From contig NC_014484.1 in assembly GCF_000147075.1 (NCBI RefSeq), positions 699,501-763,500 of the forward strand: a DNA stretch of 64,000 bases, in the 5' to 3' direction. Position numbers and translations under genes: made by a program. A model generated the notes under the pieces. That model was not told the DNA's origin and ran no database searches. It saw nothing but the letters and a program-made list of their open reading frames with translations. This stretch comes from Spirochaeta thermophila DSM 6192. Its GTDB lineage: Bacteria > Spirochaetota > Spirochaetia > Winmispirales > Winmispiraceae. Below, one piece after another: positions 1 through 64,000 of the stretch. Position 1 is the first letter of the stretch. Each line of letters begins with the position of its first letter.

Positions 1-1
1 G

Positions 2-229
2 GAGATCCGCCGGCGCTTCTCAGGTGCCACACGGACACAGGGTGGTGCCGCTGATCCGGGGGCGATCAGCCTCGAGGGGCATGTGCGGCAGTTCCAGGCC
101 TTCGTGGATGCCATGAAAGAGGGAAGAGAACCCCCCGTGGATGGCTACGAGGCGCGCAAGGCGGTGGCGATCATCCTCGCGATCTACGAGAGCGCGAAGA
201 CCGGCCGGAAGGTGAAGGTGGACTACTGA
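2..229 (+). CDS. Gfo/Idh/MocA-family oxidoreductase, C-terminal fragment
   Basis: The reading frame is open from the window edge to a TGA at 227-229, so only the last 75 residues are present. They carry the usual tail of this NAD(P)-dependent sugar/inositol dehydrogenase family: a segment near 'GHVRQFQAFVDAMKEGREP', then 'VDGYEARKAVAIILAIYESA' and a basic terminus ending KVKVDY. The catalytic and Rossmann parts lie upstream, so substrate cannot be inferred. Its stop overlaps by 7 bp the stop of the convergent GntR-type regulator, which may control it if it belongs to a sugar-acid operon; that link is inference. Confidence 0.8.
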   Translation, partial: EIRRRFSGATRTQGGAADPGAISLEGHVRQFQAFVDAMKEGREPPVDGYEARKAVAIILAIYESAKTGRKVKVDY

Positions 230-960
230 GTCTCCTCCCGGCTGGGGAAGGAGTGGGGAATGGTCTTCGCCCACTGTTTTCTCTGGGTTCTTCTGTAGCT
301 CTTTTCGAGGTGGTGTTTCATGGCCTGGCCGGCCTTTTCCCCGTGGCCCTCGCGGATGTGGGAGAGGATGTCCCTGTGTTCCTCGAGGGCCTCTCTGTGT
401 TCCTCGAGGGTGCGGGGTGCCTCTCCGTAGATCTTCCTAATCGCGTCGGTGATGAGGGGCACCAGGCGCATGATCACGGGGTTCCGGGTGGCCTCGGCGA
501 GGCTCCGGTGGAACTCCATCTCGGGCACGAGACCGATCTGGCCGTCACGGATCTCCTGCTCCATCCGGGCGAGGATCTCCTCAATGCGTGCAATATCTTC
601 AGGCGTGCGCCGCTCCGCGGCGAGCTTCGCTACCGGCGGCTCCACGATGAGCCTCACCTCGATGAGGGCGAGCTGGAGGTTCTCGTCCATGAGGAACTCG
701 AGCCCCAGTGGGTCTTCCTGGAGTCCGGGGGTCCGGGAGACGTAGGTGCCCTTCCCCCGGACGATCTCTATGATGTTCTGTGAGACGAGGGTCTTTATCG
801 CCTCCCTGATGGTGGGGCGGCTCACGCCGAAGAGCTGCGCGAGCTCGATCTCGTTGGGAAGTTTTTCTCCGGGGTTGAGCTTTTTCCGGCGGATGAGGTC
901 CTTGATATGATCCGCTATCTCCCGTGAGAGGTGGGTCTTCGCGTTCACCCGTCTGTACAT
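223..960 (-). CDS. GntR/FadR-type transcriptional regulator with FCD ligand domain
   Basis: 245 residues. An N-terminal GntR winged helix (about residues 10-75, with 'LPNEIELAQLFGVSRPTIRE' as recognition region and 'GKGTYVS' as wing) precedes an all-helical FCD domain (about 95-220) whose His/Arg/Glu positions usually bind a metal plus an organic acid. Such proteins typically repress sugar-acid or organic-acid catabolic operons. I chose the ATG at 960 because GGAGG lies four bases upstream and the HTH starts at the usual distance; a longer open frame to 1533 runs through the intergenic region and was not used. It is divergent from the metal transporter and convergent with the oxidoreductase tail. 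The effector is unknown. Confidence 0.9.
   Translation of the reverse strand: MYRRVNAKTHLSREIADHIKDLIRRKKLNPGEKLPNEIELAQLFGVSRPTIREAIKTLVSQNIIEIVRGKGTYVSRTPGLQEDPLGLEFLMDENLQLALIEVRLIVEPPVAKLAAERRTPEDIARIEEILARMEQEIRDGQIGLVPEMEFHRSLAEATRNPVIMRLVPLITDAIRKIYGEAPRTLEEHREALEEHRDILSHIREGHGEKAGQAMKHHLEKSYRRTQRKQWAKTIPHSFPSREETQ
374..410. repeat. 16-bp tandem direct repeat inside the GntR gene
   Basis: CTGTGTTCCTCGAGGG occurs at 374-389 and again at 395-410, a 21-bp period. It encodes two consecutive LEEHR-type heptads in the FCD domain, so it looks like an in-frame 7-residue duplication in a helix. Confidence 0.8.
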
Positions 961-975
961 GCATCCTCCACTGGT

Positions 976-1004
976 ATGGTAGAACCTCTCGAAGGCATGA
1001 TCAA
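976..1004 (-). promoter_or_regulatory. promoter of the GntR-type gene
   Basis: On the minus strand, TTGATC (999-1004) and TACCAT (976-981) are separated by 17 bp, a good sigma-70-type spacing, with the start codon 15 bp further on behind a GGAGG. Confidence 0.55.
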
Positions 1005-1035
1005 GGAGGGGGAGCGTCCGGGCTGAGGAGGGCGC

Positions 1036-1080
1036 TTGCCCGAGGTGACTGTTTTTACTATTTTTAGCATACGCTAAAAA
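1036..1080 (+). promoter_or_regulatory. promoter and palindromic operator of the zinc-type ABC transporter
   Basis: TTGCCC (1036-1041), a 17-bp spacer and TATTTT (1059-1064) form a plausible promoter. A perfect palindrome with 8-bp arms, TTTTTAGC and GCTAAAAA, around ATAC (1061-1080) begins inside the -10 and covers the expected transcription start. This is the classical position for a repressor site, so a metal-responsive regulator (Zur- or TroR/MntR-like) is the natural candidate; the cognate protein is not identifiable from the sequence. Confidence 0.6.
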
Positions 1081-1101
1081 CCTTCGTGTAAGGAGGAGAT
1101 G

Positions 1102-2058
1102 ATGAGCCGCCGCCTGGCCGGGCTTCTTCTCATCGGCATGCTTGCGCTCGCAGGATGCGGGCGAGGACAGGACGAGAGGGCCGATGCGTCCTCCTCTGTG
1201 AGGGTGGCGGTCTCGCTCTTTCCCTACTACGACCTCGCACGCCGCGTAGGAGGCGATGCGGTGAAGGTCCACCTCCTCCTCCCGTGGGGCGCGAGCCCTC
1301 ATGGATACGAGCCCACGCCTCGTGACATACAGGTGGTGCAGTCTGCGCAGTATGTGATCTACACCAGCGAGGAGCTCGAGCCGTGGATGGAGAGGCTCAC
1401 CCGCGCCCTCCCCGAGAAGGTGGAGGTGCTCACCCTGGAGGATGTCGCAGGCGGAGGGCTCCATCCTGTCGAGGAGGAACATGGGGGGGAGCATGATCAC
1501 GAGGCCTCGGAGGTCCACCACCATGCCCCCCACCTCTGGCTCGATCCCCTGGCGCTCGAGGGGCTTGCCCGCGCCTATGCCGAGGAGCTCCTACGGGCCA
1601 TGCCCGATCGCGAGGAGGAGATAAGGTCCCGGCTCTCGGCCTACCTCGAGGGCCTGGAGGTCCTCGATCGGAGGATGAGAGAGCTGGTGGATGCTGCGCC
1701 CCGGCGAACGGTGGTCTTCGCCGGCCACAGGATGCTCGATGCATGGGCCGCACGGTACGGGGTTCAGGTGGTCTATCCCTTCGAGAGCGCCTCCCCTTCG
1801 GCCGAGGTCCTCCCCCGCCAGGTGAGGGAGGTGCTCGGACACGTCCTTGAAGAAGAGGGTGCTCCCGGCGTACTCTACGAAGCGGTCTCAGAGGTGAGGC
1901 TCGGCGGGTTCCTCGAGGCCGAGGGTATCGCGGTGTATCCTTTCTACGGGCTGCACACCCTCCCCAAGGAGATGGCCGAGGAGGGGTATGGGTACGTGGA
2001 GGTGTGGGAGATGAATCTCGATTCCCTCAGGAAGGTGCTGTATGGCGCCGCTGATTGA
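1102..2058 (+). CDS. znuA: zinc-type metal ABC transporter substrate-binding lipoprotein (ZnuA/TroA family)
   Basis: 318 residues. A lipoprotein signal with lipobox LAGC (Cys about 19) places it on the periplasmic face of the inner membrane. Cluster A-I metal-binding features are His67 in 'SPHGYEP', His144 in 'PHLWLDP' and His209 in 'VFAGHRML'. Three His ligands and a His-rich acidic loop (residues about 121-141, with HDH and HHH) favour zinc over manganese. I chose the second of two consecutive ATGs because AGGAGG then has five-base spacing; the first ATG (1099) would leave only two. It overlaps the ATPase gene by 17 bp, so translation is probably coupled. Likely repressed through the palindrome just upstream. 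Confidence 0.88.
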   Translation: MSRRLAGLLLIGMLALAGCGRGQDERADASSSVRVAVSLFPYYDLARRVGGDAVKVHLLLPWGASPHGYEPTPRDIQVVQSAQYVIYTSEELEPWMERLTRALPEKVEVLTLEDVAGGGLHPVEEEHGGEHDHEASEVHHHAPHLWLDPLALEGLARAYAEELLRAMPDREEEIRSRLSAYLEGLEVLDRRMRELVDAAPRRTVVFAGHRMLDAWAARYGVQVVYPFESASPSAEVLPRQVREVLGHVLEEEGAPGVLYEAVSEVRLGGFLEAEGIAVYPFYGLHTLPKEMAEEGYGYVEVWEMNLDSLRKVLYGAAD

Positions 2059-2740
2059 GGTGCGGGGCCTTGCCGCTGGCTACGGCACGCAGGAGGTCCT
2101 CACCGACGTGTCCTTTTCGGTGGAGGAGGGGGAGTTCCTCGTCATCCTCGGCCCCAACGGATCGGGGAAGACCACCCTCGTCCGCACCCTCCTGGGGTTC
2201 GTCCGTCCGATGGGGGGGGATGTCCGTTTCGCGACGAAGGGCCTCCGCATAGGCTATGTGCCCCAGGACGTGGACACCCGTGCCCAGTTCCCGGCCACCG
2301 TGGAGGAAGTGGTGTGTTCCGGCCTCTATACGCGCAGACTGCCGCGACCCGAAGCACGCCGGCGCGTGGAGGAGGTGCTTGGCCTCCTGGGGATACGTGA
2401 TCTCAGGCGAAAGAGACTCGATGCCCTTTCCGGCGGCCAGCGCCAGCGGACCCTCCTCGCCCGTGCACTGGTGGCCGACCCGGATCTCCTCGTCCTCGAC
2501 GAGCCGACCGGTGCCCTTGATCCGAGGACGAGGGAGTGCTTCTACCTCACGCTGAGCGAGATCAAGGGGCGCCACCCCGTCACGGTGATCATGGTGACCC
2601 ACGACGTCACCGGAGTGCTCCCCTATGTACAGAAGGTCCTCCTCCTCGACAGGAGGGTCCAGTTCTTCGGCACGCCCGAGGAGTTTGCGAACCAGGCCGC
2701 ACAGCACTACTTCTCGCACGGGGAGGTCGCCTGTGACTAG
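2042..2740 (+). CDS. znuC: metal ABC transporter ATP-binding protein (ZnuC-like)
   Basis: 232 residues, the full length of a single ABC ATPase. Walker A 'GPNGSGKTT' is near residue 36, the Q-loop is in 'GYVPQDVD', the signature is 'LSGGQRQR', and Walker B 'LLVLDEPTGAL' is followed by the H-loop in 'MVTHD'. It powers import by the neighbouring binding protein and permease. Its ATG lies inside the end of the binding-protein gene, and the permease follows within 40 bp, giving a three-gene operon. Specificity (Zn versus Mn or Fe) rests on the binding protein. Confidence 0.9.
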   Translation: MAPLIEVRGLAAGYGTQEVLTDVSFSVEEGEFLVILGPNGSGKTTLVRTLLGFVRPMGGDVRFATKGLRIGYVPQDVDTRAQFPATVEEVVCSGLYTRRLPRPEARRRVEEVLGLLGIRDLRRKRLDALSGGQRQRTLLARALVADPDLLVLDEPTGALDPRTRECFYLTLSEIKGRHPVTVIMVTHDVTGVLPYVQKVLLLDRRVQFFGTPEEFANQAAQHYFSHGEVACD

Positions 2741-2779
2741 GTGTACGATACGCCGGTACCACGCCTCGAGGGTGCTGCC

Positions 2780-3601
2780 ATGATCGAGCTGCTCTCCCTC
2801 GGTTTCGTGCAGAGGGCCTTCCTCACAGGCCTCGCCTTGAGCCTTCCGGCCTCGCTGTTGGGGATGTTCCTCATCCTCCGTCGGTTCTCCATGGTGGGCG
2901 ACGGTCTCGCACACGTGAGTTTCGCCACCGTGGCCCTGGGCCTCCTCGTGGGGACGCAGCCTTTCATCCTCTCCCTCCCTCTGGTGGTCGCCGCCTCGCT
3001 TCTTCTTCTCTTCCTCGTGGAGCGGCGGGGGGCGTACGGGGATGCCGCAGTGGGCATGATCTCCGGTGCTGCGGTGGCCCTTGGGGTGGTGCTCGCGAGC
3101 GTGGCGGGCGGGTTCAACGTGGACCTCTTCGCCTACCTCTTCGGGAGCATCCTCACCGTGACGTGGGACGAGGTGTGGATGAGCCTCCTCTGGGCCGCGG
3201 TCGTGGTGGCGGGGGTGGTGGTGTGGTATCGCCCCCTCTTCATGGTGACATACGACCCCGAGTTCGCGCAGGTCCAGGGCCTCCCGGTGCGGCGGTACGA
3301 GCGGATCCTCATGGTGGCCACCGCAGTCACCGTGGTCCTGGGGATCCGGCTCGTGGGGGTGCTCCTCATCTCGAGCCTCATCGTCTTCCCCGCGAGCTGC
3401 GCTTTCCTTCTAAGAAAGGGATTTGCTGCTACCCTCACCGTCACGGCCCTCGTCGGGGTGGGAGGGGTGTTCCTCGGCATGACCGCCTCCCTCGCCTGGA
3501 ACCTCCCCACCGGCCCGGCCATCGTCCTCGCCTATGCCCTCGTCTTCCTGCTCCTTGCCCTTATCCCCCTTCTCTCCCGGGCAGTGCGCGGCCGGTCGTG
3601 A
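2780..3601 (+). CDS. znuB: metal ABC transporter permease (ZnuB/MntB-like, ABC-3 family)
   Basis: 273 residues with about eight hydrophobic helices. Landmarks of the ABC-3 permease family are 'RRFSMVGDGLAHVSFATVAL' near the N-terminus and 'IRLVGVLLISSLIVFPASCA' in the second half. A GTG at 2741 directly behind the ATPase stop would add 13 residues without family resemblance, so I prefer the ATG at 2780, which gives the usual 'MIELLSLGFVQRA' start and has GAGGG seven bases upstream. Third gene of the zinc-type transporter operon. Confidence 0.88.
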   Translation: MIELLSLGFVQRAFLTGLALSLPASLLGMFLILRRFSMVGDGLAHVSFATVALGLLVGTQPFILSLPLVVAASLLLLFLVERRGAYGDAAVGMISGAAVALGVVLASVAGGFNVDLFAYLFGSILTVTWDEVWMSLLWAAVVVAGVVVWYRPLFMVTYDPEFAQVQGLPVRRYERILMVATAVTVVLGIRLVGVLLISSLIVFPASCAFLLRKGFAATLTVTALVGVGGVFLGMTASLAWNLPTGPAIVLAYALVFLLLALIPLLSRAVRGRS

Positions 3602-3640
3602 ACCCCTTCCCCTTTTGGCCGGTTTTTGCCATCCTGTGAG

Positions 3641-3660
3641 CCACACCCCTGTGGAGGAGG
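3641..3660 (+). promoter_or_regulatory. small hairpin abutting the malic enzyme ribosome binding site
   Basis: CCACA-CCCC-TGTGG (3641-3654) can fold into a 5-bp hairpin whose last two bases are the first two of the Shine-Dalgarno tract GGAGGAGG (3653-3660). It could modulate initiation; no experimental support is visible. Confidence 0.3.
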
Positions 3661-3664
3661 AGCC

Positions 3665-4945
3665 ATGTCCCTGAGGGAGCGCGCACTCGCCTACCATAGA
3701 CACCCCGTCCCGGGTAAGCTCGCCGTCAGGCCCACCAAGCCCTGTGAGACCGCCGAGGAGCTCTCGCTCGCCTACACCCCCGGCGTGGCCGAGCCGGTAC
3801 GCGAAATCGCCCGAAGACCTGAGGCCGTCTACGACTACACCGCCAAGGGGAACCTCGTGGCAGTGATCTCGAACGGCACGGCCATCCTCGGTCTGGGGAA
3901 CCTGGGGGCCCTCGCGAGCAAGCCCGTCATGGAGGGCAAGGCCGTGCTCTTCAAGCGGTTCGCGGATATCGACGTCTTCGACATAGAGGTGGACACCACC
4001 GATCCCGACGAGTTCATCCGCACCGTGAAGCTCATAAGCCCCACCTTCGGGGGGATCAACCTCGAGGACATCAGGGCCCCGGAGTGTTTCTCCATCGAGC
4101 GGAGGCTCATCGAGGAGTGTGACATCCCCGTGTTCCACGACGACCAGCACGGTACCGCCATCATCGCGACGGCCGGCCTCCTCAATGCGTGCGAGCTCGC
4201 AGGGAAGAGGTTGGAGGAGGTGCGGGTGGTCTTCAACGGTGCCGGAGCGGCGGGAATCTCCTGCGCGCGCATGTTCATAGCGGCCGGAGTGAAGAAGGAA
4301 CACATCGTGATGTGCGACAGGAAAGGGGTCATCCACACCGGGAGAGACGACCTCTCTCCCGAGAAGGCCGAGTTTGCAGCCGAGACGCCCTTCAGGACAC
4401 TGGAGGAGGTCCTCAGGGACGCCGATGTCTTCGTGGGACTCTCGGTGGGGGGAGTGCTCAGCCAGGGGATGGTGAGGAGTATGGCGAAGAGCCCCATCAT
4501 CTTCGCCATGGCGAACCCCGATCCCGAGATCTCCTATCCCGAAGCCAAGGCGGTGCGGCCCGACCTCATCATGGCCACCGGCCGGAGCGACTTTCCCAAC
4601 CAGATCAATAACGTGTTGGGCTTTCCCTTCATCTTCCGTGGAGCACTCGACGTTCGGGCGACCCGGATCACCGAAGGCATGAAGATGGCGGCGGCACGTG
4701 CCCTCGCTGAACTCGCCCGCGAGCCGGTACCCGAGGAGGTCTCCCGGGCTTACGGGGGGGAGCGATTCACGTTCGGCCCTGAGTACATCGTGCCCAAACC
4801 CTTCGATCCGCGGGTGATCGCCTACGAGTCCGTGGCAGTGGCCCGTGCCGCCTGTGAGGAAGGGGTGGCACGCCGGCCCATCACGGACTGGGATGGGTAC
4901 CGAAACTCTCTCCTCCGCCGGGTAGCGCGGTATTGGGACACATGA
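3665..4945 (+). CDS. NAD(P)-dependent malic enzyme
   Basis: 426 residues, the short bacterial form without a phosphotransacetylase domain. It oxidatively decarboxylates malate to pyruvate with reduction of NAD(P). The N-terminal malic domain shows '[12 protein letters not shown]' and '[23 protein letters not shown]'; the metal/substrate region has 'FGGINLEDI' and '[13 protein letters not shown]'. The Rossmann motif '[14 protein letters not shown]' begins the nucleotide-binding domain. I took the ATG at 3665, preceded by GGAGGAGG, rather than upstream in-frame starts inside the spacer. It lies between the metal transporter and the hydrogenase operon and could supply reductant to the latter; cofactor preference cannot be read from the sequence. 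Confidence 0.92.
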
Positions 4946-5015
4946 GGGATGATATATAACATACATCAAATATTCAAAAAAAGTGTTCAAATGCTCTATT
5001 GATTGCCTCGAGTGT

Positions 5016-5029
5016 TTCTTCATGAAGAA
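5016..5029. promoter_or_regulatory. perfect 14-bp palindrome upstream of the hydrogenase operon
   Basis: TTCTTCATGAAGAA is a perfect palindrome in an AT-rich 197-bp intergenic region. It lies about 50 bp upstream of the hydrogenase -35 box, a suitable place for an activator or redox regulator. It does not match the Rex consensus that I know. Confidence 0.45.
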
Positions 5030-5079
5030 TCGAATATGTGTCATAATGTCTCATAGGGACATCTTTCGAGAAATTTTTC

Positions 5080-5108
5080 TTGACGAGAGTCTTGTATGGG
5101 GCTAAAAT
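5080..5108 (+). promoter_or_regulatory. promoter of the hydrogenase operon
   Basis: TTGACG (5080-5085), a 17-bp spacer and TAAAAT (5103-5108) give a near-consensus sigma-70-type promoter. The leader to the hydC start is about 28 nt and contains AGGAGG. Confidence 0.75.
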
Positions 5109-5142
5109 TATAGATACGAAAATTATCTTTCAGGAGGGCCCC

Positions 5143-5637
5143 ATGGCGCACATTGACCGGCCGTGGAAGGCGTATCCTCCCCGGAGAGACAACCTCCTCC
5201 TCATCCTCCACGACATCCAGGATCATAACCCCCGCAACTACCTTCCCGACGATGAGGTGGAGGAGGTGGCCCGGTACCTGGATATCCCGGTCTCCGAGCT
5301 CGACGGCATCATCTCGTTCTACTCCATGTTCTCCCGGAGACCCCGGGGGCGATACGTCATCCGTATGTGCGACTCGCTGGCCTGCAGGCTGGCCGGATCG
5401 CTCGACCTCTACTTCGCCCTTCAGGAAGGGCTGGGTATCAAGAGAGGCCAGACCACGCCCGACGGCCTCTTCACCGTGGAGCTCGTCAACTGCCTGGGGT
5501 GCTGCGACAAGGGCCCCTCGCTCATGGTGAACGACGAGCTCCATACCCGCATGACCCGGGAGAAGCTCGACCTTCTCATCGAGGAACTCGCGAGACGGGA
5601 GGGGGTGGCCTATGAACCACGCACGGTTCATTCTTGA
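5143..5637 (+). CDS. hydC: [FeFe] hydrogenase subunit HydC (NuoE-like [2Fe-2S] protein)
   Basis: 164 residues, the usual size of HydC/NuoE. It is a thioredoxin-like [2Fe-2S] protein whose four cysteines are arranged as CDSLAC and CLGCC, matching the C-x4-C...C-x3-C pattern of the family. In the trimeric enzyme it passes electrons close to the flavin subunit. I chose the ATG at 5143 because AGGAGG precedes it; upstream in-frame starts lie within the promoter. The end overlaps hydB by 26 bp. First gene of a hydC-hydB-hydA operon. Confidence 0.9.
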   Translation: MAHIDRPWKAYPPRRDNLLLILHDIQDHNPRNYLPDDEVEEVARYLDIPVSELDGIISFYSMFSRRPRGRYVIRMCDSLACRLAGSLDLYFALQEGLGIKRGQTTPDGLFTVELVNCLGCCDKGPSLMVNDELHTRMTREKLDLLIEELARREGVAYEPRTVHS

Positions 5638-6868
5638 GTTCGCGGTCGACAGGGACGCCTTCGACATGGAGGCCTACATCTCCAGGGGAGGGTTCATGGG
5701 GTTGCGTCAGGCCCTCGCCCGGCCCCCTGCAAAGGTGATCGCCGAGGTGAAGTCCTCGGGCCTCCGGGGAAGGGGTGGAGCAGGATTCCCCACCGGGGTG
5801 AAGTGGGAGAGCGTGCAGCGCCACAAGGAGCCCTACGTGGTGGCCAACGCCGACGAGGGTGAGCCCGGAACCTTCAAGGACCGGTACATCATGGAGCACG
5901 CGCCTTACCTCCTCATCGAGGGGATGACCATCGCGGGGTATGCGGTGGGGGCCAGGCGCGGGTTCATCTACATACGTGGCGAGTATCCTGCCATCGCCAA
6001 GGGGCTCATCAAGGCGGTGGAAGATGCTCGGAAACACCACTTCCTGGGTGAGAAGATCCTGGGGACCGACTATTCCTTCGATATCTCCCTCAGGATGGGG
6101 GGCGGCTCCTATGTGGTGGGGGACGAGACCGCACTCCTCAACTCCCTCATGGGGAACCGAGGCTACCCCATGATGAAGCCTCCCTATCCCACCGAGGAGG
6201 GCCTGTGGGGCCACCCCACCCTGGTGAACAATGTGGAGACCCTCGCCTATGTGCCTGCGGTCTTCACCAAGGGAGCCTCCTGGTTCACGCAGATAGGGCC
6301 TGAGCACTCACCCGGGCTCAAGCTCTTCTGCGTGAGCGGTGACGTCCACGCTCCGGGCCTCTACGAGTTGCCCATGGGGGTGCCGCTTCACGAGCTCCTC
6401 GAGGCCGCTGGAGGGGTGAAGGGGAGGCTCAAGGCGGTGCAGATCGGGGGTACCGCTGGCCCAGTGTATGACGATCGGGCGCTCTCGTTCCCCCTCGACT
6501 ACGATTCACTCAGGGCCGAGGGAGGGGCCCTCGGCTCGGGTGCCGTGGTGGTGATGAATCACACCCGCAATATGGCCGAGTTCCTCGAGGTGACCACCCG
6601 TTTCTTCTCAGAGGAGTCCTGCGGCCAGTGTTTCCCCTGCAGGTACGGCACGCGCCAGCTCGAGTTCATGGCGCGCAATATCATGATGGGAAAGGGCAAG
6701 GAGGAGTACCTGGACGAGATGCGCGAGATCGTCACCACCATGAGCGTGGCCTCGTTCTGTCCGTTCGGGAAGTCGGTGGCCCTTCCTGTGGGGAACGTGC
6801 TGGACCTCTTCGGTGACGAGATCCGCACGTTCATCGCACACCAGCGTTACGTGAAGGAGGCCGGATAA
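5612..6868 (+). CDS. hydB: [FeFe] hydrogenase flavin subunit HydB (NuoF-like), short form
   Basis: 418 residues. It is the NADH- and FMN-binding subunit, with the Gly-rich 'LRGRGGAGFPTG' NADH loop near residue 50, a central FMN domain ('NADEGEPGTFKDR'), and near the C-terminus a [4Fe-4S] site formed by 'SCGQCFPCR' plus the later 'ASFCPFGKS'. Known electron-bifurcating HydB proteins (for example of Thermotoga maritima) also have an N-terminal [2Fe-2S] domain and a C-terminal ferredoxin-like extension. Both are absent, leaving a NuoF-like core. Its stop overlaps the hydA ATG (TAATG), so expression is coupled. No other complex I genes are nearby, which argues against NuoF. Confidence 0.88.
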   Translation: MNHARFILEFAVDRDAFDMEAYISRGGFMGLRQALARPPAKVIAEVKSSGLRGRGGAGFPTGVKWESVQRHKEPYVVANADEGEPGTFKDRYIMEHAPYLLIEGMTIAGYAVGARRGFIYIRGEYPAIAKGLIKAVEDARKHHFLGEKILGTDYSFDISLRMGGGSYVVGDETALLNSLMGNRGYPMMKPPYPTEEGLWGHPTLVNNVETLAYVPAVFTKGASWFTQIGPEHSPGLKLFCVSGDVHAPGLYELPMGVPLHELLEAAGGVKGRLKAVQIGGTAGPVYDDRALSFPLDYDSLRAEGGALGSGAVVVMNHTRNMAEFLEVTTRFFSEESCGQCFPCRYGTRQLEFMARNIMMGKGKEEYLDEMREIVTTMSVASFCPFGKSVALPVGNVLDLFGDEIRTFIAHQRYVKEAG

Positions 6869-8658
6869 TGGCGAAGCAGGCCAAGACGGTGACCATCACC
6901 ATAAACGGCACGCCCCTCGAGGTGGAGGAGGGGACGCTCCTCGTGGATGCGGCCTCACGGGCTGACGTGGAGATCCCCACCCTCTGCTATCACGAGGACC
7001 TCTCGCCGCGGGGCATCTGCGGCATCTGCCTGGTGAAGGTGAACGGCGAGTACGTCCGCTCCTGCATCACGCGGGTCCGGGAGGGCATGGAGGTGGTCAC
7101 CTCCGACCCGGTGATCAGGGAGACGAGACGGAAGATACTCGAGCTCATCCTCGCGACGCACCCCGACGACTGTCTCAAGTGCATCAAGCACGGAAAGTGC
7201 GAGCTCCAGGACCTCGCAGAGCGGCTCGAAGTGAGGAGCATCCCCTACGACAAGTACGAGCGTGGGCTCCCGGTGGACCGCACCTCGCCGAGCATCGTGC
7301 GCGACATGAACAAGTGCATAGGGTGCGGCCGGTGCATCGAGGTGTGCCACCACGTGCAGTCGGTGGGCGCCATCTTCTTCCATAATAGGGGATCGCACAC
7401 CATCGTGGCGAACGCCGCAGGTCAGACCATGGGTACGAGCGTGTGCGTGGCCTGCGGCCAGTGCGTGGTCTACTGCCCGGTGGGCGCGCTCTACGAGAAG
7501 GAGGCGGTGGAGCGGGTATGGGAGGCCCTCGCCGATCCGGAGAAGGTGGTGGTGGCACAGATCGCCCCTGCGGTGCGCGTGGCCCTCGGCGAGGAGTTCG
7601 GGATGAAACCCGGCGAGCTGGTGATCGGCAAGATCTACGCCGCGCTCCGAAGGCTCGGTGTGGACTACGTGTTCGACACCAACTTCAGCGCCGATCTGAC
7701 CATCATGGAAGAGGGCACAGAGTTCCTCCACCGGCTCGAGAAAGGGGAGCGTCTCCCCCTCATCACCAGCTGCAGCCCGGGCTGGATAAAGTTCGCCGAG
7801 ACCTACTATCCCGACCTGTTGCCGCACCTTTCCACCTGCAAGTCGCCCCAACAGATGATGGGTGCGGTGGTGAAGACCTACTTCGCCCAGGCGAAGGGGA
7901 TACCGCCTTCCAGGATCGTCTCGCTCTCCATCATGCCGTGTACGGCCAAGAAGTTCGAAGCCCAGCGTGAGGAGATGCGGGACAGTGGGTTCTGGGACGT
8001 CGACATCGTCCTCACCACCAGGGAGCTCGCCCGGATGATCCGTCAGGCGGGTATCCGCTTCGATCAACTCAAGGAGGAGCCCGCCGATCCGGTGCTCTCC
8101 TCGTATTCCGGTGCGGGCACCATATTCGGCGCCACGGGCGGAGTGATGGAGGCGGCCCTCCGCACGGCCTACGAGATCAAGACCGGCAAGAGCCTCCCGA
8201 AGGTGGAGTTCGCCCAGGTGAGGGGAGTGAAGGGGGTGAAGGAGGCGGTCATAGAGCTCAACGGTACGCAGATCAGAGTGGCGGTGGCCCATGGGCTGTC
8301 GAACGCGAGGAAGGTCCTCGACAGGGTGCGCGAGGCGAAGGAGAGAGGGGAGCCTCTTCCCTACCACTTCATCGAAGTGATGGCCTGCCCCGGCGGGTGT
8401 GTGGGAGGGGGAGGCCAGCCGCTCCCGAGTCCGCTCAAGAAACGCGAGGAACGACTCATGGGACTCTACGCCGAGGACAGCGCCCTCCCTGTACGCAAAT
8501 CGCACGAGAACCCGGAAGTGCGGGCCCTCTACGAGCACTTCCTCAAGGAGCCCAATGGTGAGCTCCCGCACACCCTGCTCCACACCCACTACGAACCACG
8601 CGATCCTTACCGGCTCAGGAAGAACCCTTTACGGGAACAGGTGAGTACGCCGGAATAA
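6868..8658 (+). CDS. hydA: [FeFe] hydrogenase catalytic subunit HydA
   Basis: 596 residues. Domains in order: [2Fe-2S] ferredoxin-like (Cys40, 51, 54, 66); His-Cys [4Fe-4S] region (about 98-111, with Cys102, 105, 111); two [4Fe-4S] clusters (Cys150/153/156/160 and Cys193/196/199/203); H-cluster domain with L1 'TSCSPGW' (Cys302), L2 'MPCTAKKFE' (Cys358) and L3 'MACPGGCVGGGGQP' (Cys507, Cys511). This is the group A architecture of trimeric NADH-linked enzymes. L1 has Ser in the position after the first Cys where many enzymes have Cys; I believe this occurs in related trimeric enzymes. It evolves or consumes H2 in the cytoplasm. No maturases (HydEFG) are in the window. Confidence 0.93.
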   Translation: MAKQAKTVTITINGTPLEVEEGTLLVDAASRADVEIPTLCYHEDLSPRGICGICLVKVNGEYVRSCITRVREGMEVVTSDPVIRETRRKILELILATHPDDCLKCIKHGKCELQDLAERLEVRSIPYDKYERGLPVDRTSPSIVRDMNKCIGCGRCIEVCHHVQSVGAIFFHNRGSHTIVANAAGQTMGTSVCVACGQCVVYCPVGALYEKEAVERVWEALADPEKVVVAQIAPAVRVALGEEFGMKPGELVIGKIYAALRRLGVDYVFDTNFSADLTIMEEGTEFLHRLEKGERLPLITSCSPGWIKFAETYYPDLLPHLSTCKSPQQMMGAVVKTYFAQAKGIPPSRIVSLSIMPCTAKKFEAQREEMRDSGFWDVDIVLTTRELARMIRQAGIRFDQLKEEPADPVLSSYSGAGTIFGATGGVMEAALRTAYEIKTGKSLPKVEFAQVRGVKGVKEAVIELNGTQIRVAVAHGLSNARKVLDRVREAKERGEPLPYHFIEVMACPGGCVGGGGQPLPSPLKKREERLMGLYAEDSALPVRKSHENPEVRALYEHFLKEPNGELPHTLLHTHYEPRDPYRLRKNPLREQVSTPE

Positions 8659-8677
8659 AAACGTTCACTTCCACTCC

Positions 8678-8705
8678 AGGGGAGGTCGATGCGTCGGCCT
8701 CCCCT
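8678..8705 (+). terminator. hairpin after the hydrogenase operon, probable terminator
   Basis: AGGGGAGG (8678-8685) pairs exactly with CCTCCCCT (8698-8705), with an inner CGA/TCG pairing. The following sequence is only modestly U-rich (GCCTTTAT), so termination may be incomplete. It sits between hydA and the feo promoter. Confidence 0.6.
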
Positions 8706-8749
8706 GCCTTTATGGGCGGTTGGTGCCTCAAGGAACTGTGTCGGGGTGC

Positions 8750-8789
8750 TTGACAGGAAAAAGCGGAATGCGCTATTGTTTTAACAATA
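8750..8789 (+). promoter_or_regulatory. feo promoter with operator over the -10 box
   Basis: TTGACA (8750-8755), an 18-bp spacer and TATTGT (8774-8779) form a strong promoter. The inverted repeat TATTGTT-TT-AACAATA (8774-8789) covers the -10. The third gene of this operon encodes a DtxR-family regulator, so autoregulated, iron-dependent repression at this site is the simplest reading. Confidence 0.65.
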
Positions 8790-8825
8790 AAACAAAAAGT
8801 TAAACTTGAAACTCGAGGAGGAACA

Positions 8826-9146
8826 ATGCCGCGATTCAGGTACCGACACAGGCACGGGAGGATGCACCATCTGGGGATGCCCCTCCCTCTCGAAGAGGCG
8901 GATTCGGGTGGCACCGTGACCCTTTCCCAGCTCAGAGAGGGGGAAGGTGCGCTGGTGGTGGGATTCAAGGGCGGCCCCGGCCCCTACAGGCGCAAGCTCC
9001 TCGCCATGGGATTTATCCCCGGCACCTCCATTGTGGTGAAACGGCGGGCCCCCCTCGGCGACCCCGTGGAGGTGGAGCTGAGAGGGTACCTCGTCTCGGT
9101 GAGAAGGGATGAGGCGGAGATCCTTCTTCTGAGGAGGGCCTCATGA
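8826..9146 (+). CDS. feoA: ferrous iron transport protein FeoA with a His-rich N-terminal extension
   Basis: 106 residues. The C-terminal 75 residues are a FeoA SH3-like domain ('LSQLREGEGALVVGF', 'RKLLAMGFIPGTSIVV', 'GDPVEVELRGYLVSVRRDEA'). The first 20 residues form a basic, His-rich extension with HRH and HH pairs, not usual for FeoA, which might bind metal; that is inference. GAGGAGG lies seven bases before the ATG. The stop overlaps the feoB start by 4 bp (ATGA). FeoA is a cytoplasmic accessory of the FeoB iron channel. Confidence 0.92.
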   Translation: MPRFRYRHRHGRMHHLGMPLPLEEADSGGTVTLSQLREGEGALVVGFKGGPGPYRRKLLAMGFIPGTSIVVKRRAPLGDPVEVELRGYLVSVRRDEAEILLLRRAS

Positions 9147-11386
9147 GGACCTATACCTGTGCCCTCATCGGTACCCCGAATACCGGGAAGACCTCGATCT
9201 TCAACGCCATCACCAGCCGCACCGAATACATAGGGAACTGGCCGGGGGTGACCATCGAACGGACCGACGGCATCCTCACCACCGTGTACCAGGGTGAGGA
9301 CGTCCGCCTGAGGATCGTGGATCTCCCGGGGATCTACCACCTGGGGAGTTCCGCCCCCGAGGAAAGGGTGGCCTTTGATTTTTTTCTTAAGGAAAAGGTG
9401 GATCTCGTCATCAACGTGATGGACGGGCTCTCGCTCCAGAAGAATCTCTACCTCACCCTCCAGCTCCTCGAGGAGGGACTTCCCGTGCACGTGGTGATCA
9501 CCAAGAAGGATCTCCTGGAACAGAACGGGATCCGGATCTCTCCCGAGGCCCTTTCCCGGCGTCTGGGGGTGCCGGTCTCCCTGGTGAACTCCCACAGTAG
9601 GCAGGACGCTCGTCTCCTGGTGAATTCCCTCGTCCAGTCCTGCCTCTCCCCTCCCTCTCCGCCCCATCCCGTCACCTATGACGAGGTGGTGGAGGAGTGG
9701 CTCTCCCGGTGGCAACACGAGCTCTCGTTCCTCGGAGTCCCAGCCCCCCGTCTGCGCACCCTTTTGCTCCTCTTCCTGGAAGGCGAGGAGGTGATCTTCT
9801 CCCTCCATCCCTCGCTTCGTGAGAGGAAGGCCGAACTCGCAGCGAGCAGGACCCAGCTTGAGGCGCGTATGGGCGAGGACCTTGACGTCTACCTCGCACG
9901 GCGACGCTACGAGGAGATCGAATCGATCCTCAAGGAGGCGCACGAGGCCGCAGAAAAGCTCACCCTCACCGAGAGGATCGACCGGGTGGTCCTCCACAAG
10001 GTGTGGGGGATCCCGATCTTCTGGGCCGTGCTCTTCCTGCTCTTCTGGGCCACCACCTCCTTAGGAGGGGTCTTCATCGACTTTTTCGACGGGATCTTCC
10101 AGATCCTGGCCGTGGACCTTCCGCTCTACGGCCTCTCCCGGATAGGAGCAGGTCCCTTCGTACAGACCCTCGTGGAGGGGGTGGGGACGGGTATCCAGAC
10201 CGTGGCCACGTTCGTCCCCATCATCTACATCCTCTTCTTCCTCCTCACGATCCTCGAGGACTGCGGGTACATGGCGCGGGCCGCGTTCGTGGCCGATCGG
10301 GGCATGAGAGGGTTGGGGCTCTCGGGAAAGGCCTTCGTCCCGCTCCTCCTTGGATTCGGGTGTACCGTGAGCTCGATCCTCGCCACCCGGACCCTGGAGA
10401 GTCGCAAGGAACGGCTGCTCACCATCTTCATGGCGCCGCTCATGTCCTGTGGCGCTCGGCTTCCGGTCTACGTGATCTTCGCGGCGGCATTTTTCCCCCG
10501 ATCAGCCGGGCTTGTGGTCTTCTCCCTCTACTTCGTGGGGATCGTCCTCGCGGTGGGCACCGGGCTCCTCTTCAAGCACACCCTCTTCAAGGCCGAGCGC
10601 ACCCCTCTGGTGATGGAGCTTCCCCCCTATCACCTCCCGAACATGTCCCTGGTCCTCAAGATCACCTGGATCAGGTTCTCCGCCTACATCAAGCGGGCGG
10701 GTATCACCATCACCACCGCTGTGTTCATCCTCTCGCTCCTTAATGCGGTGGTGATCGAGAATGGCAAGGTGTCGTTCGAGAGCGGATCGCCGGATTCGCT
10801 CCTCATCCGCACGGGCAAGGCCATCACACCGGTCTTCGAACCCATGGGTGTGGAAGAGGAGAACTGGCCGGCGGTGGCAGGTCTGTTCACCGGCCTCTTT
10901 GCCAAGGAGACCATCATCGGTACCCTTCAGGCCATGTACGGTATCGAAGCGGAGGAAGAAGCAGAAGAGCCCTTCTCCCTCCAGGTGGCGCTCTCGGGCC
11001 TTGTCGATGCGGGGAGGGCCCTCCTCAGGGGGTTGTATGAGCTGCTCGTGCCTTCCCCCGGCGGGGAGGAGGAAGAGGGAGGATTCTCGCTCGTGCGGGA
11101 ACGCTTCACCCCGGCGGCCGCCTATGCCTATCTCCTCTTCGTTCTCATCTATTCACCCTGCGTGGCGGCCCTCTCGGCGATCCTCCAGCAAGCGGGAGTG
11201 GGGACCATGCTCGCGAACGCGGGCTACCTTACCCTCCTCGCATGGATTGTGGGGACCTTCTACTTCCAGGTGGTGGAGGGCGGGAGCCTCCTGTGGCTCG
11301 GGGTCGCGGGAGGACTCCTCCTCGGCCTGATGGTTGTCCTCTACCTTGTTGGAAGGAGCACACGACCGAAGGAGGCTGTCTCATGA
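9143..11386 (+). CDS. feoB: ferrous iron transport protein FeoB
   Basis: 747 residues. The N-terminal G domain has G1 'GTPNTGKTS', G2 within 'GNWPGVTIER', G3 'DLPGIYHLG' and G4 'TKKD' (Thr where most have Asn). A helical GDI-like region follows to about residue 280. The membrane domain contains two Gate-type repeats; the first shows 'ILEDCGYMARAAF' and 'LGFGCTVSSILATR'. An acidic insertion near residues 590-650 ('EAEEEAEEP', 'GGEEEEGG') separates late helices. It imports Fe(II) across the inner membrane. Start and stop overlap feoA and the regulator gene by 4 bp each. Confidence 0.95.
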   Translation: MRTYTCALIGTPNTGKTSIFNAITSRTEYIGNWPGVTIERTDGILTTVYQGEDVRLRIVDLPGIYHLGSSAPEERVAFDFFLKEKVDLVINVMDGLSLQKNLYLTLQLLEEGLPVHVVITKKDLLEQNGIRISPEALSRRLGVPVSLVNSHSRQDARLLVNSLVQSCLSPPSPPHPVTYDEVVEEWLSRWQHELSFLGVPAPRLRTLLLLFLEGEEVIFSLHPSLRERKAELAASRTQLEARMGEDLDVYLARRRYEEIESILKEAHEAAEKLTLTERIDRVVLHKVWGIPIFWAVLFLLFWATTSLGGVFIDFFDGIFQILAVDLPLYGLSRIGAGPFVQTLVEGVGTGIQTVATFVPIIYILFFLLTILEDCGYMARAAFVADRGMRGLGLSGKAFVPLLLGFGCTVSSILATRTLESRKERLLTIFMAPLMSCGARLPVYVIFAAAFFPRSAGLVVFSLYFVGIVLAVGTGLLFKHTLFKAERTPLVMELPPYHLPNMSLVLKITWIRFSAYIKRAGITITTAVFILSLLNAVVIENGKVSFESGSPDSLLIRTGKAITPVFEPMGVEEENWPAVAGLFTGLFAKETIIGTLQAMYGIEAEEEAEEPFSLQVALSGLVDAGRALLRGLYELLVPSPGGEEEEGGFSLVRERFTPAAAYAYLLFVLIYSPCVAALSAILQQAGVGTMLANAGYLTLLAWIVGTFYFQVVEGGSLLWLGVAGGLLLGLMVVLYLVGRSTRPKEAVS

Positions 11387-11853
11387 GACAAGAGGATCTC
11401 ACCTCACGGATGGAAGACTACCTGGAGGCCATCTATGTCCTCGCGAAGACCAAGCGGGTAGCCCGGGTGCGGGACATCGCCGAAGCCCTCGGCGTGTCCC
11501 GCTCCACGGTCTCCAACACCCTCCATACCCTCTCGGATAGGGGGTTTATCGAGTATGCGCCCTACGACATCATCAGCCTCACCGAGGAGGGGGAAGAGGC
11601 CGCCAAGGACGTCTTCCGGAGACATACCATCCTCAAGCGGTTCTTCCGGGTGGTTCTCGGTGCTGACGAGCAGATGGCCGAGGAGAATGCCTGCCGCATC
11701 GAGCACGCCATCTCGGAGGAGCTCCTGGAGAGACTGGTGCAGTACCTCGAGTTCATACAGGAGTGTATCCCCGCGCCCTTCCGATACGATCCCGAGAAGG
11801 GTGCCTTCGTGTGCGAGGACAGGGAAGACGAGGATGTCTCACCCCCGGCGTGA
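11383..11853 (+). CDS. DtxR/MntR-family metal-dependent regulator, iron-type
   Basis: 156 residues. A winged helix (about 8-65, 'RVRDIAEALGVSRSTVSNTL') is followed by the dimerisation domain with candidate metal ligands: Asp/Glu near residue 10, the His of 'FRRHTILKRF', and 'ENACRIEHAIS', where the Cys-x-x-Glu-His pattern resembles DtxR (iron) rather than MntR (Glu in place of Cys). There is no SH3 domain. The ATG at 11383 overlaps the feoB stop; a longer frame upstream is feoB in another frame. Third gene of the feo operon, probably its own repressor. It converges with SthK, overlapping by 15 bp. Confidence 0.9.
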   Translation: MRQEDLTSRMEDYLEAIYVLAKTKRVARVRDIAEALGVSRSTVSNTLHTLSDRGFIEYAPYDIISLTEEGEEAAKDVFRRHTILKRFFRVVLGADEQMAEENACRIEHAISEELLERLVQYLEFIQECIPAPFRYDPEKGAFVCEDREDEDVSPPA

Positions 11854-13134
11854 GGTCCCGCCTTCCAGTTCCTCTTTTCTCCTGACGGCGAGTTCCTGTA
11901 TCTGGGCTGCGATCTCCGGATACCGTGAGAGGATCCTGTCGAAGGTCTCCTTGTCGAGGCGGTAGAGATCGCAGAACGTTCGGGCCCGCACGGTGGCGGT
12001 ACGGGGAGCTCTGAGGATGAGCGCCATCTCGCCGAAGAACTGACCTTCCGAGAGGATGGCATAGCGGGTCTTTTCGTCGGCCGAGAGCACCTCTACCGAG
12101 CCCCTGTTTATGAAGTACACGTCGGAGCCCAGCTCTCCCGCCCGTATGATGTACTCGCCCGGTCCATAGATGACCGGTTCGAGGTGGAGGATGATGTCCC
12201 GGATGAAATCCTCGCCCGCCCCCTTGAAGAGGGGTACCTTCTCAATGACGTCGCCGTGGATCTCCATGGCCACTGCGAGGCGGAGGGGATGCGGGAGCTC
12301 CTTGAGCACCTCGCGTTCTTCGTACCCTCGTCTCGTCTCCCACAGGTAGTCGAAGTACTCGAGGATGCGTCGCTGGAGCTCGGGTGAGATCTTCTTATAG
12401 GAGAGGAAGGCCGTGACCCTCTCCATCCGCTCCCTGTGGAGGAGCTTTGCGGCGTCCAGTTTCGAGACGAGGCTCGCGATATTACCGATGACCAGACCGT
12501 ACATGGCCGCACCGAGGAGCTCTATCACAATGGTATAGACAGTCTGTATCGGGGTCGAGGGGGTGATGTCGCCGTACCCGATGGTGGTGAGGGTGGTGAT
12601 GGTCCAGTAGAAGGCGGAGAGGTACCTCGTTCCGGCCGGGCTCTCCGAAGGTGGCTGGAGGCTCATCCATCCGCAGGCAATCCCGTGTGCGGCGAGGAGG
12701 ATGAATCCCACAAGGGAGAGGAGCCTGAGGAGAGCGGGGTTGATCCTGTAGGAGAGGATCCGGGTAGCGCTCCGCTGCACCGAGATGAGCTTGAGGAGCC
12801 TGACGAGCGAGAGGAGGGAGAGGGGAGAGGGGAGGTGGAGGGCGAATACCAGAAGATCGAGCGGGAGTGCCGCAAGCAGGTCGGGAAGGCGGGAAGGGGC
12901 GAGGAGCGTGGGCTTCCGGCCGGAGGTCTTACGGGATTCGAAGGCGAAGTCGAGGGGGATGTCGGCGATGAGAGCAAGGCTCGCGAGGATGTCGAGGGGA
13001 AGAAGGGGGGAAAAGAGGGATGGAAAGACCAGGGTGAGGGGGATGCGGATCGCGTAGTAGAGGGTAACCGCAAGGATCCCCACCTTCCACACAAGCGTAT
13101 ATGTGGGATGTGAAAAGGCCGAGGACTTCATCAC
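11839..13134 (-). CDS. sthK: cyclic-nucleotide-gated potassium channel SthK
   Basis: 431 residues if initiated at GTG 13134, 430 from ATG 13131. I recognise this as the structurally studied prokaryotic CNG channel of Spirochaeta thermophila. S1-S4 voltage-sensor-like helices occupy about 12-125 (S4 'SLVRLLKLISVQRSATR'). The pore helix and selectivity filter 'TTLTTIGYGD' lie near 180-189, S6 near 195-222, the C-linker near 225-300 and the cyclic-nucleotide-binding domain near 305-410. The phosphate-binding cassette contains 'GEMALILRAPRTATV', whose Arg-Thr contacts cyclic nucleotide. It forms K+-conducting tetramers in the inner membrane, opened by cAMP. It stands alone, divergent from a small membrane protein. 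Confidence 0.95.
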   Translation of the reverse strand: MMKSSAFSHPTYTLVWKVGILAVTLYYAIRIPLTLVFPSLFSPLLPLDILASLALIADIPLDFAFESRKTSGRKPTLLAPSRLPDLLAALPLDLLVFALHLPSPLSLLSLVRLLKLISVQRSATRILSYRINPALLRLLSLVGFILLAAHGIACGWMSLQPPSESPAGTRYLSAFYWTITTLTTIGYGDITPSTPIQTVYTIVIELLGAAMYGLVIGNIASLVSKLDAAKLLHRERMERVTAFLSYKKISPELQRRILEYFDYLWETRRGYEEREVLKELPHPLRLAVAMEIHGDVIEKVPLFKGAGEDFIRDIILHLEPVIYGPGEYIIRAGELGSDVYFINRGSVEVLSADEKTRYAILSEGQFFGEMALILRAPRTATVRARTFCDLYRLDKETFDRILSRYPEIAAQIQELAVRRKEELEGGTSRRG

Positions 13135-13204
13135 CGCCCCTTTTTGTAGTATGTTATCGGCAGGGAACCTATGGAAAGTTGAGTCTCCTTCACGGAGGAG
13201 AGCG

Positions 13205-13864
13205 ATGGGGAAGGAGGGAGCGGTGCATCATTCCTCCTCCGCCCTCTCCCAGAAGGTACGGGCGGAGATCTCCTTCCTGGTATGGTGGACCTTCCTCCTG
13301 GTGTGTCTATCGGCGTTTCTCTACCCCGAGGGTTTCGATATCTGGAACGATCCCCTGAGCCTCCTCGGCGTGCCCTTCACCGAAGAAGAGGGACTCCCCA
13401 ATCCCTGGGGCATGGGCCTCTTCGTGCTCGCCTTTCTCGTGGACGGCCTTTTCTCCTTCCGTATTGCCTCCCGGATACGGGCGGAGGGAGGCGGCGGGCT
13501 TTCCCTCCTGTTCACGCTCGCAGGGATAGGATCGCTCCTCATGCTCGCACCGTGCACGCTCCTCAACCCCCTCCATCGCCTGGGAGCGGGCCTTCTCGTG
13601 GGGTCGCTGTGGCTGTGCACGGTGGTGTTGAGCCGTGCGAACTGGGGGGCGTTCTCGGGTGCGAGAAAGGCCTTTCACCTGTGCGTGCACCTGGTGCTCG
13701 TGGTGTATGCCATCCGCTTCTTCCTCGATGCGCCCTCTCACGAGTTCCTCCAGAAGCTCGCGCTCGCAGGCCTTCTCCTCGGTCTCCTCGACTGCGTGCG
13801 CACCGAGGAAGGACGTCTCCCGGGGCCCAGGTGGGCCCTCGTCCACCTCAAGCGATCCGCTTAG
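13205..13864 (+). CDS. multi-spanning membrane protein of unknown function
   Basis: 219 residues with about six hydrophobic segments after a short soluble N-terminus. The pattern 'DPLSLLGVPFTEEEGLPNPW' followed by alternating helices, 'TLLNPLHRLGAGLL' and a C-terminal basic tail recalls DUF998-like membrane proteins, but I cannot assign a family firmly. I chose the ATG at 13205, which has GGAGGAG upstream, over longer in-frame starts overlapping the divergent channel gene. Its stop overlaps that of the convergent PfpI-type gene (TTAG). No functional clue comes from neighbours. Confidence 0.7.
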   Translation: MGKEGAVHHSSSALSQKVRAEISFLVWWTFLLVCLSAFLYPEGFDIWNDPLSLLGVPFTEEEGLPNPWGMGLFVLAFLVDGLFSFRIASRIRAEGGGGLSLLFTLAGIGSLLMLAPCTLLNPLHRLGAGLLVGSLWLCTVVLSRANWGAFSGARKAFHLCVHLVLVVYAIRFFLDAPSHEFLQKLALAGLLLGLLDCVRTEEGRLPGPRWALVHLKRSA

Positions 13865-14541
13865 GGTGAGGTGACCCCGGCCGAGAGGGCCTCGACGAGC
13901 GCCCTTCCGAACTGACGGGCCGCCGAGGGGCCGTTCGCCGTGATGATGCGGCCGTCGCGTTCCACCGGCCTTCCGGTGTAGGTGGCGCCGTTGGCCAACA
14001 GGGTGCCGCTCTCGCCCGACCAGCAGGTGGCCCTCTTGCCTCTGAGGATCCCGGCCCTGGCGAGGATGGAGGGGGCGATGCAGATGGCCCCTACTATCTT
14101 GCCCTTCTCATAGGCCTGCCTGGCGAGATCGAGGGCCTGACGGTTGGAGAAGTACTCCTGGGCCCCGGTTCCCCCCACGAAGATCACCGCGTCGTAGTCG
14201 TCTACGCGGATCTCCTGCAGGGTCTTGTCAGGTGTCACTCGTGCGCCCAGCATCCCGGTGGCTGGGGTGCGGGAGGAGCTCGCCACGGCGACGGAGGCCC
14301 CTGCGTCGAGGAGTTCCTCACGCGTCTCGAGGAGCTCCTCGTCCCTGAAGTTCTCGTGGGCGATGATCATCACCACCTTTACCCCTGAAAGCGAGGCCAT
14401 GGTATCCTCCTTCTCGGTAGAGGTCTCGGCCGAATTCCCCCCGTCTGCGAGGAGATAGACGCCGAGGAGGGCGAGGGAGAAGCCGAGCGCCCTCACGAGC
14501 AGCCCCTTTCCCTGTGAAGGAAGTGAGGCTCGTTCGTTCAT
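13861..14541 (-). CDS. DJ-1/PfpI-family protein with optional N-terminal membrane anchor
   Basis: 226 residues from the ATG at 14541, or 179 from an internal ATG at 14400. The short form is a complete PfpI domain: 'KVVMIIAHENFRDEELLE' at the start, nucleophile elbow 'GAICIAPSILARAG' with the reactive Cys, and a terminal 'ALVEALSAG'. The long form adds a basic N-terminus and a hydrophobic stretch 'LVRALGFSLALLGVYLLA', which looks like a signal anchor. AAGGAGG lies five bases before ATG 14400, whereas ATG 14541 has no Shine-Dalgarno and lies just downstream of a -10 box. Members are proteases, deglycases, chaperones or hydratases; the reaction here is unknown. Confidence 0.8.
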   Translation of the reverse strand: MNERASLPSQGKGLLVRALGFSLALLGVYLLADGGNSAETSTEKEDTMASLSGVKVVMIIAHENFRDEELLETREELLDAGASVAVASSSRTPATGMLGARVTPDKTLQEIRVDDYDAVIFVGGTGAQEYFSNRQALDLARQAYEKGKIVGAICIAPSILARAGILRGKRATCWSGESGTLLANGATYTGRPVERDGRIITANGPSAARQFGRALVEALSAGVTSP

Positions 14542-14548
14542 GGTTCCC

Positions 14549-14577
14549 ATTATACCACCGGGGACCGAAGCGGGCAA
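14549..14577 (-). promoter_or_regulatory. promoter of the PfpI-type gene, predicted leaderless start
   Basis: TTGCCC (14572-14577), a 17-bp spacer and TATAAT (14549-14554) on the minus strand. The ATG at 14541 begins 7 nt after the -10, about where transcription should start. Confidence 0.6.
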
Positions 14578-14581
14578 TTCT

Positions 14582-15394
14582 TCACACCCTCTCCCGCGCG
14601 TCTTTGGGGAGGAACCCTTCGGCGGTGAGGGTGTCGGCGAGGCTCCGGACAAAGCTCCGCACGGTATCCGCTGCCCGGTCCTCGTCGTCGAGCCGCGGCA
14701 GGACGAAGGGGTGGATGGTGACTTCCCTCGCCTCGAGGGGAAGGAGGGCGGTGGAGATGCGCTCGATGCGTCCCTGGAGGCGTCGTGTGAGGGGGTGCCG
14801 TCGGGCAGGTGCCTCATTGGCGCCAAAGTCGTCGACCAGGTGGATCACCCGTGGGTGGCTCCCGTAGGCCCTGCGGACCTCCTCCCAGAAGGTGGTCTCC
14901 TCCTTGCGTGCGCCGATGCGGGCCGAGCAGGCCACCATGCACCCTTCGGATGCGTCGGGCCACGGCCTTGCCGCTATACCCTCGTCTTCGAGGTGGGCGA
15001 GGATGGCCTGTTCCGCCTCGAGGTAGTGATCGGTGGCGATGAGGATGGGAAGGTGCGGGCCTGCGATCCGGAGGAAGCGTGCCCATACCGGGTCTACGGT
15101 GGAGGCCCTGAGGTAGCTCCGCACGAAGGCGCGTGCCGCCTGTTCCCTCTGCGCCTCGGGTGCCTCACAGACCGTCCCGAGCGCCCGTACGATGCTCTCC
15201 ACGTAGGTGATACCCCCCTTGCTCGCCCGATCCCAGAAGGTCTCGATCACCTGCTTCCATAGGAAGGAGGGAGTGACCTCCAGGGCAGCGAGACCGCTCT
15301 CCTCGAGGGCCTTCCTCAGCCGCTCCTCGGTGCCGAAGCGCACGCTCTCCAGGCTTACGGTTCCGGAATAGTCGAGGATGACGAGACACTCCAT
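14582..15394 (-). CDS. HAD-superfamily-like hydrolase, unknown substrate
   Basis: 270 residues. The N-terminus 'CLVILDYSGTVS' fits HAD motif I (DxxxT), 'ILIATDHYLEAEQ' could be motif II, and 'RVIHLVDDFGANE' could be motif IV with its acidic pair. A helical cap would lie between residues 20 and 120. Overall similarity to named HAD families is weak, so phosphatase activity is inferred only. AAGGAG lies about ten bases upstream of the ATG. It ends 40 bp from the PfpI-type start on the same strand, and may be transcribed separately because that gene has its own promoter. Confidence 0.65.
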   Translation of the reverse strand: MECLVILDYSGTVSLESVRFGTEERLRKALEESGLAALEVTPSFLWKQVIETFWDRASKGGITYVESIVRALGTVCEAPEAQREQAARAFVRSYLRASTVDPVWARFLRIAGPHLPILIATDHYLEAEQAILAHLEDEGIAARPWPDASEGCMVACSARIGARKEETTFWEEVRRAYGSHPRVIHLVDDFGANEAPARRHPLTRRLQGRIERISTALLPLEAREVTIHPFVLPRLDDEDRAADTVRSFVRSLADTLTAEGFLPKDARERV

Positions 15395-15488
15395 CGAATT
15401 TCACTCCTTGCGTGGGACGCACCTGCGTGTATGTGCAGGGCAAAGATAGAGAAAAATGAGCAGAGGGGCAAGCGGGTGGAGGGGCCTA

Positions 15489-15518
15489 TTGTGAGAGGAG
15501 AAGGTTTCCGGCTATACT
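15489..15518 (+). promoter_or_regulatory. promoter of mgtE
   Basis: TTGTGA (15489-15494), an 18-bp spacer and TATACT (15513-15518). The leader is about 25 nt, too short for a magnesium riboswitch. Confidence 0.6.
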
Positions 15519-15547
15519 CACCCGATACCAGGAGAGAGGAGGAGGCC

Positions 15548-16906
15548 ATGGAGAGGGAACACGTCTCCCGCGAGCTCGTACTGGAGTGGGTACGTCAGCG
15601 GTTGTGGCACAAGGTGAAGCAGGAACTCGTCTCCTGGCACCCCTCCGACATCGCCGAGTTCCTCGCATCGCTGGAGGAGGAAGAGGCCTCCACCGACGCC
15701 CTCATCCTCTTTCTCATGCTGCCCCCCGAACTCAAGGCCGATGTCTTCAGCGAGTTCGACAGCGAGCTGCAGCGCCAGATCCTCGAACGGATCACGAGCG
15801 ATCAGGTGAAGGAGATCCTCTCCGAGCTCTCCCACGACGACCGTATCGAGCTCCTCGAAAACCTCCCGGGCAACCTCACCCGTCGGGTCCTCAACCTCCT
15901 CTCGCCCGACGACAGGTCCATCACCCTCGAGCTCCTGGGGTATCCCGAGGAGAGTGTCGGCCGCCTCATGACCCCCGACTATGTCTCGCTCAAGCCGCAC
16001 TGGACCATCGAGAAGGCACTCGACCACATCCGCAGGTACGGGAAAGACGCCGAGATCATCAACATGCTCTACGTGATTGACGAGGAGGGGCATCTTTTGG
16101 ACGACATCCTCCTGCGCAAGGTCATCCTCGCCCCGCCTGACGCCACCGTGGAGTCCATCATGGACTGGCACTACGTGGCGATCAACGCCTATGCCGACCA
16201 GGAGGAGGCGGTACGCCTCATCCGTAAGTACGACCTCAACGCCCTCCCCGTGGTGGATGACGACAACATCCTCCTGGGCATCGTCACGGTCGACGACATC
16301 ATCGACGTGCTCGACGAGGAGACCACCGAGGACGTGCACAAGGAGAGCGCGGTGGTCCCCCTCGAGACGAGCTACACCCAGGCCTCCCCCTTTCTCCTCT
16401 ACACCAAGCGGGTGGTGTGGCTCTTCTTCCTCGGCATCTCCGGGTTTCTCTCCTCGGGTGTGATCTCCCGGTTCCAGGGCGTGCTCTCCTCGTTCATCAG
16501 CCTGAGTCTCTTCATCCCCATGCTCATGGACACCGGGGGGAATACGAGCAGCCAGGCGGCCACCCTGGTGATCAGGGCCCTCGCCGTGGGGGAACTGACC
16601 CCGCGGAGGTGGTTCCTGGTGATGAGGAAGGAGCTCCTCGTGGGGCTCCTGTTGGGAGGCTCGCTAGGGCTCGTGCTCGCCACGATAGGGTATCTCTGGA
16701 CGGGTCACCCCGGGATCGCCCTCACGGTGGGGCTCTCGACCGTGGGGATCGCCCTGTGGGCCAACCTCATCGGAAGCACCCTCCCCCTCCTCTGCACCTG
16801 GGTGGGGATAGACCCGGCCCTCATAAGCAGCCCGCTCCTCACCACTATCCTCGACGTGACCGGGCTCCTCATCTACTTCACCATCACCAGCCTCGTCCTG
16901 CTCTAG
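15548..16906 (+). CDS. mgtE: MgtE-family magnesium transporter
   Basis: 452 residues. It has the N-terminal helical MgtE domain (to about 130), a tandem CBS pair (about 140-265, with '[21 protein letters not shown]' and '[21 protein letters not shown]'), a connecting helix, and five membrane helices carrying '[20 protein letters not shown]', the family's ion-path region. The cytosolic domains close the channel when Mg2+ is high. I chose the ATG at 15548, just behind a run of GAGGAGG; a longer frame to 15431 covers the promoter. Monocistronic; the stop overlaps convergent hisI by 4 bp. Confidence 0.94.
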
Positions 16907-17319
16907 GACTGGTCCTCCGGGGAGACTCCTCGCCAAGGCAGTGTCGCCTCTTCCTCGGCGAGCCCTCTAGGGGTGAGGGTCCGGTAGAAGCAGCTGCGGC
17001 GGCCGGTGTGGCAGGCCGTCCCCCTCTCCTGTTCCACCAGGAAGAGCACGGCGTCGTTGTCGCAGTCGATGCGGACTTCCACGATGCGCTGGACGTGTCC
17101 CGAGGTCTCCCCCTTCTTCCAGATGCGCCGCCGCGTCCGGGAGTAGTAGTGGGCGTAGCCGGTGGCGAGGGACAGCTCCCAGGCCTCGGGGTCGAGGAAG
17201 GCCACCATGAGGACCTCGCCCGTGTGCACTTCCTGGGTCACCACCGGGACGAGCCCCCCCATCTTGGCGAAGTCGAGGAGGTCCCGTGCCTCCTCTGAGA
17301 GCCTGCGCCACCGACTCAT
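16903..17319 (-). CDS. hisI: phosphoribosyl-AMP cyclohydrolase HisI
   Basis: 138 residues, a stand-alone HisI without the HisE domain. It opens the purine ring of phosphoribosyl-AMP in the third step of histidine biosynthesis. The signature is clear: '[19 protein letters not shown]', '[18 protein letters not shown]', '[14 protein letters not shown]' (Mg2+ site) and '[11 protein letters not shown]' (Zn ligands). The ATG overlaps the stop of the uridylyltransferase gene (ATGA), with GGAGG six bases upstream, so it is translated as the last gene of the glk operon. No other his genes are in the window. Confidence 0.95.
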
Positions 17320-18887
17320 GCGATGCCTCCACACGCCTGCATCCTCACGAGGGCCTCGTCCAGCCGAAGGGGGCGCCACCTCTCCTCGGTGCGGACGTAG
17401 CCGTAGGCCTCCTCCATCACGCGCCTAAAGCCGGCGGAGAGGGCGCGCGCGGTCCGGGCCAGCTCTGGTCTGGAGGCGAAGAAGGCCTCGAGCTCGGGCC
17501 TGCCGAAGTGGAGGCCGCCGGTGAGGAATGTCTCGAGGAGGAGCTTTGCCGCGAGGAACCTGCGGAACTTGTCCACCCCGAAGACGAGCGGCCGCTCGAT
17601 GAGGTCCATCACCTCCCAGGTGATCTGCTCGACCTGGGCGTACCGCCCTGCGTCCTTCTCCTGCTCGGAGACCCTGAGGGGGAGCGTGCGGATGATGTGC
17701 TCGAGGTGCGTGGTGAGATAGGTGAGGTCGAAGAGCCCGATGGCGCAGTTGAAGAGGACCGGCCTGCCTTCCTTCTCGAAGGCGGCCACGGCTTCTTTGG
17801 GAATGGCCGGGCCTATGTCCCTGCAGGAGAGTACATCGCCCGCACGGACGAGGATCCCGCCCTTCACGTCCACCGGGGTCTTGTAGGAGAACTCGAACGA
17901 GGCCTGGGCCCGGGAGAAGGCGGTGTAGGCGAGGGTGCGTGGTTCCACGAAGGCGCCAAGGTTATCCACGTTGGTGAGGTAGACGAAGCGGAACCCTTCC
18001 TCGTGGAGCCTTCGGTAGATGCCTTCGAGGACCATGAAGTTCTGACCGTGGCCGCCCGGGAGGGGGAGGAGCTCGCCGTCCTTCCCGTAGGCCCGGGTGA
18101 AGATCCGACGCGGGAGTCCCTCCTCGCGGTGGGTGAGGGCCGCCACGAGGGGCTGCTGGGCGGTGAGGGTGGGGTCCACGCGATAGCCGGTGTGGGCGAA
18201 GAGCGCTTCGAGGAGGGGATGGCCTCTGAGCTTCTCGAGGTGTGCCATCACCTGGTCGTGGGTGGCGGGGCTGGTCATCTGGAAGAGGGGGAGCACCGTG
18301 CCCCTCAAGGGGGTGTGCCACTGCTCTGCCATGCGCCGGTAGAGGGCCACACAGAGGAGCAGGTTGCGTAGGGTGAGGGCCAGGAAGCTCGGCCCGCCCG
18401 AGGTGTCCTCCTGGTAGAAGGCGGGGCACGCCCCCTTGGCCGAGCCCTTCACGCGGGGGGCGACCGCCTCGAAGGAGGCGCGGTAGAGCTCGAACAGGTC
18501 GGGCTCGAAGGCCCGGTTCCGCGTGAGGTCCGCGTAGCTGGTGGCGGCCCCTCCGTTGAGCACGCCGTAGGCGGTGCGGGGGTAGAGGGCTACGCCCAGG
18601 AGGGAGAGCGCCGCATCGTCGAGCACCACCGGGTCTTCCCCCCCGTAGCGATCGATGAGGGATGAGGGGATGCTCAGCTCCTCGGCCCGGGAGAGGAAGG
18701 CGGCGCGGGGGAGGGTGAGGGAGAGGGGGCGGGTGGTGTCCACGATGCGTGGGTCGCCGGGCGAGGGGAGCTCGAACGAGGGGGCGGCCTCCGGTTCGGC
18801 GGCGTTCACCCGCTCCAGTATCGCGTAGGTGAGATCGGGATCGATCCCGGCCGTGCGCATCTTCTGGATGAGGGCATCGTCCTGCAC
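17316..18887 (-). CDS. UTP-glucose-1-phosphate (or UDP-sugar) uridylyltransferase, UDPGP family
   Basis: 523 residues. It carries the features of eukaryotic-type UDP-sugar pyrophosphorylases: nucleotide-binding '[14 protein letters not shown]', 'LPGGHGQNF', the acidic metal site '[12 protein letters not shown]' and '[13 protein letters not shown]'. It probably makes UDP-glucose or a related UDP-sugar for polysaccharide and glycolipid synthesis. I chose GTG 18887 because AAGGAGG sits four bases before it; ATG 18905, overlapping the glucokinase stop, would add six residues but has no good ribosome site. Between glk and hisI with overlaps or 10-bp spacing, in one operon. Confidence 0.88.
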
Positions 18888-18897
18888 AGCTCCTCCT

Positions 18898-19971
18898 TCA
18901 GTCATGGATGAGGATCCCCGCGGCGTAGGCTGCACCGTAGAGCGAGATGCTGTAGTCGGTGATGATGTACACCGGGATGCGGGAGAGCACCGCCCGGATG
19001 TTGGGTCTGCAGTTCGCCTCGAAGGCCTCCATGAAGGCAGGGCTCTCCAGGAAGAGGGGGAGGTTCTTCGCCGCGATCCCGCCCGCGAGGTAGAGCCCGG
19101 CGGTGGGCAGGAAGGTGAGGGCGAAGGCCGCGGCGATGTGCCCGTAGAGGCGGGCGAAGAGCTCCATGGTGCGGCGGCACCCCTCGTGCGAGCTGCGGTG
19201 TCGGGCGATGAGGGGGGGGCGGTCTTCAGGGGGGTGGGAGAGGATGGTGCGGGTGGTCTCGTCTTGCTCGATCCGGCCTGTCTCCACCAGGAAGGCGAAG
19301 ATGTTGGCAATCCCCTGTCCCGAGACCACTGCCTCGGCATCGGGCGTGGGGGCGTAGCGGGAGGCGAGGTAGCGCCGGAGCGCATCCCCGCCTTCATCAT
19401 CGGCCGGAAAGTCGATGTGCCCCCCCTCGGAGGGATAGGCGTGGAACTCCCCCCTGTCCTCCACGAGGAAGCCCACGCCGAGCCCGGTCCCGGCTCCGAT
19501 CACCGCCCGCACCACCCCCCTCCTCGGGGGGATGCGTCCGTCGGTGTGGGGTATGGGCACGAGCTTCTCCTCGGCCTGGCTCTCCAGGATGGGTACCCCG
19601 TAGCAGATGGCCGAGAAATCGTTGATGACCACCGTCTTCACCCCAAGATCCCTATGTATGGCCTCGCCGTCGATGATCCAGGGGAGGTTCGTGAGGTGAC
19701 ACACGTTCTCCTCCACCGGTCCTGCGCCGGATGCGCACAACCCGTGGATGTGGATCCCTGTCCCGAGAGTCTCCTGGAGGTCCTCTATCACCTGCGAGAG
19801 GGCTTCCTCCAGGTTCGCGAGTTCCCTGCTCGCGAACTCCCAGTGGGCGAGCATGGCGAGTCGCCCGCCCTGTTGTTCGAAGAGGGCGATGTTGGTGTTG
19901 GTTCCTCCGATGTCGGCCGCGAGAAGCACGGCCCCTGCAGGCGGGTGTTGCGAAAACCATTCTCTCTTCAT
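18898..19971 (-). CDS. glk: glucokinase
   Basis: 357 residues, the length of the Glk (not ROK) family. An N-terminal extension of about 17 residues precedes the phosphate-1 loop 'AADIGGTNTNIALFE'; other landmarks are 'VVINDFSAICYG' (catalytic Asp), 'GAGTGLGVGFL', 'PSEGGHIDF' and the adenosine loop near 'GLYLAGGIAAKNL'. It phosphorylates glucose with ATP in the cytoplasm. The ATG at 19971 has no Shine-Dalgarno but follows a -10 box by 7 nt. First gene of glk-uridylyltransferase-hisI, placing glucose entry and UDP-sugar formation under one promoter. Confidence 0.93.
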   Translation of the reverse strand: MKREWFSQHPPAGAVLLAADIGGTNTNIALFEQQGGRLAMLAHWEFASRELANLEEALSQVIEDLQETLGTGIHIHGLCASGAGPVEENVCHLTNLPWIIDGEAIHRDLGVKTVVINDFSAICYGVPILESQAEEKLVPIPHTDGRIPPRRGVVRAVIGAGTGLGVGFLVEDRGEFHAYPSEGGHIDFPADDEGGDALRRYLASRYAPTPDAEAVVSGQGIANIFAFLVETGRIEQDETTRTILSHPPEDRPPLIARHRSSHEGCRRTMELFARLYGHIAAAFALTFLPTAGLYLAGGIAAKNLPLFLESPAFMEAFEANCRPNIRAVLSRIPVYIITDYSISLYGAAYAAGILIHD

Positions 19972-19978
19972 GGAAAAA

Positions 19979-20006
19979 ATTATGCACACAGGGGAAGAAA
20001 TTGCAA
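19979..20006 (-). promoter_or_regulatory. glk promoter, predicted leaderless start
   Basis: TTGCAA (20001-20006), a 16-bp spacer and CATAAT (19979-19984) on the minus strand; the glk ATG begins 7 nt after the -10 hexamer. Confidence 0.6.
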
Positions 20007-20034
20007 GGAGGATGACGTACGCCCCTTCACCGTA

Positions 20035-20061
20035 GTATGGTGGTGCGTGCGTGTACCATAC
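20035..20061. repeat. inverted repeat in the glk/gamma-CA divergent region
   Basis: GTATGGT (20035-20041) and ACCATAC (20055-20061) are perfect inverted copies separated by 13 bp. It could be an operator with half-sites two helical turns apart, or a hairpin in the leader of the carbonic-anhydrase-like gene. Confidence 0.4.
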
Positions 20062-20087
20062 CACATGAGCGGAAAGGAGTGACGTGT

Positions 20088-20606
20088 ATGCTGCATGCGA
20101 TAGGAGAAAGGGTCCCCCGGATGGACGAGACCGCCTTCGTGGCGTGGAACGCGGAGGTGTGCGGGAGCGTGGAGCTCGGCCCCCATGCCTCCGTGTGGTT
20201 CGGCGCCTCGGTCCGGGCCGATATCGCGCCGATCACCATAGGGGCCCATACCAATGTCCAGGACAACGCGAGTGTGCATGTGGACGTGGATCTGCCGGTG
20301 GTCATCGGCTCCTACGTCACGATAGGGCACAACGCGGTGATCCACGGGTGCACCATAGGGGACGGATCCCTCATCGGGATGGGCGCCGTGGTCCTCTCGG
20401 GCGCGGTCATCGGGGAGGAGAGCCTCGTGGGAGCAGGCGCCCTCGTCACCGAGGGCAAGGAGTTCCCCCCCCGCTCGCTCATCCTGGGGAGCCCGGCCCG
20501 CGTGGTGCGCTCCCTCACCGATGAGGAGGTGGCGCGCATCCGTCGGAACGCCCTCCTCTACGCTGAGCTCGCCCGCTCTGCACGGCAGGAGTACCGGGAG
20601 GTGTGA
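20088..20606 (+). CDS. gamma-carbonic anhydrase-like hexapeptide-repeat protein
   Basis: 172 residues. A left-handed beta-helix of hexapeptide repeats runs from about residue 15 to 140 ('GSVELGPHASVWFGASVRAD', 'IGAHTNVQDNASVHV'), then a C-terminal helix. Histidines in 'ASVHVD', 'TIGHNAVIHG' match the three zinc ligands of the gamma-CA/YrdA/PaaY group, so CO2 hydration or an acyl/CoA-related role is possible. I chose the ATG at 20088, with AAGGAG eight bases upstream. Single gene, divergent from glk and convergent with the small membrane protein. Confidence 0.88.
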   Translation: MLHAIGERVPRMDETAFVAWNAEVCGSVELGPHASVWFGASVRADIAPITIGAHTNVQDNASVHVDVDLPVVIGSYVTIGHNAVIHGCTIGDGSLIGMGAVVLSGAVIGEESLVGAGALVTEGKEFPPRSLILGSPARVVRSLTDEEVARIRRNALLYAELARSARQEYREV

Positions 20607-20626
20607 GAAGGATACCCCGAAGGAGG

Positions 20627-20646
20627 AGGGGACGCTCGCTGTCCCT
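20627..20646. terminator. weak hairpin between convergent genes
   Basis: GGGAC (20629-20633) and GTCCC (20641-20645) enclose a 7-nt loop between the two convergent stops. There is no clear U-tract on either strand. Confidence 0.3.
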
Positions 20647-20660
20647 CTGAAAGCCCGGCC

Positions 20661-21287
20661 TCATGCGAAGAACGAGGAAAGGTGCGGCAGGAGGGCGGAG
20701 AGGAGACGCTGTATCCTCCCCCGTGCCGGCTCCATGAACAGGTAGAAGTTCCTGTTGTCCGCATACACGCAGAAGTGGTGAAGACCTTCCACATCGGGCA
20801 GCCGCGATGCGAGTTCCTTGAGCCGGTCAGCTGCCTTCTTCCGATCGTAGAGCAGGACGTAGGGCTTTCCCCCACAGGTGATGTGCTCCTCGGTGAGGGC
20901 GGCTCTGTTGGGAATGGTGCGAAGGAGTTTCCGGTAGTAGGGTTCGTGCACAAGGTGGCCCTCGCCCAAGAGGGGCCTGTCCGTGAACAACGTGAGGAAG
21001 TACCTGTCCCTATGGCCCAGGAGCAGGGAAAAGGGGAGATAGAGGATGGACTGTCTCGGCAGGAGGGTGAAGGTCCCCTTCGCCTCGGTAAACGGTGGTC
21101 CAAGACGATAGGTGAAGTGGTACCCTATGGTGCCGCCGATGTTCACATAGTGCGTGTCCTCAGGGGTGAGCACCTCTTCGGTCTCCTGAGCGATGAACCC
21201 GCTCATCCACCGGTTCTTCCTCCTCCCCCAGAAGTAGGCCACCGTGGCGGTGATTCCCAGTACGAGGATGGGTATGAAGTAGTTCAT
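20661..21287 (-). CDS. membrane-anchored protein of unknown function
   Basis: 208 residues. One N-terminal transmembrane helix ('YFIPILVLGITATVAYFWG') is followed by a basic stop-transfer and about 180 soluble residues, probably cytoplasmic, mixed alpha/beta, with 'THYVNIGGTIGYHFTYRL' and 'HHFCVYADNRNFYLFMEPARG'. I recognise no family. Its start overlaps the stop of the ArsA-like ATPase by 4 bp, so the two are co-translated. The operon context suggests the ATPase acts with a membrane protein, but nothing indicates the cargo. Confidence 0.65.
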   Translation of the reverse strand: MNYFIPILVLGITATVAYFWGRRKNRWMSGFIAQETEEVLTPEDTHYVNIGGTIGYHFTYRLGPPFTEAKGTFTLLPRQSILYLPFSLLLGHRDRYFLTLFTDRPLLGEGHLVHEPYYRKLLRTIPNRAALTEEHITCGGKPYVLLYDRKKAADRLKELASRLPDVEGLHHFCVYADNRNFYLFMEPARGRIQRLLSALLPHLSSFFA

Positions 21288-22210
21288 GGCTGCTCCTTAC
21301 GCACGTGGTCGATGATCCGGTCAACCAGCTCCCGTACCGGAAGCCGGTCAGGATCGAGGGCCTCCTCTTCCCTGAAGGGGATCCGCACCACGGGGGTGGT
21401 ACGGAACGCGTTCCTGATCTTCCGTTCCCACGATTCGTCCGCTTCCCTTGCCTTGTTGTGACACACCACGGCGATGGGTATCCTCAGACCTGTGAGTTCG
21501 TCCCTGATGCGGATCGACTCCCTGAGGCTCAGTTCGTCCGGATTCACCACCAGCACCACGGTGCTGCGGGCGAGGAAGAGCTCCCGCAGCGATGCGAGCC
21601 TCCGCTGGAGCCCGAGGAGCCTGTGGTAGAGCTGATCTTCTTCTGGTCTACGGGCCCCCCGTACCGGGGCCTCCGGGTCGAGCCTCAGGACGGTCTGCCT
21701 CCTCTCGAGGATGGCCGTGCGCAGGCCTTTGAGCCCTTCGAGCCACTTCTCGGAGAGGAAGGGGAGGGCGAGGAATCTGAGGGTGAGGGCTGTGGGCGGG
21801 GTATCGAAGACCACGAGGTCGTATTCCTGGTATCGACTCACGATTTCTTTGATGGCCCAGAGCAGGGCATACTCTTCGGTGCCCGGAGAGTAGCGGAGGA
21901 GAGAGAAGTAGGAATCGAGGGATGCGACACTCGTATAGGCATAGGTGCTCGCGAGTTCCTTCCTGAGCGAGGCGAGGTACCGGGAGATCCACTTCCCCAC
22001 GTCTATCTCCATGGCCGAGAGGTGCTCCCCGACCTTCGAGGGTTTCTCCCGCAACGATGTGCCGAGCACGTCCCCCAGGTTGTGGGCGGGGTCGAGGGAG
22101 ACGGCGAGCACGTCCATGCCTCCCCATGCGGCGCATCCTGCGGCGAAGGCACTGGCGGTGGTGGTCTTTCCCACCCCGCCCTTCCCGAGGAAGAACACGC
22201 CCTGTTTCAT
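21284..22210 (-). CDS. ArsA/Get3-like P-loop ATPase
   Basis: 308 residues, a single ATPase domain. The deviant Walker A 'FLGKGGVGKTTTASAFA' starts at residue 8, switch I is 'SLDPAHNLGDVLG', switch II is 'VVFDTPPTALTLRFL', and the base-recognition region is near 'VVCHNKAREADE'. ArsA proteins for arsenite have two such domains and a conserved Cys triad; neither is present, so a Get3-like targeting or assembly role is more likely than arsenic efflux. The ATG at 22210 has AAAGGAG upstream. It lies between a 93-residue helical protein and a membrane-anchored protein in one operon. Confidence 0.85.
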   Translation of the reverse strand: MKQGVFFLGKGGVGKTTTASAFAAGCAAWGGMDVLAVSLDPAHNLGDVLGTSLREKPSKVGEHLSAMEIDVGKWISRYLASLRKELASTYAYTSVASLDSYFSLLRYSPGTEEYALLWAIKEIVSRYQEYDLVVFDTPPTALTLRFLALPFLSEKWLEGLKGLRTAILERRQTVLRLDPEAPVRGARRPEEDQLYHRLLGLQRRLASLRELFLARSTVVLVVNPDELSLRESIRIRDELTGLRIPIAVVCHNKAREADESWERKIRNAFRTTPVVRIPFREEEALDPDRLPVRELVDRIIDHVRKEQP

Positions 22211-22221
22211 GCTGCTCCTTT

Positions 22222-22503
22222 CTAGTCCAGTTCGAGGAGGCTGATGAGGCCTCCCAGCGGATCCTGTGCAAAATCGGCCCGGGAGACCATGGTCCACAGT
22301 TCCTCCTCCATGTGGGGGAGGAGTTCAAGGGTGAGGATGGGATTCGGCGAGGGGATGCCGATGAAGCTCCCCAGTACGAGGAGGGCGAAGATGTTCTCCA
22401 TCTCGGAGAGTTCGAAGAGGAGTATCTCCGTGGCCTTCCTCCTGTGGACCTGTGTGATCGTCTCCTTGAGGGCTGTCCATAGCCTTCGTGCCTTTTCTTT
22501 CAC
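22222..22503 (-). CDS. small helical protein of the ArsA-like operon
   Basis: 93 residues from GTG 22503, which has GGGGAGG four bases upstream. The basic N-terminus 'KEKARRLWTALKETIT' precedes predicted helices and a hydrophobic stretch around 'NIFALLVLGSFIGI', then an acidic C-terminus. I recognise no family. It ends 11 bp before the ArsA-like ATPase. The ATG at 22572 would add a Pro/Arg-rich extension running through the hairpin region and is unlikely. It may hand a hydrophobic client to the ATPase; that is a guess from gene order. Confidence 0.6.
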   Translation of the reverse strand: MKEKARRLWTALKETITQVHRRKATEILLFELSEMENIFALLVLGSFIGIPSPNPILTLELLPHMEEELWTMVSRADFAQDPLGGLISLLELD

Positions 22504-22528
22504 ACGGCCTCCCCGATCGAGCGAAGAA

Positions 22529-22550
22529 GGGGGGTCTCGCACGACCCCCC
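22529..22550 (-). terminator. hairpin between cstA and the ArsA-like operon
   Basis: GGGGGGTC (22529-22536) and GACCCCCC (22543-22550) form an 8-bp perfect stem with a 6-nt loop, 24 bp after the cstA stop, followed on the minus strand by TTCTTCG. No promoter is visible for the next gene, so this may attenuate read-through rather than stop it. Confidence 0.55.
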
Positions 22551-22573
22551 TGTGTGTGAGTGCACCGTGCACC

Positions 22574-24265
22574 TTATACCGATGCTTCCTGTTCCCGGAA
22601 GTGGCGGAAGAATCCGACCATGATCACCACGTTGAGGATGAGCATCACGATGTTGATGGTACCGACGATGATGCCCGTACTCACCTTGAGGGCATTGGTG
22701 AAGTCGCCGAAATACGTGGGTACGATGACGATTTCGTACCAGATGAGCCCGACGGTCACCGTGATCCACAGGAAGATGGCCGGGATGAAGACCAGATTGG
22801 TATACCTGGGATTGAGCTTCCTCTTCACCCAGACGGTGGCGGTGAGCATGGCGATGGAAGCGAGGAGCTGGTTCGCACCCGAGAAGGCGGGCCAGAGCCT
22901 CGTGTAGCCGCCCGAGGAGGCGAGGAGCAGGCCGATGGTCGCCACTACGAAGGAGGCGATCCACTTGTTCTGGAAGATGCTGTAGAGCCCGGGCGAGCGA
23001 TCCTTGAGCGGGAGGGCGAGCTCGTGGAGGATGTACCGTCCGAGCCTGTTGGTGGTGTCCAGCGTGGTGAGGGCGAAGGAGCTCACCCAGAGGGCCGCAA
23101 AAAGCTGCATGAAACTGGCGGAGAAGAGGAAGGGGATGGTGCCGCTCACCATGGCGCCGTAGGACTTCACGAACCTGTCGAGGGGTCCTGCCGCAAGGAC
23201 CTTCGCGGGATCACCGAACACCTCGTTTCCGAAGGTGGCGATGGAGACGACGACCAGTGTCGAGAGGAACCCCTCGGTGAGCATGCCGCCGTAGCCCACG
23301 AAGAGGGCGTCCTTCTCTTCCCTGAGCTGCTTCGAGCTGGTACCCGAGGCCACCAGGGAGTGGAATCCCGAGAGAGCGCCGCAGGCGATCACCAGGGGCA
23401 CGGTGGGCCAGAAGGGCGAGGGTTGTCCGCCTATCACCTTGGCCGAGAAAGAGGTGAAGACGGGAAGCGAGTCGAAGCTCGAGAACCCGATGAGGGCTGC
23501 CACGCCTCCTGCGAGGAGCCCGAAGTAGAGGAGGAAGCTGTTGAGGTAGTCTCTCGGCTGGAGGAGGATGTTCACCGGCAGTGAGGCGGCGATGATGATG
23601 TACACGAAGATCACGAGGAACCAGGTGATCTTCGAGGCGGGGATGGAGACCATGGAGCCGAGCCAGAAGGAGACCACGATGAGGGCCGCTCCGATGATGG
23701 AGCCGTACCCTATACCCACCTTGGTGCGGTACATGATGAGGCCGGTGAAGATAGCGGCGATACAGAAGAAGAGGAAGGTCGGGAAGAGGTGGGGATTGCT
23801 CGCGAATTGCCCTGCTACGATGTCACCGAAGGCCGCGACCACGAGGATACACAGGAAGAGGATGAACCACCCGAAGGCCTTCCCCGCCACCTTGCCGATG
23901 AGATCCTGGGCCACGTACTGGACGGATCTCCCGTCGTACCGCACCGAGACGGTGAGCGAGAGGTAGTCGTGGACCGCGCCGATGAAGACGTTCCCGATCC
24001 AGATCCACAGAAGCCCCGGGAGCCAGCCCCAGGCCACTGCCATGGCCGGACCGGTGATGGGACCCGCCCCTGCGATGGAGGCGAAGTGGTGCCCGAAGAG
24101 CACGTACTTGCTGGTGGGCACGTAGTCCACGCCGTCGTAGAGCCGCTTTGCGGGCGCCTCGGGTGCCTCGTGGGATTTGAGAAGCTTCTTCTGGATGTTA
24201 CGTCCGTACGAAAAGTAGAAGATGAAGTAGAAAACGAGCGCTCCTAGGACGATCCAGGTACTCAT
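22574..24265 (-). CDS. cstA: carbon starvation protein CstA-family transporter
   Basis: 563 residues with about 15-16 membrane helices. Family markers are 'DGVDYVPTSKYVLFGHHFASIAGAGPITGPAMA' region (residues about 45-80), 'GNVFIGAVHDYLSLTVSVR' and 'FHSLVASGTSSKQL'. It is shorter than E. coli CstA (about 700), as in many anaerobes. Relatives import peptides or pyruvate under carbon limitation; the substrate here is unknown. The ATG at 24265 has AAAGGAGG upstream and a strong promoter. It is followed by a hairpin and then the ArsA-like operon. Confidence 0.92.
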   Translation of the reverse strand: MSTWIVLGALVFYFIFYFSYGRNIQKKLLKSHEAPEAPAKRLYDGVDYVPTSKYVLFGHHFASIAGAGPITGPAMAVAWGWLPGLLWIWIGNVFIGAVHDYLSLTVSVRYDGRSVQYVAQDLIGKVAGKAFGWFILFLCILVVAAFGDIVAGQFASNPHLFPTFLFFCIAAIFTGLIMYRTKVGIGYGSIIGAALIVVSFWLGSMVSIPASKITWFLVIFVYIIIAASLPVNILLQPRDYLNSFLLYFGLLAGGVAALIGFSSFDSLPVFTSFSAKVIGGQPSPFWPTVPLVIACGALSGFHSLVASGTSSKQLREEKDALFVGYGGMLTEGFLSTLVVVSIATFGNEVFGDPAKVLAAGPLDRFVKSYGAMVSGTIPFLFSASFMQLFAALWVSSFALTTLDTTNRLGRYILHELALPLKDRSPGLYSIFQNKWIASFVVATIGLLLASSGGYTRLWPAFSGANQLLASIAMLTATVWVKRKLNPRYTNLVFIPAIFLWITVTVGLIWYEIVIVPTYFGDFTNALKVSTGIIVGTINIVMLILNVVIMVGFFRHFREQEASV

Positions 24266-24295
24266 GGACCCCTCCTTTAAACGGATTTTCGCACT

Positions 24296-24325
24296 ATTAT
24301 AACCCCGATTTCGCGGATTGGTCAA
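24296..24325 (-). promoter_or_regulatory. cstA promoter
   Basis: TTGACC (24320-24325), an 18-bp spacer and TATAAT (24296-24301) on the minus strand, with a leader of about 25 nt carrying the ribosome site. Confidence 0.7.
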
Positions 24326-24375
24326 AAAAATATGTGTTTTTCTCTACTTTTAGGTAAGATCTGATAAAAAAATCA

Positions 24376-25335
24376 CTACTCTTTTACCCCTCCGGCCGAG
24401 AGTCCTGCCACCAGGCGCTTCTGGATCGCCATGAATATGGGGATCACCGGAAGGGCCGTGAGCACCGAGGCCGCCATGATCCTGTCCCATATCGCGTTTT
24501 TCGAATGATACAGGGACCTGAGACCGAAGGGGAGGGTATACAGTCCTTTGTAGGATTTGAGGAACACACTCGCGAAGAGGTATTCGTTCCAGGCGATCAT
24601 GAAGGCATAGATGAAGACGGTGAAGAGGGCGGGGATCGACATGGGGATGATGATCCGCCATATGGTGCCGAACCGGGAACATCCGTCGATGAGGGCCGCT
24701 TCCTCGATGGAGAAGGGGATGGTTCGGAAGTAGTTTCCCAGCATGTAGAGGGACACCGGAAGGGTCTGGACGAGATAGATGATGAGGAGGGCGGCGAGGG
24801 TGCCTCCGCTCGTCTGCAACCAGCCCATGCGTACGAAGATCTGGTAGAGGGGGATGAGCAGGAGGATGCCTCCGAACATGTAGACGAAGAGAACCCCGCG
24901 CTGGATGAGCCCCCTCCCCCTGTACCTCGTACGCGAGAAGGAATAGGCGCCGAAGGTGGCGATCAGGAGCGAGAGGAGCGCGGCCGACGAGGAGAGGAAG
25001 AGGGAGTTGCGGAAGTACTGGAGAAAGGGGAAGACATCGCTCGTATCGCGATACCGGGCGAGGATGGCCCTCTTCTGTGCTTCGGTGAGCTCTTGCTCCT
25101 CGAGGAGCCGCCTCACCGACTCGGGGACATTCTTCAGCTCCTGTCCGATGTTGAGGAGCTCGGCGTAGGCCTCGAGGTTGAGCTTCCGGGGGATGAGGGA
25201 GGGGTTCCCCCAGTCCCACTGATATTTCAAAGAGGTGGAGATCATCTGGAGGAAGGGGAAGAACGCGAAGAGCACGATCCCCACGACCAGGAGGAAGAAC
25301 CCCAGGCTCTTCAGGATGTTCCGTTTCCTCACCAT
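24376..25335 (-). CDS. sugar ABC transporter permease, MalG-like (CUT1)
   Basis: 319 residues, six predicted helices. The cytoplasmic EAA loop 'EEAALIDGCSRFGTIWRIIIP' (about residues 210-230) contacts the ATPase. Between the first helix and the permease core there is a hydrophilic insertion of about 45 residues (about 50-98, rich in Glu/Arg, 'ESVRRLLEEQELTEAQKRAILA') that typical MalG proteins lack; it should face the periplasm. The start overlaps the preceding permease gene by 7 bp. Last gene of the operon; a U-rich run follows the stop. Confidence 0.88.
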   Translation of the reverse strand: MVRKRNILKSLGFFLLVVGIVLFAFFPFLQMISTSLKYQWDWGNPSLIPRKLNLEAYAELLNIGQELKNVPESVRRLLEEQELTEAQKRAILARYRDTSDVFPFLQYFRNSLFLSSSAALLSLLIATFGAYSFSRTRYRGRGLIQRGVLFVYMFGGILLLIPLYQIFVRMGWLQTSGGTLAALLIIYLVQTLPVSLYMLGNYFRTIPFSIEEAALIDGCSRFGTIWRIIIPMSIPALFTVFIYAFMIAWNEYLFASVFLKSYKGLYTLPFGLRSLYHSKNAIWDRIMAASVLTALPVIPIFMAIQKRLVAGLSAGGVKE

Positions 25336-26201
25336 TTGAGCACCTTCCTCACGTAGAACAGGATGAAGATGATGAGGATGGAAAACTGTACCACGGCCAG
25401 GGCCGCTCCTTTCCCGAGGTCGAGGGTGCCGGTGAACGCGGTGTAGTAGGTGTACACCGAGAGGACCTTCACATTGGGGGCGAGGAGGAATATCTCCTCG
25501 AACTTGTTGAAATTCCAGATGAAACGCAGCAGGATCACGGCGCCCATGACGAAGTAGAGCTCGGGGAGGGTCAGGTACCAGAACTTCTGGAGGGCCGAGG
25601 CACCGTCTATCTCAGCCGCCTCGTAGAGGTTCTGATCGATGGCCTGGAGCCGTGAGAGGAGCATGAGATAAGTGAAGGGGAAGTTCTTCCAGATGCTGAA
25701 GAGTACGGCCACCCATATTCCATTCTTGGGGGAGCCTATGAGGTTGATCCGTTCGGGAAGCAGGCGGAGCTGCTCCACCAGGGTGTGCATCACGATGCCG
25801 TTGACGGGGTCGAAGAGGAACTGCCAGGAGAATACCACGGAGATGAGCGGGGCCACGTAGGGAAGGAGGATGAGGCTCCGCACGAGCCCCCGGAGGGGGA
25901 ATTCCCGGTTCATCACCAGGGCGACCAGGAGGCCCATGAGGGTGGTGCCCAGGGTCGTCCCTATCACGTAGACGATGGTGGTGTAGAAGGCTCCCCAGAA
26001 CTCCCTGTCGAGGACGATATCGAGGTAGTTCTTGAAGCCGATGAAACGGTTCGCTCCGTAGACATGAACATCAAAGAAGCTCAGATAGATATTGTAGAAG
26101 ATGGGATAGACGATGAGTCCGGTAATCACGAGAAGCGCGGGGAGGATGAGCCTCCTCCCCAGGAGCGCTTCCCGTTCCTCTATGCGGAGCTCCCGTTTCA
26201 T
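25329..26201 (-). CDS. sugar ABC transporter permease, MalF-like (CUT1)
   Basis: 290 residues, six predicted membrane helices. The EAA loop 'YEAAEIDGASALQKFWYLTLP' is near residue 195. The N-terminus is short, as in most CUT1 permeases other than E. coli MalF. It forms the heterodimeric channel with the downstream permease and lies 25 bp after the binding-protein gene. No ATPase gene is present in the operon. Confidence 0.9.
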   Translation of the reverse strand: MKRELRIEEREALLGRRLILPALLVITGLIVYPIFYNIYLSFFDVHVYGANRFIGFKNYLDIVLDREFWGAFYTTIVYVIGTTLGTTLMGLLVALVMNREFPLRGLVRSLILLPYVAPLISVVFSWQFLFDPVNGIVMHTLVEQLRLLPERINLIGSPKNGIWVAVLFSIWKNFPFTYLMLLSRLQAIDQNLYEAAEIDGASALQKFWYLTLPELYFVMGAVILLRFIWNFNKFEEIFLLAPNVKVLSVYTYYTAFTGTLDLGKGAALAVVQFSILIIFILFYVRKVLKW

Positions 26202-26225
26202 GACGATCTGACGATCATGCCGTCG

Positions 26226-27602
26226 TCACCGGCCTTCCACTATCTCTCTCATCTTCTGTTCTGCCTCACGCATCGCCTGGTCGATGGGGACTCCCTCCTG
26301 CGTGATGGCATAGATCATCTGGGGGATGATCTGTTTGCTGAAGATGGTACTGGCCGCCTCTATCCGCCTGCCTTCCACGATGCTGAAGGTCTGGATACTG
26401 TTGAGTCCGGAGATGATCTGGGCGAGCTTCTCCTTTCCGAACCGCTTGTACACACCCCGTGGATCCTCGAGGAAGCGGTCTGTCTCCGCGATCCCTTTTA
26501 TCGTGGGGTTCATGCCGCCGGGAGCCATGTGGAGGTAGGAGACATAGGCGTTCTCGGAAAAGAGGTAGAGGAGGAATGTCTCAACCGCAGAGAGCTGTGC
26601 TTCGCTCAGGCCTTTCGTGATGCCCATGGTCACCACCACGCCGTAGCCTGCAGGCTGTGTGTGGGTGATGATGGGTACGAATCCGGTCTTGTTCACGAGC
26701 TCGGGATCGAACTCGGCCCCGGTGAGTTCGGGGAAGTTCTCGCCGGTGAGCGAGCCCTGCGCCACTTCGGCGAGGGCGAGGTCGTCCATGATATAGGTGG
26801 AGTAGAAGAACATGGCGAGCTTGTTCTGGAAGTAGTAGTCCCTCGCCCTCCATGTCTGGGGACCGGGCGGGGTGTACTTCGCGAGTTCGGCGTAGAACTC
26901 GATTGCCTCACGCATCTCGGGGGAATCGAAGACAAGGTTGCCGTCCCTGTCGAAGAGCCTCGCGTTGTTGGAGAGGGCGATGTGGGTGAAACACTGCTCT
27001 GCATAGACCTCGGGTTTCGTCCCCACCAGGATGCCGTATTGATTCTCTTCCGGTTTGTAGAAGTATCGGGCTGCCTCGAGCATGTCCTCCCAGGTGGAGG
27101 GCGGTTTCAGCCCCGCCTCTTCGAACCAGTCGATCCTGTACCAGAGCCCCTGGACCCACCCGTGGAAGGGAACCGCGTAGTAGGTGCCGCTCCCGTCGTC
27201 CACCAGCGTGAGGGCTCCCTCGTAGAACCTGTCCTTGCCCACCTTCTCGATCACACGGGTGCCCGCCGCGGTGTCGAGGAGCCCTTCGGCCCCGAAGGCC
27301 ACGGCGTTCTCGGCTCCCATCTCCACGAGGCCGGGAAGGGTGCCCGCGGCCGAGGCTGCGTGGATCTGAGTGGGAAGATCGTTCTCCTCCACGGGGATCA
27401 CGTTGATGGTGATCTCCGGATGGGTGGCCTGGAAGGTATCGACCAGGAGCTGGATCGTGGCCATCCTGTCCGATTGTGTCTGCGAGGTCCAGAACTCGAA
27501 GGCCACGGGCTCCTGTGGCTTCCGTGCCTCCTGTTTGCCGCATGCGGTCACGAGAAGGATGAGGCCGATCATGACAAGAAGCGCGTATGGACGTGTTCTC
27601 AT
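26226..27602 (-). CDS. sugar ABC transporter substrate-binding lipoprotein (family 1)
   Basis: 458 residues. The signal sequence ends in a lipobox VTAC (Cys21), so the protein is membrane-tethered in the periplasm. The two-lobed family 1 binding fold shows 'FEFWTSQTQSDR', 'INVIPVEENDLPTQI', 'YAVPFHGWVQGLWYRIDWFEEAGL' and 'PPSTWEDMLEAARYF'. The aromatic-rich cleft suggests an oligosaccharide, but the identity is unknown. AAGGAGG lies six bases before the ATG. First gene of binding protein-permease-permease, under a consensus promoter. Confidence 0.92.
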   Translation of the reverse strand: MRTRPYALLVMIGLILLVTACGKQEARKPQEPVAFEFWTSQTQSDRMATIQLLVDTFQATHPEITINVIPVEENDLPTQIHAASAAGTLPGLVEMGAENAVAFGAEGLLDTAAGTRVIEKVGKDRFYEGALTLVDDGSGTYYAVPFHGWVQGLWYRIDWFEEAGLKPPSTWEDMLEAARYFYKPEENQYGILVGTKPEVYAEQCFTHIALSNNARLFDRDGNLVFDSPEMREAIEFYAELAKYTPPGPQTWRARDYYFQNKLAMFFYSTYIMDDLALAEVAQGSLTGENFPELTGAEFDPELVNKTGFVPIITHTQPAGYGVVVTMGITKGLSEAQLSAVETFLLYLFSENAYVSYLHMAPGGMNPTIKGIAETDRFLEDPRGVYKRFGKEKLAQIISGLNSIQTFSIVEGRRIEAASTIFSKQIIPQMIYAITQEGVPIDQAMREAEQKMREIVEGR

Positions 27603-27668
27603 ACGTTCCTCCTTATCCAGATGGGTTCGAAGACTTTTGTACGATCGCTCGAAAAAGCCCTCTATTTC

Positions 27669-27696
27669 ATTATAGAATAAACTATTTTTTTGTCAA
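27669..27696 (-). promoter_or_regulatory. consensus promoter of the sugar ABC operon
   Basis: TTGACA (27691-27696), a 16-bp AT-rich spacer and TATAAT (27669-27674) on the minus strand, both hexamers perfect. The -35 overlaps the stop region of the preceding gene. The leader is about 60 nt. Confidence 0.85.
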
Positions 27697-28304
27697 ATTC
27701 CGGGGATGATCCATCCCAGGGAGGTGAGGACGGTATGGATGAGGACCAGGATGCCAAGGAGGATGCGGCCTCGGGGAGTGGTCGTTGTGGGGGCATCGGG
27801 GGAGTGGGGGAGGGATGATGCGGTGTGGAGGAGGATGCGGTCGAGGCTCTCCAGGGGGTGGCGGAGGGAGATGCGGTCCCTGGTGGACATAAGGGCGGCG
27901 TAGTAGCCGAAGACGCGTGAGAAGTAGGTCCCGAGGCGGCCGGGGAGGGGAAGATCCTTCCGTACCGAGAAGAGGGAGAGGAAGACGAGGCCGCAGAGGG
28001 TGAGGCCCTTTTTGAGACCCACCAGGAGGGCTTCCCTTGTCACGGGGAAGGGGCCAAGCTCCAGGAGTACTTGTCCTCTGGGGATGAGGAGCTGGAAGAA
28101 GGTGATGCCCCCGACGAAGAGGATGAAGTACCCGGGTTTGAGACGTTTGCCGGAGAGTACCGCCATGAGGGCGAGGATGCCAGTGTGCACGGCCCTGAGG
28201 GGGAGGGAGGGTTGGGCGAGGAAGAGCACGAAGACGAGGATCCCGGTGAACAGGGCCTCGACGGGGTGGGTCTCATGCAGGAGGATGGTCCGCAGCGTGT
28301 GCAT
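27693..28304 (-). CDS. membrane protein of an ECF-like pair (CbiQ-like)
   Basis: 203 residues. It starts 'MHTLRTILLHETHPVEALFTG', has about five hydrophobic segments, and then a conserved-looking cytoplasmic stretch 'RLGTYFSRVFGYYAALMSTRDRISLRHPLESLDRIL' that resembles the coupling region of ECF transmembrane (T) subunits, though the usual Ala-Arg-Gly motif is not clear. It overlaps the upstream gene by 32 bp, so the two proteins probably work together. No ATPase genes are adjacent. The function could be vitamin or precursor uptake; confidence in that is low. Confidence 0.6.
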   Translation of the reverse strand: MHTLRTILLHETHPVEALFTGILVFVLFLAQPSLPLRAVHTGILALMAVLSGKRLKPGYFILFVGGITFFQLLIPRGQVLLELGPFPVTREALLVGLKKGLTLCGLVFLSLFSVRKDLPLPGRLGTYFSRVFGYYAALMSTRDRISLRHPLESLDRILLHTASSLPHSPDAPTTTTPRGRILLGILVLIHTVLTSLGWIIPGI

Positions 28305-28815
28305 GGAGGCTCCTGTACCAGGTCGAGGATCGTACGAAGGCCAGGGTGAGGAGGCCCACCACCAGGCCGCTCGCCGTGCCCACGATGAGGAAGAGGGGGG
28401 CGATGACGAGAGAGGAGGGGCCGAAGATGAACCACACCGAGAGGGCGAGCTGGACGGCGTTGCTCACCAGGGCGCCCATGGTGCTGAGGCCCACGGGGCT
28501 CACCGCGGAGCGGAAGAGCCGGAAGAGGGCGTACATGGCAAGGCCGCTCGCCGCAGAACCTCCGAGCGAGAAGAGGAAGACATAGGAGGCGAGGGTCCCG
28601 TTCACGAGGGCCTGGCCGGCTGCCTTGGTGAGGATGAGGAGGAGGTAGTAGCGGAAGGGAAGAAGGGGAAGGGCGAGGATGAGCGGGATGTTGGCCAGTC
28701 CGAGCCTGAGGTAGGGAAGCGGTTTGGGCACGAGGTACTCGAGGGTGGCGCAGAACATGGAGAGGGCACCCAGGAAGGCGGTGATGTCCATGAGGCGGGA
28801 GCGGGAGTGGGTCAT
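28273..28815 (-). CDS. Gx transporter-family / heptaprenyl diphosphate synthase component I-like membrane protein
   Basis: 180 residues, about five to six helices. Markers of this family are the N-terminal 'ALSMFCATLEYLVPKPLPYLRLGLANIPLILAL' region and 'TKAAGQALVNGTLASYVFLFSLGGS'. The family resembles ECF S-components in size and topology and is common in spirochaetes and Firmicutes. The ATG at 28815 has no Shine-Dalgarno and follows a promoter by 8 nt. It is co-transcribed with the CbiQ-like gene, suggesting an S/T pair that would need an ATPase encoded elsewhere. Confidence 0.75.
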   Translation of the reverse strand: MTHSRSRLMDITAFLGALSMFCATLEYLVPKPLPYLRLGLANIPLILALPLLPFRYYLLLILTKAAGQALVNGTLASYVFLFSLGGSAASGLAMYALFRLFRSAVSPVGLSTMGALVSNAVQLALSVWFIFGPSSLVIAPLFLIVGTASGLVVGLLTLAFVRSSTWYRSLHAHAADHPPA

Positions 28816-28823
28816 ATGGTACG

Positions 28824-28852
28824 AGGGTAGGGGAGGATGGCCTCCGTGTCAA
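28824..28852 (-). promoter_or_regulatory. promoter of the ECF-like pair, predicted leaderless start
   Basis: TTGACA (28847-28852, perfect), a 17-bp spacer and TACCCT (28824-28829) on the minus strand; the start codon follows after 8 nt. Confidence 0.6.
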
Positions 28853-28890
28853 TGGAGGATGCCTGTGGCGGATAAATATACAGAAAATAA

Positions 28891-28920
28891 TTGCGCGGTC
28901 GCGCTATGCCATGATACAAT
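28891..28920 (+). promoter_or_regulatory. promoter of the glutamate-synthase-like gene
   Basis: TTGCGC (28891-28896), an 18-bp spacer and TACAAT (28915-28920). The start codon lies 34 bp further, behind GGGGG. Confidence 0.6.
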
Positions 28921-28953
28921 AGGTACACCACTCCATGTGTCAAGGGGGCTCTC

Positions 28954-30534
28954 ATGAACCTGCGCAGGCCGAATGCCAATGAAGCAACGGCCACGTTCAA
29001 CCGCTCACGAAGCGTGGTCCCGATGTCCGGGCTCTGCAGCCGGTGCGTGGACGGGTGCCGCGGCGGCTGTGAGGTCTGGCTCGCCTCGTTCCGGGGAAGG
29101 GAGGTCCTCTACCCCGGTCCGTTCGGGGAGGTGACCGCGGGGGCCGACAAGGATTACCCCGTGGACTACTCGCACCTCAACATCCAGGGGTATGCGAGCG
29201 GGGCGAAAGGGATCGAGAACCCGAGTCCCGATACCGCGATCTTCCCGAACGTGGATACCGAGACCGAGTACGGGTGGTCGAAGAAGGTGAAGATGAGGGT
29301 GCCCATCTTCACAGGGGCGCTCGGTTCCACCGACATCGCCCGGATCAACTGGGAACACTTCGCGGTGGGAGCGGCGATCTCCGGGATCACCATCGTGTGC
29401 GGGGAGAATGTGTGCGGTGTCGATCCCCAGCTCGAGCTGGACAAGAACGGGAAGGTGAAGCACTCTCCCGAGATGGACCGCCGTATCACCACCTACAGGC
29501 GCTACCATGAGGGGTACGGGGAGATACTCGTCCAGATGAACGTGGAGGACACCCGCCTCGGGGTGGCAGAGTACATCCTTGAGAAACATGGGATCAGGAC
29601 CATCGAGCTCAAGTGGGGGCAGGGGGCCAAGTGTATCGGCGGGGAGATCAGGGTGAAATCCCTGGAGCGTGCCCTCGAGCTCAAACGGCGCGGCTACGTG
29701 GTGACCCCCGACCCGGAGAACCCCGCGGTGCAGGCCGCCTACAAGGACGGCGCCATCCGGGAGTTCGAGCGGCACTCCCGCCTAGGGTTCGTGGACAGGG
29801 AAAGCTTTTTCGCCGAGGTGGAGCGGCTCCGGAAGCTGGGATTCGAGCGTATCACCCTCAAGACCGGGGCCTATGCCATGACCGAGCTCGCGAAGGCCCT
29901 CAGGTGGGGTGCCGAGGCCCACATCGACCTCATCACCATAGACGGTGCACCGGGCGGTACCGGCATGAGCCCCTGGCCCATGATGAACGAGTGGGGCATC
30001 CCCACCTTCTACCTCGAGGCCCTCGCCTACGAGTTCGCCGAGAAGCTCTCTGCCAAGGGGCTGCGGGTGCCGGATCTCGCGATCGCAGGCGGGTTCTCTT
30101 CTGAGGACGGGGTGTTCAAGGCCATCGCCATGGGTGCGCCTTACGTGAAGGCGGTGTGCATGGGCCGGGCCCTCATGATCCCCGGCATGGTGGGCAAGAA
30201 TCTCGAGCACTGGGCCAAGAACAACGACCTGCCCAAGACCGTGGCCCAGTACGGTACCACCAAGGAGGAGATCTTCGTCACCTACGAGGAACTCAAGGCC
30301 AAGTACGGGAACGAGGTGGACTCCTTCCCGTGGGGTGCGATCGGGATCTACACCTATGCGCAGAAGTTCAAGGTGGGGCTCCAGCAGCTCATGGCGGGAA
30401 GCAGGAACTTCACCCTCTCCTCGATCTCCCGGGAGGACCTCGTGGCCCTCACCGAGGAGGCGGCGCGGATTTCCGGAATCCCCTATCTCATGGATGCCTA
30501 TCGGGAAGAGGCGGAGCGGATCCTGGAGGGGTGA
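28954..30534 (+). CDS. FMN-binding glutamate synthase-family protein (GltB central/FMN domain only)
   Basis: 526 residues. It is the stand-alone version of the FMN half of glutamate synthase, with no amidotransferase domain. Visible: 'MRVPIFTGALGSTDIARINW', 'ITIVCGENVCGVDPQLELD', 'IELKWGQGAKCIGGEI', the flavin phosphate loop 'IDGAPGGTGMSPWPMMNEWG' and 'AIAGGFSSEDGVFKAIAMGAPYVKAVCMGRA'. An unusual N-terminal cysteine cluster, C-x2-C-x3-C-x3-C at about residues 28-39, could hold an Fe-S centre. The reaction is probably an amino-acid or glutamate-related oxidoreduction in the cytoplasm, but I cannot name it. Monocistronic with its own terminator. Confidence 0.85.
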   Translation: MNLRRPNANEATATFNRSRSVVPMSGLCSRCVDGCRGGCEVWLASFRGREVLYPGPFGEVTAGADKDYPVDYSHLNIQGYASGAKGIENPSPDTAIFPNVDTETEYGWSKKVKMRVPIFTGALGSTDIARINWEHFAVGAAISGITIVCGENVCGVDPQLELDKNGKVKHSPEMDRRITTYRRYHEGYGEILVQMNVEDTRLGVAEYILEKHGIRTIELKWGQGAKCIGGEIRVKSLERALELKRRGYVVTPDPENPAVQAAYKDGAIREFERHSRLGFVDRESFFAEVERLRKLGFERITLKTGAYAMTELAKALRWGAEAHIDLITIDGAPGGTGMSPWPMMNEWGIPTFYLEALAYEFAEKLSAKGLRVPDLAIAGGFSSEDGVFKAIAMGAPYVKAVCMGRALMIPGMVGKNLEHWAKNNDLPKTVAQYGTTKEEIFVTYEELKAKYGNEVDSFPWGAIGIYTYAQKFKVGLQQLMAGSRNFTLSSISREDLVALTEEAARISGIPYLMDAYREEAERILEG

Positions 30535-30551
30535 GCGGTTCGAGACGAAGT

Positions 30552-30581
30552 AAAGGACCTCCCTTTGCGGGAGGCCCCTTT
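30552..30581. terminator. terminator between convergent genes
   Basis: CCTCCC (30558-30563) and GGGAGG (30569-30574) form the core stem with a 5-nt loop; AAAGG and CCTTT extend it past an A/CC mismatch. A-rich and T-rich flanks suit both directions, for the + strand flavoprotein gene and the - strand deacetylase gene. Confidence 0.75.
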
Positions 30582-30603
30582 CGTGCCTCGTGAGGGTGAG
30601 GGC

Positions 30604-31332
30604 TCATTCCACGAAGACCCACATATCGTGCGTCTTCGACCGTGGGTCTATGCCCTTCCGCTCGAAGAGCTCGCTTAAGGTCACGAACTCGTATCCCTGA
30701 GCGAGGAGCTCGGGGATGATGATGTCGAGGGCTTCCGGCGTGGGGTGAGGCTCGGGCTGGACGTCGTGCATGAGAATGATGGCCCCGTCGCGGACTGCGT
30801 CGAGGACGTGTTTCGCCCGCTGCTCGGCGGTGGTGTTCTGTCCCGCCCAGTCGAAGGCGAGGATGCCGCTCGCAAAGGGCAGGTCGATCACCTCGTACAT
30901 GGTGTCGCTCACCGCGAGGTTGGGCGGCCTGAAGAAGCGGGGGGTGGTGCCGGCGTACTTCTCGATGGCCTTGGTGGTCTTGTCGACCGATTCCTCGATC
31001 TCTTCCGGGGGCATGGTGTTCATGCTCTCCCATCCCCATGAGTGGTTGCCGATCTCGCACCCCATCCTCACGATGCGTTCGAGGACCGGCGTGGTGCGTT
31101 CGTTCACGAGCTGGCCTATGACGAAGAACGTGGCCTTCACCCCGTATGTCTCGAGTTTGTCGAGGACGCGGGGGGTCATCACCGGATCGGGGCCGTCGTC
31201 GAAGGTGAGGGCGACGAGTTTCACCTGCGTACCTCCGGACGTGGGTGTGGCCTCCCTCGGGGCGGGTTGGGTCCCGCATGCCCCGACGAGGAGGACGGCG
31301 GCGATACAGACGCCCAGGATCTTCGTGTCCAT
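30604..31332 (-). CDS. polysaccharide deacetylase-family lipoprotein (NodB homology, CE4)
   Basis: 242 residues. A lipobox VGAC (Cys19) makes it a lipoprotein. The NodB fold shows motif 1 'LTFDDGPD' (catalytic and metal Asp45/46), motif 2 'EIGNHSWGWES', motif 3 'FFRPPN' and motif 5 'ILMHDV'. In motif 2 the usual second metal-binding His (HxxxH) is Trp101, so one of the three metal ligands is missing. It would act on envelope polysaccharide if active. Of two adjacent ATGs I prefer 31332, which gives AGGAGG better spacing. It has its own promoter and converges on the flavoprotein gene. Confidence 0.85.
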   Translation of the reverse strand: MDTKILGVCIAAVLLVGACGTQPAPREATPTSGGTQVKLVALTFDDGPDPVMTPRVLDKLETYGVKATFFVIGQLVNERTTPVLERIVRMGCEIGNHSWGWESMNTMPPEEIEESVDKTTKAIEKYAGTTPRFFRPPNLAVSDTMYEVIDLPFASGILAFDWAGQNTTAEQRAKHVLDAVRDGAIILMHDVQPEPHPTPEALDIIIPELLAQGYEFVTLSELFERKGIDPRSKTHDMWVFVE

Positions 31333-31374
31333 CATACCTCCTGCATGTAACGCAATTTATAATTCACTTATGAA

Positions 31375-31403
31375 AGTGTATCATCGAAAGCGGGTGCGGT
31401 CAA
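31375..31403 (-). promoter_or_regulatory. promoter of the deacetylase gene
   Basis: TTGACC (31398-31403), a 17-bp spacer and TACACT (31375-31380) on the minus strand, 43 bp from the start codon. Confidence 0.65.
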
Positions 31404-31412
31404 GGAAAACCG

Positions 31413-31441
31413 TTGCCTCTCGGGGCCGGTGCTGATAGAGT
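31413..31441 (+). promoter_or_regulatory. azlCD promoter, predicted leaderless start
   Basis: TTGCCT (31413-31418), a 17-bp spacer and TAGAGT (31436-31441); the azlC ATG begins 6 nt later and has no Shine-Dalgarno. Confidence 0.55.
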
Positions 31442-31447
31442 GCACTC

Positions 31448-32125
31448 ATGCAGATTCGGAACGCACGGCCCCGGAGGAAGGAAGCCCGATCCCTCTTCGG
31501 CCGGGGGCTCTTCGCGAGCATCCCCGTGGTAGTCGGTTATCTGCCAGTGGGGATGACCTTCGGGCTTGCGGCCGTGGGCACGGGGTTCCCGGCCTGGACG
31601 GCAGTGCTCACCTCCGCCCTCGTCTTCGCCGGGGCGAGCCAGTTCGTGCTGGTCTCCCTGCTCCCTCAGGGACTTCTGCCGGCGGTGGTGCTCCCCCTCT
31701 TTCTCAATCTTCGGCACGTGGTCTATACGGGGATCATCGCGAGGCGCATCCCCCTCTCGCGCCCTGCACTCACCCTGGCCGGACTCACCGACGAAGTCTT
31801 TGCGGTGGCGCTCCAGGGCCCTGCCGAGGAACGCTTCCTCCAGGGTGTGGCGTTGGGAGCCTACCTCGCGTGGGTGGGCGGGACGGCCCTTGGCGCCTTC
31901 GGAGGGGCCGCCCTCCTCGTGGGCTCCCCGATCGAGGGCTCGCTCGTGTTCTCCCTCACCGCGCTCTTCTTCGTGCTCGTCATCCCCTCGGTACAGGAGG
32001 GACGGCTCCGGGCGGTGCTCTGGGGGGCCGGGATCGGGTTGGTCTTCCACGTGCTGGGACTCTCGTCGCTGGGGGTGCTCGCGGCCGGGCTCGCCACTCC
32101 GCTCGTGCTGAGGAGGAGGCGCTGA
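31448..32125 (+). CDS. azlC: AzlC-family branched-chain amino acid exporter subunit
   Basis: 225 residues, about six to seven helices. AzlC markers include 'GYLPVGMTFGLAAV', 'VFAGASQFVLVSLL', 'LFLNLRHVVYTGIIA' and 'LTDEVFAVAL'. With AzlD it exports branched-chain amino acids or analogues across the inner membrane. There is no ribosome binding site before the ATG, which lies 6 nt from the -10 box. The stop overlaps the azlD start (TGATG), ensuring equal production of the two halves. Confidence 0.92.
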   Translation: MQIRNARPRRKEARSLFGRGLFASIPVVVGYLPVGMTFGLAAVGTGFPAWTAVLTSALVFAGASQFVLVSLLPQGLLPAVVLPLFLNLRHVVYTGIIARRIPLSRPALTLAGLTDEVFAVALQGPAEERFLQGVALGAYLAWVGGTALGAFGGAALLVGSPIEGSLVFSLTALFFVLVIPSVQEGRLRAVLWGAGIGLVFHVLGLSSLGVLAAGLATPLVLRRRR

Positions 32126-32430
32126 TGGACCGGTACGGAGCGATCCTCCTGGTGGCGGTGGGCACCTACCTCATCCGCCTGCTCCCGTTCTTCCGGAAGG
32201 GTGGCACGGGTGAGGGGATGGAGCGGGTGTTGAAGGACTCGGCTGCGGCGGTGATGGCCGCGCTCTGGATCTCCTCGTTCGTCTCGCTTCCACTCGAGGG
32301 GTGGTCCCTCGTGCGTGACGGGCTGGCCCTTCTGGGGGTGGGGGGCTCCTATCTCCTCTGGGGGAGGATGGGGGTCTCGGTCCTCGTAGGGGTGGGACTC
32401 CACGCGCTCCTTTCCCTGTGGAGGGGATGA
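32125..32430 (+). CDS. azlD: AzlD-family branched-chain amino acid exporter subunit
   Basis: 101 residues with three to four helices. It begins 'MDRYGAILLVAVGTYLIRLLPF', the typical AzlD start, and ends in a helix 'GVSVLVGVGLHALLSLW'. Its ATG overlaps the azlC stop, and AGGAGGAGG is 5-13 bases upstream inside azlC. Small partner subunit of the AzlC permease in the inner membrane. Confidence 0.9.
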   Translation: MDRYGAILLVAVGTYLIRLLPFFRKGGTGEGMERVLKDSAAAVMAALWISSFVSLPLEGWSLVRDGLALLGVGGSYLLWGRMGVSVLVGVGLHALLSLWRG

Positions 32431-32431
32431 G

Positions 32432-32449
32432 GGTGCCTGGTCGGGCACC
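32432..32449 (+). terminator. hairpin after azlCD
   Basis: GGTGCC and GGCACC (32432-32437, 32444-32449) form a 6-bp stem with a 6-nt loop directly after the azlD stop. There is no U-tract, so it may be only an mRNA 3'-end stabiliser or weak terminator. Confidence 0.4.
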
Positions 32450-32540
32450 AGCGTCCCCGCGCGTACGGTGTGAAGGGACGCATCCCGGATGGTGAGGGTT
32501 TCCTCGGGGAGTCGTGTCATCGGGAGTCCTGGAGCCTCTT

Positions 32541-32593
32541 CCCCTGAAACAGGGGGGCTTGCCTTCCAGGAAGGGGGGTGATCGTGCTATACT
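32541..32593 (+). promoter_or_regulatory. hairpins and -10 box upstream of the nucleoside phosphorylase
   Basis: The 170-bp spacer holds two short inverted repeats, CCCCTG-AAA-CAGGGG (32541-32555) and CCTTCC-A-GGAAGG (32562-32574), then TATACT (32588-32593), 7 nt before the start codon. No good -35 is found at 16-18 bp, so the promoter call is weak. Confidence 0.4.
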
Positions 32594-32600
32594 TGAGGCC

Positions 32601-33899
32601 ATGCGTATCGTCGACATCATAGTGAAGAAGCGCGACGGGGGGGAACTCTCGGCGGATGAGATCGCCTCGCTCGTGCGGAGGTATGTGGCGGGCGAGGTGC
32701 CGGACTACCAGGTGGCCGCCTGGCTCATGGCGGTGTTCTTCAGGGGTATGGGCCCGCAGGAGGTCTCGGCCCTCACCCGGGAGATGATGAGGTCGGGCAG
32801 GGTGCTCTCGTTCCCTGGGATGCGGTGTGTGGACAAGCACTCCACGGGCGGGGTGGGCGACAAGATCTCCCTCCCGCTCGCCCCTGCGGTGGCGGCCTGC
32901 GGGGTGCCGGTGCCCATGATGAGCGGGAGGGCCCTGGGGCACACGGGAGGCACGCTGGACAAGATGGAGTCGATCCCGGGCTACAGAACGGGTCTCTCCC
33001 CGGAGGAGGTGGAGCGTCTCCTCGGCGAGTGCGGGTATGCGATGTTCGGCCAGACCGAACAGATGGTGCCCGCGGACCGCAAACTCTATGCCCTCAGGGA
33101 TGTGACGGGCACGGTGGAGTCGATCCCCCTCATCACGGCGAGTATCCTCTCCAAGAAGTGCGCCGAGGGTGCGCAGGGCCTGGTCTTCGACGTGAAGACC
33201 GGGAGCGGGGCCTTCATGAAGCGGAGGGAGGACGCCCGTGCCCTCGCCCGGTCGCTGGTGGAGGGGGCGCGGGAGTTGGGGAGGGAGGCGGTGGCCCTTG
33301 TGACCGATATGGGTCAACCGCTCGGCCGGATGGTGGGGAACTTCCTGGAGGTGGAGGAGGCGGTGGAGGTGCTCAAGGGGGGCGGGCCTGCGGATGTGCG
33401 GGAGTTGGTGTGCGCGTTGGGGGGGGAGATGCTGGTGCTGGGCGGAAAGGCTGGCTCGGTGGAGGAGGGGCGTCGGATGGTAGGCGAGGTGCTGGACGAC
33501 GGGCGGGCCTACGAGCGTTGGGTGAGGAATGTGGCGGCGCAGGGCGGGGATGTGGAGGAGCTCGAGCGGCGGTTGGGGAGGTGGCGGGCGCCGGTGGTGC
33601 GGGAGGTGCGGGCGGTCGAGGAGGGGGTGGTGGGTGCGGTGGATGCGTACCGGGTGGGGCTGGCGGGGGTGGTGCTGGGGGTGGGGAGGAGCAGGGTGGA
33701 GGATGCGGTGCTTCCGGATGTGGGGGTGGAGTGTGTGCGGAAGCGGGGGGAGCGTGTGGTGCGCGGGGAGGTGCTCGCGCGGGTGTATGCGCGGGACGAG
33801 GCGAGGGCGGAGGAGGCGGCGCGGATGGTGGGGGAGGCGTACCGGGTGGGGGAGGAGACCCCGTCCGGTTCGCTCGTACTGGAACGGATATCGCCATGA
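32601..33899 (+). CDS. deoA: pyrimidine-nucleoside (thymidine) phosphorylase
   Basis: 432 residues, full length for the family. It cleaves thymidine or uridine with phosphate to the base and (deoxy)ribose-1-phosphate. Visible: N-terminal helical domain 'LSADEIASLVRRYVAGEVPDYQVAAWLMAV', phosphate/nucleoside loops 'VDKHSTGGVGDKISLPLAPAVAACGVPVPMMSGRALGHTGGT' region (residues about 76-120), and 'DVKTGSGAFMKRREDA'. The C-terminal third is written almost without C in the + strand, in contrast to the first two thirds. The gene is followed by recJ after 27 bp and likely shares its transcript. Confidence 0.92.
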   Translation: MRIVDIIVKKRDGGELSADEIASLVRRYVAGEVPDYQVAAWLMAVFFRGMGPQEVSALTREMMRSGRVLSFPGMRCVDKHSTGGVGDKISLPLAPAVAACGVPVPMMSGRALGHTGGTLDKMESIPGYRTGLSPEEVERLLGECGYAMFGQTEQMVPADRKLYALRDVTGTVESIPLITASILSKKCAEGAQGLVFDVKTGSGAFMKRREDARALARSLVEGARELGREAVALVTDMGQPLGRMVGNFLEVEEAVEVLKGGGPADVRELVCALGGEMLVLGGKAGSVEEGRRMVGEVLDDGRAYERWVRNVAAQGGDVEELERRLGRWRAPVVREVRAVEEGVVGAVDAYRVGLAGVVLGVGRSRVEDAVLPDVGVECVRKRGERVVRGEVLARVYARDEARAEEAARMVGEAYRVGEETPSGSLVLERISP

Positions 33900-33926
33900 C
33901 ATCATGCAGCACGAGGAGGACAGGGC

Positions 33927-36056
33927 GTGGCACGCTGGCAGAAACCGCCTATTGACAAGAACAGGGTGCTCGGAATCTCCGAGCGGTTCGGACTCGACCT
34001 TCTCACCTCCACCATCCTGGTGAGGAGGGGGCTCGACTCACCCGAGGAACTCTCCTTCTTCATGGAACGACACCTCCGATACCTTCACAACCCGTTCCTG
34101 TTCGAAGATATGCCCCTTGCTGTGGAACGAGTGATCCAGGCGAAGGAGGAGGGGGAACGTATACTCGTCTTCGGGGACAGGGATGCGGACGGGATCAGCT
34201 CCACCGTGCTCCTCACGGAGTTCCTCGAGGAGATGGGTATGGAGGTGGACTGGCGGGTGCCCATGGGCGACGAACAGTACGGCCTCTCCCTCGATGCAGT
34301 GGAGGAACACGCCCGGAACGGGGGATCGCTCATCATCACCGTGGACTGCGGTATCTCCAGTGTGCGTGAGATCACGAGAGCCGCCGAGCTCGGTCTCGAC
34401 GTCATCGTCCTCGACCACCACGAACCCAAGGAGGAACTCCCTCCCGCCTACGCCATCATCGATCCCAAGGTCGAGGGATCCGGGTACCCGTTCCGCGACC
34501 TGGCCGGATGCGGCGTGGTGGCGAAGTTCCTCTGGGCCCTCACCTTCGGTCTCTCCGACCACTTCAACCAGGAGGTGAGCCTCCTCAATATACGGCCGGG
34601 CAACGAGGCCTACATCGTGGAGGTGATACAGACCGAGAACCTCATAGAGCTCGACAGGGTGCAGGAATCGATCGTACCGGGCATGGTCCCGGTGGACCGC
34701 ACCAGAATCTACGATCTCATCGCCCAGTCGCCCATCTATGTGTACGATCTGCCGCTCCAGCAGCGGCTTTTCCAGGCTGCGTTCGGCAGAGGAGTGGAAC
34801 TCCAGGCCTTCGACCTCAAGCCGCTGGTGGAACGCCTCTACCCCTCGTTGAAGGGCAGGAGCCTCCTCAGGTTGAAGGACAGATCCCGGGGCGCCCTCTA
34901 CAGGGAGAAGCCTCCCGAGGAGATCGACGTGCTCTTCTCCCTCTTTCAGGCCGTACTCATGGAGGAGACCGGGGTGCTCCGCTCCATGGAACGGGTGATG
35001 GACCTGGTGGGGTTGGGGACGCTCGCCGATCTCATGCCCCTCAGGAACGAGAACCGAATCTTGGTGAGGGAGGGGCTCGTCCGGCTCTCCGATCCGGAGC
35101 GGCCTGGGCTCAGGGCCCTCATGGCACGTCAGAAACTCCTGGGCAAGAAGCTCGCTCCCCGTGACGTGCTCTGGCAGGTGGGGCCTATCATCAACGCCTC
35201 GGGGCGGATGGGATCTCCGGACGTGGCGGTGCGTCTCCTCCTCTGCCGGGACCCTGCCGAGGCGGAGGCCCTGGGCGATGAGCTCATCAAGCTCAACGAC
35301 GAGCGGAAGCGGCTCGGGGAGGACCTGTGGCAGAGGATACAGCCCCAGGCCTACGAGAGTTTCACCCGGTTCAAAGAGAAGTTCGTGCTCGTGTATCACG
35401 ATGCGGTCCAGCGGGGCGTCACCGGGATCCTCGCGGCCCGGCTCGCCCAGAAGTTCAAGGTACCCGCCGCCATTCTGGCCCCCCTCGAAGAAGAGGGGAG
35501 GCTCGTGGGGTCCTTGAGAAGCTTCCAGGGAGTGGGGGTGCTCAATCTTCTCACGGCGTGCGAAGATCTCCTCATGGAGTATGGCGGTCACGACTTCGCC
35601 GCAGGATTCTCCCTGCACCCCGAACGCCTGGAGGAATTCATCGAGCGACTCGTCGAGGTGGTGGAGGACCTGGGTCTTCCGCTTCGCGGTGAGGAGCCTC
35701 TCACCATCGACGCCGAGATACCGCCCTCATGGATGACGCCCGATATCATGAAGGTGGTGGAGTTCTTCGCCCCGTACGGGGAGCAGAATCCCCCCCTCAG
35801 GTTGCTCTACCGGGAGGCCGTGGTCCGTGACATCCAGTTCATCGGCCGCAACGGGCAACCGCACATCAAGTTCCACCTCGCCATGGGAGGTGCCCTCTGG
35901 CCTGCCGTGTATTGGGGGGCGTCGGACAAGGTGAACGTGGAGTTTTCCGAGGACGACGAGGTGGATGTGGTATTCACCCCTACGTGGAACACCTATCAGA
36001 ACCAGGAGACCATCCAGCTCACGGTCGTGGACATGAGGCGATGCGAAGGATCCTGA
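33927..36056 (+). CDS. recJ: single-stranded-DNA-specific exonuclease RecJ with an inserted domain
   Basis: 709 residues from GTG 33927, with GAGGAGG eight bases upstream. DHH motifs: 'VFGDRDADGISS' (about 82-93), 'TVDCGIS' (138-144) and 'VLDHHEPKEE' (161-170); the DHHA1 motif is 'YGGHDFAAGFSLH' later. An OB-like domain closes the protein. Between the DHH core and 'MDLVGLGTLADLMPL' (residues about 212-350) is an insertion of about 140 residues not present in standard RecJ. RecJ degrades 5' ends in recombination and mismatch repair; MutL is also in this window. It overlaps the M23 peptidase gene by 16 bp. Confidence 0.9.
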   Translation: MARWQKPPIDKNRVLGISERFGLDLLTSTILVRRGLDSPEELSFFMERHLRYLHNPFLFEDMPLAVERVIQAKEEGERILVFGDRDADGISSTVLLTEFLEEMGMEVDWRVPMGDEQYGLSLDAVEEHARNGGSLIITVDCGISSVREITRAAELGLDVIVLDHHEPKEELPPAYAIIDPKVEGSGYPFRDLAGCGVVAKFLWALTFGLSDHFNQEVSLLNIRPGNEAYIVEVIQTENLIELDRVQESIVPGMVPVDRTRIYDLIAQSPIYVYDLPLQQRLFQAAFGRGVELQAFDLKPLVERLYPSLKGRSLLRLKDRSRGALYREKPPEEIDVLFSLFQAVLMEETGVLRSMERVMDLVGLGTLADLMPLRNENRILVREGLVRLSDPERPGLRALMARQKLLGKKLAPRDVLWQVGPIINASGRMGSPDVAVRLLLCRDPAEAEALGDELIKLNDERKRLGEDLWQRIQPQAYESFTRFKEKFVLVYHDAVQRGVTGILAARLAQKFKVPAAILAPLEEEGRLVGSLRSFQGVGVLNLLTACEDLLMEYGGHDFAAGFSLHPERLEEFIERLVEVVEDLGLPLRGEEPLTIDAEIPPSWMTPDIMKVVEFFAPYGEQNPPLRLLYREAVVRDIQFIGRNGQPHIKFHLAMGGALWPAVYWGASDKVNVEFSEDDEVDVVFTPTWNTYQNQETIQLTVVDMRRCEGS

Positions 36057-36955
36057 TCGTTCTCTTCGTTGCAGCCCTGCCTCTCCTCGCCGATCCCTCG
36101 ACCCTCCTCGCCCCCTCGTTCGCACGGGAAGGGGATGTCTACCCGGTGCTGATCACACGGGCATCCGGACCCCTCACGGCCGTACTCGTGTCGGAAGTCG
36201 GAAGCGCGCTCGCCGCCTCGCCGCTCTTGCCCCTCGAAGGGACCCGAAGGACCCTCTACGGATTCCTCGCCGTCCCTCCGGGGTACGGCTCCTCGACCGC
36301 CTCCCTCATGGTGCGCGATGGGGGAGGGATGGTCCTCATCTCCAGGAGGGTCACCCTGCTTCCCCGCACCTACCGGAAGGAGGAGATCCCCCTCACCCCG
36401 GGACTCACGCAGATCCGTACCGATCAATCGGAGCGGAGGATCCGCGAGGCGCGTGAGCTCTCGGATCTCCTCTTCACGGTTTCCCCCGACGCCCCGGGAC
36501 TTTCCAGCCTCTGGTTCCTCCCGGTGTCCGAGGGGCGCTTCTCGTCCTGGTTCGGTGACGAGCGCCTCTACAGGTATGCGAACGGAGGAACGGACAGTTC
36601 GCGTCACACCGGGGTGGACATCGCCGCACCCGAAGGGACACCGGTGCATGTCCCCGCGCGCGCGGTGGTGGTCCTGGTACGCGACAGGATCGTCACGGGC
36701 CGGACGGTGGTGCTCCGGCACGGACCCGGCATCTATTCCCTCTACTACCACCTTTCCTCCATCGCGGTCGAGGAGGGAGACGAGGTCGAGCCCGGCGATC
36801 TCCTGGGCACGGTGGGATCCACCGGACTTGCCACCGGAGCCCACCTCCACTGGGAGGTGCGGGTGCAGGGCGTGCCTGTGGATCCCCTCGCGCTCGTGGG
36901 AGGGAGCCTCCTTGACAAATTGAGGGAACTCCTTATAATGGAGGGACGATCCTAG
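36041..36955 (+). CDS. secreted M23-family metallopeptidase (LytM domain)
   Basis: 304 residues. A short signal peptide ('[15 protein letters not shown]') leads to a beta-rich region (about 20-150) and a C-terminal LytM domain with zinc-site residues in '[16 protein letters not shown]' (HxxxD) and '[10 protein letters not shown]' (HxH), so it should be an active peptidoglycan endopeptidase. It probably acts in the periplasm. The ATG at 36041 lies within the end of recJ, with GAGG shortly upstream. The last 45 bases also contain a consensus promoter for rpsU. Confidence 0.88.
36912..36939 (+). promoter_or_regulatory. consensus rpsU promoter inside the M23 peptidase gene
   Basis: TTGACA (36912-36917), a 16-bp spacer and TATAAT (36934-36939), both perfect, lie within the last 15 codons of the peptidase gene, giving rpsU a leader of about 20 nt. 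Confidence 0.85.
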
Positions 36956-36966
36956 AGAGAGAGGAG

Positions 36967-37191
36967 GTGATTGTCATCATACACATACCCGTGGACAACG
37001 GAGAGCCTCTCGAGAAGGCCCTCAAACGATTCAAGAGGGTGGTGGAGAAGGAAGGCGTCATCAGGGAATGGAAGAAGCGGGAGTTCTACATAAAGCCTTC
37101 GGAACTCAAGAATCAGAAGAAAAAGGCTCTCCAGAGGAAGCTTCTCAAGAAGCTCCGCAAGATGCAGGAAAAAGAATCCAGCAGAAGATAA
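36967..37191 (+). CDS. rpsU: 30S ribosomal protein bS21
   Basis: 74 residues, with the family's core '[36 protein letters not shown]' region (residues about 11-46) and a very basic, Lys/Arg-rich C-terminal helix. bS21 helps the 30S subunit select mRNA start sites next to the anti-Shine-Dalgarno. The start is awkward: GTG 36967 overlaps the AGGAGG tract itself, leaving almost no spacing, and no ATG is available in frame; an ATT (36970) or ATC codon are other options. It has its own promoter and terminator. Confidence 0.92.
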
Positions 37192-37220
37192 GGGCGCGGG
37201 AAGGCGCCCTTCTTTTTTTT
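37191..37220 (+). terminator. intrinsic terminator of rpsU
   Basis: AGGGCGC (37191-37197) pairs with GCGCCCT (37204-37210) around a 6-nt loop and is followed by TCTTTTTTTT, a textbook rho-independent terminator. Confidence 0.93.
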
Positions 37221-37246
37221 GTGCGTTCGTGTTGCTCGGCGCGAGA

Positions 37247-38029
37247 CTATGAGAGTGCCTCCCTGATGACCTCGGAGAGGACCGTGTGGAGCCTCCCGTT
37301 CGTCGCGAGAACGGGCGATGTCCCGAAAGGAAGCGGTTCGGCTTCATAGGTGGTGCACATCCCGCCCGCCTCCCGGACGATGAGGGCCCCTGCAGCGAAA
37401 TCCCAGGGATTGAGGATCGGTTCCCAGAATCCGTCGACCCTTCCGCAGGCCACGTAGCACAGATCGAGGGCGGCCGCGCCGGTGCGCCGTATGCCCAGAA
37501 TACCCCTCCGGAAGAGACGCTTGAGCACCTCGAGGTTCCGAACCACCTCCTCGCTCTGGGTCTGGTAGAACCCGGTGACGAGGAGCGAGGTGGCCAGGTC
37601 GCTCACCTCGGAGACGTGGATGGGCTCCTCGTTGAGGAAAGCCCCCCCTCCTTTCTCCGCGGTGAAGATTTCCCCCCTCACGGAATCGCACACGGCCCCC
37701 ACGATCACTTCGTCTCCCTCCTTGAGGGCCACCGAACAGGCGAAGAAGGGGAATCCCCGGGAGAAGTTGTTGGTCCCATCGAGCGGATCGATGATCCAGG
37801 TGTAGGGAGAGGAGGTGGGCTCGTACGAGTGTTCCTCGGCCAGGATGTTGTGGGTGGGAAAGGCCTCTCGTATGAAGGCCACGATGGCCTTCTCCGCCTC
37901 TATGTCGGCGGTGGTCACCCTGTCGCGGACTCCGGATTTCGTGGAGATGTGGAAACCTCCCGTGAGGTAGCGGAGGTGCACCTCCCTTCCTATGAGTGCG
38001 GCTTCTCGTGCGACGGACAGGAAAGACAT
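37247..38029 (-). CDS. inositol monophosphatase-family protein (SuhB-like)
   Basis: 260 residues. The Mg2+-binding motifs are in place: 'ILAEEHS' (Glu), 'WIIDPLDGTNNFSRGFPFF' (DPLDGT, about residues 81-86) and 'NPWDFAAGALIVREAGG' (WDxAAG). The N-terminus has the usual 'AREAALIGREVHLRYL' helix and 'VTTADIEAEKAI'. It hydrolyses inositol-1-phosphate or a related sugar phosphate; some members act on fructose-1,6-bisphosphate or bind the transcription machinery. GAGGAGG is five bases before the ATG. Single gene, divergent from a lipoprotein. Confidence 0.92.
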   Translation of the reverse strand: MSFLSVAREAALIGREVHLRYLTGGFHISTKSGVRDRVTTADIEAEKAIVAFIREAFPTHNILAEEHSYEPTSSPYTWIIDPLDGTNNFSRGFPFFACSVALKEGDEVIVGAVCDSVRGEIFTAEKGGGAFLNEEPIHVSEVSDLATSLLVTGFYQTQSEEVVRNLEVLKRLFRRGILGIRRTGAAALDLCYVACGRVDGFWEPILNPWDFAAGALIVREAGGMCTTYEAEPLPFGTSPVLATNGRLHTVLSEVIREALS

Positions 38030-38103
38030 CGTTCCTCCTCGTGATGGTAGGTGGCCTTACTATAACAGAAAGGGGGAGGGGAGGAAAGGCGAGGCCCTTC
38101 GTC

Positions 38104-38132
38104 TTGCAGCGGAGGGCGTTTTCTGAGAAAAT
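38104..38132 (+). promoter_or_regulatory. promoter of the lipoprotein gene, predicted leaderless start
   Basis: TTGCAG (38104-38109), a 17-bp spacer and GAAAAT (38127-38132); the ATG at 38139 begins 6 nt later without a Shine-Dalgarno. The -10 is only moderately good. Confidence 0.45.
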
Positions 38133-38138
38133 GCGGTG

Positions 38139-38771
38139 ATGAGACGGTCCTGGTTGCTCGTGCCCTTCCTCCTGCTCGCGTGTACGGGGGCCCCCCCTTC
38201 GGTGCTCGAAGTGTCCCACAGCCTCGTCTATTCCCGGAATCCCGCATCCGGCGAGCAGGAGCTCCTCCTGCTCTGCAGCGCGTCCGTCCTGGACGACGAC
38301 GGAATCGACGACATCGAGGTGGTGTACGTGATCAGAGACGAGGCGGGTCTCTACTGGGAGGTCAAAGAAGAGGCGTGGGACATCTTCTCTCAGGAGGGCC
38401 AGCACTGGCTCTCCTTCACCCTCGCCTCGCCGGGAGCCGACCCGTTCCCGGCCGGCACCTACCGCCTCCTCGTCCGCGACTACGGGGGGAGGGAGGCGGA
38501 GCGCACCTTTCTCGTGAAGGAGCACCCGGCCTCATACCCCGCCGAGAGGTTCCCCTCCCTCTTCGTACAGGAGGGGAGCGTGCAGTCCAGGAGTACCGAG
38601 CCCCTCAAGGTGGTAGGATACGACGGAGAGGGAAGGCTCCTCTTCTCCCGCGAGCTCAAGCCCGGCGCCTTCCTCTCCCGGGAGCAGATCCCCGAACAGG
38701 TGGCGGTGCTCTACGCCCTCATCGAGCGGGAGGGCTACCTCCTCCGCTCGGGGCCCTACGCCGTCTACTGA
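38139..38771 (+). CDS. lipoprotein of unknown function
   Basis: 210 residues. A short signal 'RRSWLLVPFLLLAC' contains the lipobox LLAC. The mature part is acidic and beta-rich: 'LLCSASVLDDDGIDDIEVVYVIRDEAGLYWEV' looks like one Ig-like or cadherin-like beta sandwich, followed by 'AGTYRLLVRDYGGREAERTF' as its last strands and a second small domain. I do not recognise a family. It overlaps the convergent ParB-like gene by 7 bp. A GTG one codon upstream (38136) is possible. Confidence 0.65.
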   Translation: MRRSWLLVPFLLLACTGAPPSVLEVSHSLVYSRNPASGEQELLLLCSASVLDDDGIDDIEVVYVIRDEAGLYWEVKEEAWDIFSQEGQHWLSFTLASPGADPFPAGTYRLLVRDYGGREAERTFLVKEHPASYPAERFPSLFVQEGSVQSRSTEPLKVVGYDGEGRLLFSRELKPGAFLSREQIPEQVAVLYALIEREGYLLRSGPYAVY

Positions 38772-39697
38772 GGATCGGCCGGAGGTCTCCTCAACCACGA
38801 GGTGAGCCTCTTCCACCAGCGTGAGAGACGCCTCTTCCACGTGGTCCCGTGTCGCTGGGCGAACTGGATCACCGCGGTGCGCAGGTCGTAGTCCTGGCCG
38901 TACTGTCGCTTGAGATCGTCCCAGTGCTTCACGCACCACAGGTAGAGATCGCCCTCCGTGCGGCCCGGAAACATGCTGAGGATGTTCTCCTTGCGGATGA
39001 CCTCGACGATGGGACGGTACACGTTCTCGTACCACGACCGGAAGGCCTCTTCGAAGGGGATCTCGTAGTCCTTGTCCATGTTGATGTAGTACTTGTGGAC
39101 CAGGATGTGCTCGTAGAGTTCGTCGTATCGTCCCGGGGTGCTGAACCTGATCTCGACCCCCGGAAGCACCCTTTCCATATCGGTCTTCTCCCGGAATTCG
39201 GCGTACTCGTAGTCGATCACCCTCTTCCGGAGCTCGTCGAGCGTCATGTCGGGGTGGAGGGGGATTTCGGCGTTGAGACTCGTCACCTCGGCGTCGATGA
39301 ACTTCGACCCCTTGCTCTTTGCCACCGAGACCCGATGGTTGCCGTCTCTGACGAAGTACACACCCCCCACCTCGTAGAGCTTCACGGGCGGGAGCTCCTT
39401 GTAGGCGAGGTGCGCCTGATCGATGCTCTCCCATCTCCCTCGGGTGTGCCCATGCCGGGGGAGGAACTTCTTGTTGAAGTCGAGGTACCTCCCCTCGCTC
39501 CCCACGATCTTGTCGATGGGCACGGTCTTGAGCCCCAGATACCGTTCTCCCTTCGGTCTCAAGAGCTTCTTCACCTCATCGAGAGGGAGGAGCTCCTGTC
39601 GTTCCGGTGAGGTGAAGGAGAGGATGCGTTCGAAGAACTCCCGCATGCGGGCTCGTTCGAAGTCTTTTTTCGCCTGCTCGCGAAGGAAGTCGGACAT
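38765..39697 (-). CDS. ParB/sulfiredoxin-like domain protein
   Basis: 310 residues. A helical N-terminus (1-50) leads to a ParB-N/Srx-like fold (about 55-140): 'VPIDKIVGSEGRYLDFNKKFLP' and the hallmark 'FVRDGNHRVSVAKSKG', where DGNHR corresponds to the nucleotide-binding motif of ParB/Srx proteins. The C-terminal half is charged, with 'SWYENVYRPIVEVIRKENI', and ends in a Trp/Arg-rich basic tail. There is no ParB HTH, so it is not a normal partition protein. Third gene of an operon with a phosphoesterase (22-bp gap) and a membrane TPR/Mrr-like protein. Confidence 0.75.
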   Translation of the reverse strand: MSDFLREQAKKDFERARMREFFERILSFTSPERQELLPLDEVKKLLRPKGERYLGLKTVPIDKIVGSEGRYLDFNKKFLPRHGHTRGRWESIDQAHLAYKELPPVKLYEVGGVYFVRDGNHRVSVAKSKGSKFIDAEVTSLNAEIPLHPDMTLDELRKRVIDYEYAEFREKTDMERVLPGVEIRFSTPGRYDELYEHILVHKYYINMDKDYEIPFEEAFRSWYENVYRPIVEVIRKENILSMFPGRTEGDLYLWCVKHWDDLKRQYGQDYDLRTAVIQFAQRHGTTWKRRLSRWWKRLTSWLRRPPADPQ

Positions 39698-39719
39698 GGA
39701 TCCCCCTTATATACCTCGA

Positions 39720-40376
39720 TCAAAGAGACGGTTCGAGGAGGTAGTATTTGAAGACATTGATCACCGTGGTCTGGTGGTACCGGGACTCCCTCTTCTCGAG
39801 GCCGTTGTAGAGATGGATGTGTCCATGGAGGTGGTAGCGGGGTTTGAAGGTCTTGAGGAACCAGAGGAAGCTCTTGAATCCGCGGTGACAGGGATCGGGC
39901 CTGTCGTTGATCCCGTAGGGCGGCGCATGGGTCACCAGGATGTCGAGGAACCTGCCGTAGCGGATCCTGTTGTAGAGGAGTCGGGGGACGAGGCGGAGGA
40001 CCTTCAACCACATCTGGAAGTCGCTGTACTGGTTGAGTCCGTTGTTGTACCGGTAGGAGCCCCCGAGACCGGCGATGAGGAGTCCCTTTACCTTCAGCAC
40101 CCTGTCGCTTATGTAGGTGGCGCCGAACTTGTGGGGAGGGACGGGCTGGGCCGAGAAGGGGATGGGGATACTGGGCCTGAAGAGCCCGAGGTACTTGAGG
40201 TTGTGGTTGCCGAACACGAAGAGCACGGGTTTGTTGAACATGCTCGCGAGGAAGCCGAGGTACTCCATGGGAAGGTCGCCCGCGCTTATGACGAGGTCGA
40301 TATCGGGGAAGTGTTCCTTGACCCTCGGGCTGTAGATGATCGGGTCCACCTCGTCGGAGACGCAGAGTATCCTCAT
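39720..40376 (-). CDS. calcineurin-like metallophosphoesterase
   Basis: 218 residues. All five metal motifs are readable: 'CVSDEVDP' (D...; the usual His of DxH is replaced by Glu), 'ISAGDLP', 'VFGNHN', 'LVTHAPP' and 'LHGHIH'. The fold is the small, MPP-superfamily type acting on nucleotides, nucleic acids or phosphoproteins. Its ATG overlaps the stop of the TPR/Mrr-like gene by 4 bp and the ParB-like gene follows closely, so the three are likely one functional unit. Confidence 0.88.
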   Translation of the reverse strand: MRILCVSDEVDPIIYSPRVKEHFPDIDLVISAGDLPMEYLGFLASMFNKPVLFVFGNHNLKYLGLFRPSIPIPFSAQPVPPHKFGATYISDRVLKVKGLLIAGLGGSYRYNNGLNQYSDFQMWLKVLRLVPRLLYNRIRYGRFLDILVTHAPPYGINDRPDPCHRGFKSFLWFLKTFKPRYHLHGHIHLYNGLEKRESRYHQTTVINVFKYYLLEPSL

Positions 40377-41749
40377 ACCTTGAGCACCCCGGAATCCATG
40401 TCTATGCGCTGGAGGAGCTTCTGAAGTACGTTCTTATCGTAGAGGTCGATGGGACGCGTCTCCGCGTACTCACGGGCAAGCTTCGAGAACGGGGCGCTCG
40501 CCACGATGACCCCGCGTACGAGGTTCTGTTCCCTCATGGCCTCGTGCGTGGCACGGACCGTGGCCTCGTCGATCATCTCGGTGGTACGGTAGATCCTCAC
40601 GAGGCGGGGGAGCTTCCTGGTGTTCCTCCATTTCGTCTCCACGTCGACGGCGATGATCTCCGCCCCGTTGGGAATGGGTTTGATCGTGGTGACTGCGAGG
40701 TTCATCGCCTGGATGATGCTCTTGCAGATCTCGAGAAAGAGGTTCTCGTTGCAGGTGAGAAAGTCCTTGATGCGATCGTCGTGGTGCACATCCTGGTACT
40801 GGGCCAGCTTTTCCCCCACGTCCTGGAACGAAGGATTGATGCGATAGATGAACTCCCACTGCTCGAGCGCATCTTCGATCCGCCTGCGTTTCTCGTAGGC
40901 GATGGAGAGGAAGTAGCGGGCATAGAGCATCTCGGGGTTGGTGGCCTCGGGACTGAGTTTGACGGCCCGCTCGAGCTCCATGATGGCGCTCTCGTAATCG
41001 CCCATGTTGAGGTAACAGGTCCCCCGCTCGATGAGGGATCTGAGCTTGTAGTCGGGATGCCGGACGGATTTCTCGAAGGAGAGGAGTGCCGCGTGATACT
41101 CCTTCGCCTCCCGGTAGATCTTGCCCAGATAGTAGTAGGCCGGGAGGATGTCGGGATCGTAGCGGAGTGCGGTCTCGAGCTCGGACCGGGCTTCCGGGTA
41201 CTTGTGCATGCGGTAGAGGAGGGCTCCCAGCCTGAAGTGGGCGTCGGCATAGCGTGGGTTGAGCTCGATGGCCTTCCGGTAGTAGATGAAGGCCCTGTCG
41301 CTCTGATTCCTCATCTCGAAAAGCTGTCCGCACTTGTAGTAGTAGTCGGGCATCTCGGGATACCGCTTGAGGAGGAGCAGGTACTCCTTGAGCGCCTCTT
41401 CCGGCTGGTTGAAGCTTTTGTAGAGTTCGGCTATGGTTTCCCTGTACTGGATTTCGGGGCAGTATTCGGTGAACACGCCTATCCTGCCTACCATCTTGAG
41501 TTCCATGAGGGCGAGTTCGGGGCGTCCTGTCTTGAGGTAGGCGAGGCCGAGCAGGTAGTGGGCTTCGCTGTTGCGGGGATCCCGCTCCGCGATGGCCTTC
41601 GCCATCTTGATGGCCTGGTTGTAGCGTTCCTGCGAGATGAGATGGGCGATGGAGGAGATCCGACGGGGGAGGAGGATGGCCTTCAAGAGGAAAAAGGTAA
41701 ACACTCCCAGGCCCGTACCGACGATAATGATAGGTATGATGATGAACAT
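40373..41749 (-). CDS. membrane-anchored TPR protein with Mrr-like (PD-(D/E)xK) C-terminal domain
   Basis: 458 residues. One N-terminal membrane helix ('IIIPIIIVGTGLGVFTFFLL', 3-22), then about eight TPR units (35-335; for example 'AHYLLGLAYLKTGRPELAL', 'ADAHFRLGALLYRMHKYPEA'), then a C-terminal domain (about 345-458). The last shows 'AVDVETKW' (371-373 ETK, a candidate E-x-K), 'VRGVIVASAPFSKLAREYA' and 'IDLYDKNVLQKLL', the order seen in Mrr-type restriction endonuclease domains. Nuclease activity is inferred only. AAGGTG precedes the ATG. First gene of an operon with a phosphoesterase and a ParB-like protein. Confidence 0.75.
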   Translation of the reverse strand: MFIIIPIIIVGTGLGVFTFFLLKAILLPRRISSIAHLISQERYNQAIKMAKAIAERDPRNSEAHYLLGLAYLKTGRPELALMELKMVGRIGVFTEYCPEIQYRETIAELYKSFNQPEEALKEYLLLLKRYPEMPDYYYKCGQLFEMRNQSDRAFIYYRKAIELNPRYADAHFRLGALLYRMHKYPEARSELETALRYDPDILPAYYYLGKIYREAKEYHAALLSFEKSVRHPDYKLRSLIERGTCYLNMGDYESAIMELERAVKLSPEATNPEMLYARYFLSIAYEKRRRIEDALEQWEFIYRINPSFQDVGEKLAQYQDVHHDDRIKDFLTCNENLFLEICKSIIQAMNLAVTTIKPIPNGAEIIAVDVETKWRNTRKLPRLVRIYRTTEMIDEATVRATHEAMREQNLVRGVIVASAPFSKLAREYAETRPIDLYDKNVLQKLLQRIDMDSGVLKV

Positions 41750-42509
41750 GCAGGTGCACCTTCCCTCGCGGCTGAGTCTTATAAAAACACTACAGCGTTT
41801 TCTCGTATGTGTCAAATGCAGCGCCTTTCTCCTCTTCTCCCTCGCGGCCCCCGCCGGGGCCGAGGAACTCTCACTCTTCGCCCGCGGGGAAGAACTCTTC
41901 ATGCAGAACAAACTCCAGGAGGCGGTCCCGCTCCTGGAGGGGGCGATCGGGGAGAATCCCTCCGTGCCCCAGGTCTACCTCTACCTCGGGGCCGCCTATC
42001 AGGCCCTCGGGCTCCACGAGAAGGCGATAGAGGTCTTCAAGCAGGGGATCGACCGCACCGATGGGTACGATGCGGTCTTCTTCTTCAACATGGGTAACAG
42101 CTATCTGGCACTGGGGCATCAGGATACCGCGGAGCTCATGTACACCGAGGCCATCTCCCTCAAGTCCACATTCCCCAAGCCTTACCTCAACAGGGCCAAC
42201 ACCCGGGTGCGGCTGGGCAAGTACCAGGACGCGATCGACGACTATACGATCTACCTCAGGCTCGATCCCACCACGCCCCAGAGGACGAACATAGAGAAGA
42301 TGATCGCCCTCCTCGGAGAGAAGCTCCTCGAAGCCCAGCGCCGGCAGGAAGAGGAGGAGCGGAGGCGGAAGGAAGAGGAGGCGAGGAGGAAACAGCTTCT
42401 GGACTCCGTGCTCAAGTCCCTGGAGGAGGCCGCCGAAGAGACACAGGACGTCGAGGCCGGGACCGAAGGGGCTCAGGAGTTCTCGGAAGAACTCGAACTC
42501 GCCGACTAG
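41748..42509 (+). CDS. exported TPR protein
   Basis: 253 residues if started at ATG 41748. A signal-like region ('FLVCVKCSAFLLFSLAAPAGA') ends near residue 38; three to four TPRs follow ('VPQVYLYLGAAYQALGLHEKAI', 'AVFFFNMGNSYLALGHQDTA', 'PKPYLNRANTRVRLGKYQDAI'), then a charged Glu/Arg coiled coil (about 195-225) and an acidic tail. The start is uncertain: this ATG overlaps the divergent ATG at 41749 and there is no clear Shine-Dalgarno. It is 8 bp from the next TPR gene, with which it probably acts. Confidence 0.7.
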   Translation: MQVHLPSRLSLIKTLQRFLVCVKCSAFLLFSLAAPAGAEELSLFARGEELFMQNKLQEAVPLLEGAIGENPSVPQVYLYLGAAYQALGLHEKAIEVFKQGIDRTDGYDAVFFFNMGNSYLALGHQDTAELMYTEAISLKSTFPKPYLNRANTRVRLGKYQDAIDDYTIYLRLDPTTPQRTNIEKMIALLGEKLLEAQRRQEEEERRRKEEEARRKQLLDSVLKSLEEAAEETQDVEAGTEGAQEFSEELELAD

Positions 42510-42517
42510 GAGGGATC

Positions 42518-44479
42518 ATGTCGAGGCAAGACCAACCACAAGACCAACCAAAGGGAGATCGGTCGAGGAGGCGACTCCTCATCGCAGGCGTCGTAGCCGC
42601 CCTGCTCCTCGCCGGTGGGGGGGTGACCGCCTACCTCGTGGTGCAGTCGGGGAAGGCCGAGTACCGGAACGCCCTCCTCCTCGCTGAGGAGTACGCCGCG
42701 GCCCACGAGTACCAGCGGGCCCTCGACATACTCGACACCCTCCTCCTCAGGAACCCGGGTGACGAGGAGGTGAGGGCCCTCAAACAGCGCATTCTCGAGG
42801 AGAAGCGGGCCTACGAGGAGGATCAACGGAGGAAGGAACTCGAGGAACTCGCCCGCCAGCAGGAGCAGCTCTCGCGGTCGCTCTCCGAGCTGAGCGAGGC
42901 CCTCGAGGGGCAGAGCGCCCGGGCCCTGGAGGAACAGGCCCGGAAGGCGGAGGAAGAGCGCAGACGGCAGGAGGAAGAGGCGAAGCGACAGGAAGAAGAG
43001 CGCCTCGCGCGGCTCGGTGAGGAGGAGCGGAAGAAGGAAGAGCAGATCAGGGCCCTCCTCGAGGCGGGAACCAAGGCCCTGGAGAAGCGGGAGTTCATGA
43101 CTGCCAGGGACAACTTCAACAAGGTGCTTGACATCTCTCTCAAAGACGCGACCAGGCAGAGGCAGCATCATGCCACAGCCCTCGCCTACACCGCGGAGAG
43201 CTACTACGAGGAGGGCGACGTGAGGGAGGCCGTCAGTACGGCGCAGGAGGCGATCGAGACCGACCCGAACGTCTGGCAGTCCTACTATGTGCTGGGCAAG
43301 ATCTACGCCGACAACAAGAACTATCCCGCGGCCGAAGAGCAGTTCCAGAAGGCCCTCAAGCTCAACCCCCGCAGTGCGGAGACCCTCTACGAGCTGGGGA
43401 AAGTGCAGTACATGATGGGCCTCTCGCTCGCCTCCAGCGACAGGGAGCGGAGCAGGCAGAAATTCAACGATGCACGGCTCTCGTTCACCCGGTGCGTCGA
43501 CCTCAAACCCACCTGGGTGAACGCCCACTACAATCTCGCCCTCACCCACGAACGACTCGGTCGGCGGGACGACGCCCAGAAGGAGTTCCTGAATGTGATC
43601 GCCCTCGACCCCAAGAACACGGCTGCCTATCTCAAGCTGGGGGAGTACGCACGGGAGAAGGGTGACTACCAGGAGGCCGAGAAGCACTACAAGAAGATCT
43701 TCGAGTACGACGGCGATTACCGTGCCTGGCGGGGGCTCGGTCTCACCTACTACCTCGCCGGCAGGCTCCAGGACGCCGAGAAGGCCTTCAAGGAGGCCCT
43801 CTCAACGGAGGAGGGGAGCAATGACCCCATCTCGGCCTACAACCTCGCCCTGGTGCTCATAGAAGAGGACAAGGCCCAGGAAGCCCTCTCGTACGCCCAG
43901 AAGGCCGTGGATCTGGCGCCCCGCGTACCGGAGTACCAGTATACCTTGGGGCTGGCCGCCTACAAGCTCGGGGCCTACACCGTGGCGGAGGCGGCTTTCG
44001 GGAAGGCCATAGAGCTCAAGCCCGACTACGTGAAGCCGCGGGTCCAGCTCGGACTCCTCCATCAGGACAAGGGCGAAGACGACAAGGCCCTCAGTCTCCT
44101 CCTCGAGGCCTACAAGCTGGATCCCACCTCCTTCGAGGTGAACAACAACCTGGGCAACCTCTACGCCCGGAAGAAGCTCTACTCCGAGAGCATCAAGCAC
44201 TACCGCGCGGCCATCGAGGCCGACCCCAAGGACACCCTGGTACGCTACAACCTGGCTCTCTCGTACCTCGATGCGAAGGAGTACGACGAAGCGGTGAGGG
44301 TCTTCCAGGAGCTCCTCAAGATAGATCCGTCCTACTGGGACGCCTACTACCAGCTCGGCAAGCTTCTCATCACCCTGGAGGACGCGGAAGGGGCGAAGAA
44401 GGTCCTCTCCACCCTCCTCGAAAAGAAACCCGACTATTCCCGCAGAGCAGAGGTGGAGAAGCTCCTCTCGGGTCTGTGA
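42518..44479 (+). CDS. large membrane-anchored TPR protein
   Basis: 653 residues. A basic, Gln-rich N-terminus (1-18) precedes a single transmembrane helix (about 19-43, 'LLIAGVVAALLLAGGGVTAYLVV'), a TPR-like pair, a long Glu/Arg/Gln coiled coil (about 95-180), and then about ten to eleven TPRs to the end, for example 'WQSYYVLGKIYADNKNYPAAEEQF' and 'SFEVNNNLGNLYARKKLYSESI'. It is a scaffold protein, most likely with the TPR part in the periplasm. GGAGGG precedes the ATG. No enzymatic domain. Confidence 0.85.
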   Translation: MSRQDQPQDQPKGDRSRRRLLIAGVVAALLLAGGGVTAYLVVQSGKAEYRNALLLAEEYAAAHEYQRALDILDTLLLRNPGDEEVRALKQRILEEKRAYEEDQRRKELEELARQQEQLSRSLSELSEALEGQSARALEEQARKAEEERRRQEEEAKRQEEERLARLGEEERKKEEQIRALLEAGTKALEKREFMTARDNFNKVLDISLKDATRQRQHHATALAYTAESYYEEGDVREAVSTAQEAIETDPNVWQSYYVLGKIYADNKNYPAAEEQFQKALKLNPRSAETLYELGKVQYMMGLSLASSDRERSRQKFNDARLSFTRCVDLKPTWVNAHYNLALTHERLGRRDDAQKEFLNVIALDPKNTAAYLKLGEYAREKGDYQEAEKHYKKIFEYDGDYRAWRGLGLTYYLAGRLQDAEKAFKEALSTEEGSNDPISAYNLALVLIEEDKAQEALSYAQKAVDLAPRVPEYQYTLGLAAYKLGAYTVAEAAFGKAIELKPDYVKPRVQLGLLHQDKGEDDKALSLLLEAYKLDPTSFEVNNNLGNLYARKKLYSESIKHYRAAIEADPKDTLVRYNLALSYLDAKEYDEAVRVFQELLKIDPSYWDAYYQLGKLLITLEDAEGAKKVLSTLLEKKPDYSRRAEVEKLLSGL

Positions 44480-44494
44480 GTCCTGGAACCCCTT

Positions 44495-46216
44495 TCAGAC
44501 GATCCGTCGTATCCTCCGGAAGAGTTCCTCGCGGGTGATCTCCACCCAGAGGGGTCTGCCGTGGGGACAGAACGGTTCCTCCAGGGAGAATGTCTGTGAG
44601 AGCAGGTCGAGGGCGGTGAGTCTGTCGACCACCTCCCCCTCCTTGATCGCCCCCCTGCAGGCCAGGGTGGCGTATGCGTCTCTCTCCGGGTCCTCCAGCC
44701 GCTCCCCCTTGAGCCACTGGGCCACCACGTGCGGGGCGTCGCTCAAGGGTGCGGGGAGGTGGGTGAGCGTGCATCTCCCCTCTTCCAGCACGAACCGTAT
44801 CCCCAGGGCCGCGGTCTCCTCCCTCGCCTCTTCGAGCCGGGCTGCTTCGTCTGCGTCCACCGGAAAGGCGTAGGGGAAGAGCAGTTCCTGCGAAGAGGGG
44901 TGCGATCTGAGCCGGTTGTAGAGGATCCGCTCATGGGCCGCGTGCTGGTCCACGAGGAGGAGTGTGCCCTCCCGTTCCACCACGAGGAACACGCCGAAGG
45001 CCTGTCCCAGGTAGGTGAAGCCCTCGCCGGTGCGGGGGGAGGGGGGAGGTCCCGAGTCGGCGGGAAGGGTGAAGGTGTGGGCAGGTCCGGTGAAGAGCTC
45101 GCCCGTTCCCGACCGGGAGGGATCGGGGTACGGGTGGTAGACCCGCTCGGTCTCCCCCACCGTCTCCGGCCTCCCCGGGGTGGGGGCGATCCTCCGGACA
45201 CCGATCCAGTCCTTGAGGGCCTGTTCCACGGCCCGGGCGAGCAGGGCGTGGAGGGAGGAGAGGCCTCGTATCTTCGCCTCCCGCTTGGCGGGGTGCACGT
45301 TGAAGTCCACCCGTTCCGGAGGAAGGGTGATGAAGATCACCGCGGCGGGGTATTGGCCTCCGGGAAGCACCCCCCGGTAGCCGTACGCCACGGCCTGGGC
45401 CAGGCTGAACTCCTGGACGAGGCGTCTGTTGAGGTAGATGCGGATGTGTCTCCTGTCGCGTTGGGGAAATGCCGGGGAAAGGAGGACTCCCTCCATCCGG
45501 ACCCCATCCTGTTCGACCTCGAAGTATTCCGACGCCGAAGGCTTGAACAGGTCGGGGAGGGCGGCGCACACCCTGGCGAGGAGGTCCTGAGGCGGAAGAT
45601 AGAACTCCATCCCTCCGTCCTTCACGAACCGGAAGGCCACGCGGGGGAAGGGGAGGGCCTTCTCTACCACCATGCGCCTGCAGAGGAGCCCCTCGGTCGA
45701 CGGGTTCTTGAGGAACCGTTTCCGGGCCGGAAAGGAGGAGAAGAGTCGCTGCACCTCCACCCGCGTGCCCTCCGGGAGATGGGTCTCGCCCTCCTCCACG
45801 AGCCTTCCGCGGTCGACGAGCACGAAGTATCCGCTCGGAGTGCCGCGTGCGCGGCTGGCGATCCGGGTCGTGGCCACGGCCGCGATGCTCCCCAGGGCCT
45901 CGCCCCTGAAGCCCAGGGTGGTGACCGCGAGGAGGTCCTGCTCGGAGCGTATCTTGGATGTGGCATGGGGGAGGTAGCAGCGTCGCACGTCCTCGGGGAC
46001 CATGCCCTCCCCATTGTCCAGCACGAGGATACGCTCCATCCCTCCCTGGGCGATCTCCACGGTGATCTCCGAGGCGGCGGCATCGAGGGCGTTGTCGAGG
46101 AGTTCCCGCACCACGGCCGCAGGTTTGTCTATCACCTCGCCTGCGGCGATCTTGCGAAAAACCGCCTCCTCCAGGAGGTTGATCCTGGGGGAGGCGGCGG
46201 ATGTGCGGTCGTTCAT
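44495..46216 (-). CDS. mutL: DNA mismatch repair protein MutL
   Basis: 573 residues. The GHKL ATPase shows 'KIAAGEVIDKPAAVVRELLDNALDA', 'VLDNGEGM', 'HATSKIR' and 'TLGFRGEALGSIA', then the transducer domain with 'VDFNVHPAKREAKI'. The C-terminal domain carries endonuclease-type motifs 'DQHAAHERILYN', 'ACRGAIKEGE' and 'CPHGRPLWVEI'; in the first, the final Glu of DQHA-x2-E-x4-E is Asn. It couples mismatch recognition to excision. The ATG at 46216 has no Shine-Dalgarno and lies 7 nt after a -10 box; longer frames upstream cover the promoter. mutS is not in the window. Confidence 0.94.
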   Translation of the reverse strand: MNDRTSAASPRINLLEEAVFRKIAAGEVIDKPAAVVRELLDNALDAAASEITVEIAQGGMERILVLDNGEGMVPEDVRRCYLPHATSKIRSEQDLLAVTTLGFRGEALGSIAAVATTRIASRARGTPSGYFVLVDRGRLVEEGETHLPEGTRVEVQRLFSSFPARKRFLKNPSTEGLLCRRMVVEKALPFPRVAFRFVKDGGMEFYLPPQDLLARVCAALPDLFKPSASEYFEVEQDGVRMEGVLLSPAFPQRDRRHIRIYLNRRLVQEFSLAQAVAYGYRGVLPGGQYPAAVIFITLPPERVDFNVHPAKREAKIRGLSSLHALLARAVEQALKDWIGVRRIAPTPGRPETVGETERVYHPYPDPSRSGTGELFTGPAHTFTLPADSGPPPSPRTGEGFTYLGQAFGVFLVVEREGTLLLVDQHAAHERILYNRLRSHPSSQELLFPYAFPVDADEAARLEEAREETAALGIRFVLEEGRCTLTHLPAPLSDAPHVVAQWLKGERLEDPERDAYATLACRGAIKEGEVVDRLTALDLLSQTFSLEEPFCPHGRPLWVEITREELFRRIRRIV

Positions 46217-46223
46217 GGAGACG

Positions 46224-46252
46224 AGTGTACTAGAAGTGCACCCTGCTTTCAA
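46224..46252 (-). promoter_or_regulatory. mutL promoter, predicted leaderless start
   Basis: TTGAAA (46247-46252), a 17-bp spacer and TACACT (46224-46229) on the minus strand. It overlaps the end of the upstream barrel gene and lies 7 nt before the mutL ATG. Confidence 0.65.
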
Positions 46253-48425
46253 TGGTGACGGACGGCGCCCACTTCGGGCTCCCGTCCTCGTCGTAGGCGA
46301 CGGTGCCGTCGTCGTTGTAGATCACGTTCGTGGTCACCAGCATGGCGATGTCGAGCGTGGGTGCCACACCCCAGACGATCTCGCCCTGGAACACGGTGTT
46401 CGCATCGAAGAGGGAGGCCTTCTCGAAGCCTTCACGCCCGAGGATGGTGGGGATGAAGAAGGATCGCTGGTAGAGGAACGAGGCCGAGACGTCCTTGAGC
46501 CTTCCCGCCGGGATGAAGCCCTTCTCGGCCGCGAGTCTCATGGTGAGGAAGTCGTTGTCGGAGAAGGTGATCTCGCCCGAAGACGTGAGGTCCCAGGGCC
46601 AGAAGTAGCCTGCCTGGAAGGAGACCTTGTCGACGATGGAGAAGCCCGCCTCTCCGTAGATCCCCATGGTGGTGGTGTGGAACGCAGGGTTGTCCTTGTC
46701 CGTGAGATAGGCCATGAGGGCGCTCGCGTACTGGCCCCGCATCCTGTCGTAGTCCGGGCCGTAGAAGCCCGGCCTGAAGGTCCCCTGGAAGAAGCGGTAC
46801 TCGAGTCTGTAGTCCACCACCACGATGGTGCCGAAGAGTCCCGTGCTCACCCCGTAGTTCCGCAGCTCTGCCTTTCGCTCCGACTCGTCCACGTACAGCA
46901 GGGCGTCCCACTGGAAGCCCGAATCGACCGAGCCCACCCAGGGATCTTCCGCCGCGTGTCGCAGGTAGGGGAGCATGCCGGCGAGGTCGGCGAAGAGGAT
47001 GAAGCTGAGCTGCTCGCCCTCGTAGAGGGGGATGTCGAGGTCGAGTCCCAGGTTGAGGAAGACGGGGTCAGCCTGGCGCGCGAGGGTGTCGAAGGGATTG
47101 GGGCTGTCCTCCGGGATGTCGCCTGCAGGATCGATGTCGGCGAGGGCGGTGAGGCCGAAGGCCAGCCTGCTCGAGGGGGCGAGGGGACGTGTGTAGAGGC
47201 GTGTCCCCATGATCTCGGGTTCGGCCAGGTCGTTGACCACGAGCTCCGTGCCGCCCTTCTCGCCGTCGATGCCCATGTTGAGCCCGACTCTCCTCACGGA
47301 GGGGAAGTCGGTGTCGTTCGCGTAGTTCCGCATGATGGTCCCGTGGCCGGTGGTGACTCCTCGGATGTTGCCGACCTTGAAGAAGAACGGGTCGCGCAAT
47401 TCACCGTACTCGATGTAGCGGATCTTCAAGGCGAGGTCGCGGAAGAAGTCGCTCACACCTCCCACTGGGTCCTCCCCCCAGTCGTAGTCGGTGCCGAAGG
47501 ACCACTCGTCGTTCCCCTTCGGCCTGTACCAGTCGGAGGGGTCGAAGAGGTCCCTGGTGTAGATGATGGGAAGGTACAGGCTCGCCCTGAACTTGCCCAC
47601 CGCGAATGTGGGCTGGAGCACGGCCTTGGAGTAGGTCTGTCCGTTGATGGTCACCGACCCGAGCTCGAGGCCCAGTGCCTCCCTCAGCCATGCCATGAAG
47701 GCGCTCTCCTCCTGGGAAGGGGCCGGTTCCGGCTGAGGCGTGGGAGACTCCTCGGCCGGAGGCATCTCGGCCGTTTCGAGAGGCTCTTCCACCTGTCCCG
47801 GCACCTCCTGTGGGTCGAGGACCTGGAATTCGAGGCCTTCATAGAGGTCCTGGAGGGTCTCGGGAGGGATGACGACCGGCTGGAAGACCTCGGCGAGGGC
47901 GTCGATCATCTGCCCCGCTCCCACCATCACCTCCTCGGTGCCCCGGCTGAAGGCCACGAGCCCTTCCCTCACGAAGAGCGTCTCCTCCTGTCCGGGCACC
48001 ACGAGGATGCCGAAGTCGGTTCCCCGCACGCCGCAGACCGCGGTGGGGGTGGTGATGGTGTATCTGGTCCTGGGGACCTTGGCGGCCACCGCCCTGAGCT
48101 TTCCGGCCACGAGGGCGAACCGGTTCTCCTGCTCCTCGGTCTTCTGGATCTGCTCCACCTTGAAGGTGGTGTCGGGAGCCAGCTTGATGATCGTGCCGTT
48201 GGGGGAGAGCCTGAGCTCCGCCGAGCTGTTGTAGGTGGTGATGGTCTCACCTTCCGCGATCTCCATGCCGAAGTACACGCCCTCCACCTGGAACCCCTGA
48301 CTGTCGATCACCTCGATCTCCGAGGGGTCGTCGAAGTACTCGAGCACCGCCATGGGCTGCTCCTGGGCCGTGAGGGCCCCCAGGAAGAGGAGAAGGGCGC
48401 TCACCATGATGATGGTACGTCTCAT
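46230..48425 (-). CDS. FecR-domain protein fused to an outer-membrane beta-barrel
   Basis: 731 residues. A signal peptide ('IIMVSALLLFLGALTAQ') is followed by a FecR domain (about 25-150: 'GETITTYNSSAELRLSPNGTIIKLAPDTTFKV', 'YTITTPTAVCGVRGTDFGI'), a Pro/Glu-rich linker (about 200-245), and a long aromatic-rich beta region ending in Phe ('TIESRVHF'), typical of outer-membrane barrels. The barrel resembles that of the next gene ('DPFFFKVGNIRGVTTGHG' against 'DPLYVKAGTLDAVNLGTG'). AAGGAGG precedes the ATG. FecR domains usually bind ligands or signal; fusion to a barrel is uncommon. Confidence 0.75.
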   Translation of the reverse strand: MRRTIIMVSALLLFLGALTAQEQPMAVLEYFDDPSEIEVIDSQGFQVEGVYFGMEIAEGETITTYNSSAELRLSPNGTIIKLAPDTTFKVEQIQKTEEQENRFALVAGKLRAVAAKVPRTRYTITTPTAVCGVRGTDFGILVVPGQEETLFVREGLVAFSRGTEEVMVGAGQMIDALAEVFQPVVIPPETLQDLYEGLEFQVLDPQEVPGQVEEPLETAEMPPAEESPTPQPEPAPSQEESAFMAWLREALGLELGSVTINGQTYSKAVLQPTFAVGKFRASLYLPIIYTRDLFDPSDWYRPKGNDEWSFGTDYDWGEDPVGGVSDFFRDLALKIRYIEYGELRDPFFFKVGNIRGVTTGHGTIMRNYANDTDFPSVRRVGLNMGIDGEKGGTELVVNDLAEPEIMGTRLYTRPLAPSSRLAFGLTALADIDPAGDIPEDSPNPFDTLARQADPVFLNLGLDLDIPLYEGEQLSFILFADLAGMLPYLRHAAEDPWVGSVDSGFQWDALLYVDESERKAELRNYGVSTGLFGTIVVVDYRLEYRFFQGTFRPGFYGPDYDRMRGQYASALMAYLTDKDNPAFHTTTMGIYGEAGFSIVDKVSFQAGYFWPWDLTSSGEITFSDNDFLTMRLAAEKGFIPAGRLKDVSASFLYQRSFFIPTILGREGFEKASLFDANTVFQGEIVWGVAPTLDIAMLVTTNVIYNDDGTVAYDEDGSPKWAPSVTIESRVHF

Positions 48426-48435
48426 ACCTGCCTCC

Positions 48436-49779
48436 TTAGAACTGGATGGACACTTCCGTGCCGCTGGTGGTCACCGGCTCGTAACCCTCGTCGGTGAGTT
48501 CGTACCGCAGGGTGTAGAACAGGGTGAGGACCGCGGGGCCGCTGCGGTAGTGGATGTTGAAGACCATGTAGGAGTCCTCCTGCCATCTCCCCAGATCGGA
48601 GAAGCTTCCTATGTCCTTCTTGTCGTAGACGATGTCGAAGAAGAAGCCCGGGATCACCCCCTCTGCCATCACAAAGGTGGCGAGGAGATGGGGTCTCGCA
48701 AGGGCCTCCTCGGAGGAGCCGAAGGGCCCGTCCATCGTGGCCTTGAGCGTGATCTTGTCCTCGAGTACCGAGAAACCCAGGGTGGCGAGCCACCCTATGG
48801 AGCCCGGAACGTGCGCCTCTCCGGTGTAGACGGCGTACTTCTGAGGCCGATAGAGGTCGTAGGACACGTCGAAGTACGAGGGGATGAAGTCGTCGCCCAG
48901 GAAGCGCAGCTGTGCGCCGTAGAGGAGGAAGGCGAAGGCGCGGCCCCCTGCACCGATCATGGCCCCTGCCGCCTCGTCCTCCATGGCCACGGCCCCGAAG
49001 GCCGAGAGGGAGATGAGGGGTGAGGCGAGGATCGGCTGGATGGCATCGAGCGACCACGCGACCACCGGTTTTTCGGCCTCATCCGGTCCGGTATAGTTCT
49101 CGTTCTTCCGCGCATAGTAGTAGGGGTCGCGGTCGACCGCCACCGTGGCCCCCACCTGGAGGTCCTTGATCATCGGTATGCCGCTCCCTGCGAGGGGACG
49201 CACGTAGCCGCGCACGCCGAAGAGCTCGAAGGCCGCCAGGTTGGCCACGAAACTCTCGAACCCGATGAAGGGGAAGTTCACCAGGGTGCCGTCCATGTCC
49301 CACTCCAGCCCCCACACCGGGAAGTCGGGGAGATAGTTGGCGTTGGAGTAGCCTCCCACCACGAACCCCGTCCCGAGGTTCACTGCGTCGAGGGTACCCG
49401 CCTTCACGTAGAGGGGGTCGCCCTTGAATCCGTACCGCACGTAGCGGATCTTCGGGAGGTAGAGCTCGAGGAACGAGGTGTCGCTGTCGGGCACCCAGTC
49501 TTCCTCCCGCACCTCGAATCCCGACTCGCCCTCGCTGTCGGCGAAGCGGTAGTGGAGGGTGAGGTTGAGTCCTATGCCGAACTTCCCGATGCTGATGTCG
49601 GGTCTGAGCGAGAGTTGGTTGTAGGTCTCCACCGTACCGTCCGGGTTGGGAAAGGCCGCCACGCCGAAGGCCACCCCCATGCCGAAGCTCGTCTGTGATG
49701 GGCTATCTCCTGCTTCCTGTGCCGCGATCGTGAAGGCGAGGAACAGGAGGAGTATCGCACCTGTGCGTATGGTTCTCAT
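48436..49779 (-). CDS. outer-membrane beta-barrel protein
   Basis: 447 residues. A signal peptide ('ILLLFLAFTIAAQ') leads into alternating amphipathic strands throughout ('GKFGIGLNLTLHYRF', 'ISLSAFGAVAMEDEAA', 'LQVGATVAVDRDPYYYA') and ends in Phe ('VSIQF'), consistent with a BamA-recognised C-terminal strand. It is a paralogue of the barrel half of the downstream FecR protein, ten base pairs away. GAGGAGG is just upstream of the ATG. Transport or adhesion role unknown. Confidence 0.78.
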   Translation of the reverse strand: MRTIRTGAILLLFLAFTIAAQEAGDSPSQTSFGMGVAFGVAAFPNPDGTVETYNQLSLRPDISIGKFGIGLNLTLHYRFADSEGESGFEVREEDWVPDSDTSFLELYLPKIRYVRYGFKGDPLYVKAGTLDAVNLGTGFVVGGYSNANYLPDFPVWGLEWDMDGTLVNFPFIGFESFVANLAAFELFGVRGYVRPLAGSGIPMIKDLQVGATVAVDRDPYYYARKNENYTGPDEAEKPVVAWSLDAIQPILASPLISLSAFGAVAMEDEAAGAMIGAGGRAFAFLLYGAQLRFLGDDFIPSYFDVSYDLYRPQKYAVYTGEAHVPGSIGWLATLGFSVLEDKITLKATMDGPFGSSEEALARPHLLATFVMAEGVIPGFFFDIVYDKKDIGSFSDLGRWQEDSYMVFNIHYRSGPAVLTLFYTLRYELTDEGYEPVTTSGTEVSIQF

Positions 49780-49857
49780 CCATGCCTCCTCAAGGTATGG
49801 TAAGGATGGGTCTCTCCGTTCACTCTACGGAAGGCCCGTGATCCTGTCCAGTACTAA

Positions 49858-49886
49858 AGTATAGCTCATACACGAGTTTTTTTCAC
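49858..49886 (-). promoter_or_regulatory. promoter of the barrel gene pair
   Basis: TATACT (49858-49863) on the minus strand is preceded at 17-18 bp by TGTGAA/GTGAAA, a moderate -35. The leader of about 70 nt ends in GAGGAGG. Confidence 0.5.
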
Positions 49887-49914
49887 AGGTTTGGGGCCGT
49901 GGAGCTGCGGTCGG

Positions 49915-52900
49915 CTAGAACTGCAGGGTCATAGCCAGGCCTGCCATCCATCCGAGGACCGTGACCCGGTTCTCTTCCTCCACGGCGGCAGAGAGGAAGG
50001 CCCTGAAGTTGCCGGAGGTGCCGTAGAGGAGGGTCGAGGTGTGGGTGAGGGAGACGGCGTACTCCGTTCCTCCGTCTTCCCCGCCGGTGAGGGTGAGGCC
50101 CGCCTGTTCGGTGTGGCGGAGGACGGGAGGGGTCACTTTCCATGGTTCGAGGGGTGGGTCGTATGCCCAGGTGGGGGCTGGGGTGTCCCATACGTAGGAG
50201 AGGGTGGCTTCTTCTTTCCAGGGGGGCGAGGTCTCTGGGGAGAGGGTGAGGGTGTGTGAGAGGAGGAGGCCCTGGGGGGCTTCGATGTAGAACCCTGCGG
50301 TCTCGCTCCAGGTGAGGGTCCAGGTGGTGTGGCCGCTCTCGAGTACGTGGGAGAGGGAGAGTGAGAGGATCTGGGTGAACTCGTCGAGGAGGTAGAGGGT
50401 GGTGAGGGGGTGGGCTGCCTGGGCGCCGAAGAGGTTGATGGCCTGGAATGTGAGGGAGGATGTGAGGGTGCGGGTGGTGAGTGGTCTGCCTTCGGTGAGT
50501 CTGTAGGTCACACCGAAGGAGGAGGAGATGTCCCGAGGGATCAGGAGGTCGAGGGGGGTGAGGGAGGGGGGTAGGGTGAGTGTGAGGCCGGTGCGGGGGG
50601 TGTAGGTGAGGGTGGCGGTGGGGGGGACGTGGAGATCGTCCGACGTGAGGAAGAGTTCGTAGAAGGGGATGGATGTGTAGGGGAGGGGGGTCCGGGTGAG
50701 GGTACGGGTGTGGGCGGCCCAGTCCTCGGGGAAGTGGTCGGAGGGGGTGGGTTTTTCTTCGATGGTGAGGGTGCGGGTGTAGAAGGGACTGAGGGTGAGT
50801 CGGGGGCCGAGGGTGTGGGTGCCGGTGAGGGAGAGGGTGTGGGTGTGGGTGCGGGTGGCGAGTGGTGGGGAGGTGGTGGTCTGGGCGGTGAGGGTGAGGG
50901 TCGTGGAGTGGTGTGGTGTCTGGTAGGTGGGGGAGAGGGTGAGGGAGGAGGTGCGGGTGGTGGTCCCGTCCGAGGGGAGGGGGGCGGATTCCTCCCAGGA
51001 TGCGAGGTAGGAGTCGGGGTAGGTGTGTGGGGGAGCGGGGGTGCCCTGGATGGTCTGGGAGAGGGTGCTGCGGCCGGAGAGGCCGAAGGGAGAGGGAGCG
51101 AGATCGGCGGTGAGGGTCCAGGTACGGTTGAGGGTGGTGGAGGTGTGCGAGAGGGAGTGGGACAGGGAGGCGTTGACGGGGGCGAGGGAGAGGCCGAGGG
51201 AGGAGGAGTGGGTGAGGGAGGAGGTAGGGAGGATGGTGTGGCCGAAGGTGTCGGTGAGGGTGAGGGGACCTGCGGGGAGGGTGAGGGAATGATCCAGGTG
51301 GAAGGCTTCCGGCTCGGATCCGTGGAAGGTGCCGGAGAGGCCGAGGCCGAGGGTCGCGGTGAGGAGGGAGAGGGAGGCGTGGGTGGAGAAGGCGGTGGTG
51401 GTGAGGTCTTCGAGGGGGGTGATGGCGGCGACCTGCTGGGTGAGGGTGAGTCCGTGGAGGAGTGGGGTGGAACCGAGGGAGAGGAGGGGGGAGGGATGGG
51501 AGAGGGTGAGGGTGAGGGAGGAGAGGATGGCGGTGGGGTTCTCCGGGTCGTGGGCGAAGACCTCGTCGGCGTGGAGTCTGCCTGTGGCGGGGGGATCGAT
51601 GCAGGTGAGGGCGAGGCGGGTGAGGGAGCCCGTCGAGGCGTCGTCCTCGAGGGATGCGCCGGAGAGGGGCGTCTCGTCCAGGAGTACGCCGCCTCCGGTG
51701 GTGTCGAGGGTGAGGAGGTGCCAGGTGTCGTCGGCGGGGAGGGTGATGCCGGAGGCGTGGAGGCCGCGGCCGTCGGGTGTGGTGAGGGAGAGGAGGAGGG
51801 AGAGGGGGGAGCCTGCGCTGTTCTTGAGAAAGATCGAGATGCGTCGATAGGAACCCGCGGGAAGGGAGGGGATGGAGGTGCGGGCGGTCCACGACCAGGA
51901 GGGGTCGGGGGCTGCGTTGTCCCAGGTGACGGTGAGTGACTTCTGGTCGGCCTCCTCCTCGAACCGGGAGGAGACCAGGGTGCTGGAGGCGGGGAGGGTG
52001 GGGTCGGGGCCGGTGGAGGCGGTGATGGTGGCGTCGGGGTCGGTGGAGGAGGTGTGGAAGGGACTGCCGAGGAGGCCGGGGGCCGAGAAGAGGATGCGGC
52101 CCGAGGCGGCGCCGGTGGTGGCGGTGCGGACGGCGAGGAGGCGGAGGGTGCGGGCCTGGGAGGCGAGGGCTCGGAGTTGGGGGGGGAGGTGGATGGTGAG
52201 GGTGTTCCACCCGGTGGTCGAGGAGATCCCCTGGGCGATCCTGAAGGTGAGGGTGCGGGAGGTGTCTTCGGGATCGAGGAGGCCGTTTCCGTTCGTATCC
52301 TCGCTGCTCATGCGGTTGTCGGGGAGGTTCGAGGGGTCGGTGCCCAGGCGGAGCACCGCCTGGTGGGCGGTGTCATGGAAGGGGAAGCCGGGGTCGTAAG
52401 GGCTTCCCTCCTCTTCCAGGAGTCCGTCGGCGTCGATATCCTCGGCGAGGGCACCGATCTGGATGTAGAGATCGAAGGTGCTGCCGGAAAGGCGGTCGGC
52501 TTTCCATGACAGGGAGAGCCCGGCGACTTCGTCGGGCGGATCACCGATCGGTATCTGCCCTCCTGTCCAGGATTCCCCGTCTGCGAGTTCAAAGTCGAGG
52601 GCCATGCACGCCTCGTCGAATCCCGCTCCTTCCGCCGCCACCAGATAGGGACCGGTCTTCTCGCCTGTTGTGTAGGGATGGATCTGCTCCTCAGGCGGGG
52701 TCCAGGTGTAGTCCTGCAGCGAGCCCCGTCCGTAGACGGTGTAGTGGTAGTAGTCCTTGTAGATGAGTTTCCCCCGGTTCGCGGGGGAGAGTCCGGTGAG
52801 GTCGCCGACGTCGGAGAGAGGGGAGGCCGGATCCCTCACGAGGGTGGTGTCGGCCGGTGGAGCGGCGGGGAAGAGGGATGCTTCGTCGTACCGCAGGGTG

Positions 52901-54615
52901 AGGGAGCCTTCCTCCATGGTGAGGAGCCGGAGGTAACCGGTGGTATCGGTGAGGGTGTGTCGGATTCCCACGTCGGCCCGGAGGTCGAGGCCCTCCCCCT
53001 TGTGGGCGAGTTCGATCGATCCCCGGATATCGCCCGAAGCCTCCCCGGGGGAGGACGTGAAGCGCTCCTCCGTGAGCGGATACCGGACCGAGGCTGCGAG
53101 GTTGAGCGTGGTATGGGGCGAGAGGGAGAAGGTGTTGCCGCTGGCTGCGACCAGGTCTGTTCCGCCTTCACCTTCCCGGGTACGGTAGTAGATGTCGATG
53201 GTGTGGGCGGTCGAGACCTGGTACGGAAGGGTGATGACGCCTGTCTCGTAGTCCACCTGCGCCGCGGTTTCCTCCTGCCCGTTGACCAGCACGCGGACAG
53301 TGCCGGGCTGGGCGTCCGCGGGTATGGTGAGGGCCTCCACCGGTGAGAGGGTGCGGAGCAGGATCTCGTGCCCGGGATACTCCGGGTGCGTGGTGCGCCG
53401 GGGGCCGTAGAGGAGGGGATACTCCCGGGCGAAGGGGTAACGCGCCGCAGGGGTGCGCGCATCTTCACCTTCCCTCCGGACTGTCACCAGACTCCCTTCC
53501 TTCACCAGATGGGCCGAAGGGGTGAGGACGGCCTCCTCTTCGGAATCGCGTTCGACCAGGAGTATCTCTTCCGTGTCCTCGGGGACCTCGTAGGCCCAGA
53601 GAGCCTCGAAGGGGGTGAAACCGGCGGGGACGTAGACGAGGAGGGCCGTCCTCGACTCCAGGTCGATCCTGAGTCGGCTCATGTCCATCCCCAGGTAGTT
53701 CGTGCCCCAGTCGAAGTCCTCGGCCGGGGCCTCCGGATCGAGGAGTCCGCCTGTGGTGCCGCACAAGGCCCCGCGGCCCAGCGAGGCGTCCCCCACCGGA
53801 ACACCCCCCACCGTGTAGTAGACGGCCACCCGGCCGGGTGGCGGCTCGTTCAGGGCGAGGGTACCCTCCTTCAGGGAGTAGCTCAGTTCGTCCTCCCGCG
53901 CCCGCCTCCACCTCGTGCCGTCGTCTGCGGTGAGGGTACCCTCCCCGTCTTCCAGGTACACGGTGAGACTGTCGAGGTCGGTGTCGGGGAGCACGAAGAA
54001 CCGTCCTCTCGTGTACGAGCCGAGGCCCTTCCGGATCTCGTCCACCGTGGAGAGACCGCGGTAGCGGATGTGTCCCGTGGTGGAGGGGTCGAGCCGCACC
54101 ATGAACTCGTGGAAGCTCCATGGTCCCGCGAAGGAGGCGGACACCCCGAGCGATCCCCTCGAAGGACCTGGAAGGTCGAGGTACCGGTAGTTCCCGATAC
54201 CCACCCCGGTGTTCCCCGCCCTCACCGACTGCACCACCTCTCCTTCCTTTCCCTGGTAACCGAAGAGATACGTGCTGTCGTCCAGGTCGTCCTGCACCGT
54301 GATCTCCACGAAGTATCGCTCCATGTACCAGAGCGAGAGGAGGAACTCCGCCTGCTGGGTGTAGGCGAATCCCGGGGTGAGATCCTCAGGCACGTAGCCG
54401 GATATCCACGTCCCGTCGGGCATGCGGGCCCAGCCCGCAGCAAAGGTGGCGCTGCTCTCCCATGTGCCGGCCGCGTAGAGCACGAGGTGCTTGTCGTCCA
54501 CTGTGGTGGCGAAGAGTTCCTGAGGCGCCTCCTCCGGAAGGGGGGGAGGGGCCTCCTGGGCCCCCACGCCCCAGAGGAGGCCGAGGACGATGGGGATGAT
54601 CGTGCGAGGTCTCAC
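49915..54615 (-). CDS. giant outer-membrane protein, possibly SprA-like
   Basis: 1566 residues from GTG 54615, which gives a clean signal peptide ('TIIPIVLGLLWGVGA'). The N-terminal 600 residues are beta-rich domains with repeated patterns such as 'VRVLVNGQEETAAQVDYETGVITLP'. Two acidic Asp/Gly-rich loops ('DIDADGLLEEEG' and 'DTNGNGLLDPED', about residues 780-860) look like calcium sites. From about 1000 to the end the protein is extraordinarily rich in Thr/Ser/Leu/His/Pro in short amphipathic strands and ends in Phe ('MTLQF'), suggesting a very large barrel. A loose resemblance to SprA-type translocon proteins exists, but I cannot confirm it. Single gene upstream of the barrel pair. Confidence 0.7.
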   Translation of the reverse strand: MRPRTIIPIVLGLLWGVGAQEAPPPLPEEAPQELFATTVDDKHLVLYAAGTWESSATFAAGWARMPDGTWISGYVPEDLTPGFAYTQQAEFLLSLWYMERYFVEITVQDDLDDSTYLFGYQGKEGEVVQSVRAGNTGVGIGNYRYLDLPGPSRGSLGVSASFAGPWSFHEFMVRLDPSTTGHIRYRGLSTVDEIRKGLGSYTRGRFFVLPDTDLDSLTVYLEDGEGTLTADDGTRWRRAREDELSYSLKEGTLALNEPPPGRVAVYYTVGGVPVGDASLGRGALCGTTGGLLDPEAPAEDFDWGTNYLGMDMSRLRIDLESRTALLVYVPAGFTPFEALWAYEVPEDTEEILLVERDSEEEAVLTPSAHLVKEGSLVTVRREGEDARTPAARYPFAREYPLLYGPRRTTHPEYPGHEILLRTLSPVEALTIPADAQPGTVRVLVNGQEETAAQVDYETGVITLPYQVSTAHTIDIYYRTREGEGGTDLVAASGNTFSLSPHTTLNLAASVRYPLTEERFTSSPGEASGDIRGSIELAHKGEGLDLRADVGIRHTLTDTTGYLRLLTMEEGSLTLRYDEASLFPAAPPADTTLVRDPASPLSDVGDLTGLSPANRGKLIYKDYYHYTVYGRGSLQDYTWTPPEEQIHPYTTGEKTGPYLVAAEGAGFDEACMALDFELADGESWTGGQIPIGDPPDEVAGLSLSWKADRLSGSTFDLYIQIGALAEDIDADGLLEEEGSPYDPGFPFHDTAHQAVLRLGTDPSNLPDNRMSSEDTNGNGLLDPEDTSRTLTFRIAQGISSTTGWNTLTIHLPPQLRALASQARTLRLLAVRTATTGAASGRILFSAPGLLGSPFHTSSTDPDATITASTGPDPTLPASSTLVSSRFEEEADQKSLTVTWDNAAPDPSWSWTARTSIPSLPAGSYRRISIFLKNSAGSPLSLLLSLTTPDGRGLHASGITLPADDTWHLLTLDTTGGGVLLDETPLSGASLEDDASTGSLTRLALTCIDPPATGRLHADEVFAHDPENPTAILSSLTLTLSHPSPLLSLGSTPLLHGLTLTQQVAAITPLEDLTTTAFSTHASLSLLTATLGLGLSGTFHGSEPEAFHLDHSLTLPAGPLTLTDTFGHTILPTSSLTHSSSLGLSLAPVNASLSHSLSHTSTTLNRTWTLTADLAPSPFGLSGRSTLSQTIQGTPAPPHTYPDSYLASWEESAPLPSDGTTTRTSSLTLSPTYQTPHHSTTLTLTAQTTTSPPLATRTHTHTLSLTGTHTLGPRLTLSPFYTRTLTIEEKPTPSDHFPEDWAAHTRTLTRTPLPYTSIPFYELFLTSDDLHVPPTATLTYTPRTGLTLTLPPSLTPLDLLIPRDISSSFGVTYRLTEGRPLTTRTLTSSLTFQAINLFGAQAAHPLTTLYLLDEFTQILSLSLSHVLESGHTTWTLTWSETAGFYIEAPQGLLLSHTLTLSPETSPPWKEEATLSYVWDTPAPTWAYDPPLEPWKVTPPVLRHTEQAGLTLTGGEDGGTEYAVSLTHTSTLLYGTSGNFRAFLSAAVEEENRVTVLGWMAGLAMTLQF

Positions 54616-54673
54616 CTCTTGTATTATTCGTCCAAACACCTCAATATGTAAACGAAAAAGGAGAGGAATTCCC

Positions 54674-55606
54674 ATGGAGCGCTCCGCAACGATCCCGGAT
54701 GCGGCCCTGGATCTCATGCGACGTTTCTTCGAGAACCCCATGCTCTCCTCCTTCACCCCCCTCCAGCGGGAGGAGCGCATCATCCAGCTCCTCGGTCAGC
54801 AGGGCGACGTCCTCGCTCCCCGGCTCATCCGTGACTACTTCCCCGGCTCCACATGGAACCAGGTGCTCGCCCTCCTGGTGCCCGCCCTGAGGAATGTGAC
54901 CAATGAGGCCCTCTTCCCCCGGCTCGAGGAGATCGTTCGTGGTCTCTCCTGGAAGTTCCTCGCCCTCCTCGATGAAAAGCCCATCCCCCACGCCCAGGTG
55001 GCCGACCAGGTGCTCGCGTTCCTCCGGAAGGTGCTCGCCCGGCAGGACGCGAGGCTCGCCTTCACCGGTCCCTCCACGGCCCTGTTCCACCGGGTCTTAG
55101 ACCGCTACCTCGAGGCCATCTGCGCGGAGCGGGGATACGTGTACTTCGAGCTCTCCAAGGTGGAACGTCTCTCCATGGGCAAGGAAGAGCTGGGCGGGTT
55201 CCTGTCGACCCTCCTCCTCCTGCGGCCCGCCCTCTACCTGCTCACTCCCGACTCGGGTACCGACTTCCGTGAGCGCGTCTCGGGCGTGGTGCGTGCCTCC
55301 TTTGCCGAGCGGCTCTCCCGTGCCCTCGCCCGGGAGATCCCCCTCCTCCCGGCGAAGGTGGTGGAGGCGGCGGTCCTCTCGCACGTCTCCTTCGAGGAGA
55401 ACCCCGGCCTTCCCGCCTCCTCCCGTCTCGTGGCCGTCTTCTCCCATCGGTGCAGGTCCTACCGTCCCGACATCACGGTGGACCGGGGGGCCGAGTCGCC
55501 CGACAGGAGCTGGTTCGCCGCGGCGAGGAGGACGTGGCGGCTTTACGGGTTCGATCTGAAGATGCTCGACGAGCTCTACCGAATCTCTGCGGAATACGGG
55601 TGGTGA
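54674..55606 (+). CDS. conserved-looking helical protein of unknown function
   Basis: 310 residues, predicted almost wholly alpha-helical, soluble and without signal sequence. It has an N-terminal segment 'FFENPMLSSFTPLQREERIIQLLGQQG' and a C-terminal 'PDRSWFAAARRTWRLYGFDLKMLDELYRIS'. I recognise no family. AAGGAG lies about ten bases before the ATG. It ends 3 bp before the pore-less voltage-sensor gene, so the two are certainly co-transcribed and may form a signalling pair. Confidence 0.7.
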   Translation: MERSATIPDAALDLMRRFFENPMLSSFTPLQREERIIQLLGQQGDVLAPRLIRDYFPGSTWNQVLALLVPALRNVTNEALFPRLEEIVRGLSWKFLALLDEKPIPHAQVADQVLAFLRKVLARQDARLAFTGPSTALFHRVLDRYLEAICAERGYVYFELSKVERLSMGKEELGGFLSTLLLLRPALYLLTPDSGTDFRERVSGVVRASFAERLSRALAREIPLLPAKVVEAAVLSHVSFEENPGLPASSRLVAVFSHRCRSYRPDITVDRGAESPDRSWFAAARRTWRLYGFDLKMLDELYRISAEYGW

Positions 55607-55609
55607 CCT

Positions 55610-56716
55610 ATGGACAGCAAGACGACGCGAAGAGGATTCCTGGAAGGTCTCGTGACGGTGGCCATACTCCTCGTCCTCGTGCAGACCGTGCTTGAGGACC
55701 TGGCCGTGTTCCTCACGTGGGAGTGGAGGTGGAGGAGGGCCCTCCTCCTCGCGGGTTTCGGGTTCGACGTGTTCTTCACCCTCGAATTCCTGGTGAGGAG
55801 CATCACGGCGGCATCGGAGGGACGGTTCGCCCGTTACCTCTCGAAGGAACGGGGCTGGATCGATTTCCTGGCCTCGGTGCCTCTTCTCGTCTTCAACTCG
55901 GGGCCCGAGGTGCTTTCCCTCCTCTACGGCGGGGCCGCGTTCGTAGGGATGGCGGGCAAGCTCAAGCTCCTCAAGGTGGTGAAGATCATCCGCATGGCCC
56001 GTATCCTCAGGCTCCTGAGGGGGCTCAAGCTGGTGAAGCAGATCGCCTACATCGACTCTCCCATGACCCAGCACCACATCTCCCGCATCGCCGCCCTGGT
56101 GGTGACCGCCGAGCTGGTGGTCCTCTTCCTCTACAGCCTTCTCCCGGTATTCCTCCCCCTCAAGGGCGTGGAGGAGCGGTACACGACCGGGGTGGTGCGC
56201 ACCGGCCAGGTCTTCACCGAGATGGGGGAGACCCTCACCCCTGACCAGGTCCTCACCCTCGCGGCCGCGCACGGGGAAGTGCTCGTGGTGCGCGCTGGGG
56301 GACAGTCGCTCTATTCCCGCTACGACGACTCGTTCTACGATCGGATGTTCGGCCCGCACGACTACGCCTACTACAGGGAAGGGGCGCTGGAGATCTTCTT
56401 CGACATGCGGCCCGTACATATCGAGTCGGCACGGCTCTCGCTCCTTGCGCTCTCCACGGTGCTGGTGTGTCTCTTCCTCCTCCTCTTCGTCTATGCCCCG
56501 CACTTCGCCCTCACGGTGACCGATCCCCTGCGGGTGGTGGAGCGGGGGCTCTCCGAGCCGGACTACGAGCTCGCCGCACGGGTATACCCCGAGTACGGAG
56601 ACCATGAGGTCTTCCGGGTGGCCCGCCTCTACAACGAGGAGCTCCTGCCCCGCAAGCTCTCGGAAGGCGGGTGGACCTCCATGGAGAGGATAGAGGATCT
56701 GTTGGGGGAGGAGTAA
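55610..56716 (+). CDS. voltage-sensor-domain protein without a pore, with extracytoplasmic and HAMP-like regions
   Basis: 368 residues. S1 (about 13-35), S2 (43-66), S3 ('RGWIDFLASVPLLVF', 81-95) and S4 (117-143) match ion-channel voltage sensors. In S4, basic residues fall every third position: K119, K122, K125, R128, R131, R134, R137, K140, K143. No selectivity filter follows. Instead there is a helix (158-182), about 90 extracytoplasmic residues (183-275), another helix (276-300) and a HAMP-like segment ('TDPLRVVERGL', then 'HEVFRVARLYNEEL', 303-345). No output domain is attached. It should sense membrane potential and possibly pass it to a partner; this is inference. Confidence 0.8.
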   Translation: MDSKTTRRGFLEGLVTVAILLVLVQTVLEDLAVFLTWEWRWRRALLLAGFGFDVFFTLEFLVRSITAASEGRFARYLSKERGWIDFLASVPLLVFNSGPEVLSLLYGGAAFVGMAGKLKLLKVVKIIRMARILRLLRGLKLVKQIAYIDSPMTQHHISRIAALVVTAELVVLFLYSLLPVFLPLKGVEERYTTGVVRTGQVFTEMGETLTPDQVLTLAAAHGEVLVVRAGGQSLYSRYDDSFYDRMFGPHDYAYYREGALEIFFDMRPVHIESARLSLLALSTVLVCLFLLLFVYAPHFALTVTDPLRVVERGLSEPDYELAARVYPEYGDHEVFRVARLYNEELLPRKLSEGGWTSMERIEDLLGEE

Positions 56717-56720
56717 AGCT

Positions 56721-57008
56721 ATGGTGGTCTCGGTGCTGCGTATCCTCATAGAGCTCCCTGGGGTGCACTCTCTCAAGGAGAAACGGAGCATCGTCTCTTC
56801 GCTCAAGGAGAAACTCATCCGGCGGTTCAAGATCTCGTTCGCCGAAGTGGACCTGCACGACAGTCTGGGGTTCGCCGAGATGGGGGGTGCGGTGGTCTCC
56901 AATTCTTCGGCCTTCGGGGAGGGCGTGCTCCAGAAGGTCCTCGCCTTCGTGGAGGCCGAGGTGCCGGGCCGGGTCTACGACGTGTGGATCCACTCCGAGC
57001 AGTACTAG
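56721..57008 (+). CDS. DUF503 family protein (YlxP-like)
   Basis: 95 residues, full length. It opens 'MVVSVLRILIELPGVHSLKEKRSIVSSLKEKLIRRF', the family's typical start, followed by 'SFAEVDLHDSLGFAEMGGAVVSNS'. In many bacteria this gene lies in the nusA-infB-rbfA region and may relate to ribosome assembly; here it follows the voltage-sensor gene by 4 bp, behind GGAGGAG. Its stop overlaps that of the convergent ComFB gene (CTAG). Confidence 0.9.
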   Translation: MVVSVLRILIELPGVHSLKEKRSIVSSLKEKLIRRFKISFAEVDLHDSLGFAEMGGAVVSNSSAFGEGVLQKVLAFVEAEVPGRVYDVWIHSEQY

Positions 57009-57715
57009 GAGAGGGCCTCTTCGGACTCCTCGTCGGGGGGGGCGAGGTAGAGGTCGGGGAGTACGAGGGTCTCTTCGGGGGGGCCTTCGGCCTCGGCGGG
57101 GCGGGAGGAGAGCTCGATGGTGAAGTAGTGCCGGAGCGGGAGGTATCCCTCCTTGTCGACATGGATGCACAGCTCGAAGGAGGCCTTCTCGTCCTTCCGC
57201 GGGGCGGGGAGGGGGGCGGGGAGGAAGACGAAGGTGCCGGGAAGGGCCTTGGTGATGTAGTAGGGGTTCTGCCAGCGCGCGTCGATCATGGGCACGGCCT
57301 TCCCCTCGTGGACGAGGAGCACGGTGATGTCGGCTGCGGGCTCGAAGGTGGGGGCGAGGAGGAGCCTGCCCCTGATGACCGGGAAGTGGAAGAGGTAGTC
57401 GGCCTTCGGTGGCGAGGGTGAGGATGCCTGGTAGTAGGGGCGCCTGATGCTCGTGATGCGTTTGAGGCCCTCGGTGGCGAGGGTGAGGATGTCGATGAGG
57501 AGTTGGGGGTCTTCCTCGTAGTGGACGCTCGTGTAGGCCACACCGCGGGCCGAGCTCACGTAACGTGGCGGCACCCTGTTGAGCACGTAACAGACGATGT
57601 CCTGTCTGCACTCTTCGGTGAGGCAGTACTTCCCGGGTTCGGTGTGCGCCTTCTCCTTGCAGAGGTCGTCCACCACACGGGTGACGATGTCCTCCATGAG
57701 GTTATGGACCTTCAT
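57005..57715 (-). CDS. ComFB-domain protein
   Basis: 236 residues. Residues about 1-95 form a late-competence ComFB domain ('VHNLMEDIVTRVVDDLC', 'YCLTEECRQDIVCYVLNRVPPRYVSSARGVAY'), with four cysteines near the start. The remaining 140 residues are a beta-rich domain of unknown kind with an acidic tail. ComFB proteins have been reported as c-di-GMP receptors in cyanobacteria; that role would fit the nearby PilZ genes, but is inference. It overlaps ttcA by 14 bp and is the last gene of the HD-TtcA-ComFB operon. Confidence 0.82.
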   Translation of the reverse strand: MKVHNLMEDIVTRVVDDLCKEKAHTEPGKYCLTEECRQDIVCYVLNRVPPRYVSSARGVAYTSVHYEEDPQLLIDILTLATEGLKRITSIRRPYYQASSPSPPKADYLFHFPVIRGRLLLAPTFEPAADITVLLVHEGKAVPMIDARWQNPYYITKALPGTFVFLPAPLPAPRKDEKASFELCIHVDKEGYLPLRHYFTIELSSRPAEAEGPPEETLVLPDLYLAPPDEESEEALS

Positions 57716-58532
57716 CTTTTCCCTCTCGTTCTACTGTAGTGTACTCGTGCCCAGTTTTCAAGGAGATGGGGAGGTAGTCGGGCTGGATGTTGAGGAGGGA
57801 ACGGTAGATCTTCTCCCGCGCGAGGGGATCGAGGGTCGCGAGCTGCTCCACCAGGGGTTTCACCCTGAGTCTGAGGTTGGTGTCCTTGTAGGGGCAGTCG
57901 GGTTTCACCACCGGAAGGCCGAGTTTTTCGACAGCGGTGCGTACCTGCGATTCGGGGACTTCGCAGAGGGGACGGATGAGGGTGAACAGGCCTCCGAAGA
58001 AGGGCTGGACCGGCATCATGGTGAAGAGGCGTCCCCGCATGGCCATGTTGATGAGGGTGGTCTCCACGATGTCGTCGAGGTGGTGTCCGAGGGCGAGGAT
58101 GGGGATGTCGTATTCCTTCATGTAGGTGAAGAGATGGCGTTTGCGGTTCCGTGCGCAGAGGTAGCAGTTGAACTGGCCGTCGTAGTGCCCGGGGAACATG
58201 GTGGTGGTGATCTGGGTGAAGGGTACGTCGATGGCCTCGAAGTAGGCGGCGAGACGGGCGCTCTCCTCGTCGGAGATGGGGTACTCCTCCCAGTTGAGGT
58301 GCACGGCCTCGAGGTGGTAGTGGATGGGGAGCCACCTGCGCCTGAGCGAGAGGACGAGGGCCATGACGAGGGAGTCCTTGCCTCCCGAGATCCCGAGGAG
58401 CACGCGATCGCCTTCGCGCAGCATCCCGTACCGGTTGATGCCCCTCCCTGCCTTGCGGGCGAGGCGGGTGAGCCAGGGGGGGAGGGGGCCTTCGAAGAGC
58501 CGACGGATGTGGTCGAATCCGGTGGTGTTCAT
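57702..58532 (-). CDS. ttcA: TtcA-family tRNA 2-thiolation enzyme
   Basis: 276 residues. The PP-loop 'VLLGISGGKDSLVMA' lies near residue 45, and 'CYLCARNRKR' supplies the CxxC that ligates an Fe-S cluster in TtcA; 'ILALGHHLDDIVETTLINMAMRG' is the other family marker. A later Cys (in 'KPDCPYKD') could be the third cluster-linked cysteine. It adds sulfur to cytidine 32 of tRNA or a related site. It overlaps both neighbours in the operon by 4 and 14 bp. Confidence 0.88.
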   Translation of the reverse strand: MNTTGFDHIRRLFEGPLPPWLTRLARKAGRGINRYGMLREGDRVLLGISGGKDSLVMALVLSLRRRWLPIHYHLEAVHLNWEEYPISDEESARLAAYFEAIDVPFTQITTTMFPGHYDGQFNCYLCARNRKRHLFTYMKEYDIPILALGHHLDDIVETTLINMAMRGRLFTMMPVQPFFGGLFTLIRPLCEVPESQVRTAVEKLGLPVVKPDCPYKDTNLRLRVKPLVEQLATLDPLAREKIYRSLLNIQPDYLPISLKTGHEYTTVEREGKDEGP

Positions 58533-59803
58533 AGTGCCTCCATGAGTGTGTCCTCTATGGTGCGGGGTGAGGGGGGAGTGTCAGCGAGGGGAGGGGGTAC
58601 GAAGAGTCTGATGGTGCGGATGGTGGTGGTGAAGGCGTGGACGGTTCCGGGGGTGAAGACGGTGCGGGCTTCGGTGTAGGGTATCGTGCGTTCGTCCTCG
58701 GTGATGATGTGGATGTCGGTCTCGAAGACGAGGGGTTCGGGGATGTCGAGGATGAGGTGGAGGGGTGAGGCGGAGGGGAAGAGGGTGGCGAGTGCGGCTT
58801 CGAGCCGGCTGCGGGTGGGGGGGTGTTCGATGGCGCGGTGGAGGGGGGAGGCGGGGTCATAGGGGACTTCCCAGATGCAGGTGTGGAGGGTGCCCTTGTG
58901 CACGTCTTCCACGAGGGTGTGGGCGGGTGCGGTTGGGGGGAGGAGTCCGAGGAGGCCGGCGTCGTCGAGGAGGTAGAGCTGGTGGGGGTCGATGATCCGT
59001 TCGGTGAGGGCGTGATGGATCGCTTTTTTCATCATGGCGGTGGCGGCGCGTACGGTGCGGTGCCAGTACACGGTGCGGTACATGAGGTACTTGCTGAAGA
59101 GGATGTGTTCGATGGAGGGGATGCCCGAGGGGGTGATGGCGAGGCCGGAGGCGGTGGGGCGGATGGTGGTGAGGATGTGGTCGATGTCCTGCACGCCGTA
59201 GGGGACGCCGCAGAAAAAGGCATCGCGGGTGAGGTAGTCGAGTTTGTCCGGGTCGAGGACGCCGGAGAGGAGGGCACGGAGGAAGGGGGTGTGAGGGGTG
59301 GGGGCGGGGAGGGTGTGGTCGATGATGGCGGCGGGGATGAGAGGGTCGCATCCTGCGTCGCGTATGAGTGATGCGAGGGGTTCCTCCTGGATGAGGGTGG
59401 CGCTCAGGTGTTCGTGGGGCGTGAGGGTGGTGCCGTCGGGAAGGAGGAGGTCCTTGAGGGAGTGGGTGTAGGGATAGTGGCCGAGGTCGTGAAGCAGGGA
59501 TGCGATGAGAAAGCCGAGGACTTCTTCCCCGGTGAGGTGCGGGAAGGTGGGGTGCTCTGCGAGCGAGAGGAGCATGCGCCAGGCGAGGGAGAAGACGCCC
59601 AGGCTGTGGGAGGCGCGGGTGTGGGTGGCGCCGGGGTAGAGAAGGTAGGTGGGGCCGAGCTGGCGGATGCGGGTGAGGCGCTGGAAGGGGGGGGTGCGGA
59701 GGAGGGGAAGGAGGGGGTGGGGGAGGTGGATGTGGCGCCAGATGGGGTCGCGGAGGGGGCGGGAGGGGAGGGAGAGGAGCCAGGAGAGGGGATGGGTGCT
59801 CAT
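58529..59803 (-). CDS. HD-domain phosphohydrolase (dGTPase/SAMHD1-like)
   Basis: 424 residues. The HD site is assembled from the His in 'THTRASHSLGVFSLA', 'LIASLLHDLGHYPYTHSL' (HD plus following His) and the later Asp in 'LSGVLDPDKLDYLTRD'. The order and the 'FQRLTRIRQLGPTYLLYPGATHTR' start match the group of deoxynucleotide triphosphohydrolase-like HD proteins. Coding-strand C is extreme. The ATG at 59803 has no Shine-Dalgarno and lies 7 nt after a -10 box. First gene of the operon with ttcA and the ComFB gene. Confidence 0.87.
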   Translation of the reverse strand: MSTHPLSWLLSLPSRPLRDPIWRHIHLPHPLLPLLRTPPFQRLTRIRQLGPTYLLYPGATHTRASHSLGVFSLAWRMLLSLAEHPTFPHLTGEEVLGFLIASLLHDLGHYPYTHSLKDLLLPDGTTLTPHEHLSATLIQEEPLASLIRDAGCDPLIPAAIIDHTLPAPTPHTPFLRALLSGVLDPDKLDYLTRDAFFCGVPYGVQDIDHILTTIRPTASGLAITPSGIPSIEHILFSKYLMYRTVYWHRTVRAATAMMKKAIHHALTERIIDPHQLYLLDDAGLLGLLPPTAPAHTLVEDVHKGTLHTCIWEVPYDPASPLHRAIEHPPTRSRLEAALATLFPSASPLHLILDIPEPLVFETDIHIITEDERTIPYTEARTVFTPGTVHAFTTTIRTIRLFVPPPLADTPPSPRTIEDTLMEAL

Positions 59804-59810
59804 GGGGTGT

Positions 59811-59839
59811 ATGGTAGCGGGAGGGTCCGGGTGTGTCCA
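59811..59839 (-). promoter_or_regulatory. promoter of the HD-ttcA-ComFB operon, predicted leaderless start
   Basis: TGGACA (59834-59839), a 17-bp spacer and TACCAT (59811-59816) on the minus strand; the ATG starts 7 nt later. Confidence 0.55.
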
Positions 59840-59851
59840 GGACGTGTGGGC

Positions 59852-59880
59852 TTGCGCGGGGTGGGAATGCTCCGTATAAT
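59852..59880 (+). promoter_or_regulatory. promoter of the lipoprotein-PilZ pair
   Basis: TTGCGC (59852-59857), a 17-bp spacer and TATAAT (59875-59880), divergent from the HD operon promoter; the leader is about 20 nt. Confidence 0.65.
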
Positions 59881-59907
59881 GAAACAACGCTGCGTGTGGG
59901 AGGAGGC

Positions 59908-60618
59908 GTGCGGAAGGGACGTTTCCCCGTTCTCTCGAGTGTGCTCGTGGCGGTGATCTTCTCCTGTGGAGGGGGAAAACCGGCCTCCACCCAGGCCACG
60001 CCCTCCCCTTCGCCTGTCGCATCTCCCCTGCGGGTGGAGCTCTCCTCATCGGAGCGGGAGTCCCGTGGATCGCCCGAGAGCGTGCCGGATGTCCCTACGG
60101 GAGGGGACTCTCGCTCCTCCTCACCCCGTCCCTCCCTGACTTCTTCTCCCTCCTCCCGGGTGGAGGGCGAGGCGCCCTTTCTCCAGCACCTGAGGGAGTC
60201 CGTACTCGCGACCGACACCTACATCGGCCCCCTTCCGGGTCGTCTCGCGCCTTCATCGCCCGAAGAGGCGGCCCGCTGGACGGCACAGGCCTTTTCGACC
60301 AGACGGCTGCCGCCCGAGATCCAGGATGAGGGGGTGCGCCAGCACGTTCTCAGGACCCTGGCCTATATGGATCGGCTGGGAGTCTCCGTCACAGGTGTAC
60401 GTATCGGACTGGCCTTCCCCGACGCCTCGGGGCTCTTCCACGTGAACATCAAGTTGTATCTCCAAGAGGGATACGTGGGGGGGAGCGTCGTCTTGAAGAA
60501 GCAAGATGCCGGATGGGTGGTCTCTGACCTCCTCCTCGATACGGCATCGTTCCTCTCTCCCGAGACCGAGGAACGCCCCTTCGCACCGGGAGGCTACGCC
60601 ATGTTGCCCCTCTACTAG
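59908..60618 (+). CDS. lipoprotein of unknown function with low-complexity linker
   Basis: 236 residues from GTG 59908, which has GGGAGGAGG just upstream. The signal 'FPVLSSVLVAVIFSC' carries a lipobox-like IFSC. A Ser/Pro/Arg-rich low-complexity stretch (about residues 25-85) tethers a C-terminal globular domain (about 90-236; 'TDTYIGPLPGRLAPSSPEEAARW', 'FHVNIKLYLQEGYVGGSVVLKKQDAGWVVSDLLLDTASF') that resembles a small NTF2-like or cystatin-like fold, a guess only. It precedes the PilZ gene by 16 bp in the same operon. Confidence 0.65.
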   Translation: MRKGRFPVLSSVLVAVIFSCGGGKPASTQATPSPSPVASPLRVELSSSERESRGSPESVPDVPTGGDSRSSSPRPSLTSSPSSRVEGEAPFLQHLRESVLATDTYIGPLPGRLAPSSPEEAARWTAQAFSTRRLPPEIQDEGVRQHVLRTLAYMDRLGVSVTGVRIGLAFPDASGLFHVNIKLYLQEGYVGGSVVLKKQDAGWVVSDLLLDTASFLSPETEERPFAPGGYAMLPLY

Positions 60619-60634
60619 GGGAAAGGAGCAGGCC

Positions 60635-61900
60635 ATGGGTACTCCGCTCAGGCGGATCGAGAAGGAATTCATCATCAAGTCGCTCGAGGATGAGAAGATC
60701 CCCGTGGAGCTCCTGCTACAGAGGCGGCGATACCGCGCGGAGATCCACAAGGTGGACTTCAAGACGGGCAAGATGTATCTCTTCGTGGAGGGGAACCCGG
60801 TGCTCGACATTCCCGTGGGCGACGAGGTGAGCGCCTATTTCCGCATTCACGGCACGCTCATGACCTTCGATATGGTCTACCTGGGGCGGGAAGACGACCT
60901 CGTGGTGACGAGCATCCCCGAAGGGGTCTATCGGGATCTCCAGCGGGAGTTCGAGCGGGTGAGACATCCGGAAAACGTGAGGCTCCTGTTCACCGTGAGG
61001 GGCGAGCGTTATGTCCTCAACTTTCCTTCCGTGAAGAGGGGGGGGGCGGGGACCCCACCGGTGGTGTCTTCCTCCTTCGATGCGGCCACCATCTCCACGC
61101 TCCTCAACGATTTCAGGAAGAAGGCGGCCGAATTCTCCACCGAGAGCAAGATCGTCATGTTCAAGGAGCGCACTCCCGAATCCGAGGAAGAGCGTATCAT
61201 CACCGACACCGGCAAGGTACTTCTCTATCCTCAGAGCTATATCTACACGTCGGCCAACATCGACAGGCTCTACCCCCAGCTCAACCTCCTCTCCATAGAC
61301 GCCATTCTCCTCTACTTCCGCGACCAAGGCGTCTCCAGGTCTGATGCCGTGCGCCGCATCAGGGAACTGGTGGCGCGGAAGAGGGAACAGAAGATAGGTC
61401 AGGAACTCTTTGCCCCCATCCTCTTCTATGAATACGTGATAGGGTATGTGTACCTGGTGAGCACGGTGGAGAAGAGGGTGCGTTACGACAAGCGGGTCCT
61501 CGAATACGTACACGAGTTCTGTGCGAGTCTGGCCTATTCCCTCAAGATCCATGGGTACTTCAAGCCCCAGAAGGCCGAGATCACCTACGATCGGGCGGAG
61601 ATCATCGACATAAGCCTCTCCGGGGTCCTGTTCACGTTCCCTCGACAGGTGGAGGACGATCCCTTCCTCCTCTTCTCGGAGATCGAGGTGGTGCTCGAAG
61701 TAGAAGGCAGGAAGGTCCCCGTCAAGGCCCGTGTGGTGCGGCGTTTTCAGGATGCCGACAAGCTCTACGTCGCGCTCGCCTTTCTCGATCTGAGAGACGA
61801 CGACAGGTTCTTCCTCGCACGGTCGCTCTACGGTGAGGATTTCTCCGGAGAGGTGAAGGTCATCTCTTCGGAGGGATCGGCGGAGGATTCTTCCTCGTGA
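60635..61900 (+). CDS. PilZ-domain protein (DUF1577-like)
   Basis: 421 residues. The N-terminal 100 residues resemble a YcgR-N/DUF1577 beta domain ('VELLLQRRRYRAEIHKVDFKTGKMYLFVEG'), the centre is mixed, and the C-terminus (about 325-405) is PilZ-like: 'YDRAEIIDISLSGVLFTF' contains the D/NxSxxG motif and 'VKARVVRRFQDADKLYVALAFLDL' completes the barrel. Spirochaetes carry such c-di-GMP effectors. I chose the ATG at 60635, with AAAGGAG upstream. The end runs 73 bp over the convergent STAS gene. Confidence 0.78.
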   Translation: MGTPLRRIEKEFIIKSLEDEKIPVELLLQRRRYRAEIHKVDFKTGKMYLFVEGNPVLDIPVGDEVSAYFRIHGTLMTFDMVYLGREDDLVVTSIPEGVYRDLQREFERVRHPENVRLLFTVRGERYVLNFPSVKRGGAGTPPVVSSSFDAATISTLLNDFRKKAAEFSTESKIVMFKERTPESEEERIITDTGKVLLYPQSYIYTSANIDRLYPQLNLLSIDAILLYFRDQGVSRSDAVRRIRELVARKREQKIGQELFAPILFYEYVIGYVYLVSTVEKRVRYDKRVLEYVHEFCASLAYSLKIHGYFKPQKAEITYDRAEIIDISLSGVLFTFPRQVEDDPFLLFSEIEVVLEVEGRKVPVKARVVRRFQDADKLYVALAFLDLRDDDRFFLARSLYGEDFSGEVKVISSEGSAEDSSS

Positions 61901-62220
61901 AGCGCCTCCTCGAGAGAGGGAGCGATGGGGAAGTAGTGGAGAAGTTTCGTAAGCTCGATGACCCGTTTCACCGAGCCGTGGAGATTCACCAGGTAGAAAG
62001 CGATGTCCCGGCGTTTGGCCTCGGAGTAGGCGTAGAGGAGGGCCCCTATGCCGCTCGAATCGATGTAGGTGAGACCGTCGAGGTCGAATACGATCCTCGC
62101 CGGGTGTTCGGGAAACACCTTCTGCAGCATATCCTTTATCCGAGGAGCCTGGTAGAGATCTAACTCCCCGCTCAGGGAGAGGATGAATGAATGCTTCTCC
62201 CTGGTTACATCGATATCCAT
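61828..62220 (-). CDS. STAS-domain anti-sigma-factor antagonist
   Basis: 130 residues, a single STAS domain. 'SLSGELDLYQAPRIKDMLQKV' starts it, and 'DLDGLTYIDSSGIGALLYAYSEAK' contains the phospho-acceptor Ser of the DSSG motif. In partner-switching systems the unphosphorylated form binds the anti-sigma kinase. The extra acidic tail of about 25 residues is encoded where the gene overlaps the convergent PilZ gene. The ATG has GGGGG eight bases upstream, and a TATAAT (62246-62251) lies 26 bp away. The HATPase 400 bp upstream is the natural kinase partner. Confidence 0.9.
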   Translation of the reverse strand: MDIDVTREKHSFILSLSGELDLYQAPRIKDMLQKVFPEHPARIVFDLDGLTYIDSSGIGALLYAYSEAKRRDIAFYLVNLHGSVKRVIELTKLLHYFPIAPSLEEALHEEESSADPSEEMTFTSPEKSSP

Positions 62221-62245
62221 TCAGATACCCCCTTTGCTACGCTGC

Positions 62246-62251
62246 ATTATA
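62246..62251 (-). promoter_or_regulatory. -10 element upstream of the STAS gene
   Basis: A perfect TATAAT on the minus strand, 25 bp before the start codon; no convincing -35 at 16-18 bp, so only a partial promoter is supported. Confidence 0.4.
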
Positions 62252-62279
62252 CTGCCTCCCGAGCGAAGCTGCCAGGGGG

Positions 62280-62630
62280 TCATATGGTACGGACGTGATC
62301 CCGTATGAACTCCACCAGTTTTTTCAATTTGAGCGATGATTCTATGGGTACCTCTACGAAGCGGAATCCCGCCGTGTAGAAGAAATCCTCGTGGGCGGTC
62401 CACCGGACCTCGGCAGTCACTTCAAAAGGAGGGATGCCCGTCTCTTCGAGGGGTATCACCTGGAGGACGTGATGCGCCCCCTCCTCCAGGGGAAGCGGCT
62501 TCAGGAACTCGAGTTTACAGCCGAGGACAGAGATGTCCCTCACATAGGCGGGGGTCTCCTCGTCCTCGATGAGGGCCTTGGCGTAGAGATTATCGCGAGG
62601 TACTTTCCGCTTCTCTTCTCTCTGCTCCAT
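62280..62630 (-). CDS. PilZ-domain protein
   Basis: 116 residues, a stand-alone PilZ domain. The c-di-GMP-binding 'EKRKVPRDNLYAKALI' (RxxxR) is near the N-terminus, followed by 'VRDISVLGCKLEF' (DxSxxG). 'VTAEVRWTAHEDFFYTAGFRFVEV' completes the barrel, and a helix ends the protein. It probably transmits c-di-GMP level to a partner. It overlaps the HATPase gene by 41 bp and lies 59 bp before the STAS gene. Confidence 0.88.
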   Translation of the reverse strand: MEQREEKRKVPRDNLYAKALIEDEETPAYVRDISVLGCKLEFLKPLPLEEGAHHVLQVIPLEETGIPPFEVTAEVRWTAHEDFFYTAGFRFVEVPIESSLKLKKLVEFIRDHVRTI

Positions 62631-63162
62631 GAGGGGCTCCTATAGCGATGCTTCCCCGGATGAGGGTCCCGTGTTTCTCCTGAGCATCCCAGGGCACTTC
62701 GTTCCCGCTGCCGTCGAAGAAGTGGATTTCCAGTCTGTCGAAGACCTTCTTTGCGATATAGAGGCCCAGGCCGAAATGTCGGTTGCCGTTCGCCTCCCGG
62801 TAGGCCTGGAAGGCCTTGCTCTCGATGTCGATCCTGTCCACCGGTAGATCGATGTCGTAGGGAAGGGTGGAGGGATCGAAGCCTCCTGCCTCGTCCCGTA
62901 CCTCTGCGGTGAAGGAGCCGTCCTTGAAGGCGAGGGTCACGTACACAGGTGCAGGGTCGACCTTCTTCGAGAGCGCCCTGAGGGAGTTGCTCACAAGCTC
63001 GAGTACGGCGTAGATGATGGTCTGAGAGGCGTGCGGGAGTCCGACTATCTCCACTTTCCTGAGGAGGGAGAAGACTTCCGTGACCGTGGCCCCCGGATGA
63101 ATCGTGAGTCGGATCCGGGAGAGTTTTTTCTCGCCAATCCGCAGATAGTGTGGCATAATCAT
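62590..63162 (-). CDS. GHKL ATPase, probable serine anti-sigma kinase
   Basis: 190 residues. The ATP site is clear: N-box 'YAVLELVSNSLRAL', G1 'VRDEAGGFDP' and G2 'HFGLGLYIAKKVFDRL'. No phosphoacceptor His domain is present, so it resembles RsbW/SpoIIAB-type kinases or histidine-kinase-like ATPases that act in trans. ATG 63162 or 63156 may be used; neither has a Shine-Dalgarno, and TATCCT lies 5 nt before the first. The STAS protein two genes downstream is the likely partner. Confidence 0.82.
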   Translation of the reverse strand: MIMPHYLRIGEKKLSRIRLTIHPGATVTEVFSLLRKVEIVGLPHASQTIIYAVLELVSNSLRALSKKVDPAPVYVTLAFKDGSFTAEVRDEAGGFDPSTLPYDIDLPVDRIDIESKAFQAYREANGNRHFGLGLYIAKKVFDRLEIHFFDGSGNEVPWDAQEKHGTLIRGSIAIGAPHGAERREAESTSR

Positions 63163-63167
63163 CTATA

Positions 63168-63196
63168 AGGATAACCGATTCTGCCGAGAAATGCAA
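63168..63196 (-). promoter_or_regulatory. promoter of the HATPase-PilZ genes
   Basis: TTGCAT (63191-63196), a 17-bp spacer and TATCCT (63168-63173) on the minus strand, ending 5 nt before ATG 63162. Confidence 0.45.
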
Positions 63197-63209
63197 ATAG
63201 GGGGAGGAT

Positions 63210-64000
63210 GTGTTTCTCAACATCTATCTCTACCATGGGAAGATGGCCCGACGGATCGGGCGGAGGCCGGTGTTGGAGTTCTATGACGAGCTTCGCAGGC
63301 GGCTTGTGGAGGTATGGCCGGGTTGCGAGTTCGTGGAGCACGGTGACCTGTGGCGCCTCTCCCTCCCCCCCCAGCACTCGAGGGAGGACGTGCTCGCGCT
63401 TCTCTCCTCGCTTTTCGCTCTCAAGGAGTTCGTGGAGGACCGTTCACACCTCCATCACGGAGTCGCCTTTCTCCTCGAGGATGGCGGATCCGGAAGCGGC
63501 CGGACGCACGAGGAGATCCCCCTCGGAGGCGGCTGCCTCTGGAGCACGGAGGGGGTCTACCGTCTCCTCGTCCGACATGTACGGGCGAAACGGGAGGAGG
63601 ACCTGTGGCTCCTCACGGAACTGAGGGGCTATACCCCTTCCTCGGTCGAGTTCCCGTTCTCCCGGATGCCTCTTTCCCGGGGACAGTGCAGGGCCCTCGG
63701 CCGCTGCCTGCACATACTACGCCGGGGGGGCGTCTGCCACCTTAGGGCGCATCCGGCGGATCTCCTCGACTGGACCCTTGTCTGGCGTCTCGAGCGGAGA
63801 GGGTGGACCGTCCTGCCGCAGTCCTTCCACTCAGGACGCATGCTCACCGCGGAATCCCTTCTCTCGGGTCTCCTCCGTCTCCTCATCTCCCGCGTGGAGG
63901 AGGGTGACCTCCCGAAAGGGTATGTAGGGGAGATGCTTCGAAGGGTCCGCTATGAAGACATCCTCGTCGACATCCCGCTCCGTGCACTCTACCATGCATG
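63210..64000 (+). CDS. unknown protein, N-terminal part (runs off the window)
   Basis: The frame is open from an in-frame TAG at 63198-63200 to the window end, 263 codons. GTG 63210 is the first start codon; GGGGAGG lies only two bases before it. ATG 63243 is the next option. The protein is soluble and rich in Leu, Arg, His and Glu ('YLYHGKMARRIGRRPVLEFYDELRRRLVEVWPG', 'REDVLALLSSLFALKEFVEDRSHLHHGVAFLLEDGG'), with several cysteines in 'GQCRALGRCLHILRRGGVCHL'. I recognise no family. A competing frame with ATG 63208 ends at 63624 and looks like a shadow. Confidence 0.65.
   Translation, partial: MFLNIYLYHGKMARRIGRRPVLEFYDELRRRLVEVWPGCEFVEHGDLWRLSLPPQHSREDVLALLSSLFALKEFVEDRSHLHHGVAFLLEDGGSGSGRTHEEIPLGGGCLWSTEGVYRLLVRHVRAKREEDLWLLTELRGYTPSSVEFPFSRMPLSRGQCRALGRCLHILRRGGVCHLRAHPADLLDWTLVWRLERRGWTVLPQSFHSGRMLTAESLLSGLLRLLISRVEEGDLPKGYVGEMLRRVRYEDILVDIPLRALYHA

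Follow-up and report, generated by a model that had tools for sequence, protein, structure and literature searches.

A voltage-sensor domain without a recognisable pore

A gene of Spirochaeta thermophila DSM 6192 (P0001) begins like that of a voltage-gated channel and continues without a recognisable pore or enzyme. The gene lies in a stretch of 64,000 nucleotides (the window; NC_014484.1, positions 699,501 to 763,500), which is numbered here from its first letter. The ORF has its ATG at 55610 and its stop at 56716 and encodes 368 amino acids. The protein and the parts of it concerned with sensing are as follows.

55610..56716, + strand: P0001, pore-less voltage-sensor-domain (VSD) protein, 368 amino acids (ORF, Pfam, phylum-wide family)
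55616..55711, + strand: S1 helix (residues 3-34), conserved E29/D30 towards the extracytoplasmic end (AlphaFold2, conservation)
55724..55816, + strand: S2 helix (residues 39-69), conserved D53, F56, E59 and R63 in the pattern of a charge-transfer centre (conservation, AlphaFold2)
55853..55927, + strand: S3 helix (residues 82-106), invariant D85 (conservation, AlphaFold2)
55964..56038, + strand: S4 (residues 119-143), nine Lys/Arg at i+3, those from 122 to 140 conserved in the family (sequence, conservation, shuffles)
56042..56089, + strand: S4-TM5 linker (residues 145-160), motif S-x-M-x-Q-x-H, kept in HAMP-bearing and lost in HAMP-less members (conservation, comparison of loci)

Ion_trans (PF00520) is the sole Pfam match of P0001 (E = 1.2e-8, 34.9 bits; curated cut-off 25 bits). 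The alignment pairs residues 15-147 with positions 8-120 of the 241 in the profile, indicating that the pore half is missing from P0001.

An earlier note on this DNA, made from the letters alone, had described nine basic residues at strict i+3 spacing in S4, and all are present (K119, K122, K125, R128, R131, R134, R137, K140 and K143). In 200,000 shuffles of P0001 an i+3 run of Lys/Arg never exceeded seven, the longest obtained, and in the other window ORFs of at least 100 amino acids such a run is never longer than six. Most homologues have Asn in place of K119, and position 143 is variable, so the conserved S4 array consists of seven charges, from 122 to 140. The resemblance of S2 and S3 to channel voltage sensors, claimed in the same note, is borne out by F56, E59 and R63 in S2 and D85 in S3, all of them conserved in the family and equivalent to charge-transfer residues in Kv channels.

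The AlphaFold2 model of P0001, built on an alignment of 39 family sequences, has a mean pLDDT of 80.5, with the start of S4 weak (44-66) and residues 110-119, directly before S4, poorly defined. Prediction of the structure of P0001 alone had been set beforehand as a possible refuter of the voltage-sensor reading; the four sensor helices are present (S1 3-34, S2 39-69, S3 82-106, S4 120-144), followed by TM5 (151-181).

P0001 is a phylum-wide family of Spirochaetota. In the class Spirochaetia, 154 of the 395 genomes and 59 of the 133 genera have a homologue, and others are found in further classes of the phylum. Ion_trans is matched by 38 of 39 family members (best E 8.8e-16). Over these 39 sequences K122, R131, R134 and R137 in S4 and D85 in S3 are invariant, while K125, R128 and K140 (S4), F56, E59 and R63 (S2) and S150, M152, Q154 and H156 (linker) reach at least 90% conservation. 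Other Spirochaetota have a second, distinct family of pore-less VSD proteins (422-496 amino acids; L127:2441-3706, L128:4711-6198, L129:3732-5129 and L130:4514-5905), in which S4 is followed by TM5, a short extracytoplasmic part, TM6 and a HAMP-like stretch, the C-terminal tail being longer.

A receptor-like C-terminal half

After S4 the earlier note had read a helix, an extracytoplasmic region, a further helix and a HAMP-like stretch. The AlphaFold2 model agrees with the helix, the extracytoplasmic domain (about 85 residues) and the second helix, whereas the HAMP-like stretch has only a remote counterpart in HAMP (hhalign probability 29.7%).

56060..56152, + strand: TM5 (residues 151-181; AlphaFold2, hydropathy)
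56153..56407, + strand: extracytoplasmic alpha/beta domain (residues 182-266, a-a-b-b-a-b-b), missing in some relatives (AlphaFold2, PDB search)
56408..56494, + strand: TM6 (residues 267-295; AlphaFold2, hydropathy)
56495..56665, + strand: HAMP-like tail (residues 296-352) with P297-H298-F299-A300, D305-P306, G313, an acidic pair, L-A-x-x-Y-N342, L346 and K349 (conservation, AlphaFold2, hhalign)

In the model an alpha-alpha-beta-beta-alpha-beta-beta domain occupies residues 187-265, between TM5 and TM6; a long helix (267-315) carries TM6 on into the first helix of the tail, and a second tail helix spans 333-352. A PDB sequence search with the extracytoplasmic domain gave no significant match. 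When the whole model was searched against PDB folds, a modelled structure that includes the sensor kinase WalK ranked first (probability 0.97, E = 0.097, TM-score 0.33) and KCNQ channels came lower in the list, neither being significant by E-value.

The earlier note had proposed profile searches with Ion_trans and HAMP, of which the first gave the match described above and the second none in P0001. At E ≤ 1, Pfam HAMP (PF00672) was matched by none of 39 family members, although the same profile has 15 matches elsewhere in the S. thermophila genome. Alignment of the tail by hhalign with the HAMPs of its own genome (E = 5.6e-4, 45 columns, in the register of the motif) lends weak support to an AS1-connector-AS2 layout; Pro306, Gly313, the acidic pair and Asn342 fall on HAMP motif positions, and a helix pair is present in the model. 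The tail is best termed 'HAMP-like', its possible homology to HAMP being remote and weakly indicated. P0001 ends about 15 residues past it.

A constant partner and its neighbourhood

The earlier note suggested that the gene upstream might encode an output partner and that spirochaete genomes be surveyed for conserved pairing.

54674..55606, + strand: P0002, all-helical cytoplasmic partner, 310 amino acids, no known family (ORF, AlphaFold2, pairing survey)
56721..57008, + strand: DUF503 (YlxP-type) gene, often but not always in the cluster (neighbourhood comparison)

Only 3 nt separate the stop of P0002 from the start of P0001. Of the genomes of the class, 125 encode P0002, and none of these lacks P0001. 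In each of the 42 pairs inspected the two genes are neighbours on the same strand, with 38 of the pairs within 30 nt or overlapping. Outside the class the surrounding genes differ and the pair usually persists. There are exceptions: the genome G408 encodes both proteins at separate places, part of g80 has lost P0002 though S4 and tail are intact, and the genus g199, also with intact S4 and tail, has no P0002 in its genome and a CNG channel after the VSD gene instead. From gene content and order, the assignment of P0002 as the companion of P0001 is strongly supported.

P0002 is predicted to be all-helical (pLDDT 91.6). Its identity was sought in Pfam and NCBIfam and among PDB sequences and folds, with no significant result. 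The top fold match, the HD-type protein DvhD, has an E of about 1 and is followed lower down by other HD proteins, a lead only.

The DUF503 gene, 4 nt downstream of P0001, is probably a passenger. A gene that runs divergently from the pair in most Spirochaetia loci encodes a conserved 1622-amino-acid protein without a Pfam match (49918-54783 of the window, - strand). Near the pair, positions 57008-63162 of the window encode ComFB, two PilZ proteins, a STAS protein and a HATPase_c protein, of the kind found in c-di-GMP or anti-sigma type regulation. A c-di-GMP link through the ComFB/PilZ cluster was considered and rejected, as other classes have different neighbours and only the pair stays. In three loci of family f62 (L114:6637-7587, L125:5572-6522 and L160:2663-3610) a convergent gene comes after the VSD gene; it encodes a response regulator with REC and, in one of these loci, HATPase_c_2 as well.

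Of the 125 genomes of the class that have the pair, 123 encode FliG and the other two are incomplete (87% and 70%); a further 169 genomes of the class have FliG and no pair. It is suggestive that within the class the pair is confined to flagellated lineages without being required for flagella, an inference weakened by the clustering of non-flagellated genomes by family; outside the class FliG is almost universal. A chemotaxis link by neighbourhood was rejected, since it appears only in Borrelia-like genomes (flaA-cheA-cheW-cheX-cheY), where the genes are convergent and S4 has decayed.

In eight loci of family f73 a gene for a CNG-type channel lies directly downstream of P0001 on the same strand (L120:6908-9302, L121:6349-8028, L149-L152, L154 and L157); in some a Na/Ca exchanger follows, and then a conserved protein without a Pfam match. 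Ion_trans and cNMP_binding were shown for the channels of L120 and L121. This operon ties the P0001 family to electrical or ionic physiology. It is also the main support for the alternative that P0001 serves a separate CNG-type channel as auxiliary voltage-sensing subunit or as regulator, its output being channel gating and not a HAMP pathway. The combination of VSD protein and channel without P0002 in g199 would fit such a role, as would the fact that S. thermophila itself encodes SthK, a CNG K+ channel with PDB entries under that name, which covers nearly the whole Ion_trans profile and, besides one weak sub-threshold match, is the only Ion_trans protein of the genome other than P0001. However, SthK lies 42 kb from P0001 in the window (11839-13134, - strand), no linked channel gene is found elsewhere, and throughout the phylum it is P0002 and not a channel that regularly accompanies P0001. 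Regulation of a separate channel is thus an unlikely function for P0001.

Linked fate of sensor, linker, tail and partner

If S4, linker, tail and partner formed one path, they would be expected to occur together, and across 79 loci they tend to do so. In the 56 loci with tail and partner, all seven S4 charges are kept in 53, the linker Met in 52 and the linker His in 52. Where the tail is present and the partner absent (nine loci), all seven charges are kept in five; where both are absent (14 loci), in one, and the linker motif in none. A partner without a tail was seen in 0 of 79 loci. The tendency of S4 charges, linker motif, tail and partner to be kept or lost together is suggestive. The tree implies about six changes each for partner and tail, and an independent-pairs test has no power; co-loss as a statistical proof was accordingly discarded, the raw association being strong and the power gone once shared ancestry is corrected for.

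Shortened forms with neither tail nor partner occur in L097, L099 and L104 and in L072, L091-L096 and L098, some with a nearly intact S4; HAMP-less forms mostly have three to six of the seven charges. Borrelia-like genomes retain 3/7 charges and Brachyspira-like genomes 0/7, and the gene pair is still present in both (L071:9724-11624 and L126:3738-5518), which amounts to natural loss of the voltage sensor. As the pair persists with its S4 charges largely gone, it has some role without a need for voltage sensing.

Such degraded S4 segments, in these two lineages and in the HAMP-less forms, would agree with P0001 being a four-helix scaffold derived from a channel VSD, in which voltage is not sensed and the extracytoplasmic domain and tail alone signal. 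A passive scaffold, however, would not be expected to hold charges in the membrane at strict i+3, and where tail and partner are present, 53 of 56 members keep all seven charges and F56, E59 and D85 with them. We consider it doubtful that P0001 serves as a scaffold.

Absence of a recognisable pore or enzyme

That P0001 has no selectivity filter and no catalytic domain, as the earlier note had it, was upheld. A scan of 79 members for selectivity-filter motifs found nothing conserved, only four isolated chance matches at unrelated places, and no homologue carrying a pore after S4, which the earlier note had named as a further possible refuter, was seen among those examined. Pfam and NCBIfam searches found no PTEN-like or other enzyme domain after S4. 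Cytoplasmic output domains (HisKA/HATPase, MCP, GGDEF or cyclase) are absent from the family by Pfam, Ion_trans alone being matched.

Permeation might also take place through the VSD itself, P0001 being an Hv1-like proton channel of bacteria that is regulated by the tail. Hv1 is indeed a VSD without a separate pore, and the acids E29 and D30 in S1 are conserved. Yet these lie towards the outer end of the helix, the mid-S1 selectivity aspartate is unmatched (Q25/T26 stand there in the family), and S4 has seven to nine charges, not three, making a proton channel very improbable. It is highly unlikely that P0001 is an ordinary six-TM channel with its VSD first and an unrecognised pore between TM5 and TM6, given that the Pfam match stops after S4, that no filter motif is conserved between TM5 and TM6, that the intervening loop is modelled as an alpha/beta domain, and that in L124 and L125, which lack this domain, TM5 leads into TM6 with almost nothing in between, so that a pore would not fit.

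Proposed mechanism

P0001 is probably a membrane-potential receptor that signals through its HAMP-like tail to P0002. A change in membrane voltage would move the positive S4 past the charge-transfer residues F56, E59 and D85, and the conserved linker between S4 and TM5 would pass this movement on to TM5 and TM6 and so to the cytoplasmic end of TM6. There the HAMP-like tail might shift between two states, possibly modified by a ligand of the extracytoplasmic domain. The soluble, helical P0002 would read the state of the tail and carry the signal onward. The sensor anatomy, the lack of a recognisable pore or enzyme, the conservation throughout the family and the pairing are the sequence basis of this scheme; voltage sensitivity, mechanical coupling, contact of the tail with P0002 and the onward output of the pair are proposed.

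Membrane potential is reportedly involved in chemotaxis of Spirochaeta aurantia, which is said to be inhibited by voltage clamp in the work of Goulbourne and Greenberg from 1981 and 1983 (cited in PMC4841586). This inhibition would be explained if the pair fed into the control of motility or chemotaxis. As a long shot, the pair might be the voltage receptor of spirochaetes, through which potential signals along the long cell reach P0002 and then motility or chemotaxis control. Signalling between flagellar motors at the two ends of a spirochaete is listed as unsolved in a 2020 review, diffusion of CheY-P being too slow (PMC7225975). A potential-reading receptor found throughout a phylum would, if true, provide a molecular receptor for bacterial electrical signalling, and for spirochaetes the old question of membrane potential in chemotaxis becomes testable. 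For biophysics, P0001 would be a small, possibly thermostable VSD free of a pore.

Comparison with known systems

Kv and KCNQ channels, including SthK, have in common with P0001 the S1-S4 segments, the Phe and Glu of S2, the Asp of S3 and a basic S4 at i+3, though the sequence match of P0001 S2-S4 to Kv1.3 and Kv1.2 is weak and not significant. Unlike them, P0001 has no S5-pore-S6, filter or CNBD, and has an extracytoplasmic domain and a HAMP-like tail. Ci-VSP is likewise a pore-less VSD with a cytoplasmic output (proposed in the case of P0001), but P0001 lacks a phosphatase or other enzyme, has two extra TM helices, and its output is apparently a separate protein.

Hv1 and TMEM266 resemble P0001 in having a VSD and no separate pore. 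The output of TMEM266, itself a VSD protein, is not known. On inspection against the Hv1 pattern, the family alignments show neither the mid-S1 Asp nor the three-Arg S4 signature, and TM5, TM6 and the tail are extra in P0001. The C-terminal half of P0001 is like WalK-type kinases and chemoreceptors in its order of TM, extracytoplasmic alpha/beta domain, TM and HAMP-like helix pair; in contrast to these, it has no kinase, cyclase, GGDEF or MCP domain, a VSD stands in front, and its HAMP-like tail goes unrecognised by Pfam.

Bacteria are not known to have a VSD outside channels. A search of an open-access library found no paper on a voltage sensor domain joined with a HAMP domain. In the sperm Na+/H+ exchanger SLC9C1 a VSD controls a non-channel (PMC10620092), and P0001 has no exchanger domain. 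VSDs are known to drive channels, proton permeation, a phosphatase and an exchanger (PMC13095418, PMC10620092), and according to a review neither eubacteria nor archaea have Hv channels. The earlier note's distinction of P0001 from channels, Hv1 and Ci-VSP-type phosphatases stands. As every known VSD family fails on a defining feature that was tested, the architecture of P0001 appears to be of a new kind, the newness concerning the kind of architecture and not the certainty of function. In P0001-P0002, a conserved two-gene unit, a channel voltage sensor is joined to a receptor-like module, making the pair a candidate voltage reader of bacteria.
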